30,187 nucleotides of DNA from a virus: IMG/VR virus record IMGVR_UViG_3300032006_000052, positions 1 to 30,187 of that record; one strand, 5' to 3'. The position numbers and the translations under genes were made by a program. Within the stretch, counting starts at the first letter, position 1, and every line of letters begins with the position of its first letter. Below are positions 1-30,187 of this stretch, piece by piece. The notes beneath the pieces were generated by a model. That model saw nothing but the letters and a program-made list of their open reading frames with translations, did not search any database and was not told the origin of the DNA.

Positions 1-854
1 AGATTGTCTAATTTTTCTTTAGACAAAGAATAGTTTGAAGAATTAACATATATTAATAGTTCTTGTTGTGTATCATTATCACCACCAATATCAAAGAAAT
101 ATCTATCAAGCATATCATGTGAACAAACATAAACACTTTCATCAAATCCACATTCTATAGCTTTCTCTTTAGCTTGATTTTTTCCATCTAAAGTCATAAA
201 TGTACCTGATGTAGCACCACCTGTACCTGTTTGTACTTGGTGTAATATTATCTTTAGTGAATTTCTTGAAGCTGATGGTCTATAAAACTTTATTATTTCC
301 TTAGCTAAAGCTTCATTACCAGGTCTGAAAAAATCTTTTTCAATAAGATCATTTTCAATATCAGTTATAATTGATGATGATGTTTCGACTAATCTAGGTG
401 GCCTACTTGGACTATGATCATTTGATCTATTACTAATCCAACTATACCATTGTTTGACTTCTTTCGTTACATTTTGATGGTTAATATCTAAATCAATAAC
501 ATCAAAAATATAATCTGTCCAATCTAGTTTCTTAAATGCTTGAAGTCTATGTTCACCTATGACAATAGTATAATCATTACTATTCTTAAATACCATAGGT
601 GGTTGTTGTTCATAGTCAACAGCATTAGAAAAATCATCAGCCAATTCTTTAATATGTTGTTTCATTACGGATTGGCTTCTTGTTTGAAGATTTCCTCCTG
701 ATTTAACTTTATCTAATGATAATAGCTGTCTGCCTTCTCTTTTATAGGCATCAACAAGTTCAGGTTTTTGAATCGAACCTAAAAATTTAATTGTTTTTGA
801 TGTTGGATACTCTGTTTTTGAAGCTGTGAGCGACAGCGTATTTGGTCTTTTCAT
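1..854 (-). CDS. ParB-like nuclease-domain protein (3' end off window)
   Basis: The reading frame enters from the left edge; 284 codons from the ATG at 854 are visible and the C-terminus is missing. Residues about 45-110 resemble the ParB/sulfiredoxin-fold N-terminal domain, ending in the characteristic VIGEHRLQAF motif (residues 98-107), where ParB proteins carry a GEHR/GERR nucleotide-binding box. A downstream helix-turn-helix is not recognisable in the visible part, so partition or plasmid maintenance should not be assumed; free-standing phage ParB-like proteins act variously as nucleases, CTPases or regulators. The start at 854 follows an AAGGAG ribosome site seven bases away. An in-frame ATG at 911 would add 19 residues but has no such site. 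A sigma70-like promoter lies about 95 bases upstream. Domain call fairly sure; function unknown. Confidence 0.75.
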   Translation of the reverse strand, partial: MKRPNTLSLTASKTEYPTSKTIKFLGSIQKPELVDAYKREGRQLLSLDKVKSGGNLQTRSQSVMKQHIKELADDFSNAVDYEQQPPMVFKNSNDYTIVIGEHRLQAFKKLDWTDYIFDVIDLDINHQNVTKEVKQWYSWISNRSNDHSPSRPPRLVETSSSIITDIENDLIEKDFFRPGNEALAKEIIKFYRPSASRNSLKIILHQVQTGTGGATSGTFMTLDGKNQAKEKAIECGFDESVYVCSHDMLDRYFFDIGGDNDTQQELLIYVNSSNYSLSKEKLDN

Positions 855-918
855 TTTTTTCTCCTTAAATGTAAAAGTGTCTTTGTCTGATAAAAATCTA
901 GACAATGACATTAATTAA

Positions 919-938
919 GAGTTGATTAATTTCAACTC
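919..938 (-). other. Leader hairpin, 7-bp stem
   Basis: GAGTTGA (minus strand) pairs with TCAACTC across a six-base loop, at the predicted 5' end of the ParB-like mRNA. No U-run follows, so it is not a terminator. It may stabilise or regulate the leader. Confidence 0.4.
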
Positions 939-947
939 ATATAATAT

Positions 948-975
948 AGTATAACAGCTTTCGCTGTATTGTCAA
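948..975 (-). promoter_or_regulatory. Sigma70-like promoter for the ParB-like gene
   Basis: On the minus strand TTGACA (970-975) is followed after 16 bases by TATACT (948-953). The spacer carries the inverted repeat ACAGC-GAAA-GCTGT directly against the -10 box. Transcription would start near 941, giving a leader of about 87 bases before the ParB-like ATG. Confidence 0.65.
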
Positions 976-978
976 GTT

Positions 979-1158
979 TCAGTCCTTAAATAATATTTTT
1001 AGTTCACATTGAACTGTTTCATTACAAAATTCTTTTAAGAATTCAGAAGCAGACTTTAATTCATCCCTGCTTCTGACTTCTATTGTGATTTTCGAATTAA
1101 TCGAATTTGAGCTCTCATTACGATTTCTGAACTGTCGGAAGGAGCTTACTCTTTTGGG
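979..1158 (-). other. Candidate -1 frameshift extension of the lipoprotein gene
   Basis: The lipoprotein frame reads AGC CCA AAA GAG TAA, which contains the heptamer C CCA AAA (1152-1158) in the X XXY YYZ phase used for -1 slippage. The frame entered by a -1 slip is open for 57 codons, from AGA at 1150-1152 to a TGA at 979-981. It lacks an ATG of its own and encodes a charged stretch (for example KITIEVRSRDELKSASEFLK). A 10-bp stem-loop lies inside it at 1043-1076, about 75 bases past the slip site, which is farther than the usual 5-9 base spacer. Alternatives are a decayed gene, a non-ATG start, or a sequencing indel. Confidence 0.35.
1043..1076. other. 10-bp perfect stem-loop
   Basis: TCAGAAGCAG (1043-1052) and CTGCTTCTGA (1067-1076) are exact inverse complements separated by 14 bases. 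No T-run follows on either strand, so it is not a standard terminator. It sits between the lipoprotein gene and the ParB-like promoter. Confidence 0.5.
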
Positions 1159-1415
1159 CTTTCTTCTTCTTGAAGCACATCAGTTTCTGCATCAATGTAA
1201 TCAGAAGCTTCTGCTACAACACCTGCTGTAGTATCACCTACGAACGCTGCTGCATCAACTACATCTTCTGTTACTGCTGAAACTACTTGTGATGTTCCAG
1301 TAACAACCGAGTCAACAGTGCCTGTTACAACAGTTTTACCTGCTTCCCAAACACCACCGACAGTTGTACAACCTGTCATCAAGATTAGAAAACTCAATGA
1401 TATTAAGTTTTTCAT
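1146..1415 (-). CDS. Small lipoprotein
   Basis: The 89-residue product starts MKNLISLSFLILMTGC, a lipoprotein signal with lipobox M-T-G-C; lipidation would fall on Cys16. The mature part is rich in Val, Thr, Ala and Gly with repeated short hydrophobic turns, resembling small entericidin-like or membrane-associating lipoproteins, and ends in an acidic tail. I chose the ATG at 1415 rather than the in-frame ATG at 1481, because the signal peptide begins there and AGGA lies ten bases upstream. A sigma70-like promoter (1570-1597) and a T4-type late box (1533-1540) lie upstream, with a palindrome in the leader. The last codons contain a possible frameshift heptamer. No specific function is recognised; its place next to the spanin genes hints at a role at the envelope or in lysis. 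Confidence 0.7.
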   Translation of the reverse strand: MKNLISLSFLILMTGCTTVGGVWEAGKTVVTGTVDSVVTGTSQVVSAVTEDVVDAAAFVGDTTAGVVAEASDYIDAETDVLQEEESPKE

Positions 1416-1472
1416 TTTGACTATTCCTGTCTTTTCTCCCCCATACCTCTCGATAATGGGTGTTAATAATAT

Positions 1473-1493
1473 GCTATTCAATGATTGAATAGC
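1473..1493. promoter_or_regulatory. Perfect 21-base palindrome in the lipoprotein leader
   Basis: GCTATTCAAT-G-ATTGAATAGC is a perfect inverted repeat with ten-base arms. It lies between the promoters (1533-1597) and the lipoprotein start. It could be an operator or, as RNA, an 8-bp hairpin. No U-run follows. Confidence 0.5.
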
Positions 1494-1532
1494 GGCTATT
1501 TCTAATATCTAACATCCCTGTTAATACTATTG

Positions 1533-1540
1533 TATTTATA
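1533..1540 (-). promoter_or_regulatory. T4-type late promoter box
   Basis: Exact TATAAATA on the minus strand in the intergenic region, about 118 bases upstream of the lipoprotein start. In T4 this octamer is recognised by the gp55-gp33 late transcription machinery. Confidence 0.55.
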
Positions 1541-1569
1541 TAAAGTCAAAATTTTAACTCTATATATCT

Positions 1570-1597
1570 ATTATACTAGCTTTTGTTGTTTTGTCAA
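1570..1597 (-). promoter_or_regulatory. Sigma70-like promoter upstream of the lipoprotein gene
   Basis: Consensus TTGACA (1592-1597) and TATAAT (1570-1575), 16 bases apart. The -35 box overlaps the stop codon of the o-spanin-like gene. Confidence 0.65.
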
Positions 1598-2181
1598 TCT
1601 TTTTGTCTTGGGAATAGACCGATACTTGGTCTTATTGAATCATCATTACTATTAGAAACGCCAACACCTTGCTCTGATGTGCCATCTGGATTCTTAATAG
1701 TAACATTTCGATAATAAACAACTACTTCACCTAATTGTTTGATGTATCTTTTAAGTTCTTGCATATCTTCTGCCATCACTTTATAATCACCAACAGTAGT
1801 TGCGACGAATAGAATTTCGCCATTGTTTTGTTCTTTCATTTCATCTAGAAATCTATCTAGATATGTGTAGCCTTCTGGCCATTCTGGATTTTCTGTATCT
1901 TCTATAGCACAAGCTTTAGGTCTTTTAAGTTGTTCTACACCATTTTCATCAAACTTCTTAGGCTCAAATGATATAGTTCTCTTACAGGGATTTGTAATTT
2001 TGGCTGTTGATACGACATACCATTTAGGTGCTGTTAATTCTACAGGTCTAGGTAATTGTGGTTGAATAATGTCAATTTCTATAGGTTTAGTAACTACATC
2101 AATTCTTTTTGAACCAAATCCCGCACAACCACTAATCACTAGTGTTAGGAGCATCAATGTTATAAAGTGCTTCTGTATCAT
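1594..2181 (-). CDS. Outer-membrane spanin-like lipoprotein (Rz1-like)
   Basis: The 195-residue product begins with a lipoprotein signal (hydrophobic LMLLTLV, lipobox I-S-G-C, lipidated Cys19), followed by a proline-containing stretch (QPQLPRPVELTAP). Its start lies 50 bases inside the end of the preceding gene, which encodes a membrane-anchored coiled coil. That overlapping order, inner subunit then lipoprotein, is the classic Rz/Rz1 arrangement for fusing inner and outer membranes at lysis. It is much longer than most o-spanins, with an extra folded C-terminal region (about residues 55-195) of unknown role, so a second function is possible. The spanin assignment is inferred from architecture, not similarity. 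Confidence 0.55.
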   Translation of the reverse strand: MIQKHFITLMLLTLVISGCAGFGSKRIDVVTKPIEIDIIQPQLPRPVELTAPKWYVVSTAKITNPCKRTISFEPKKFDENGVEQLKRPKACAIEDTENPEWPEGYTYLDRFLDEMKEQNNGEILFVATTVGDYKVMAEDMQELKRYIKQLGEVVVYYRNVTIKNPDGTSEQGVGVSNSNDDSIRPSIGLFPRQKD

Positions 2182-2515
2182 CTTCTAATCCCTCCATTAC
2201 GGCTTCGCTAGCATTATTCATTCTAATCTCTATCAAACCTGGTTTTTTAAGTGCTAACATATCTAGATTATGTCTTGAGAATATTGCTAAATACTCAGCT
2301 TTCTCAGCTTCTATCTCAGCATTCACTCTTGCCATATTGTTTAATGCTTCACCTTGTCTCTCATATTGTTCTTTCATAACAGCCATAGTCTCTTTCTGTG
2401 TTTCAACAGCTGTTTCTAATTTGAAATTATTTTCTTTAAGCTTAATATTCTCTTGATATAGAAAATAACTCCCTATACCTAATATTAAAATAATTCCTAT
2501 AAATACTTGTTGCAT
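2132..2515 (-). CDS. Inner-membrane spanin-like protein (Rz-like)
   Basis: The 127-residue product has an N-terminal membrane anchor (about residues 4-18, VFIGIILILGIGSYFLY). A long charged coiled coil (about residues 22-85) and an acidic tail follow. This N-in/C-out topology with a periplasmic coiled coil is that of i-spanins. The 3' end overlaps the lipoprotein gene by 50 bases, and the start forms TAATG with the upstream gene's stop, implying coupled translation. With the lipoprotein it would form a two-component spanin. Other membrane-anchored coiled-coil roles cannot be excluded. Confidence 0.55.
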   Translation of the reverse strand: MQQVFIGIILILGIGSYFLYQENIKLKENNFKLETAVETQKETMAVMKEQYERQGEALNNMARVNAEIEAEKAEYLAIFSRHNLDMLALKKPGLIEIRMNNASEAVMEGLEDDTEALYNIDAPNTSD

Positions 2516-2751
2516 TATTCGTATAATTCCCTAATCATGTAGTCTATTGGGTCTTGAGATTTAATCTCAACTACTCTTTCATCATCATCTAGAAAAATAA
2601 TATGTTTTGGAGTAATTTTGATCTTTTTTCTGACTATGAATTTATGTGTTTCTTTCTTACTTTCCCAATTTGTAGTTGGTTGATAAGTAATCCATAATTC
2701 ATACTTTGGCTTTATAAAGTATGATAAAAATTTGTTCCATAATCTAGACAT
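2515..2751 (-). CDS. Conserved small phage protein, unknown function
   Basis: The 78-residue basic product (begins MSRLWNKFLSYFIKPKYELW) has no signal peptide or recognised motif. Its N-terminus is amphipathic and aromatic, and its C-terminus acidic (IDYMIRELYE). I chose the ATG at 2751, four bases after the preceding stop, over an in-frame ATG at 2832 that would lie deep within the neighbouring gene. Its TAA overlaps the next ATG (TAATG). It sits in the lysis-like cluster between the holin-like and spanin-like genes. Function not recognised. Confidence 0.65.
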   Translation of the reverse strand: MSRLWNKFLSYFIKPKYELWITYQPTTNWESKKETHKFIVRKKIKITPKHIIFLDDDERVVEIKSQDPIDYMIRELYE

Positions 2752-2755
2752 AATT

Positions 2756-3085
2756 TTACTCTTTCGTATGTTCTTCCATATGATTATCAAATTCATCTTG
2801 TAATTTCTCAAGATCATCTTGTAAATACTCAATATTTAAGTCTTGAACTGCATCATCTGGTAATGCTCCTAGTTCACCTCTTGGCCACTTGATTCTGAAT
2901 TCTTCATTCATCTCTACAGCATCTTGCATTCGAATTACATCTAACTGTAATTGTGCTATTTGACTTGTTAATGAAAAATAAACTCCTGCTATAGATAATA
3001 TCACAGCAAGAATACCAATCAAACTCTTAACATCTATAGTTACTTGACTTTTCTCTGTTAAACCTATTTGTTTTTCTTCTGTCAT
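2756..3085 (-). CDS. Single-pass membrane protein, holin-like topology
   Basis: The 109-residue product has a short polar N-terminus, one strong membrane segment (about residues 21-42, SLIGILAVILSIAGVYFSLT) and an acidic, helical C-terminal part of about 65 residues. The N-in/C-out layout with a soluble outside domain is like that of T4 holin T, and it lies immediately upstream of the spanin-like pair, so holin or antiholin is a reasonable guess. The tail also resembles membrane-anchored coiled-coil proteins of unknown role, and a similar architecture recurs at 25802-26191. Gene real; function inferred from context only. Confidence 0.55.
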   Translation of the reverse strand: MTEEKQIGLTEKSQVTIDVKSLIGILAVILSIAGVYFSLTSQIAQLQLDVIRMQDAVEMNEEFRIKWPRGELGALPDDAVQDLNIEYLQDDLEKLQDEFDNHMEEHTKE

Positions 3086-3088
3086 TTT

Positions 3089-3484
3089 CTAATTTTTTCT
3101 ATTTCTTGCCATACCTTTAATCATAGAAATTCTTTTATGAACTTTCTTCTTCTTTGGTTTAGTGTGAACTGTGTTATCATCTCCAGTTCCAGCGATATGT
3201 GGGCCAGTCACACTTCCCATATCTTCATATTGAACACCATTTCTTAGTTTCTTGAATTCTCTAAGTCTAGGTTCTCTACGATTATATTTTTGAGTTACTA
3301 TAGAAAGATTACTTTTATCATTATTCATTGGATCATTGTCCTTATGATGAACATCTTTACCTTCTAGTTTTTCTGGAGCTGTTGACTTCTTTAACGATGC
3401 CCTAGCCGCGTTTCTAGCCGCTCTCCTGAGTTTTTGTTCAGGTCTTGAGTGGTAATTCTCGTATTCTTTCTTATAGTTTCTCAT
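3089..3484 (-). CDS. HNH-endonuclease-like basic protein
   Basis: In this 131-residue protein the segment at residues 45-70 (VHHKDNDPMNNDKSNLSIVT) has the HNH pattern: a paired histidine at 46-47, a central Asn-rich turn, and the N-L that precedes the second helix. The third canonical His is not obvious; an Asn may replace it. Very basic flanks (RRAARNAARASLKK; C-terminal KPKKKKVHKR) suggest DNA binding. HNH proteins in T4-like phages include homing endonucleases and packaging-associated nickases; there is no intron or insertion signature here. It overlaps the peroxiredoxin stop as TAATG. Confidence 0.6.
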   Translation of the reverse strand: MRNYKKEYENYHSRPEQKLRRAARNAARASLKKSTAPEKLEGKDVHHKDNDPMNNDKSNLSIVTQKYNRREPRLREFKKLRNGVQYEDMGSVTGPHIAGTGDDNTVHTKPKKKKVHKRISMIKGMARNRKN

Positions 3485-3957
3485 TATAGGTATTCTAATA
3501 CAGTTTCAGGTTTAGACATCTCATAAGGATCTTCTCCATGATCATCTTCAATCCCTGCTTCTGCAAAAAGTTGTTCTACTTCACCATTATTTATAACAGC
3601 AGCGTATCTCCAACTCCTATATCCGAAACCTAAATTCTCTTTTTTGACTAACATTCCCAATCTTCTGGTCAATTCGCCATTTCCATCAGCTAAAAAGTTC
3701 ACTCTTTGTGCATCTAGATTATGTCTCCAGGCTTGCATAACAAAAGCATCATTAACAGAAATACACCATATCTCATTAATGCCTTTTGCTTCAAACTCTG
3801 AAAATAGTTCTTCATATGCTGGAACTTGTTTAGTTGAACAAGTAGGTGTGAATGCACCTGGTAATCCAAAGATTACTACTCTCTTATCTTTAAAGATATC
3901 AGTAGTATCTATAGGGTCTAAGGGTGCTTGGTTTATTTTGATGTTTAATAGATTCAT
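3484..3957 (-). CDS. Peroxiredoxin, Prx5-like
   Basis: Thiol peroxidase that would reduce hydrogen or alkyl peroxides in the cytoplasm. The active site PGAFTPTC is complete (residues 33-40; Pro33, Thr37, peroxidatic Cys40). The surroundings (VIFGLPGAFTPTC, VPAYEEL) are typical of the Prx5 subfamily. Its 157 residues match the usual length, so the gene looks intact. Cys66 (EIWCISVND) is the only other cysteine and is not at a standard resolving position, suggesting a 1-Cys-type enzyme needing an external thiol donor. As an auxiliary metabolic gene it may protect host machinery or the replisome from oxidative stress during infection. It lies among small conserved phage genes with no other redox gene in the window. 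Confidence 0.9.
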   Translation of the reverse strand: MNLLNIKINQAPLDPIDTTDIFKDKRVVIFGLPGAFTPTCSTKQVPAYEELFSEFEAKGINEIWCISVNDAFVMQAWRHNLDAQRVNFLADGNGELTRRLGMLVKKENLGFGYRSWRYAAVINNGEVEQLFAEAGIEDDHGEDPYEMSKPETVLEYL

Positions 3958-3980
3958 AATATATTCCTCCTTCTAATTAT

Positions 3981-4544
3981 CTATCTCAAATCATGTCCAG
4001 TACAATACATCATAGCTTCTTTATCAACATTGTACATTTTAAATACGGAGACTCCGTATATTTTTCCTGCAGGCTTTGCACCTGAATGAATTATTGTATC
4101 ACCTCGTTCAGCGTCGATTTCTTCATCAATCATCATACGCCTAGTTAAGATGTAAGTTTTTTCGTTTTGTAGTTTAGTTATAGGAACAAATTCTTCTAAG
4201 AGTTCATCTTCAAGTTGTCCAGTTTCTTTTAAATATTTAAAAACTTCTTTATCTAATTGAGAGCCTTTTAGACCAGTATGCTCTTTGATAAGAAATAGTG
4301 CGGCAGCATATGAAGCGATTTTTGTTTTTCCAAACGGAATCATCTCCATAATTCTTTTTAAATTGAATATTAGACGATGCAATAGTGTATATGCATCTTT
4401 CTCTTTTGATGTAGAAGGTTTCTTTTTAGTTCTTTTTCCCTTCTCGTCTATTAAGCCTTCTTTGAATGCGGCTTGTTCTTTCCAAGGTGTTGTTAAGAGT
4501 TTTAAAACTCTAAAAACTATTACGGTGTCAACTCCTCTTCCCAT
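3981..4544 (-). CDS. Conserved T4-like marine phage protein, unknown function
   Basis: The 187-residue soluble protein has the opening pattern DTVIVFRVLKLLTTPWKEQAAF, a Lys-rich linker and then AYTLLHRLIFNLKRI. I remember this type of sequence from many marine T4-like phages, where it is left as hypothetical or virion-associated. No catalytic motif was seen. It is three bases after the previous stop and probably co-transcribed with 4548-4916. A role in head or neck assembly is possible but not shown. Confidence 0.65.
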   Translation of the reverse strand: MGRGVDTVIVFRVLKLLTTPWKEQAAFKEGLIDEKGKRTKKKPSTSKEKDAYTLLHRLIFNLKRIMEMIPFGKTKIASYAAALFLIKEHTGLKGSQLDKEVFKYLKETGQLEDELLEEFVPITKLQNEKTYILTRRMMIDEEIDAERGDTIIHSGAKPAGKIYGVSVFKMYNVDKEAMMYCTGHDLR

Positions 4545-4547
4545 TTA

Positions 4548-4916
4548 TTATAACTCTCTAAGTCTATTTATTACTTCTTTATCTAATGGAACTTCTAGCT
4601 TCCAATTTTCTTCGACATACTCTAGATATATTAAGCATGTTTTTAATACAGGCCAATATTCTTCTTCAATCTTATATAGTAGCATTCGTATGGCGTGTTC
4701 TACACCAAACAAATTGTTTAATACTATAAGGTGATTGAGAATCAATCTTTCCCGTAATTCGCCGTTTTTGTAATATCTTTTAAGAAGTCTTTTTAGGTAT
4801 CTGAATCTTCTGATATCTTCATAGAATTCTTCTGTTGATGTGCATTGCGGATTATCGTAATGACGAATTGCGAATAAGGTAAAATTCTCCTCGTTGAGTT
4901 CTTCAAAAATATCCAT
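4548..4916 (-). CDS. Conserved T4-like phage protein (DUF7207-type)
   Basis: The 122-residue helical protein matches a pattern I recall from T4-like phages: FTLFAIRHYDNPQC near the start, then RRFRYLKRLLKRYYKNGEL and RERLILNHLIVLNNLFG. The family is usually annotated DUF7207 or hypothetical. It is mostly alpha-helical with no catalytic residues recognised. It is followed within three bases by the 3981-4544 gene, and this pairing suggests a shared role. Confidence 0.6.
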   Translation of the reverse strand: MDIFEELNEENFTLFAIRHYDNPQCTSTEEFYEDIRRFRYLKRLLKRYYKNGELRERLILNHLIVLNNLFGVEHAIRMLLYKIEEEYWPVLKTCLIYLEYVEENWKLEVPLDKEVINRLREL

Positions 4917-4940
4917 TATATAATTACTTATAACGGAAAA

Positions 4941-5354
4941 TTACTGCTGTATATTACCCGATACTTTAAATCCGCCTGTAGGCATTTTCTCATATTGGAT
5001 ATCCAATACAAGATTTTCAGGAATAGTTACACCCATGTTGTCAACATATCTTCCTGTTGGATCAACTTTTTCACCGAATACTGATAAAGGTATTCTAAGT
5101 GATCCACTATCGCCCGCTGCTTCTACTTGTACATCAAAAGAAACACCAATCTGTTGTACTTTCTTAGCTAATTGAATAAGAGCTGCATTAACTGTCGCGA
5201 ACTCCATTTGCATATTAGCTGAGAGCCAGGTATTAACTCTGGCTCTTACATCTTCTTGGTCCATTCTATGGAAGTCAAAATCACCGTCAGCTGTTATTCC
5301 AGCTGTTCCAGTGCCTAAAGCTACTTCGTTTAAATAAGTTTTAAAACTTTTCAT
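4941..5354 (-). CDS. Putative head-internal protein with MKSFKTYLNE leader
   Basis: The 137-residue protein starts MKSFKTYLNE-V. This closely resembles T4 capsid-targeting sequences (MKTYQEFIAE in internal proteins), which end in the (L/I)-X-E site cut by the prohead protease; here L-N-E precedes Val11. The remainder (about residues 35-137) is a helix followed by a beta-rich region with no recognised catalytic motif. A simple alternative is a minor virion or decoration protein. It lies next to a likely surface protein gene (5370-5963). The leader reading is inference. Confidence 0.55.
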   Translation of the reverse strand: MKSFKTYLNEVALGTGTAGITADGDFDFHRMDQEDVRARVNTWLSANMQMEFATVNAALIQLAKKVQQIGVSFDVQVEAAGDSGSLRIPLSVFGEKVDPTGRYVDNMGVTIPENLVLDIQYEKMPTGGFKVSGNIQQ

Positions 5355-5369
5355 TATCTTAACCTAAAA

Positions 5370-5963
5370 TTATGCTGTGACTGTTATTGTACCAGCTGCT
5401 GTTCCGATAGCTGAACTATTAGTAATAGTCGCGTTATCAGTTGTTCCAGCATCTTTGATTGTACCTGAATTTAACGCCATTGCGTTAGTTCCGACACTCA
5501 ATACATCATCAGCGTTTGTTGCTGCGTTACCCGCTGCTATTGCTAGTGAGAATACAAGTTCGTTAGTTCCTGTTCCACTTGCGTATGCTAAGTTGTGTGG
5601 TCCTCTACCTGAACCAGAACCAGCATTACTGTTGGTTATAGCTAAGTAAGGTGTTCCACCTGATGTATCGACATCTACTGGCTCGTTAAAGAATACTCTA
5701 ACAGATAGAGTAAATCCATCAGATTTATCTGCTGCTGTAGTTATCCAATCAATTTCAGTAATATCTGCTGCGCCCAATGATGTTGCTAGTGAACCAATTG
5801 CTACTAAAATCTCTGGATCGGCACTTGTATTGTCGTTCCCAGATTGTGTAGAGCCTGCTTCAACTACCCAACCGCTTGCGTTTGCATATACTTCTTTTTT
5901 TCGCGCTGTTGTCAAATGTTTAGGTTTAGACTCGTCTGCGTCTGTTGCTCCCCATAATGGCAT
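5370..5963 (-). CDS. Virion surface or decoration protein with SwmB-like beta domain
   Basis: The 197-residue product starts MPLWGATDADESKPKHLT, an opening seen on small structural proteins of marine T4-like phages. The region at about residues 85-190 (SVRVFFNEPVDVDT, GGTPYLAITN, LAYASGTGTNELVF) fits the repetitive beta-sandwich SwmB/Big-type modules found in bacterial adhesins. It is rich in Ala, Thr, Gly and Ser, with no signal peptide. The start follows GGGAG, 10 bases upstream of ATG. It is probably displayed on the capsid or fibre and may bind cells or particles. Confidence 0.6.
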   Translation of the reverse strand: MPLWGATDADESKPKHLTTARKKEVYANASGWVVEAGSTQSGNDNTSADPEILVAIGSLATSLGAADITEIDWITTAADKSDGFTLSVRVFFNEPVDVDTSGGTPYLAITNSNAGSGSGRGPHNLAYASGTGTNELVFSLAIAAGNAATNADDVLSVGTNAMALNSGTIKDAGTTDNATITNSSAIGTAAGTITVTA

Positions 5964-5999
5964 TGTTTTTATCTCCCAATAAAATTATATATTATATTA

Positions 6000-6455
6000 C
6001 TATCTATTTAGTAATTTTAAGAACTTATTAAACCCTTTCTTATCTTTCTGCATGGCTTTTGTTACTTCACCACGCTGAGCAGGCTTTAAGTTCATTAAGT
6101 TCTTTAAGACTTTCTTAGCTGTTGCTTGATTAATCTTAATAGAACTCTTATCATTTAGTTTAATAGTGCCACCTCCCGATAGGTCAGCTGCACTAGCTAT
6201 TTGAACTTGAACTTGTCTGTCTGTAGTTGCTTGTTGGCCTTTGTTTCCTTTCTGGTCAAAAGCATCTACTGCAGCTCTCGTTATAAGTTCATCCTTAGCA
6301 TCTTTGTATTTGCCACCCAATTTGAGTGCCAACTTATCAATCATACTAAGTAATTCTCTTTCTGACTTAGCCTTCTTGACTAAATCATAGAGAAGATTAT
6401 TACCCGCTTGTGTAGGCATTCCCAAATCTGGTGCTCTTCTGCCTTCACGAATCAT
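6000..6455 (-). CDS. Basic protein with MIREG leader, possible internal head protein
   Basis: The 151-residue, Lys-rich product starts MIREGRRAPDLG; I-R-E followed by Gly fits the (L/I)-X-E protease pattern at the very N-terminus. The centre has a beta-like stretch (RQVQVQIASAADLSGGG) and the C-terminal part is helical and basic (KKVLKNLMNLKPAQRGEVTK). It lies two bases after the large 6457-9153 gene and is probably co-translated. No enzymatic motif was found. A DNA-binding, head-packaged role is plausible but unproven. Confidence 0.55.
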   Translation of the reverse strand: MIREGRRAPDLGMPTQAGNNLLYDLVKKAKSERELLSMIDKLALKLGGKYKDAKDELITRAAVDAFDQKGNKGQQATTDRQVQVQIASAADLSGGGTIKLNDKSSIKINQATAKKVLKNLMNLKPAQRGEVTKAMQKDKKGFNKFLKLLNR

Positions 6456-6456
6456 C

Positions 6457-9153
6457 TTAGTTGCCCTTGATGTATCCGAGTTTTCTCATCTTCTCTCTAA
6501 AATTCTTTCTACGACCATCTATTTTGTGGTCTGAAGGATTTGCGTCTTTTTCTTCGTGATCGCCTTTCCAATTTTTATCTACATAATCAAAGAATTCTTT
6601 CTTCTTTTCACCTTCTAATTCATCAGGTGAATTAACACCAAACTTTTTAAGTGCTTTCATAAAGAATTTTTGATATGCTTCTTTGTCGCCACCTTCTGGT
6701 ATCCATTTATCAATACCTTCATTAGCTAATCTTAATGCATTTCTTACTTCTGGATCATCTGATAGACCTTTTTTTAATTTTTCTATAGCTGTTACTGCTC
6801 CAGTCATATTTCCACCTGCATATCGTTTGTCCCAAACAATACCCATTGCCATTTTAACTAATTTCTTAGGAAAGCGTCCTTCAGTCATAACTTGATTAAA
6901 TGTTTTCACTTCTGTTTCCCCTATATATTTGTAAGTGTATGACTTTCCTGTAAACTTATCTTTTACATTATAAGTATTTCCACTCAATTTTAGTATTTTT
7001 CCAGCAGCTTTTAATCCGTCTGGTTTTAAAAATTCTATTTCTTCACCCATTATATAAGCATCTTCTACTTCATCTCTTGTATATTCAGTAGGTTTTTGTT
7101 CTTCAACTGTAGATTCTAATGCTAATATAACTCTTTGTGTTTCTCTTTCATGGAATACATCTTCTAAATCTGTTTGTTTAAAAGATATAAAGCCATTCTT
7201 ACCAAGTTCTTTTTGAACTTGTTCAACTTGTAATTCTTTATCTAATATCATTCCAAAGCTATCACATGCTGCTATAATATCTTCAACTGTAGCATGTCTG
7301 TTTCCAAATCCATCAGTATTTATTGCTACTGCTCTTGGATATGCTTGTGATTTTAATTTGAATGGAGACTGTTTAGCATGTTCTTTTTGTTCTTTGAGTT
7401 TATCTTCTCTAGTTTCTTCTCTGATACCCAATCTTTTCATGTGTTTCTTAATTACTTCTCTTGCATCACCATTTGGATTCTTTTTACCAGCAGTATATAT
7501 ATCATCTAATAAACTGTCGTCCCCAATAAGATTACTAATTACATCTGAAGCATCATCACCATTTTTACCAAGTTTGATTGGTTTTTTCATCAAGTCTTTT
7601 AATTCTTTCTTTTGTTTAGAAGTCTTTGGTAATGCCCATGTTCCTTCTGCAAACATATTTTTAAATTTTGCTGAAGGAAGCTTTTGAATTTGTTCGAATG
7701 AAGATGAAATATCAAGTTCTTTAAAGTTTTTACCTCTTTCTTGACCCATTACCATTAATCTCCAACGATCTCCTTCATCAACAGCATTGATAATTACATC
7801 TTTACCTGAAGGGGCACTTTTTAGATTCTTCATCATTGGATTAAAGCTTATTCCATCTTTCTTTAATTGTGTAGAAACAATTTTTAGAGCTTTCTCAATT
7901 TCTTTACTATCTAGAAAAACTTCAAAATCTTTAAGTTTTTTACCACTTGGTAAATTTACACCAAATCTTTCTTGAACATCTTCTTTTAATTTATTGAATG
8001 CTCTCTTGTCAGCAACATTAGTCATTAACCAATCATCAACTTCATCTGCATCATCTGAACTAACTAGACCTTTATCATATGCATAAGCTAGTAAAGCTAA
8101 TTCTGCATCATAATCTAAGTCTTTGCCTCTTTGAAAATCTGCAATTTGTTTTTTGTATTTAGATTTAATCTGTCTAAGTTTCATTCCAACTCTTTCTTTA
8201 AGATTTTCTTCACCCATAGACTTCCAATCTTTTCTCAATCCCTTGATAACTTGTATTGAAACATTATACAACTTAGCAATCTTTGCATCTGAAACACCAG
8301 CTTCAAAATCCATAATAATGTCTTTCATTTTACCTTCATCTACATTCTTTAAATCTTTAGAGAATTTAACTTTAAACTTCTTGAGAGCTTTGTCAAGACC
8401 TGTATCTAATACAGCATATTCTTTCTTTAGACCTGGTGCTTTTCTTGTTTTTTTATTTCCATAATAATCTGAAAGGAAGCTCTTAGCTGCTGCTAAAGTT
8501 ATATTATGATCTCTTGCTAACTCTTTAGCTGTAGCACCCATTTGTATATCAATGAGAAGATCACCCATTTTACTTTCGTTTAAAGTGAATTCTTCTTTCA
8601 TACCCATAATCTTATGTGCTAATTTAACTAAAGTTTGAAGATTAGCTTTTTCCATTTTCTTTTTATTAGCATCATTTACTTTATCATAAGCCTGTGTTAT
8701 AACACTAGCCGTAAACATATCAACCATTATACCATTAATCTTTCTGGCTCCTTTAGTCTTAACAATATTTCGCATATCTGAAAGAGCACTCTCTAATTGT
8801 GCATTCTCAAACTTGAATAATTGATCAAATGCATACATTGAATAAGTTTTATAACCCATTTTAGCTAATTCTTTTTGGATTAATTTTTTTTGATATTCGA
8901 CTGAACCTTGTGCTGCTCTACCTAATTTCAAATAGGCTTTCTTTATTTCTTCTTCGCCAGCATGTTTTTTACCAAGACTTCTTGCAATACCTCTATCACC
9001 TTTATCATCTTTAGGTTTAGCTTCAGGTGCTTCTTTCATAACACCCATTTTCTGTGCGTTTTGTTGATAAGTAGTCTTAGCTGGGTTAGCTTTAGTAACC
9101 TCGCCTATTAAACTACGCAAATCTTTAAAATCGTTGATTATGTGTCCTGACAT
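6457..9153 (-). CDS. Large modular protein with duplicated HTH-like units
   Basis: The 898-residue cytoplasmic or virion protein is strongly charged and Lys-rich. Residues 193-231 (ESKMGDLLIDIQMG...) and 273-311 (EGKMKDIIMDFEAG...) are diverged copies exactly 80 residues apart; each ends in a helix-turn-helix-like segment (TAKELARDHNIT; SDAKIAKLYNVS). Further modules begin FAEGTWALPKT (501) and FNQVMTEGRFPKK (752). I recall the EGTWALP module from other marine phage proteins. Short sites of the form X-X-E-(G/S) precede several modules (LNE-S193, VDE-G273, FAE-G503, MTE-G758), as if it were processed into pieces by the prohead protease. A head-core or internal DNA-binding polyprotein is my best guess. 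No catalytic motif was seen. Confidence 0.6.
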   Translation of the reverse strand: MSGHIINDFKDLRSLIGEVTKANPAKTTYQQNAQKMGVMKEAPEAKPKDDKGDRGIARSLGKKHAGEEEIKKAYLKLGRAAQGSVEYQKKLIQKELAKMGYKTYSMYAFDQLFKFENAQLESALSDMRNIVKTKGARKINGIMVDMFTASVITQAYDKVNDANKKKMEKANLQTLVKLAHKIMGMKEEFTLNESKMGDLLIDIQMGATAKELARDHNITLAAAKSFLSDYYGNKKTRKAPGLKKEYAVLDTGLDKALKKFKVKFSKDLKNVDEGKMKDIIMDFEAGVSDAKIAKLYNVSIQVIKGLRKDWKSMGEENLKERVGMKLRQIKSKYKKQIADFQRGKDLDYDAELALLAYAYDKGLVSSDDADEVDDWLMTNVADKRAFNKLKEDVQERFGVNLPSGKKLKDFEVFLDSKEIEKALKIVSTQLKKDGISFNPMMKNLKSAPSGKDVIINAVDEGDRWRLMVMGQERGKNFKELDISSSFEQIQKLPSAKFKNMFAEGTWALPKTSKQKKELKDLMKKPIKLGKNGDDASDVISNLIGDDSLLDDIYTAGKKNPNGDAREVIKKHMKRLGIREETREDKLKEQKEHAKQSPFKLKSQAYPRAVAINTDGFGNRHATVEDIIAACDSFGMILDKELQVEQVQKELGKNGFISFKQTDLEDVFHERETQRVILALESTVEEQKPTEYTRDEVEDAYIMGEEIEFLKPDGLKAAGKILKLSGNTYNVKDKFTGKSYTYKYIGETEVKTFNQVMTEGRFPKKLVKMAMGIVWDKRYAGGNMTGAVTAIEKLKKGLSDDPEVRNALRLANEGIDKWIPEGGDKEAYQKFFMKALKKFGVNSPDELEGEKKKEFFDYVDKNWKGDHEEKDANPSDHKIDGRRKNFREKMRKLGYIKGN

Positions 9154-9157
9154 AGTA

Positions 9158-9433
9158 TTAGTTCGAATTGATTGCTACGCCTACTGCCATTACTGCCGCG
9201 TTTGCTGCAAATAATTGATCAGAAGGGTCTTTTTGAATTATAACTTCTTGTTGGCCTTCTATTGTAAATGTTCCAATATCTGTTCCGCCAGATTCTTCTA
9301 AAGTTACTAAATATTCAGTTCCAGCTGCTGCAGTATTGAGTAGTCTAACATAACGACTGCTACCCACATTAGATGCTGCACCTGTACTAGTGCCTAAAGC
9401 TGCTTCAGTTGTGATTGGTTTCCATAAGGTCAT
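9158..9433 (-). CDS. Small virion (decoration-like) protein
   Basis: The 91-residue product (begins MTLWKPITTEAALGTSTGAA) is Ala/Thr/Gly-rich and beta-predicted, like small head-decoration or whisker proteins. Its opening is similar to the MPLWG protein at 5370-5963. It has no signal peptide or cysteines. A GGAG site lies about nine bases before the ATG, and a CATAAATA late-type box lies 23 bases upstream, consistent with late expression. Specific role not recognised. Confidence 0.55.
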   Translation of the reverse strand: MTLWKPITTEAALGTSTGAASNVGSSRYVRLLNTAAAGTEYLVTLEESGGTDIGTFTIEGQQEVIIQKDPSDQLFAANAAVMAVGVAINSN

Positions 9434-9455
9434 GGTTTTTATCTCCTATTAATTC

Positions 9456-9463
9456 TATTTATG
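9456..9463 (-). promoter_or_regulatory. Possible late promoter (CATAAATA)
   Basis: A one-mismatch version of the T4 late box, 23 bases upstream of the 9433 start and ahead of its GGAG ribosome site. Confidence 0.35.
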
Positions 9464-9476
9464 TATTTGAAATTTT

Positions 9477-9866
9477 CTATGCTGAGACTTGTCCATCAAA
9501 TTCAGCATAATCCTCTAATAATTTGTTTTCTGCAGATATTATTTCTTCATCTTTATTTAATTCTTTTATCCATTGACTATATTTTGTAGTATAATCATTG
9601 GCTGTAGTCCAACCTCTTGCTTGTTTAACTTCTGATGTTCTTAAATTTGTTGGAATTTCCCAAGTAACTGTTTCACTTCCTTTTTTTGTTGAATTTTCCC
9701 AATCTATTATTTCAACTGTTTCTTCACTAGAATCACTTGGGTTTGTAAATGTAACTTCTTTCATAACTATATTAGTATAAACACAACATTCAACAATAAG
9801 TGCTATACACTCACTATCTGAACCACCGGCTCTATCTACTTCTATGTTTCTTTTAAATGTTAGCAT
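9477..9866 (-). CDS. Putative structural or tail-associated protein
   Basis: The product is 129 residues from the ATG at 9866. I chose this over an in-frame ATG at 9950 because AAGGA lies six bases upstream and the longer form overlaps the neighbour. The sequence has an N-terminal beta-like region (CIALIVECCVYTNIVMKEVTF), an acidic mid-part (SEETVEIIDWENSTK) and a helical C-terminus. No family is recognised. It directly follows the likely tail or fibre gene at 9874-10686, so a virion part or its chaperone is plausible. Confidence 0.55.
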   Translation of the reverse strand: MLTFKRNIEVDRAGGSDSECIALIVECCVYTNIVMKEVTFTNPSDSSEETVEIIDWENSTKKGSETVTWEIPTNLRTSEVKQARGWTTANDYTTKYSQWIKELNKDEEIISAENKLLEDYAEFDGQVSA

Positions 9867-9873
9867 AATTTCC

Positions 9874-10686
9874 TTAACAACAATAAGTTGTTTGAGCTGT
9901 AACTCCATATCCTGTATAGAATTTAAAATCTCTTGGTTCACAACCAGCAACTGTAACTGTAAAAGTTATATACCACTTCCAATAACTAGTTGAGCCACCT
10001 ATTGCACACTCTGCTATACTCTGTGTTGCCCACTTATAACCTATTTTTGTGTTAGTTGATACTAAATTAGAACTTGTAGAACCTGATGATGTAGCTTGTG
10101 CATTTACTGGAATATTATTTACAGGGGTAATAGCATTACCATATGCTACTGAAACTGTTGTTGAAGTATCGGCTGCTGCCCCTGCTAATCTTGCAATTTC
10201 TGTATCACTAGTAATAGCTGAATCATTTCCAATATAAGTAATATGACCAGCAGCGTGAACTCCTTCACCACCATACCATACTATATCATTACTAACTCTT
10301 TTACAATAGAGTTCTACACTATTTTGAACTATAGTGCTACAACCACCGGAAGCTGAAGGAATACTAGTATAAACACTTGTATCAGATAAAGTTGAATTAG
10401 ATGCGGCCGCATCCCATGTTATAGGTGTAACACGATTATAATTTTTCCATTCACTTAAACTTGAAGGATTAGAATCTAAATCACTTTGATCAGAAGTAAC
10501 TGTATCATCACTAGTCATAGTGCCCACACCTGTAAGTGTGAATCTAGAATCTGATGCGTTACTTTTATCAATTGCAACCCATTTTGTATTCATATCTTTA
10601 AGTGAGATATTATCTCCTGCAGAATATGATTTACCTAATTCAGCTCTAACTGTAGATACACCAATATTAGTTGTTCCAATTGTCAT
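9874..10686 (-). CDS. Likely tail or fibre structural protein
   Basis: The 270-residue protein's N-terminus (TTNIGVSTVRAELGKSYSAGDNISLKDMN) matches the recurrent phage tail/baseplate-associated opening in which a V-S-x-(S/T)-x-(I/V)-R-x-E-L segment is followed by ISL-x-D. The rest is Ser/Thr/Ala-rich, beta-predicted and ends in an aromatic, Cys-containing segment (CEPRDFKFYTGYG). There is no signal peptide. The ATG overlaps the kinase stop as TAATG with GGAG before it, and an exact TATAAATA late box lies 41 bases upstream inside the kinase gene. This allows late expression separate from the upstream enzymes. Role in host contact is inferred. Confidence 0.6.
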   Translation of the reverse strand: MTIGTTNIGVSTVRAELGKSYSAGDNISLKDMNTKWVAIDKSNASDSRFTLTGVGTMTSDDTVTSDQSDLDSNPSSLSEWKNYNRVTPITWDAAASNSTLSDTSVYTSIPSASGGCSTIVQNSVELYCKRVSNDIVWYGGEGVHAAGHITYIGNDSAITSDTEIARLAGAAADTSTTVSVAYGNAITPVNNIPVNAQATSSGSTSSNLVSTNTKIGYKWATQSIAECAIGGSTSYWKWYITFTVTVAGCEPRDFKFYTGYGVTAQTTYCC

Positions 10687-11423
10687 TATTGTTTACTCCA
10701 AAACCGATAAAATGATCTTATACTATTATTTATACTCTCTGTAGTCATAGAATCTTGTCCTCTTTTAACAGCTGCCACCCATTCTTGTCCTTTTACTGGT
10801 ATCTTAACTGCCCATGTAGATAATTTTCCTGCAAGAGATATATCTACTTTTCCATCAAATTCATTTTCTATTACATGATAATCTCTAGGAGCTACTGATC
10901 TCTTTAAAAACTTCTTAGCTTCTTGTGCACCACTCCATGAATATTTAACAACATCTGGTGGAATAGTTCTTGATCTCTGTTGATTTCTTTTCTGTGCTGT
11001 TTCTAATGATGTTTCAATAAATATTACTTTAACATCATATCCTACTTGTTTTAATTTTTTTATTATTTTAACAACTTTTTTCTGATCTCCTGATGTTGAA
11101 TCAAGTAATACACCCAATCTAGCATCAATAGTTGTATCTAATCTTTTTTGTGTTAATGCTTTCGCTGCCATTCTGGCCACTTCTCTATCTTCTAGTTCAT
11201 TCTCTGGCATCTTTAATGAGAGACCTTTCTTTTTCATTAACATAGTAAAGAAATCATCTGAATTGACTACTCTTAATCCCAATGTTTTTAATCCTAACTT
11301 CTGTGCTATATAAGACTTACCACTACCAGGTCCACCTGCTAGTATAATTGCTTTAAATATTCCAGGATCATTAACACCTTCATCTAAAACTAGTGTTTCT
11401 TCTCTGTAATTAAGTATATCCAT
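10686..11423 (-). CDS. P-loop kinase (zeta-toxin / AAA_33-like)
   Basis: The 245-residue protein has a clear Walker A, GGPGSGKS (residues 30-37). It also has the VVNSDDFF segment after strand 2, a buried strand ending in VLLDSTS, and a lid-like RNQQRSR region, as in nucleotide/nucleoside kinases and zeta-toxin-type kinases. The substrate cannot be read. The N-terminal leader ends VLDEG (L-D-E, residues 13-15), a possible prohead-protease site. It overlaps the end of the NMNAT-like gene by 14 bases. In NadR-type enzymes an NMN adenylyltransferase and a P-loop kinase are fused, so a linked role in NAD or nucleotide metabolism is a reasonable hypothesis. Confidence 0.75.
   Translation of the reverse strand: MDILNYREETLVLDEGVNDPGIFKAIILAGGPGSGKSYIAQKLGLKTLGLRVVNSDDFFTMLMKKKGLSLKMPENELEDREVARMAAKALTQKRLDTTIDARLGVLLDSTSGDQKKVVKIIKKLKQVGYDVKVIFIETSLETAQKRNQQRSRTIPPDVVKYSWSGAQEAKKFLKRSVAPRDYHVIENEFDGKVDISLAGKLSTWAVKIPVKGQEWVAAVKRGQDSMTTESINNSIRSFYRFWSKQ
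10727..10734 (-). promoter_or_regulatory. T4-type late promoter box
   Basis: Exact TATAAATA within the 3' end of the kinase gene, giving a leader of about 35 bases with a GGAG ribosome site for the tail-like gene starting at 10686. Confidence 0.6.
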
Positions 11424-12567
11424 ATTTTCTCTTAGCCATTGTCATTGCTGTTGCGTGCATTACTTCATCAGCTCTATCGCCATATCTTTTTTTGAAATCA
11501 TCTCTCTCTGATTTTAATTCTTTATACATCTTTTCTTTATAAGCTAATACTTTTTTAGGTAAATCTTCTTGTTCTCTCCATGTTGATATTTTTCTCCAAT
11601 CAACAACAGGTTCATGTGGTGTAAAGTCTTGTGCATACTCTCTACCTTCTTGAGAACCCCATTCATGTACTTGTGGAACATATATTTCATTCATAAAATC
11701 AGGAAAATCTTCATTAATGCCCATACCCTTCCGCACCGCCGTATATAGTTGTTGCCCAAGTCTATAGCCTTTTGGCAACGCCTTAATGAATTCATCTTCC
11801 TGATCTGAATATGCTAAGTGTCTCATTTTAGATGCTGACATACCTGATACATCTTCTGCATCTGGATCTCTATCTCCTGCAGATACAACTTTAATTGTTT
11901 CAAAATTATAATATCCGTGTCTTGATTTAACTCCATTATATTTATTCAGTAATGTTTCAAATTCTTTTATTCTATCTGAACCTACAACCATTTGAACATA
12001 TCTATACCCTTGATTATATAAATCTACAACAACTTCAAATACTGTTCTTGATGTTGATTTTGCTACATTAATACCTCTTGGTAACATAGGATTCATAAAT
12101 TTACGAATTTGTCGATTTGTTAATGGATTCTTTTTCTTATCTGTTGTATGAGTAGTATATATTAATACATCTTGTCCTGATGATATTGATTTCATCTTAG
12201 CGGCTAATTTCATGTGGCCAACAGTAGGTGGATTAAATCTACCAAATGTAAATGTTGCTCCTTTAACTGGTGCTTCTTTTATTTCTTTAAATTCTTTTAA
12301 TCTACTCTCAAACTTAAAATTCAACATTTTTTGAATTGTCATTTTTTTCTGTCTAGAGAAGTGCTGTATTTCTCCAGCAATAATTTCTCTATCTTCATAA
12401 GGTAAACTATCAAACCATTTCATAAAGAAATCGTACCCTTTTCTTGACAGTTGCGTACCTTTTATAGCTAGTTTTTGAATATCTCTTGGCACACCAGGAG
12501 TAACACTTAACTGTTTTAAAGCTTTAGTCATTAATTTATTAAAATCGTCTTGTGCTTTTGTACTCAT
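11410..12567 (-). CDS. NMNAT-like nucleotidyltransferase with N-terminal extension
   Basis: In this 385-residue protein, residues 109-118 (GRFNPPTVGH) are the nucleotide-binding GxFxPxxxGH signature of the HIGH superfamily (NMN/nicotinate-nucleotide or cytidylyltransferases). The later SGMSASKMRHLA is the second substrate/ATP motif (ISxTxxR-like). It would transfer a nucleotidyl group, for instance making NAD from NMN and ATP, in the cell or, if packaged, just after infection. About 100 helical residues precede the catalytic domain and end EFKEIKE-APVKG, where I-K-E is a possible protease site. The C-terminal 80 residues are charged and unassigned. It overlaps the kinase gene and, by ATGA, the cupin-like gene. 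Exact substrate uncertain. Confidence 0.8.
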   Translation of the reverse strand: MSTKAQDDFNKLMTKALKQLSVTPGVPRDIQKLAIKGTQLSRKGYDFFMKWFDSLPYEDREIIAGEIQHFSRQKKMTIQKMLNFKFESRLKEFKEIKEAPVKGATFTFGRFNPPTVGHMKLAAKMKSISSGQDVLIYTTHTTDKKKNPLTNRQIRKFMNPMLPRGINVAKSTSRTVFEVVVDLYNQGYRYVQMVVGSDRIKEFETLLNKYNGVKSRHGYYNFETIKVVSAGDRDPDAEDVSGMSASKMRHLAYSDQEDEFIKALPKGYRLGQQLYTAVRKGMGINEDFPDFMNEIYVPQVHEWGSQEGREYAQDFTPHEPVVDWRKISTWREQEDLPKKVLAYKEKMYKELKSERDDFKKRYGDRADEVMHATAMTMAKRKYGYT

Positions 12568-12830
12568 TGTTTTTCTATCTTTAATACTAAATCAGTTTTT
12601 CCTTTTATTAATCTATGATGAACTAATTTTGGTATGTTATATTCTTTTCCTTTTTCTAGTAATATTGGAAACTTTTCATGTAATTGAAACTGCCATGCTT
12701 CACCTTCTATTACAGTTATTTTTCTATCTTCTTTATCTCTATGCCAAACAAATTCTTCTGCAGCTTGTTCTACGCTAAATGTTCTAACATCTCCATCATC
12801 TATGTATGGATTACCACCAATAATTACCAC
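12564..12830 (-). CDS. Small cupin-like protein
   Basis: The 88-residue beta-rich protein has the flow of a single cupin barrel: EEFVWHRDKEDRKITVIEGEAW, then LLEKGKEYNIPKLVHHRLI. Glu and His residues are placed as possible metal ligands. The start is uncertain. There is no ATG; the GTG at 12830 lies immediately after an AGGGAGG ribosome site, unusually close, so one of the following ATT codons might be used instead. It overlaps the previous gene by 20 bases and the next by ATGA. Function, if enzymatic, cannot be told. Confidence 0.5.
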   Translation of the reverse strand: MVIIGGNPYIDDGDVRTFSVEQAAEEFVWHRDKEDRKITVIEGEAWQFQLHEKFPILLEKGKEYNIPKLVHHRLIKGKTDLVLKIEKQ

Positions 12831-13164
12831 CTCCCTTTAATCCTAGTTCTTTAGCATAACTAGGTAATCTACAACTCCAATATCTAGCAGATAATTTATC
12901 TGTAGCATTTTCACAATCATGCCTAGAAGCAAAATTCTTTCTAGCTTCAGGATCATTTATCTTAACAGACAAATCACCACCACCATCTGCAGCCCCAAAA
13001 GAAACTTTTTTAACTTTATCTCCGTCTTTTACATAGACATAGAATTTCTTTGAACCGCCTCTTTTAGGTTTATTTAATTCTTCTTCTTCAATCATAGGCA
13101 TTTCTAAAGGAACATGACTTCCTTCATATAAACCATATTGAATATGTTCTAAAAATGTTTTCAT
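12811..13164 (-). CDS. Conserved marine-phage protein with MKTFLEHI leader (DUF5872-like)
   Basis: The 117-residue protein starts MKTFLEHIQYGLYEG, a capsid-targeting-like leader ending L-Y-E. A widely conserved module follows: GGSKKFYVYVKDGDKVKKVSFG, DPEARKNFASRHDC, then ARYWSCRLPSYAKELG. I remember this module from many T4-like marine phages, sometimes named DUF5872. Its Cys and His residues (RHDC, SCRLP) could bind metal. Biochemical role unknown; a virion-internal protein is plausible. It overlaps its upstream neighbour by ATGA. Confidence 0.6.
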   Translation of the reverse strand: MKTFLEHIQYGLYEGSHVPLEMPMIEEEELNKPKRGGSKKFYVYVKDGDKVKKVSFGAADGGGDLSVKINDPEARKNFASRHDCENATDKLSARYWSCRLPSYAKELGLKGGGNYWW

Positions 13165-14351
13165 TTATCCCAATTCTTCGCTACAGTAAAGTTATTAAAA
13201 CTAAACTCTAATTTATCTACTATTTTAACAGCTCCACCTGATTTGTCAATAGCTACATATCCTTCTGGATTAACTACTTTTAAACCATTAGGTGTTTTAA
13301 CAAAAGTTCTTGCTAATCCTTTAGCTGAATCTAATTGTTTTATAATCATCATTTTAGCTTGATTTAAATAGTTTATAAAATCTACTAAATTCTTTAACAT
13401 AGTAGTTGCTTTTCTAATTTCAGTTAAGTGTGATTTTAAAGTCTTTTCACTTTTATTCTTTATCCACCAATCATTAAAATGCTTAAAATACATTTGAACT
13501 ACTTTGCCTGATGCTGGTAGTGCTTTTCCTGCTCTAGTATAAGTATTTAGATAAGTTTTAAATCCAGCTCCAGGCGGAACTGTATCTTGCCATCTTAAAA
13601 ATCTATTTAAATCAGTTGAATTTATTCTTTGAAATTGTTTTCCTGCTTGTGATAATAAGTTTGTTACTGCAACTGTGTCTTTAGCTGTGAATGAAGCTCT
13701 ACCTGATACATCTTTATATGTTGCATCGTCTTGCCATACACTAGATGATTTACCGGGTATCTTAGCACCAAATGTTGCTTTTAAGTTATCTATTGAATCA
13801 CCCTTATATGTAGTATGCCAAACAACCCCTATTTTTGCTTGATTTATTTTTCGTCCAATCTCACTATTTACAGGAACAGCATACATAATTGTATTTGGTT
13901 GAAATGTATAATATGACTCTCCATCAATTTCTGTAGTTGATACATCATCTGTAAACATAATATCACCTTGAAGAATTTCTCTCATTCCTAATTTACTAAA
14001 TTCATCTAAAGCAACTCCAAGTTTACTTGCTAACTCACCACTCTTATCTGCATTAATATCTGCTTTTGTAAAATAAGATGCTCCTTCTCTATTTCTTTTT
14101 CTAAATAAACTTTTTGTTGCAACAAAGAATTTTCCATCTTTTTCAGGGTGTGGTCCAGCAAATACAGCAGGAGCTCCATCCCATTTAACAGTTACATTTA
14201 ATTTCTTATTTGAACCACCAGCAAACATATCTCTTAATGCCTGTAGAAATTGTATTGAACTTCTACCACCGGCAATACCAAAGTTTAGAATTTCATCTTC
14301 AAGATGTTCTAAATGTAAATTCTTTCCTGCTGCTTCTGTTAAATATTCCAT
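13161..14351 (-). CDS. DUF6267-like protein with ligase-type KxDG motif
   Basis: The 396-residue protein has KWDGAPAVFAG at residues 56-66, matching motif I (K-x-D-G) of covalent nucleotidyltransferases such as DNA/RNA ligases, where the lysine (Lys56) is adenylylated. The following KFFVATKSLFRK could be a motif Ia-like strand, and LQGDIMFTDD may correspond to a later motif. I recall the whole protein type as DUF6267 of marine T4-like phages. It starts MEYLTEAAGK, with L-T-E at residues 4-6 as a possible protease site. Ligase or end-healing activity is inference from one strong motif; the remaining motifs were not confidently aligned. Confidence 0.6.
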   Translation of the reverse strand: MEYLTEAAGKNLHLEHLEDEILNFGIAGGRSSIQFLQALRDMFAGGSNKKLNVTVKWDGAPAVFAGPHPEKDGKFFVATKSLFRKRNREGASYFTKADINADKSGELASKLGVALDEFSKLGMREILQGDIMFTDDVSTTEIDGESYYTFQPNTIMYAVPVNSEIGRKINQAKIGVVWHTTYKGDSIDNLKATFGAKIPGKSSSVWQDDATYKDVSGRASFTAKDTVAVTNLLSQAGKQFQRINSTDLNRFLRWQDTVPPGAGFKTYLNTYTRAGKALPASGKVVQMYFKHFNDWWIKNKSEKTLKSHLTEIRKATTMLKNLVDFINYLNQAKMMIIKQLDSAKGLARTFVKTPNGLKVVNPEGYVAIDKSGGAVKIVDKLEFSFNNFTVAKNWDK

Positions 14352-14352
14352 A

Positions 14353-16479
14353 TTACTCTAATTTTAAATGTGCTGATGACCATTCTGATTCAGACTTCGC
14401 ATATTTTAATAATGCAAATGCTAATTTCTTTTCTTCTTTAACTGACAAACTATTTAATTTAGAAAACAATTCTAATACTTGAAATTTAGAATTAACCCAT
14501 GCTTTTGCTGCATTCTCTTGTTTACCTTGTTTATTTAACCATGTTAAAAATGTTTTCTCACTCCTAAATGCGTTACTATGATTAACTTTACTAGCACCTC
14601 TAGCAAATGTCAAGTTTCTTCTTTTAGAAATAAATGCCCAATTAGCTTTAGCTGTTTTAAATTTCTTCTTTCCATTTGTAGTAAATATCCATTTACCTTT
14701 CTCTAATTCTAATATGTCTGCACCACCTGCAGCGGTGATTGATCTTTTCCAACTTTTACCTGTAAAAGTATCCAATAACTCTAACGCGACTTTACCTTGA
14801 ACTGCTTCAGCTCCTTTCTTTTCACCTTCTCCTCTAATTAAGTCTGTATCTTTAGCAGAAAAAATTCTAAATGCTAAACTCATATCATCAACACCATCTC
14901 CTACAAAGGATAATGTACCAGCTAATGAGCCTAATGCTGACATTTTTAAATCTACTTTCTTTAAATTTATTTTATCAGGTTCGTGATAATTTTTATACCC
15001 TAATATCCCTGATCCTTTTTTAAGAGATATTCCAATAACGCCTTGAACTGATTTAATTGAATAGTACATATACATATTTAATGCTGTTAAACTGGAATGT
15101 TCAGGAACTGCCTTGTCATAATACAACCATACATCTGCTGGATTCCATTTATCTAAAGACCTAGCTATACTAATTCCAAAATCTTGTTTATATAAGTTTA
15201 CAGCTGATGTATTAACATCTAATGAACTGTCATCTTTTACATATAACTTAGGAATTTTTTTCCCTATTACTTTCAGTAATGCATTAACTTGTAATCTATG
15301 AGAAGTAAACCAACTCTCATTATTTTCTACATAAGCTAGTAATTTTTTAGCTTGTTCTTCTCCTATTATTCCTTTCCCATTAGATACTTTTCCATAAACA
15401 TTAGGATCTATCATTTTAATCCCTATATCTGTTACATCATCTTTTGCACCAGCTTGTCTAGCTGCTAGAACAAGTAAGAATGATGTTTCATTATCTGATG
15501 TTCCTTTTGAACCTCGACCAGCTATTTTACCTGCTAGTGTTACATCATATACTTTATCATCAATTTCAAATTCAAACATATTAAATGCTGCACTCTTATT
15601 TTTTCCTGTTCTAGGATTAATAAGTTTTATACTCTTAGCGTCTAATTTATCTTTAAGAACTTTCTCAAATTCTTTGTCTGTTAAATCACCTGTATTAGCT
15701 ATTCTTTTTGTTGTTGAATGTAAATCTAAACCCGGATCAGCATCAGCTATTTTTTGTTGTAATGCCGTTTGCGTCATTTCTCCTAAAGTCTCTAATTTTA
15801 ATTTTGATGTAGATGATTTTGATATTCTATATAATTCATCACCTAATCTATGTCCGAATTCTGTATCTGAAGGATAATGTGCTCCTGCTACTTGTCTGCC
15901 TTCTCCTATATCTTCACCAATTCTTATGATGTTTGATCTATGTTCGAATGGAACTTCGTCTGCTATAAGTTTTGCTACTAATCTACCTTGTGTAGCGTGT
16001 CCTGATGGATAAGAAGGTGTCTCTGCTGTCTTTAATGGAAAAAATGTAAATCCTATACCTAACTTATCTGCTAAGTCTTTTGGTCTAGGTCTATTATAAT
16101 GTCTTTTTAGTGATAATATAATTGGTTCTGAATCATCTTTTATTTTTTTAATTGGTTCTAAATCAACTTCTAAATCATGTTTTTCAAGATAATTCCTGAA
16201 TGCAGTCATTATTTTTGTATCATGCATTCTCATATTAGTTTCCCATTGATCACGGAAATCTTGTAATCCCATTATATAATTGATTTCATCAAAAGCTACT
16301 TTAGATGAATTTGCTGGTGGTGGATAACCCTGCCAACCTTCAAAATCAAACATCAAAGCTAAATCAGGAAATCTCTGTAATTGCTTTAATCTTTTCTTAG
16401 ATAGTGGAATATTATGCGTAAGCTTATCGAGCTTATCATTTTGGGGTGTTTCTTTGATTACTTGAAGAAAGGTTTTCAT
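14353..16479 (-). CDS. PAP2-type phosphatase fused to a large C-terminal domain
   Basis: The 708-residue protein carries all three PAP2/acid-phosphatase motifs within its first 210 residues. They are K-X6-RP (Lys125 to Arg132-Pro133), PSGH (158-161, within YPSGHATQ) and R-X5-H-X3-D (Arg195, His201, Asp205). This domain would hydrolyse phosphomonoesters through a phospho-histidine intermediate. No signal peptide or membrane helices are present, unlike most PAP2 proteins, so it acts in the cytoplasm or virion. The leader MKTFLQVIKE-T resembles a capsid-targeting peptide with an I-K-E cleavage site. Residues about 235-708 form a different domain (KWNPADVWLYYDK; IGISLKKGSG) that I recall from other marine phages but cannot assign. 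Confidence 0.75.
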   Translation of the reverse strand: MKTFLQVIKETPQNDKLDKLTHNIPLSKKRLKQLQRFPDLALMFDFEGWQGYPPPANSSKVAFDEINYIMGLQDFRDQWETNMRMHDTKIMTAFRNYLEKHDLEVDLEPIKKIKDDSEPIILSLKRHYNRPRPKDLADKLGIGFTFFPLKTAETPSYPSGHATQGRLVAKLIADEVPFEHRSNIIRIGEDIGEGRQVAGAHYPSDTEFGHRLGDELYRISKSSTSKLKLETLGEMTQTALQQKIADADPGLDLHSTTKRIANTGDLTDKEFEKVLKDKLDAKSIKLINPRTGKNKSAAFNMFEFEIDDKVYDVTLAGKIAGRGSKGTSDNETSFLLVLAARQAGAKDDVTDIGIKMIDPNVYGKVSNGKGIIGEEQAKKLLAYVENNESWFTSHRLQVNALLKVIGKKIPKLYVKDDSSLDVNTSAVNLYKQDFGISIARSLDKWNPADVWLYYDKAVPEHSSLTALNMYMYYSIKSVQGVIGISLKKGSGILGYKNYHEPDKINLKKVDLKMSALGSLAGTLSFVGDGVDDMSLAFRIFSAKDTDLIRGEGEKKGAEAVQGKVALELLDTFTGKSWKRSITAAGGADILELEKGKWIFTTNGKKKFKTAKANWAFISKRRNLTFARGASKVNHSNAFRSEKTFLTWLNKQGKQENAAKAWVNSKFQVLELFSKLNSLSVKEEKKLAFALLKYAKSESEWSSAHLKLE

Positions 16480-16485
16480 AATCAG

Positions 16486-16493
16486 TATTTATG
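16486..16493 (-). promoter_or_regulatory. Possible late promoter (CATAAATA)
   Basis: A one-mismatch T4 late box seven bases before the PAP2-fusion ATG. If used, the mRNA would have almost no leader. Confidence 0.3.
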
Positions 16494-16499
16494 TTAATA

Positions 16500-16697
16500 C
16501 TATTTTTGAATTTTATGTTCAGCTATAAATTCTTCAATCTCTTGAATTTTTTCTAGCAATTCTTCTTGTCTTTCTTCTGATTCGTGTAGTTTTTTTAGCT
16601 GAATAAGTTCCTTTCTCAACTCTACTTTTTCATTGAGAAGGTCTAATAAAGGTCTTTGTTTAATAATCCCTTTCTTATTCTGCGTCGATAATTTCAT
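16500..16697 (-). CDS. Small coiled-coil protein
   Basis: The 65-residue product is almost entirely charged helix with heptad spacing of leucines and isoleucines (about residues 15-60, LLDLLNEKVELRKELIQL and onward). There is no signal peptide or motif. Its start lies 23 bases inside the end of the HAD gene, indicating coupling. Function unknown; small coiled coils of this kind are often assembly factors or structural connectors. Confidence 0.5.
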   Translation of the reverse strand: MKLSTQNKKGIIKQRPLLDLLNEKVELRKELIQLKKLHESEERQEELLEKIQEIEEFIAEHKIQK

Positions 16698-17169
16698 TTA
16701 ATTGTTTAATTGTTTCATCAGCTGTTTTATGGACAATTCCAATTCCACCAGCTTCTACCCAACAGTCAATATTTCTTTGTCTATCGTCAATTAAAACAGC
16801 TTTTTTATGTGCATATGCCGCTTTTTGACTACCACTAAATGTGGGAATAACTATCCAATGTGGGCTTACATATCTTCTTATCCAATCAATCTTGTCTTTA
16901 ACAACTAAAGTTCTGTTTACTGTTCCAGCTGCTGTTAGTATTTCAGTATGAATACCTGAATTCAAACAGTAGTCAACTAACTTCCAAGCATCTGGTAATG
17001 GCTCAAGATTTCTAAATAATCTTTGAGCTGTTAGTTTTCTTTTTTCTTGATCATAAACATCTTTCTTTGCTTTTAAATCAACTTTATAACCTAAAGCTTT
17101 TGTTAGGCCTGATTCAAAATCGGCCAGAACTCCGTCTTGGTCTAAAAATATTTGTCTAATTTTACTCAT
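16675..17169 (-). CDS. HAD-superfamily phosphatase / 5'-nucleotidase-like
   Basis: In this 164-residue protein, FLDQDGVLADF (residues 8-18) is the DxDGVLADF motif I of cytosolic 5'(3')-deoxyribonucleotidase-like HAD enzymes, with nucleophile Asp10 and acid/base Asp12. Motif II is LTAAG, motif III a lysine in the KAAYAHKK segment, and motif IV is LIDDRQRN. It would dephosphorylate a nucleotide or another small phosphate ester in the cytoplasm; nucleotide-pool control alongside replication is plausible. A sigma70-like promoter with -10 six bases from the ATG predicts a leaderless transcript. Polynucleotide 3'-phosphatases share these motifs, so substrate is open. Confidence 0.8.
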   Translation of the reverse strand: MSKIRQIFLDQDGVLADFESGLTKALGYKVDLKAKKDVYDQEKRKLTAQRLFRNLEPLPDAWKLVDYCLNSGIHTEILTAAGTVNRTLVVKDKIDWIRRYVSPHWIVIPTFSGSQKAAYAHKKAVLIDDRQRNIDCWVEAGGIGIVHKTADETIKQLNEIIDAE

Positions 17170-17175
17170 ACTACT

Positions 17176-17205
17176 ATTATATCAAAAGTGTTCATGCGGT
17201 ATCAA
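17176..17205 (-). promoter_or_regulatory. Sigma70-like promoter, leaderless type
   Basis: TTGATA (17200-17205), an 18-base spacer and TATAAT (17176-17181). The HAD gene's ATG begins six bases past the -10 box, so transcription would start at or very near the A of ATG. Confidence 0.6.
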
Positions 17206-18584
17206 TACTTAAAATTTTCTGTCTTTTCACTACTGATTCTTTCACCTGTAGTAGATTGATCCATAACAGGTCCAATATCAACTAATTCATCTTGAGCAGA
17301 CTGTTCACAATCAAACAATCTCATTTTAGCTCTATCAACTCCAAGAACAAATCTTCTATGATATGTTGGATCATTATATCTATTCTTTAATTGTTTAACC
17401 ATTACTTGATCTAATTCTTGTAAATCTTCTGTAGATATTAATGCGAACATAAAGTCAGCAGTAGCAGGTAATCCAAATGATTCAGATGTATCTTCAAGTC
17501 CAACATCAGTTGATACAAATCCTGTTCTATTTGTTTGAGTAGCCGACATAATTGGAACATCAAATTCAACAGCTAATCCTCTTAATTCTTCGGCAATACT
17601 TTTAACATAAGTGTATGTATTTACATTACTACCAGGTCTAACTCTAAATGAAGCACAGATATTTAAATAATCTATAAATAAAATATCAGGTTTAAAATTT
17701 TTCTTTAAATCTAATTCTTGTAATAAATGTCTAAAATGTCCTGAATGAGCTGAAGCTGTAGGATATTCTTTGACAATTAATTTACCCTTTGTCTTTTCTT
17801 GAACTCTTTTAATTTTCTTTTCATACATTGACTTAGGTAAATCATCTAAATCATTTAATGATATATCTAACAGATTAGCATCTATTCTTTCAGCTATCTT
17901 TTCCTCAGCCATTTCCATAGTGATATATAAAACATTCTTTCCTTGAACTAGACAACTAGAAGCAACATGACACATAAACAAAGATTTACCAACACCTGTT
18001 CCAGCCATACAAATATTTAATGTCTTGTTTGGTAACCCACCTTTTGTAATTTTATTCATAAATTCTAAATCAAAAGGAATTCTTTCTTCTTCTGTATGAT
18101 AAAAATCATATCTTGGTTCCCAATCATCTAAGAAATCATGTCCAATATTTGTGTCAAAAGATACAGATAAAGCGTCTCTTAAAATATCTGGAATTTCTCC
18201 TTTACTACCTTCTTTGTCTTGAATAATCTCAATAGAATTCATTACTCCATTATAAACAGCCCTATCTTTACACCAAGACTCTGTTGAATCAATCAACCAT
18301 TCTTCTGGTGTAGAAGAATTATCTGTTTTTATTTCTTGAATAAGATTTATAGATTCTTGAAGTAATTGAGCATCAACACCATCTTTTTCATCAATGTCAA
18401 TTATTAAAGCTTCAGGTGTAGGAACAGATTTATACTTTAAAAAGTATTCTTTAACTTGTTTGAATAGGAACTCCTCGTCCCTCTCTTGAAAAAATTCTGA
18501 TTTTATGTAAGGTAATACTTTTCTAGTATATTCTTCATTCTGTATCAGATTCTTGAGTATCGTCTGTTCTAATCTCGTTGCCAT
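17202..18584 (-). CDS. 41: Replicative DNA helicase, T4 gp41 (DnaB-like)
   Basis: Hexameric 5'-3' helicase that unwinds DNA ahead of the phage polymerase and, in T4, works with primase gp61. The 460-residue length matches gp41 (475 in T4). An N-terminal helical domain precedes a RecA-like core with Walker A AGTGVGKS (194-201), Walker [11 protein letters not shown], a Gln-containing switch (SATQTNRTG) and an arginine-rich motif near [13 protein letters not shown]. The start lies 50 bases inside the end of uvsX, a typical neighbour in T4-like phages. No primase gene is in the window. High confidence. Confidence 0.95.
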
Positions 18585-19578
18585 ATAAAAATTCCTGTCT
18601 TGCTGCTTCGTTTAATTTATCTAATACTTCTTCTGTAAAGTATTTCTCTGGATTATTATTAATTGTTTTAGCAAATTGTGTTGTGCCGTCTGGTAATTCT
18701 ACTCTAGTAGATGCTTTCTTAAATATTCCATGTTTAATAGCTAAATCAGTTAAACCATAATATCTATCTAAACCTTCTTCATATCTTAATATTACATCAA
18801 CCATTTTATTCTCAATAGTTAATCTTGATTTTTCATTCTTACAATGAATAATATTACCTACAACTTCTGTTCCTTCTTTCTCTTTTTTCTTTGATAAAAA
18901 GATAATAGAAGAAGCTGCGTATTTAAGACCACTTCCACCACCCATAACTTTTCTGGCAAATAATCCCATTTCGTCATAAGTGTGGTTAGTAACTATTAAA
19001 GGAACACCCGCTTTACCAAGTTTAAGTGTTAAAACTCTAAATGTGCCCTTAACTAATTGGGCTCTTGTCATATCTTTAGTTTCAGAACCACTAGCAGTAT
19101 CTTCAATTTCTTTCGTTGTTGATAACATACCAAGAGAATCTAAAACAAATAACATTTTCATATCTGTCTTATCTTCTATGTATTGGTCAAGTATTCTAAT
19201 AGATTGAGTTCTAAACTCTTGAACTGTTGTAACAGGAACAATGACTATTCTAGAAGAATCAATTCCTCTATCTTCGATCATTTGTTTTGTGATAGCACTT
19301 TCTGACTCAAAATAGATAACAGCCGCTTCTGGGTTGTCATCTAAGAATTGTTTACACATACCAAGTGCAAAGTATGTTTTACCTGTAGCAGATTCACCAG
19401 CCAAAGCTGTAATCTTATTATTAGGTAATCCATCATATATCGAACCAGATAATAAAGCGTTAAAGATATACGAACCTGTGTCAATGTATCCACTAACATC
19501 AGCCGCTTGTACACCTTCCTCTACAATAGAAGCAAACTCATTACCTGTCGTTTTAACTAGATTTTTCAAATAACTCAT
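18535..19578 (-). CDS. uvsX: UvsX, RecA-like recombinase
   Basis: Strand-exchange protein for recombination-dependent replication and repair. The 347-residue product has Walker A GESATGKT (61-68), a catalytic-Glu region ([10 protein letters not shown]), Walker [12 protein letters not shown] and loop-2-like [15 protein letters not shown], where RecA-family proteins contact DNA. An acidic C-terminus (DDTQESDTE) resembles the regulatory tail of UvsX. T4 UvsX is 391 residues, so this is a compact version. The ATG follows GGAG by about ten bases. It is preceded by a small membrane-protein gene and overlaps gp41. Confidence 0.93.
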
Positions 19579-19584
19579 AATATA

Positions 19585-19749
19585 TTAATCTCCGTTTTTT
19601 CTGATCTCCCTTCGTTTCCGTTTGAGAGTATTTTCGTAATCTACCATCTGACGAACTTCTTTTTTAAATGTATGAAGTTCTACCATATTACAGATTAACA
19701 AAACCCATGTAACTAAGTGTAAGGTTAAAAATATATTTTCTACACTCAT
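19585..19749 (-). CDS. Small membrane protein upstream of uvsX
   Basis: The 54-residue product has a hydrophobic N-terminal segment (IFLTLHLVTWVLLICNMV, about residues 6-23) and a very basic tail (KRKRREIRKNGD), suggesting an inner-membrane anchor with a cytoplasmic positive end. It is directly preceded by a full-consensus promoter with the -10 six bases from the ATG, so it would be the first, leaderless, gene of the uvsX-gp41 unit. The stop is seven bases before uvsX. Function unknown; it could be an early host-takeover peptide or simply a leader gene. Confidence 0.6.
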   Translation of the reverse strand: MSVENIFLTLHLVTWVLLICNMVELHTFKKEVRQMVDYENTLKRKRREIRKNGD

Positions 19750-19755
19750 ACTATT

Positions 19756-19783
19756 ATTATACAGTAAATCCTGAATCTGTCAA
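19756..19783 (-). promoter_or_regulatory. Consensus sigma70 promoter, leaderless type
   Basis: TTGACA (19778-19783), 16 bases, TATAAT (19756-19761): both hexamers are perfect. The ATG of the small membrane gene starts six bases downstream of the -10 box. It overlaps the 3' end of the nuclease gene and should drive uvsX and gp41. Confidence 0.75.
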
Positions 19784-20173
19784 TCTTTTTCTGTTCGCCA
19801 TGTGTGCTTCACGAATATCAGCTTTAGATTGACCAGTATAAGGTACTGCATGATACGCTTCAATGATTAATTCATTAAAACATTCTTTTTGTTCAGGGTC
19901 ATATAATGTCCCTAAAATTCTTCCGAACTTTCCTTTTTCGGTGCTTTCAACTAAAATAGAATCGTATTTAGCAACCCAATCAACAAAAAATTGTTTTGCT
20001 GCTTTACCATATTTCTTTTCAGTTAAATCTCTTGTTCTTGATTCTGGAGTATCAATGCCAACTAATCTAACTCTACCCTTCATAAAAGAGTTAAAACCTA
20101 AATCTAACATGACATCGCAAGTATCTCCGTCAACTATTCTTAATACTTTTGCTTTGTATATAAATGGATTCAT
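19757..20173 (-). CDS. Staphylococcal-nuclease-like endonuclease
   Basis: The 138-residue protein has the full set of SNase active-site positions. These are Asp15 in VDGDT, the RVRLVGIDTPES strand (Arg36, Asp41, Thr42, Glu44), and Arg85 in GKFGRILG, corresponding to the Asp21, Arg35, Asp40, Thr41, Glu43 and Arg87 of the staphylococcal enzyme. It is a calcium-dependent phosphodiesterase fold acting on DNA or RNA. There is no signal peptide, so it acts inside the infected cell, possibly in host DNA breakdown or processing of replication intermediates. It lies between the polymerase and recombinase genes, six bases after gp43. High confidence in family. Confidence 0.9.
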   Translation of the reverse strand: MNPFIYKAKVLRIVDGDTCDVMLDLGFNSFMKGRVRLVGIDTPESRTRDLTEKKYGKAAKQFFVDWVAKYDSILVESTEKGKFGRILGTLYDPEQKECFNELIIEAYHAVPYTGQSKADIREAHMANRKRLTDSGFTV

Positions 20174-20179
20174 TTTTTC

Positions 20180-22675
20180 TTACCCAAAAAAATTGTCTAA
20201 GTTGGAAACAGGTTCTGTTGTCCAACCGATTTTGTCTAATATCACTCCTAAAGGTTCGACAAAAGATTTATTGAATTGAAGATCATAGTCTATAAATGAT
20301 TCTAATTCAAATTCTTTAGGTAATGTATTGACAAAACTTATTACATTTTCGTTTATTACATTAGGTACTTTTAAATAACAAAATTTAATTTTTTCACCAT
20401 TTGTAATAACCGGATATTTCTTGTCTATATTATATTTATGTAAATAATTATTATACAAAAGTGAACCCCTAACATGAATTGGTGTTCCTTTCTTATATAT
20501 TGATGCAGAATTGTAATAATTAGTTACATTCTGAACACCTCTAGGAAATGATATTTCTTCTATAGGCAATGTTTTATATTCATTCCAAGCATCTGTAATG
20601 AATTCCCAAACATCAGATTCAGTCTCATTCATAACAACTCTTATACCTTGTTCTAATTTCTTTCGACACCACATTGGAGTTGAAGATTTAGCTGTTTCTA
20701 TACCCATGAGTTTTAATTTAGGAGTTTTATATCTAACTCCTTCTGAATCATGTACATTAAGAATATATCTTTTCTTAGCTGTCCATATACCTTTATCAGC
20801 AATAACTTCTCTACCCATAACCATTTTATTTTGATAAGCATTCATATACGAAGCCAATTCTTCATACGAATCATTAATCATAGGCTCTAATTTATCTTTA
20901 GCAATCGTATCTAAAAACTCTACAGGATTTTTTGGATTGACTTTATCAATTAAATTTTCAAATGAAACATAAATTGAATCAGTATCAATCGCTACAACAT
21001 AATCATCATCAGTTTCTAATAATTTATTAATGTAATCATTAACAGCTTTCTCTACCCATTTAATACTTAATTGTCCAGCTGTTGTAATTCCCTCAGCAAT
21101 ATCTCTATTGAAGTATCTGAAATATTGATTTCCTAAAGCACCATAACAACTGTTAAGAGAAATCTTTCTAGCTAACTGATTATTATTCTCTGCAGTAATA
21201 CTGTATTCTAATTTCTTTCTTGTTACTGTATCTTCTTTAGGAGTATTTTCTAATTCTTTTAAATGTTGAATCATTTTATTTTTAAATAAAACTCTTTCAT
21301 CATACATTTCTTCTAATAGTTCTGGCAAGAAACCTTGTCTATCTATATTAAACATAGCACCATTAGGTGTAACTGTTGTATTAGTTAATGATGTTATATC
21401 AACTTCACCTTCTAATAATTGTTTAACAGATATCTCTTGATTAAACTTATGTAATAGATAAGTATCAGGACTCATATTATACTGCATAATTAAATGTGGA
21501 TATAGACTATTTAAATCAAATGACATTACCCATTTGTGTTGACCAATTTGTGGTTCTTTTACATAAGCTCCAATAATTCTAGAATCTTGACTTCCTTTTT
21601 TAGGTGGTGGAACCATTCCCTTTTTCTTCAAGAAATTATAAATTAATAAATCCCAATATCGAACTGAACCAAACACATCATCAAAATTACACTTAGCACT
21701 ATATGCCATAGTGATAACTAAATCCATTAGTTTTAGCTTATCATCTAGTTCTTCAACAAGTTCTGTATCACGAATATTATATTCTAGAAATTTTTGATAA
21801 TCATTTCTATAGAATAAATGCATTGCACCAAATTCAGAATAATCTATTTTCTTTTTACCTAATTCAACTTCGGCAATATGATCTAATCTATATGTTTCTC
21901 TTGTAATGTATGTAAACTTCTTATACATTTGAAGATAATCTAATACTGCAATTCCAGATATATTATATGATATCATTTTCTTTTGACCCATATAAAACCA
22001 TTCTCTAGATGTAATTAACTTATGTGGAGATAATTCTGTAACTGTATCCCAATTAAATAATTTCCAAATTCTATTAATAAGATATGCAATATCAAATGTT
22101 TCAACATTCCAACCTGTAATTATATCAGGATCAAGCTCTTTCCAAACATTCATAAATGTTTTTAAAAGTTCTAGCTCATGTTTACATTTATAATATTTTA
22201 CATTAGGATTATCAGTTTTGAAATCAAAATCGTCTGTTCCGATAACATGAATAGTATCATCGCCAAACAATTTCATTGTAATAGCATTTACTTTTTCATT
22301 AGCATCTACAGGTTCAGGAAACCCATTTTCACATTCACACTCTATATCAATATTTAAAACATTTATTTGATTGATATCAAAATCTATATCACTTGGAAAT
22401 ACTTCATTAATATAAGTATATTCCCATGAATCTAATCCGTGTATATCAACATTAGTGCCTTTGAATTTCTTTCGCCAATTACGAGCATGATTAATTGAAC
22501 CAAACTTCTTAGCTTGTAAGAATTCACCTCGTATAGACTTTGTTGCTGTGTGTTTTTTCGTTGGTATATATAAAGTGGGTTCGTATTTTAATCTCTTAAT
22601 ATACTTCTCACCATTCTTTATACCACGAGCTAGTATGAAGTCTTTATACTTCTGTACATTAGTGTAGAAATGCAC
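20180..22675 (-). CDS. 43: Family B DNA polymerase, T4 gp43
   Basis: Replicative polymerase with proofreading. The 831 residues contain ExoI NIDIECE (Asp110, Glu112), ExoII WNVETFDIAYL (Asp195), ExoIII YNIRDTELV (Asp303), polymerase motif A SFDLNSLYP (385-393), motif B KISLNSCYG (504-512) and motif C IDTDSIYV (563-570). All catalytic residues are intact; T4 gp43 is 898 residues. The start codon is GTG, and the preceding gene's TAG overlaps it (TAGTG), so translation is probably coupled and kept moderate. It lies next to uvsX and gp41 in a T4-like replication block. Confidence 0.96.
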   Translation of the reverse strand: MHFYTNVQKYKDFILARGIKNGEKYIKRLKYEPTLYIPTKKHTATKSIRGEFLQAKKFGSINHARNWRKKFKGTNVDIHGLDSWEYTYINEVFPSDIDFDINQINVLNIDIECECENGFPEPVDANEKVNAITMKLFGDDTIHVIGTDDFDFKTDNPNVKYYKCKHELELLKTFMNVWKELDPDIITGWNVETFDIAYLINRIWKLFNWDTVTELSPHKLITSREWFYMGQKKMISYNISGIAVLDYLQMYKKFTYITRETYRLDHIAEVELGKKKIDYSEFGAMHLFYRNDYQKFLEYNIRDTELVEELDDKLKLMDLVITMAYSAKCNFDDVFGSVRYWDLLIYNFLKKKGMVPPPKKGSQDSRIIGAYVKEPQIGQHKWVMSFDLNSLYPHLIMQYNMSPDTYLLHKFNQEISVKQLLEGEVDITSLTNTTVTPNGAMFNIDRQGFLPELLEEMYDERVLFKNKMIQHLKELENTPKEDTVTRKKLEYSITAENNNQLARKISLNSCYGALGNQYFRYFNRDIAEGITTAGQLSIKWVEKAVNDYINKLLETDDDYVVAIDTDSIYVSFENLIDKVNPKNPVEFLDTIAKDKLEPMINDSYEELASYMNAYQNKMVMGREVIADKGIWTAKKRYILNVHDSEGVRYKTPKLKLMGIETAKSSTPMWCRKKLEQGIRVVMNETESDVWEFITDAWNEYKTLPIEEISFPRGVQNVTNYYNSASIYKKGTPIHVRGSLLYNNYLHKYNIDKKYPVITNGEKIKFCYLKVPNVINENVISFVNTLPKEFELESFIDYDLQFNKSFVEPLGVILDKIGWTTEPVSNLDNFFG

Positions 22676-22899
22676 TAAACTACTCTATTGGGGATAAAAT
22701 GATTTTTTACGGCTAACAGTTTTTCTTCTGCATGTGCCATCTTCTCTATTTGTATATCCATAGCTGCTATGATATCTGGATGCTCTCCAATACCAACAGG
22801 ATTAGCTAAGTAAACTTGAACATTTGCTTTAGCTTCAGCTATCTCACCTTCATACTTAATAATAAGTGCCTCTCTCAAGGTCTTTTCCATATCACTCAT
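22675..22899 (-). CDS. Conserved small phage protein upstream of gp43
   Basis: The 74-residue helical protein has a motif I recall from many marine phages (VYLANPVGIGEHPDIIAAMD). It is predicted to form two helices separated by a Pro-Val-Gly-Ile-Gly loop. No signal peptide. Its stop overlaps the polymerase GTG start. Function unknown, but the coupling to gp43 hints at a replication-linked role. Confidence 0.65.
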   Translation of the reverse strand: MSDMEKTLREALIIKYEGEIAEAKANVQVYLANPVGIGEHPDIIAAMDIQIEKMAHAEEKLLAVKNHFIPNRVV

Positions 22900-22915
22900 A
22901 ATATATTCCTAATTT

Positions 22916-23413
22916 TTATTTTAACTTACCGTCGCTATCAAATTTGTCTGTAACATCAATGTCGCGTAAACGATTCATTAATCGTCTTGCACGATTATAA
23001 ACTTGTTTTGCCCATAATGAATCTAAACCTTCTTTAGCGGCTTCTTTATAATCACCTTTATTTAATGCTTTAAACATTAATTGAAATTTCTTTAATCTAG
23101 GTAAACCTAAATTGAAAGCCATATTTGCTATTATTAGTTTAACTTCTTCTGGCCAATCTCTCCAGTTGTTATGAAAATTATCTTCACATTCTTTAAGAAC
23201 AATGTTTATATCATAAAAGAATAATTCATCACATCTAGTTTGAGTAATAGGTGTTCCTACACTCATTTCCCATTCGGGATCATTTGGTTTAATTAAATGA
23301 CCAATTCCAACTGTTTTATAGCCTAGATGATCTTCATATACTTTAAGTACACAACCTTCATCACTTGTTATTTCTTTTGCCAGCCTTTGTCTGAACTCTT
23401 TGCTGTATTCCAT
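22916..23413 (-). CDS. Endolysin, T4-lysozyme family (GH24)
   Basis: Muramidase that cuts the peptidoglycan sugar chain at lysis. The 165-residue length matches T4 lysozyme (164). The catalytic triad is intact and identically spaced: Glu19 in SDEGC, Asp28 in VYEDHLGY, Thr34 in YKTVGIGH (Glu11, Asp20, Thr26 in T4). The C-terminal helical lobe has the family pattern IIANMAFNLGLPRLKKF. There is no signal peptide or SAR segment, so it needs a holin for export. Its start overlaps the previous gene by 53 bases. It is about 20 kb away from the spanin-like pair. Confidence 0.92.
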   Translation of the reverse strand: MEYSKEFRQRLAKEITSDEGCVLKVYEDHLGYKTVGIGHLIKPNDPEWEMSVGTPITQTRCDELFFYDINIVLKECEDNFHNNWRDWPEEVKLIIANMAFNLGLPRLKKFQLMFKALNKGDYKEAAKEGLDSLWAKQVYNRARRLMNRLRDIDVTDKFDSDGKLK

Positions 23414-23732
23414 ATTCTAATTCCTTTAAGCCTTCGTTGGCTAATAATTCTATGAGTATATCACCCATAAGTTGATTAAAATCTTTATCTGTAGAAATTG
23501 TATCTAATAATTTATCAGGACAACTTCTTACAGCTCTATCAAAATTAATTGTAGGTATTTCTGATTCTTCTCTAGGAATAAATTCTACTTTTCCATACTG
23601 ATAGATAATATCTTTAAATTTACCTTTAAGAATTTTGATAGCTCGTTCTCCACTTTCATGTATAACTTCTGAATAAAGTCCTTCATCAAATAGTGGATAA
23701 TGAGTATTTAGTGTTTTATCTTCCTTGGCCAC
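23361..23732 (-). CDS. Hypothetical protein overlapping the endolysin gene
   Basis: The 123-residue mixed-charge soluble protein (begins MAKEDKTLNTHYPLFDEGLY) has a possible beta region at residues 25-60 and a helical C-terminus. No motif is recognised. It overlaps the endolysin start by 53 bases and the preceding basic protein's end by 17 bases, so the gene is embedded in a co-translated chain. A virion or lysis-timing role cannot be judged from sequence. Confidence 0.6.
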   Translation of the reverse strand: MAKEDKTLNTHYPLFDEGLYSEVIHESGERAIKILKGKFKDIIYQYGKVEFIPREESEIPTINFDRAVRSCPDKLLDTISTDKDFNQLMGDILIELLANEGLKELEYGIQQRVQTKAGKRNNK

Positions 23733-23871
23733 GATAAGCTTTATGTGAACGCTTTTTATTTTTGTTCATAGTTGACATAGAAATCTTGATTTTTCTACCA
23801 CGACCACCTGTTCCTATTGAACTACTTTTTTTAGTTCCATCTATTGTGGCCCTTTTATATAAAAACGCCAT
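23716..23871 (-). CDS. 51-residue basic phage protein ending YRGQGR
   Basis: This short gene encodes 51 residues starting MAFLYKRATIDGTKKSSSIG, with basic middle (GGRGRKIKISMS) and C-terminal (KKRSHKAYRGQGR) parts. I recall small marine T4-like phage proteins with the same K-x-YRGQGR ending. Its ATG overlaps the stop of the AT-hook gene (TAATG), and its end overlaps the next gene by 17 bases; both support translation. High Lys/Arg suggests nucleic-acid or virion binding. Function unknown. Confidence 0.65.
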   Translation of the reverse strand: MAFLYKRATIDGTKKSSSIGTGGRGRKIKISMSTMNKNKKRSHKAYRGQGR

Positions 23872-24092
23872 TATTTCTTCGGCTTATTCTTAGAACCTTT
23901 AGGACGGCCTCTACCTCTCTTAGCTTTAGCTTTGGGCTTAGCTTTAGATTTAGGTTTTCTACCATCTTTATAGGCTTCATTGACATTCGGGGTTGCTTTG
24001 TCGTCTTTTACATAACGACCTTTAGAATCTCTAGCTCGAACACCAGAAGCTGGGCCGATTAAAAATTCAGTTAGTCTTTTCCAAAAACTCAT
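23871..24092 (-). CDS. Small AT-hook DNA-binding protein
   Basis: In this 73-residue protein the C-terminal third is a Lys/Ala/Pro-rich tail (KPKSKAKPKAKAK) leading into RGRPKGSKNK (residues 61-70), a textbook AT-hook (core RGRP) that binds the minor groove of AT-rich DNA. The N-terminus (MSFWKRLTEFLIGPASG) is amphipathic. In such an AT-rich genome it may compact or mark phage DNA, or act on host transcription. Its start is overlapped by the end of the preceding 51-residue gene, and it is coupled by TAATG to the next. Confidence 0.7.
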   Translation of the reverse strand: MSFWKRLTEFLIGPASGVRARDSKGRYVKDDKATPNVNEAYKDGRKPKSKAKPKAKAKRGRGRPKGSKNKPKK

Positions 24093-24222
24093 TCTCTTTT
24101 TCCTCTTTTATTTCATTATTTAATTGTGAGATATACGGATCAGTATAATTCACATAATCTTCTTCGGGAATATATTTATGGTCTTTTTTTCTATTAAAAA
24201 ATTCCATTATTTTCCCAAACAT
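24067..24222 (-). CDS. 51-residue acidic/charged phage protein
   Basis: The frame from the ATG at 24222 (MFGKIMEFFNRKKDHKYIPE...) to a TGA at 24067 encodes 51 residues. It overlaps the AT-hook gene by 26 bases. A sigma70-like promoter has its -10 six bases before this ATG. An in-frame ATG at 24207 is the alternative start. It is mostly charged helix, with no motif. As the promoter-proximal gene it may be an early takeover peptide. Reality supported by position and promoter, not similarity. Confidence 0.5.
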   Translation of the reverse strand: MFGKIMEFFNRKKDHKYIPEEDYVNYTDPYISQLNNEIKEEKENEFLEKTN

Positions 24223-24228
24223 ATATCT

Positions 24229-24256
24229 ATTATAACAGCAAACGCTGAGAAGTCAA
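24229..24256 (-). promoter_or_regulatory. Sigma70-like promoter, leaderless type
   Basis: TTGACT (24251-24256), 16 bases, TATAAT (24229-24234). The spacer contains CAGC-GTTT-GCTG against the -10, the same layout as the ParB-gene promoter. It should drive the small basic genes and the endolysin chain. Confidence 0.7.
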
Positions 24257-24267
24257 GTCCCCAGCGT
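24242..24267. promoter_or_regulatory. Inverted repeat overlapping the promoter -35
   Basis: On the minus strand ACGCTGGGGA pairs with TTCTCAGCGT (two G-T pairs) around a six-base loop holding most of the -35 hexamer. It lies just after the hsp20 stop. With no following U-run it looks more like an operator than a terminator. Confidence 0.4.
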
Positions 24268-24280
24268 CAACTATTTTTAT

Positions 24281-24733
24281 TTATTCAGATAAGAATTGTT
24301 TCTTAACTGATTTTTTGAGATTACCAATCTCAATAGTTCTGGCTTTCTTTTCTTCCGGAACTACTCTTTCAGCATAAATGGAAAGTATTCCATTTGAAAG
24401 ATCGGCACCTTGAACCACAACATCATCTGCAAGAACAAAGTTCCTTGAGAATTTTCTTTGTGAGATACCTTGATGAACAAACCCATTATCTTTATCACTA
24501 AGCTCACCTGAGACTGTCAGATTTGATTCCTTAACTGAAACAGTTACATCTTCTTCTGAAAATCCAGCTAATGCTAATTCAATAATATAAGAATCTTCCT
24601 CAGCTCCTTTACGGATATTGTAAGGTGGATAATTGGTTTGTGGTAATGATCGGACTCTATCTAGTTCATTAAAAACTGAACCGAATCCTATTGTGAAGGG
24701 ACTGAAATCGTCCCATATGCTTATCTTATTCAT
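24281..24733 (-). CDS. Small heat-shock protein, Hsp20/IbpA-like
   Basis: ATP-independent holdase chaperone. The 150-residue protein has an alpha-crystallin domain from about residue 37 (YPPYNIRKGAEEDSYIIELALAGF, the IbpA-type LAGF-x-x-(E/D)D pattern), a characteristic SQRKFSRNFVLADDV strand and the late GILSIYAERVVPEEKK motif. Phage Hsp20 proteins are common in T4-like marine phages and may protect head or replication proteins. The start has a perfect AGGAGG six bases upstream. A late box and a terminator-type hairpin lie upstream. Confidence 0.93.
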   Translation of the reverse strand: MNKISIWDDFSPFTIGFGSVFNELDRVRSLPQTNYPPYNIRKGAEEDSYIIELALAGFSEEDVTVSVKESNLTVSGELSDKDNGFVHQGISQRKFSRNFVLADDVVVQGADLSNGILSIYAERVVPEEKKARTIEIGNLKKSVKKQFLSE

Positions 24734-24763
24734 ATAAGTTTCCTCCTATTAGTAAGCAAGGTT

Positions 24764-24792
24764 AAAAAAAGTAAACCCTTTCGGCGTTTACT
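24764..24792 (-). terminator. Rho-independent terminator (or 5' hairpin) before hsp20
   Basis: On the minus strand AGTAAAC-GCC-GAAA-GG-GTTTACT (24770-24792) forms a seven-bp stem extended by two G-C pairs around a GAAA loop, followed by a T-run. It would end transcripts from the small-gene operon upstream. It also lies at the predicted 5' end of a transcript from the late box at 24797-24804. Confidence 0.7.
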
Positions 24793-24796
24793 ATTA

Positions 24797-24804
24797 TATT
24801 TATA
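24797..24804 (-). promoter_or_regulatory. T4-type late promoter box upstream of hsp20
   Basis: Exact TATAAATA, 64 bases before the hsp20 ATG. The hairpin at 24770-24792 starts right where transcription would begin. Confidence 0.6.
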
Positions 24805-24815
24805 ACAAATAAATC

Positions 24816-24941
24816 TTATCTATTATAAAATTTCTTTAAAAGTTGTTCTTTTTTAATTCTCCACAACTCTTTAAAATCTGGGTTTTGAGCTCTTCTTTCA
24901 GCTCTATCAAGATTATGTATTCTTCGGATAGGATTTCTCAT
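24816..24941 (-). CDS. 41-residue basic phage protein
   Basis: This short gene runs from the ATG at 24941 to TAA at 24816 (MRNPIRRIHNLDRAERRAQN...KKFYNR). It is highly basic and helical, with repeated RR pairs, and has no signal peptide. It is the last gene before the hairpin terminator and follows the 24967-25344 gene by 25 bases without an overlap, so co-transcription is likely. Function unknown; nucleic-acid binding is plausible. Modest confidence because it is short and lacks a clear ribosome site. Confidence 0.5.
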   Translation of the reverse strand: MRNPIRRIHNLDRAERRAQNPDFKELWRIKKEQLLKKFYNR

Positions 24942-24966
24942 TGCTATATCCGAATCTTTTATATCT

Positions 24967-25344
24967 TTAATCTTCTGTTTTTTCAATTAATTTACCTAAT
25001 TTAATTCTATTCAAGACAGTTTGTTTATGTTTACTGTCTGGACTACCATATTTGTATTCTGCTATATCGTGTCTATTAACTGTTGCTTTACAAGTAAAAC
25101 ATTCTTGAGTTTCTAGAAAATGTTCTGTAGCAGAAAGGCCATCAGTTCCTGGTATAATTCTTTCAACAGGCCATTCATCACGACCATCAAAAGCAATAAA
25201 TATATTACCGAATTTATCTGTCATTCGATAAACCCAATAACCTCTTGTTGTTGATTTTTTCTCTAAAAGTTTTAAGACAAAATCATATCTTGATTTTTCT
25301 TGTCCGACCCAATTGCCGTCTATTTCTGTTGCTTCATATGGCAT
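24967..25344 (-). CDS. Conserved phage protein, possibly nucleic-acid-related
   Basis: The 125-residue protein has an N-terminal beta-rich part (RGYWVYRMTDKFGNIFIAFDG). A later segment, QECFTCKATVNRHDIAEYK followed by KQTVLNRIKLGK, recalls a pattern (KATVKxH...KQTVxxR) seen in phage and viral replication-associated hypothetical proteins. The paired cysteines (CFTC) might bind metal but have no second pair. Its start is coupled to the previous gene (TAATG). Function not established. Confidence 0.6.
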   Translation of the reverse strand: MPYEATEIDGNWVGQEKSRYDFVLKLLEKKSTTRGYWVYRMTDKFGNIFIAFDGRDEWPVERIIPGTDGLSATEHFLETQECFTCKATVNRHDIAEYKYGSPDSKHKQTVLNRIKLGKLIEKTED

Positions 25345-25556
25345 TATTCAAAGTCCTTTGGTGGAAAAATTTCGTCCCAATCTTCTGCTGTATATCCAGA
25401 CTTAATAAATTCTCTCTCATTTTCATTGAGTTGTGGGAATATAACTTGAATAAGTCCTTCACCAGCATAATAAGAATCCAACGCTTCTTTTGTTGTATCA
25501 AGAATCATTGAATTTACTTTACCTGTTTTGGGGGATTTTCTTTCTAGTAGTATCAT
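25344..25556 (-). CDS. Conserved small phage protein
   Basis: The 70-residue acidic protein has the C-terminal pattern IQVIFPQLNENEREFIKSGYTAEDWDEIF. I recognise this as a common small phage family in which a (Q/D)-x-x-FP-x-L...REF(I/L)xxG...W...F signature is left without function. It is coupled at both ends: ATGA with the upstream 33-residue gene and TAATG with the next gene. Function unknown. Confidence 0.65.
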   Translation of the reverse strand: MILLERKSPKTGKVNSMILDTTKEALDSYYAGEGLIQVIFPQLNENEREFIKSGYTAEDWDEIFPPKDFE

Positions 25557-25654
25557 ACTGACATTTTTCTTACTTTTTTATTATAAAGTTTTTTGTTCAA
25601 TTTTTTCTCTTTTCTTGAAAGAGATTGAACAGTTTTGATATTTGTTTTTATCAT
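25553..25654 (-). CDS. 33-residue basic leader-like protein
   Basis: ATG at 25654 to TGA at 25553 encodes MIKTNIKTVQSLSRKEKKLN plus a basic tail (13 of 33 residues are Lys or Arg). The stop overlaps the next start as ATGA. The ATG lies nine bases from a TATAAT box, so it would be the first codon region of the operon. It may be a coupled leader peptide or a small takeover protein. Confidence 0.45.
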   Translation of the reverse strand: MIKTNIKTVQSLSRKEKKLNKKLYNKKVRKMSV

Positions 25655-25663
25655 TATGTAACT

Positions 25664-25693
25664 ATTATAACAAAAGTGTACCTGCGAATACAA
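25664..25693 (-). promoter_or_regulatory. Sigma70-like promoter for the 25.6-24.8 kb operon
   Basis: TATAAT (25664-25669) with a weak -35 TTGTAT (25688-25693), 18 bases apart. The leader to the ATG at 25654 would be about three bases. Confidence 0.5.
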
Positions 25694-25712
25694 GTTTTTT
25701 TGAAAAGTTTTT

Positions 25713-25802
25713 TTAGGTATAAAACATTACAAGCAGCATTAAACTACCACCTATAATGTAAACAAGTGCAGAGATTACCCAGACTGGGATTTTATCGAAC
25801 AT
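25713..25802 (-). CDS. 29-residue membrane peptide
   Basis: ATG at 25802 to TAA at 25713 encodes MFDKIPVWVISALVYIIGGS plus nine residues, a single transmembrane helix covering nearly the whole chain with a short polar N-terminus. Its start overlaps the stop of the membrane coiled-coil gene (TAATG), making it the last member of the four-gene coupled cassette. It could be a small holin- or antiholin-like peptide, or an assembly partner of the exported proteins. Gene call rests on coupling and the clean membrane segment. Confidence 0.55.
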   Translation of the reverse strand: MFDKIPVWVISALVYIIGGSLMLLVMFYT

Positions 25803-26191
25803 TAGTTCAGTAAAGGATTATCGTTATCTTCTTCTAGAACTTTGATATCATCTTGAATATCTTCAATAACACCTTCTAAAGATTTAATTGAAGCTTTTAT
25901 AGAACCTACATCAACTTTAATAGCAGTTATAGAATCACCACCTTCACGAACTTCTATAAGAATAGTATCATCAATAGACTTATTAATGAATTCAATAGAA
26001 GTTTCAATACCTTCGAATCTTTCTTCTATTTCTTGAAGGCCACTTTTAGTTTCAGCTATACCGCCAACTTTCTTTTCAAGATTTTCTAATCTATTCACAT
26101 AAGTTGCACCTGTATATCCAAACCCGGCAAGTGTTCCTATTATACTAACTAAAGCGATAATTTGAGTTGTTTTGTTTTGAAACCAATCCAT
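25802..26191 (-). CDS. Membrane-anchored coiled-coil protein
   Basis: The 129-residue protein has a short N-terminus, one membrane helix (about residues 10-30, IIALVSIIGTLAGFGYTGATY) and then a roughly 95-residue acidic coiled coil (ENLEKKVGGIAETKSGLQEI onward). The N-in/C-out topology would place the coil in the periplasm. It is coupled by TAATG to the large exported protein upstream and to the 29-residue peptide downstream. It might tether or chaperone the exported proteins, or be a spanin/holin-type factor. Function unknown. Confidence 0.6.
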   Translation of the reverse strand: MDWFQNKTTQIIALVSIIGTLAGFGYTGATYVNRLENLEKKVGGIAETKSGLQEIEERFEGIETSIEFINKSIDDTILIEVREGGDSITAIKVDVGSIKASIKSLEGVIEDIQDDIKVLEEDNDNPLLN

Positions 26192-28737
26192 TATAATGTT
26201 CCTCCATCTAAATTAGGTTGTTGGTTAATAATAGTATTTAGTGTTCTTAAATTCTGTCCAGCTAGAGAATAAAATCCAGATGTATTATCTGATATAGAGA
26301 CATTAGCATATATTTCTCTTGGTTCATACCAATCTTGTTTCTTAGGAACTTCTTGTCCATAGTAAGTAGTAAATCCTGGATTATATCCTAAATAAGCTAC
26401 ATAAGCTGTTTGATCTGCATACTGTCCTGTATCTTCTTGTGCTTGTGTCATATCTTCTTGTGCGTTCTTTAGATTCTGTGCTACTATTTGATCAGCTATT
26501 GAATCTGCTTCTGATGCAGTCATTACTCCTGAGACAGCTGTATCTATTTCTCCCTGCATATTCTGAACTTGAACTTCTGCCATTACTACTTGAGATGAAC
26601 CAGCATCTCCAACTCCTGGCATTGGAGTAATTGTTGTTGTTACATTACTAACTGTTTGAGAACTTCCACCCATTCCACTTGTTGAACCCATATCTTGATT
26701 TAATGATAATATTGTATTTGTTTGAACAGCTGCAGTTTGTATTTGGTCTGAAATACTTGGAGAACTACTTGTTGAAATTCCACCACCTGTTGATGAACTT
26801 GCTATTGCTGATGATGTAGTATTACCTGCTACAGAAGTTGAACCAACAGAACCCGCTGATGAACCACCATAAGTTGATGAGACTCCGGACGACTGTGATG
26901 AGCCCCAACCACCACTGGCGGCTGTTGTTCCTGCTGTTGTGCCAGACATGCTATTTGATGCTGCTGTTATGCTTCCAGCCACCACATTTAATTGATCCTG
27001 AGTAATTCCTCCTCTTCGTTCTGAAGGCTCACCACCTTCAGCTATTAATTCTTCAGAATCTTCTCTAAGTTCTTCTTCTGCTTCAGCTACTAATTCTTCT
27101 TGAATTTCTTCTAATTCTTCATAAATTTCTTCAACAGCTTCTTCTTCAAAAATTTCTTCTTCTGCATATAATTCTTCTTCTAATGTTTCTTCGAATTCTT
27201 CTTCTGCATATAATTCTTCTGTTTCTTCAAATTCTTCTTCGAATTCTTCTTCCCATTCCTCTTCGAATTCTTCTTCAAATTCTTCATGTTCTTCATCATG
27301 CTGGGCTATTTCTTCTTCGAACCATTCTTCTAATTCTTGTAAAGTATCTATTGAAACATAGGTGTTTATATCTTCATAATCTTCTATTTCTTCTAATATT
27401 TCTAAATGAACAAATTCATCTAACAATTCGTCTGGGTTAAATTGTAATGTTTCTATAGAATAATAATCATCTTGATAATCGTTAATTTGATAAAATTCTT
27501 CAATATATGGATCGACATATTCTTCATAGGTTTCATAGTTTTCTGTTATATACAATATTTCTTGTTCTAAGTCATACTGTGTCATACCATCTTCAACGCC
27601 TGTGAAAAATAATTCTTCTTCCATATGACTATCAAAATCTATAAAACCATCTTCGTTGAAAGCTACATCAGTTCCATACCATTCATCTACTTGTTCTTGA
27701 CCAAATTCTTCTAAATCTATCTCATACCATTCTTCATCAGTAAATTCTTGATAAGCATATGGGTCATCATCAAATCCATATTCATCAAATCCATACTGAT
27801 CTGCATAATCATCATATCCATAATCAAAATGTTCTTCCTCAGTATAATATGCTACTGATTGTTCTTGAGTATATCCTGCACATGAAGGACTATATTGTGG
27901 GTCTAAATCACATTGTAAATCATCATAAGCTTCCCAATATAAAGGACAAGATTCACTATGTAAAGAATCTATACCACATTGTTGAGTTAAATAAGCTGCT
28001 GCATATCCTGTACAAGATGTACTGTTTAATGGATTACTACAATCTAATGCATTTCCAGAACCTACTCCATATAATGAACCACCATTTTCTAGTAAAGTAT
28101 TAAATGTAGAGCTATTCCAATTTTGACTAACACAACTACTACCATTAGTTGTACCTGTACTACATTCATCATAATGGAGATAAGTATAAACCTCGTCACT
28201 ATCTCCTTGTTCTCCGATAATAACATCATGCTGAATAATATTTAAACCACCATATCTAAATTCGAAGCTATCATCAGCTTTCCAAAGTATAACCTCAAAA
28301 CTGTTATCAGTATTAGAGCGATTATATTCTCTAAGATTATACCAACCAAAGACAGATTTATCAGTAAAGTTTCTAGCTAGAACTTTTGAACCATTGTCTC
28401 TAATTAAATCAGTCCAGAAAGGATATAGGGTATAGTTTCGATAAGGTAAAGGATCGGGAGTATAATCGTTGCAATAGCCACTTGAACCTGATTTCCAAAA
28501 ATGAAGGCATCCGTTAGTTGCCATTTTGACCATAGTAAAATCTTGGCCATAAAAAGTATAAGTAAAGTCTAGATTAAATGTTGATGAGACTTGATCATCT
28601 CCTGACGCTAAATTATAAGATGTGGCTATATAATTCGTCTTTAAATCAATAAGTGGTTGATTAGCCTCATAAACATATTCTGCAGAACTTATAGTTGAGA
28701 ATAATAAAAGACTTAATGTAAGAAACTTCTTAAGCAT
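26191..28737 (-). CDS. Exported acidic protein with nidogen-like N-terminus
   Basis: This 848-residue protein has a Sec signal peptide (MLKKFLTLSLLLFSTISSA, cleavage after Ala19). Residues about 45-190 resemble a NIDO-type extracellular domain (FYGQDFTMVKMATNGCLHFW, LYPFWTDLIRD, FGWYNL). A Cys-rich region of short repeats follows (about 190-295; SCTGYAAAYLTQQC, SCAGYTQEQ). Next is an extreme Glu/Asp/Tyr tract (about 300-565) and a Ser/Gly/Thr linker (about 575-690). The C-terminal domain (AYVAYLGYNPGFTTYYGQ to NQQPNLDGGTL) is of a type I recall in other marine phages. It is exported to the periplasm or surface. Its start overlaps the previous gene by eight bases. Function unknown: adhesion, surface exclusion, calcium binding or lysis are all possible. 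Confidence 0.75.
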   Translation of the reverse strand: MLKKFLTLSLLLFSTISSAEYVYEANQPLIDLKTNYIATSYNLASGDDQVSSTFNLDFTYTFYGQDFTMVKMATNGCLHFWKSGSSGYCNDYTPDPLPYRNYTLYPFWTDLIRDNGSKVLARNFTDKSVFGWYNLREYNRSNTDNSFEVILWKADDSFEFRYGGLNIIQHDVIIGEQGDSDEVYTYLHYDECSTGTTNGSSCVSQNWNSSTFNTLLENGGSLYGVGSGNALDCSNPLNSTSCTGYAAAYLTQQCGIDSLHSESCPLYWEAYDDLQCDLDPQYSPSCAGYTQEQSVAYYTEEEHFDYGYDDYADQYGFDEYGFDDDPYAYQEFTDEEWYEIDLEEFGQEQVDEWYGTDVAFNEDGFIDFDSHMEEELFFTGVEDGMTQYDLEQEILYITENYETYEEYVDPYIEEFYQINDYQDDYYSIETLQFNPDELLDEFVHLEILEEIEDYEDINTYVSIDTLQELEEWFEEEIAQHDEEHEEFEEEFEEEWEEEFEEEFEETEELYAEEEFEETLEEELYAEEEIFEEEAVEEIYEELEEIQEELVAEAEEELREDSEELIAEGGEPSERRGGITQDQLNVVAGSITAASNSMSGTTAGTTAASGGWGSSQSSGVSSTYGGSSAGSVGSTSVAGNTTSSAIASSSTGGGISTSSSPSISDQIQTAAVQTNTILSLNQDMGSTSGMGGSSQTVSNVTTTITPMPGVGDAGSSQVVMAEVQVQNMQGEIDTAVSGVMTASEADSIADQIVAQNLKNAQEDMTQAQEDTGQYADQTAYVAYLGYNPGFTTYYGQEVPKKQDWYEPREIYANVSISDNTSGFYSLAGQNLRTLNTIINQQPNLDGGTL
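27045..27330 (-). repeat. GAA/GAG-rich acidic coding repeat
   Basis: Repeated Glu codons, interrupted by Phe, Trp and Tyr (units such as EEFEEEFEEEWEEEF), encode the densest part of the acidic tract. On the plus strand this is a TTC/TTCTTC-rich stretch. Confidence 0.75.
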
Positions 28738-30070
28738 CTGAAGCCCATTCTTTAGCGCATTGTTTTCTAGTCTTAGTCTTAGGAGTTATAACAGAATCAA
28801 TTGCTCCTGCTACATCTTTTTTAATTCTATCTCTAGTTGGGTTAGGCTCTAAAGTACAGGCTGCTAGGAAATCTTTATAAGGTTGTTCAGCTGCTGCTAT
28901 AGCTGCGGCTTCTCTTATCTTTTTATCTTCTCTTTCTTGTTTTTCTCTAGCTTTCTTTTCAGCTTTTTCTTCTTTTGCTCTTCTTTTTAATTTCTTCTTA
29001 TATACTTTTTTATCAGGTCTATCTTCAACATTGACTAACCACATCTTAGCAGCTTCTGCTCCAACTTTTCCTTCATAAGGACAAGGTGTTCCAGCCATCT
29101 CCATTGCTGTGAATACTCTTTCGTCTTGACACATGATTGCAACTGCTGCTACTTTCATACCCATATCATAAAGATATTTACCCAGTTTTAATCTTTCACA
29201 ATTTTCATCTCTTACAGTTCTACCTGCTGATAAACCAAAGACTTGACCTTGAAATGCTCCTGATCTTCCAACTGTACATAAATCCTGAGAATAACTCATA
29301 ATACTAGGAGCAATCGCAGAAGCAGGCGGTGCTTCAGTCTTAATATTTTGATTGATAGTTTGTTCAGACTTTGACTCATTAATATTTCTATTGGTGTTAT
29401 CGCTTGTGCTTGTGTTTTCATTTCTATTTGTATTATTAGTTTCTACCTTAGAATCAGATGTAGATTGATTCACATTAGTATTATTATTATTATTTGTATT
29501 GTTGCTAGTACTATTACTTGTGCTTTGATTAACATTGGTATTGTTATTGGTATTCACATTAGTATTATTGCTATTAACAGTTGAATTCGTATTACTATTT
29601 ACTGTGCTATTTACCGTGCTGTTGCTTGTACTGTTGCTAGTATTAACATTATTATTGGTATTAACATTGGTGCTTGTGCTAGTATTGGTGTTAGTATTTG
29701 CATTGGTGTTTGTAGCCGTGCTAGTATTAACATTAGTATTTGCATTCGTATTTGTTGCAGTGCTTGTATTAACATTTGTGTTAGCATTAGTATTGGTGCT
29801 CGTATTAGTGTTGGTATTTGTTGCAGTGCTAGTATTAGTATTGGTGTTTGTAGCTGTGCTAGTATTAGTATTGGTGTTGGTATTGGTGTTGGCGTTTGTA
29901 TTATTATTGGTGTTGGTGTTGGTGGTAGTTGTGGTATTGGTTGTTTCGAGCGAATTTTGCTCACAATACTGCTCACCTGCCGTACAGTTGCCAGTCTGAT
30001 CTGCCAATGCATTGGTTGACCATAAACTAGTTAATAATAGAATCGTTCCCAAGATCCCTATCTTTTTCAT
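28730..30070 (-). CDS. Exported Asn/Thr-repeat protein with conserved Cys domain
   Basis: The product is 446 residues from the ATG at 30070. I prefer this over an in-frame ATG at 30100 because the signal peptide (KKIGILGTILLLTSLW..ALA, cleavage after Ala23) starts here and GGGAG lies upstream. Residues about 42-245 are an almost pure Asn/Thr/Ser repeat with units such as STATNTNTNT. A Cys-containing domain follows (SYSQDLCTVGRSGAFQGQVF, NCERLKLGKYLYDMGMKVAA, AIMCQDERVF, AGTPCPYEG), of a type I recall from marine T4-like phages. Next is a basic helical coiled coil (KKLKRRAKEEKAEKKAREKQ) and a Cys-bearing C-terminus. Alternating Asn/Thr favours beta or amyloid-like fibres, but that is inference. 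First gene of the coupled cassette under a late box. Confidence 0.75.
   Translation of the reverse strand: MKKIGILGTILLLTSLWSTNALADQTGNCTAGEQYCEQNSLETTNTTTTTNTNTNNNTNANTNTNTNTNTSTATNTNTNTSTATNTNTNTSTNTNANTNVNTSTATNTNANTNVNTSTATNTNANTNTNTSTSTNVNTNNNVNTSNSTSNSTVNSTVNSNTNSTVNSNNTNVNTNNNTNVNQSTSNSTSNNTNNNNNTNVNQSTSDSKVETNNTNRNENTSTSDNTNRNINESKSEQTINQNIKTEAPPASAIAPSIMSYSQDLCTVGRSGAFQGQVFGLSAGRTVRDENCERLKLGKYLYDMGMKVAAVAIMCQDERVFTAMEMAGTPCPYEGKVGAEAAKMWLVNVEDRPDKKVYKKKLKRRAKEEKAEKKAREKQEREDKKIREAAAIAAAEQPYKDFLAACTLEPNPTRDRIKKDVAGAIDSVITPKTKTRKQCAKEWASDA
29340..29945 (-). repeat. Degenerate tandem repeat encoding Asn/Thr units
   Basis: AAT/AAC and ACT/ACA/ACC codons alternate for about 600 bases. 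The clearest period is about 30-42 bases (STATNTNxNT, sometimes extended by xNT) between roughly 29640 and 29910. Synonymous variation between units shows selection for the protein pattern rather than very recent expansion. Confidence 0.8.
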
Positions 30071-30128
30071 TTTTCTTTGTCTCCCGGGAGTTGTTCCCAT
30101 TTGAAAAATTGATTTCTAATCTATTAAC

Positions 30129-30136
30129 TATTTATA
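30129..30136 (-). promoter_or_regulatory. T4-type late promoter box for the exported-protein cassette
   Basis: Exact TATAAATA directly abutting the terminator's T-run and about 59 bases before the ATG at 30070. No sigma70-like pair was seen here. Confidence 0.65.
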
Positions 30137-30165
30137 AAAAAGGCGTGTTAAAAACACGCCTTTTT
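30137..30165. terminator. Bidirectional rho-independent terminator
   Basis: A perfect 13-bp stem (30137-30149 with 30153-30165, core GGCGTGTT) surrounds an AAA loop, with T-runs on both strands. It isolates the exported-protein cassette from genes to the right. Confidence 0.9.
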
Positions 30166-30187
30166 GTTTGAAAAATAAAAAAAATTT

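Follow-up and report, generated by a model that had tools for sequence, protein, structure and literature searches.

A conserved three-gene module of exported and membrane proteins in ocean phages, probably an envelope machine separate from curli

We identified a module of three genes (P1-P2-P3) whose order is conserved beyond chance in T4-like, podovirus-like and roseobacter phages, and which probably constitutes a hitherto unrecognised machine in the host cell envelope, separate from curli. Tentatively, its products could form one envelope-spanning complex that is used at the exit (lysis) stage. The window, by which we mean the whole stretch of DNA that was analysed, is an entire IMG/VR record of 30,187 bases and part of a phage genome; it encodes T4-like replication genes (PolB, UvsX and a DnaB-like helicase). 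Elsewhere it holds two genes for host-type stress proteins, one peroxiredoxin-like (3484-3957) and one Hsp20-like (24281-24733), as well as a large gene (6457-9153) whose 898-aa product has only a marginal PHROG match. The features discussed below are as follows.

30137 to 30165, no strand assigned: bidirectional intrinsic terminator upstream of the cassette, with a 13-bp stem and U-tracts on both strands
30129 to 30136, minus strand: TATAAATA box, T4-late-promoter-like, exact match, abutting the terminator
28730 to 30070, minus strand: P1, 446 aa when counted from the likely start, predicted to be exported by Sec (signal peptide, homologue family)
29333 to 29944, minus strand: Asn/Thr repeat of P1 with two-residue alternation, conserved in 31/32 aligned homologues
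29036 to 29284, minus strand: core domain of P1, residues 263-345, with Cys265/291/314/330 (mean pairwise identity 0.78)
26191 to 28737, minus strand: P2, predicted Sec-exported protein, 848 aa (signal peptide, homologue family)
28048 to 28680, minus strand: N-terminal beta-sandwich head of P2, weakly NIDO-like (Pfam score, AF2 model)
27028 to 27861, minus strand: acidic region of P2, 42% Asp/Glu by composition
26194 to 26532, minus strand: C-terminal segment of P2, with the typical clade ending (M/L)..QPNL in the alignment
25802 to 26191, minus strand: P3, 129 aa, N-terminal hydrophobic anchor and coiled coil (hydropathy, alignment)
25811 to 25819, minus strand: C-terminal Asn-Pro-Leu (NPL) motif of P3, 35/35 in the alignment
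25713 to 25802, minus strand: P4, hydrophobic membrane peptide, 29 aa, with relatives in loci L033 and L037
22916 to 23413, minus strand: phage lysozyme (Pfam family PF00959), 2.3 kb downstream of the cassette, associated with it but outside it
2132 to 2515, minus strand: Rz-like i-spanin of the window phage (phrog_739, E 7e-13)
1594 to 2181, minus strand: Rz1-like lipoprotein o-spanin of the window phage (phrog_812, E 5e-10; lipobox ISGC)

Read directly from the sequence, the cassette lies on the minus strand in the order P1, P2, P3, P4, with an 8-base overlap (ATGCTTAA) joining P1 to P2 and TAATG at both of the other junctions. The elements described in an initial annotation of this DNA (the terminator, the TATAAATA box and the four joined genes) are all present on this strand, and its account of the products, namely two large Sec-exported proteins, a membrane-anchored coiled coil and a 29-residue peptide, was borne out from the sequence, with Sec export judged by hydropathy and the AXA rule. 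Folding of the terminator gave -16.4 and -16.9 kcal/mol on the two strands (z -6.9 and -5.7). The TATAAATA box also lies 67 bases upstream of P1 in two T4-like loci (L221 and L227). In the window it occurs 7 times against 6.4 expected by chance, so its reading as a late promoter comes from position only, and we dropped it as proof of late expression. Of the late timing that had been proposed, what stands is a plausibility lent by the neighbouring lysis genes.

The start of P1 is probably the ATG at 30070 (MKKIGILG...) rather than the first ATG at 30100, which would give 456 aa, because a GGGAG-type ribosome site lies upstream of the former and the signal peptide begins there. The Sec-type signal peptide rule (hydropathy plus AXA) was passed by 30/32 members of the P1 family. 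The repeat spans about 200 residues and its alternation is evident from the autocorrelation of Asn (z = 7.0 at lag 2, z = -4.5 at lag 1); since short forms of P1 (HTVC023P, Mosig) lack the long repeat, it is not the conserved function. P1 contains eight cysteines, in apparent pairs, and its core is helical in the AF2 model, with pLDDT above about 80-90 from about residue 290 and exceeding 90 across much of the core. In four homologues C314 and C330 are both replaced by Ala while the remaining cysteines are kept, the pattern expected of a disulfide lost as a unit, which supports placement in an oxidising compartment, with the reservation that these four may descend from one ancestral loss. Pfam gave no match to P1 even at E values as high as 1, the curlin repeat included, whereas both P1 (E 1.7e-12) and P1 of Mosig (E 4e-13) matched phrog_20531, a family without assigned function.

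P2 runs from a signal peptide (rule passed by 34/37 family members) through a beta-rich head, a Cys-containing segment, the acidic region and a Ser/Gly-rich stretch to a conserved tail. Its head is predicted to be beta-rich (AF2, pLDDT about 70-90) and resembles NIDO at E 0.0013, scoring 19.2 bits where Pfam requires 25; NIDO appears at E < 0.01 in 1/37 members, and the head of P2 in the uncultured Votkovvirus S28-C10 is instead CBM_4_9-like (E 0.0089, also below cut-off). Within the clade the head is the most conserved part, with a mean identity of 0.64 compared with 0.43-0.49 for linker and tail. The acidic linker and tail matched no family, and a protein search of annotated phages with P2 gave no match. 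Across clades, P2 was identified by its position, acidic linker and helical tail, between-clade homology being carried by the P1 core and the P3 signature. When the P1 and P2 models were compared with the PDB using Foldseek and VIA-align, nothing reached E < 0.001 and the best Z for the P2 head was below 6, so that we dropped assignment of function from predicted fold; against BFVD, P2 matched two uncharacterised phage proteins at E < 0.001.

P3 has a single hydrophobic segment at its N-terminus followed by a coiled coil. The anchor is strongly conserved within the clade (0.80), while coil length varies such that the whole protein ranges from 74 to 194 aa. The NPL tail is highly specific to this protein: NPL followed by at most four residues ends 171 of the 3405 genes in the loci; the P3 profile accounts for 163 of these, and the last 8 resemble P3 in architecture. 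The apparent occurrence of the tail on lysozymes was rejected, as CRP-207 gp73 (L123:3292-3873) and CRP-810 gp51 (L127:7210-7632), both deposited as lysozyme, are P3 proteins, that is, NPL-ended membrane coiled coils. P4, in which no lipobox was found, has relatives in L033 (27 aa) and in L037, where the relative forms the N-terminal part of a longer protein.

Searches with P2 and P3 yielded 115 viral-contig loci, most with both, and the search with the P1 core confirmed at least 597 candidates; for collection scans with the P1 core the narrower profile (A5) was used, the one built over all nine phages (A4) being too divergent. An NPL-ended P3 lies within 1.5 kb downstream in 128/130 loci with complete P1 and P2, and the P1 and P2 genes overlap in 95% of these. 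The initial annotation had named unlinked genes in relatives as grounds for abandoning a joint function, and this linkage answers that point. Carriers comprise the cultured phages HTVC115P, Mosig, HTVC023P, Baldr, HTVC202P and HTVC033P and the roseophages CRP-207 and CRP-810, together with S28-C10. Since these are unrelated kinds of phage (Mosig and the window phage, for instance, being T4-like), the cassette is, as judged by sequence comparison, a unit that moves or persists as a whole. Order conservation across unrelated phages, exported proteins of apparent disulfide type and a membrane anchor together support the proposal that the products work as one device at the envelope.

In the deposited records the module is unannotated or misannotated. 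CRP-810 gp53, labelled 'OmpA family protein', is P1, and in ctXG6705 (L125, 8900-9300) the P1 frame is unannotated and the P2-like gene downstream is labelled 'transport protein tonB'. HTVC115P also has, a few genes from the cassette, a gene annotated as 'toxin-activating lysine-acyltransferase' (gp46, L117:14321-14770). Genome collections gave 22 matches (L206-L227), almost all on contigs of metagenome-assembled or single-cell genomes from scattered taxa. We read these as phage contigs and dropped the idea of bacterial host homologues; the bins include cyanobacteria, archaea, Bacteroidetes and others, and the contigs are probably misbinned.

Lysis genes adjoin the cassette, which suggests use at exit. 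A lysozyme lies within 5 kb of P1 in 17 of the 22 records with a PF00959 lysozyme, against 5.0 expected under random placement, although these records are related and mostly fragments, so the counts are not phylogenetically independent and the p-value is not literal. A lysozyme cluster occurs within 3 kb of the cassette in 121 loci; the corresponding figures are 79 for Rz1-like lipoproteins and 76 for Rz-like proteins, with the same strand in almost every case. Two arrangements recur: in one the lysis genes are upstream and the lysozyme is divergent, in the other they are downstream and include Rz/Rz1. In Mosig, the first annotated gene upstream of P1 encodes a GTA_holin_3TM protein, and in HTVC023P P3 is followed by an M15 peptidase, a type of lysis enzyme reported for HTVC010P-type pelagiphages (PMC10504331). 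No lysozyme adjoins the cassette in HTVC115P, Baldr or HTVC202P.

Export and linkage are well supported from sequence, and what the cassette does we infer, including that its products bind one another, that the coil points into the periplasm and that they act at the lysis stage. The N-terminus of P3 would sit in the inner membrane with its coiled coil extending into the periplasm, and its invariant Asn-Pro-Leu tail would dock on a partner, either P1 or P2. Exported by Sec, these two would reach outwards, with an extended Asn/Thr stalk carrying the disulfide-stabilised domain of P1 and the acidic tether carrying the beta-sandwich head of P2, whose conserved C-terminal tail would join the complex. 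Upon the action of holin and lysozyme, the complex would form a bridge between inner membrane and outer envelope, and it may help to open or detach the outer layer or to coat it. Against this lysis-stage reading, another outer-membrane step seems redundant because many phages with the cassette, the window phage included, already carry clear Rz/Rz1 pairs.

The main rival, unlikely on balance but to be taken seriously, is superinfection exclusion or receptor masking, in which P1 and P2 tethered by P3 would coat or block receptors on the surface of the infected cell or, after lysis, cap those on debris, sparing progeny. It accords with the surface-exclusion layer suggested initially and with proteins that are apparently exported and tethered, and the head of P2 seems to vary in type by clade (NIDO-like in the window clade, CBM_4_9-like in S28-C10) while the helical tail is kept. 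However, the head is the best-conserved part of P2 within a clade, which speaks against a fast arms race at this surface but is compatible with a conserved ligand, and the lysis-gene neighbourhood is left unexplained unless the proteins act on debris. It is rather improbable that P1 and P2 are virion-associated, joining the particles either in the periplasm or during lysis. Structural and packaging genes do lie near the cassette in several small phages, but tail and head components do not typically carry Sec signal peptides or a membrane anchor, and no structural match was found in PHROGs; no virion proteome for a phage with the cassette was found in the open-access literature. A still smaller chance attaches to P3 and an adjacent lipoprotein being a second or replacement two-component spanin with P1 and P2 as accessories. 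P3 does combine an N-terminal TM anchor with a coiled coil, as an i-spanin would if the coil is periplasmic, and has a weak match to phrog_739 (E 7.6e-4). In about 39/174 loci (L063, L066, L072 and about 36 others) the end of the P3 gene is overlapped or abutted by that of a small lipoprotein, with a lipobox followed by EWNDKYD...W.ECM, in the layout of two-component spanins (PMC6139136). This lipoprotein is possibly a fourth member of the cassette, but none was found adjacent in 133/174 loci, and clear Rz/Rz1 pairs occur in the same genomes. P3 as the window phage's own Rz was rejected, given that no partner outer-membrane lipoprotein for it was found in the window and that clear Rz/Rz1 genes lie at 1594-2515.

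An extracellular adhesive or aggregation matrix independent of curli, with P1 forming fibres from its Asn/Thr strands and P2 serving as adhesin, is improbable as well, if slightly less so than the virion reading. The conserved alternation of Asn suggests an extended, possibly amyloid-prone strand, and the predicted beta-sandwich head would suit an adhesin, but no dedicated outer-membrane pore was found in the 39 records searched for csgG, the short P1 forms do without the long repeat, and no clumping was seen with the related phage Melnitz (PMC9004378), though Melnitz lacks the cassette. Curli genes are present in pelagimyophages (PMC7029224, PMC9599517, PMC9004378), and the initial annotation had regarded the Asn/Thr protein as a natural substrate for a curli pore. 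That P1-P2-P3 supplies substrate and accessory proteins to a CsgG/CsgF pore is now highly improbable. csgG was absent from 39/39 records with the cassette, including nine GenBank phage genomes recorded complete, whereas the positive control, HTVC008M, gave the expected match. HTVC008M and Melnitz both have csgG and lack the cassette (P1), and the phage csgG operons carry curlin-repeat genes of their own; that of HTVC008M (L228:7562-11963) encodes csgF, csgG, a FecR-like protein and two curlin-repeat proteins, one of which has an extra N-terminal domain. The two modules therefore never occur together in the 41 records compared. Mutual exclusion is suggestive rather than established, the comparison covering two csgG-positive and one cassette-positive isolates of pelagimyophage type. 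After these searches, and with the curlin repeat missing from P1, we dropped the curli-substrate reading, while noting that the window genome is incomplete.

Phages of SAR11 rank among the most abundant viruses known, and to our knowledge their exit from hosts and remodelling of the host envelope have hardly been studied. P1-P2-P3 offers a clear signature, two exported proteins followed by a coiled coil with an NPL tail, and is directly testable because it is present in cultured phages. The analysis also corrects the 'lysozyme', 'OmpA' and 'tonB' misannotations and sets the cassette apart from phage curli. No description of it was found in the part of the literature covered (open access). More tentatively than for the complex itself, it may be an undescribed phage envelope machine, exchanged horizontally among T4-like, podovirus-like and roseobacter ocean phages, in which an NPL-docking coiled coil organises two exported proteins at lysis, forming a new exit or surface class beside holin, endolysin and spanin.

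Among known systems, the tests run place the cassette outside spanins (lipoprotein), curli (csgG and curlin repeats) and NIDO proteins (cut-off). It shares with the type VIII secretion (curli) systems of HTVC008M and Melnitz the presence of exported Asn-rich-repeat proteins in marine T4-like phages, but its records lack CsgG/CsgF and curlin repeats. NIDO and CBM_4_9 domains recall the head of P2 weakly, but the rest of that protein differs. Superinfection exclusion by T4 spackle and Imm also combines an exported helical disulfide protein with a membrane protein; P1, likened to it here by description only, is much longer, and P2 and P3 have no counterpart there. With two-component spanins (PMC6139136) the cassette has in common an anchored coil, sometimes an overlapping lipoprotein gene, and lysozyme or holin nearby, but it adds two large exported proteins and an invariant NPL tail, coexists with true Rz/Rz1 and has the lipoprotein in a minority of loci only. 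By analogy, its mode of action may be that of a spanin-type bridge across the envelope, and there is a substantial chance that it represents a new class.
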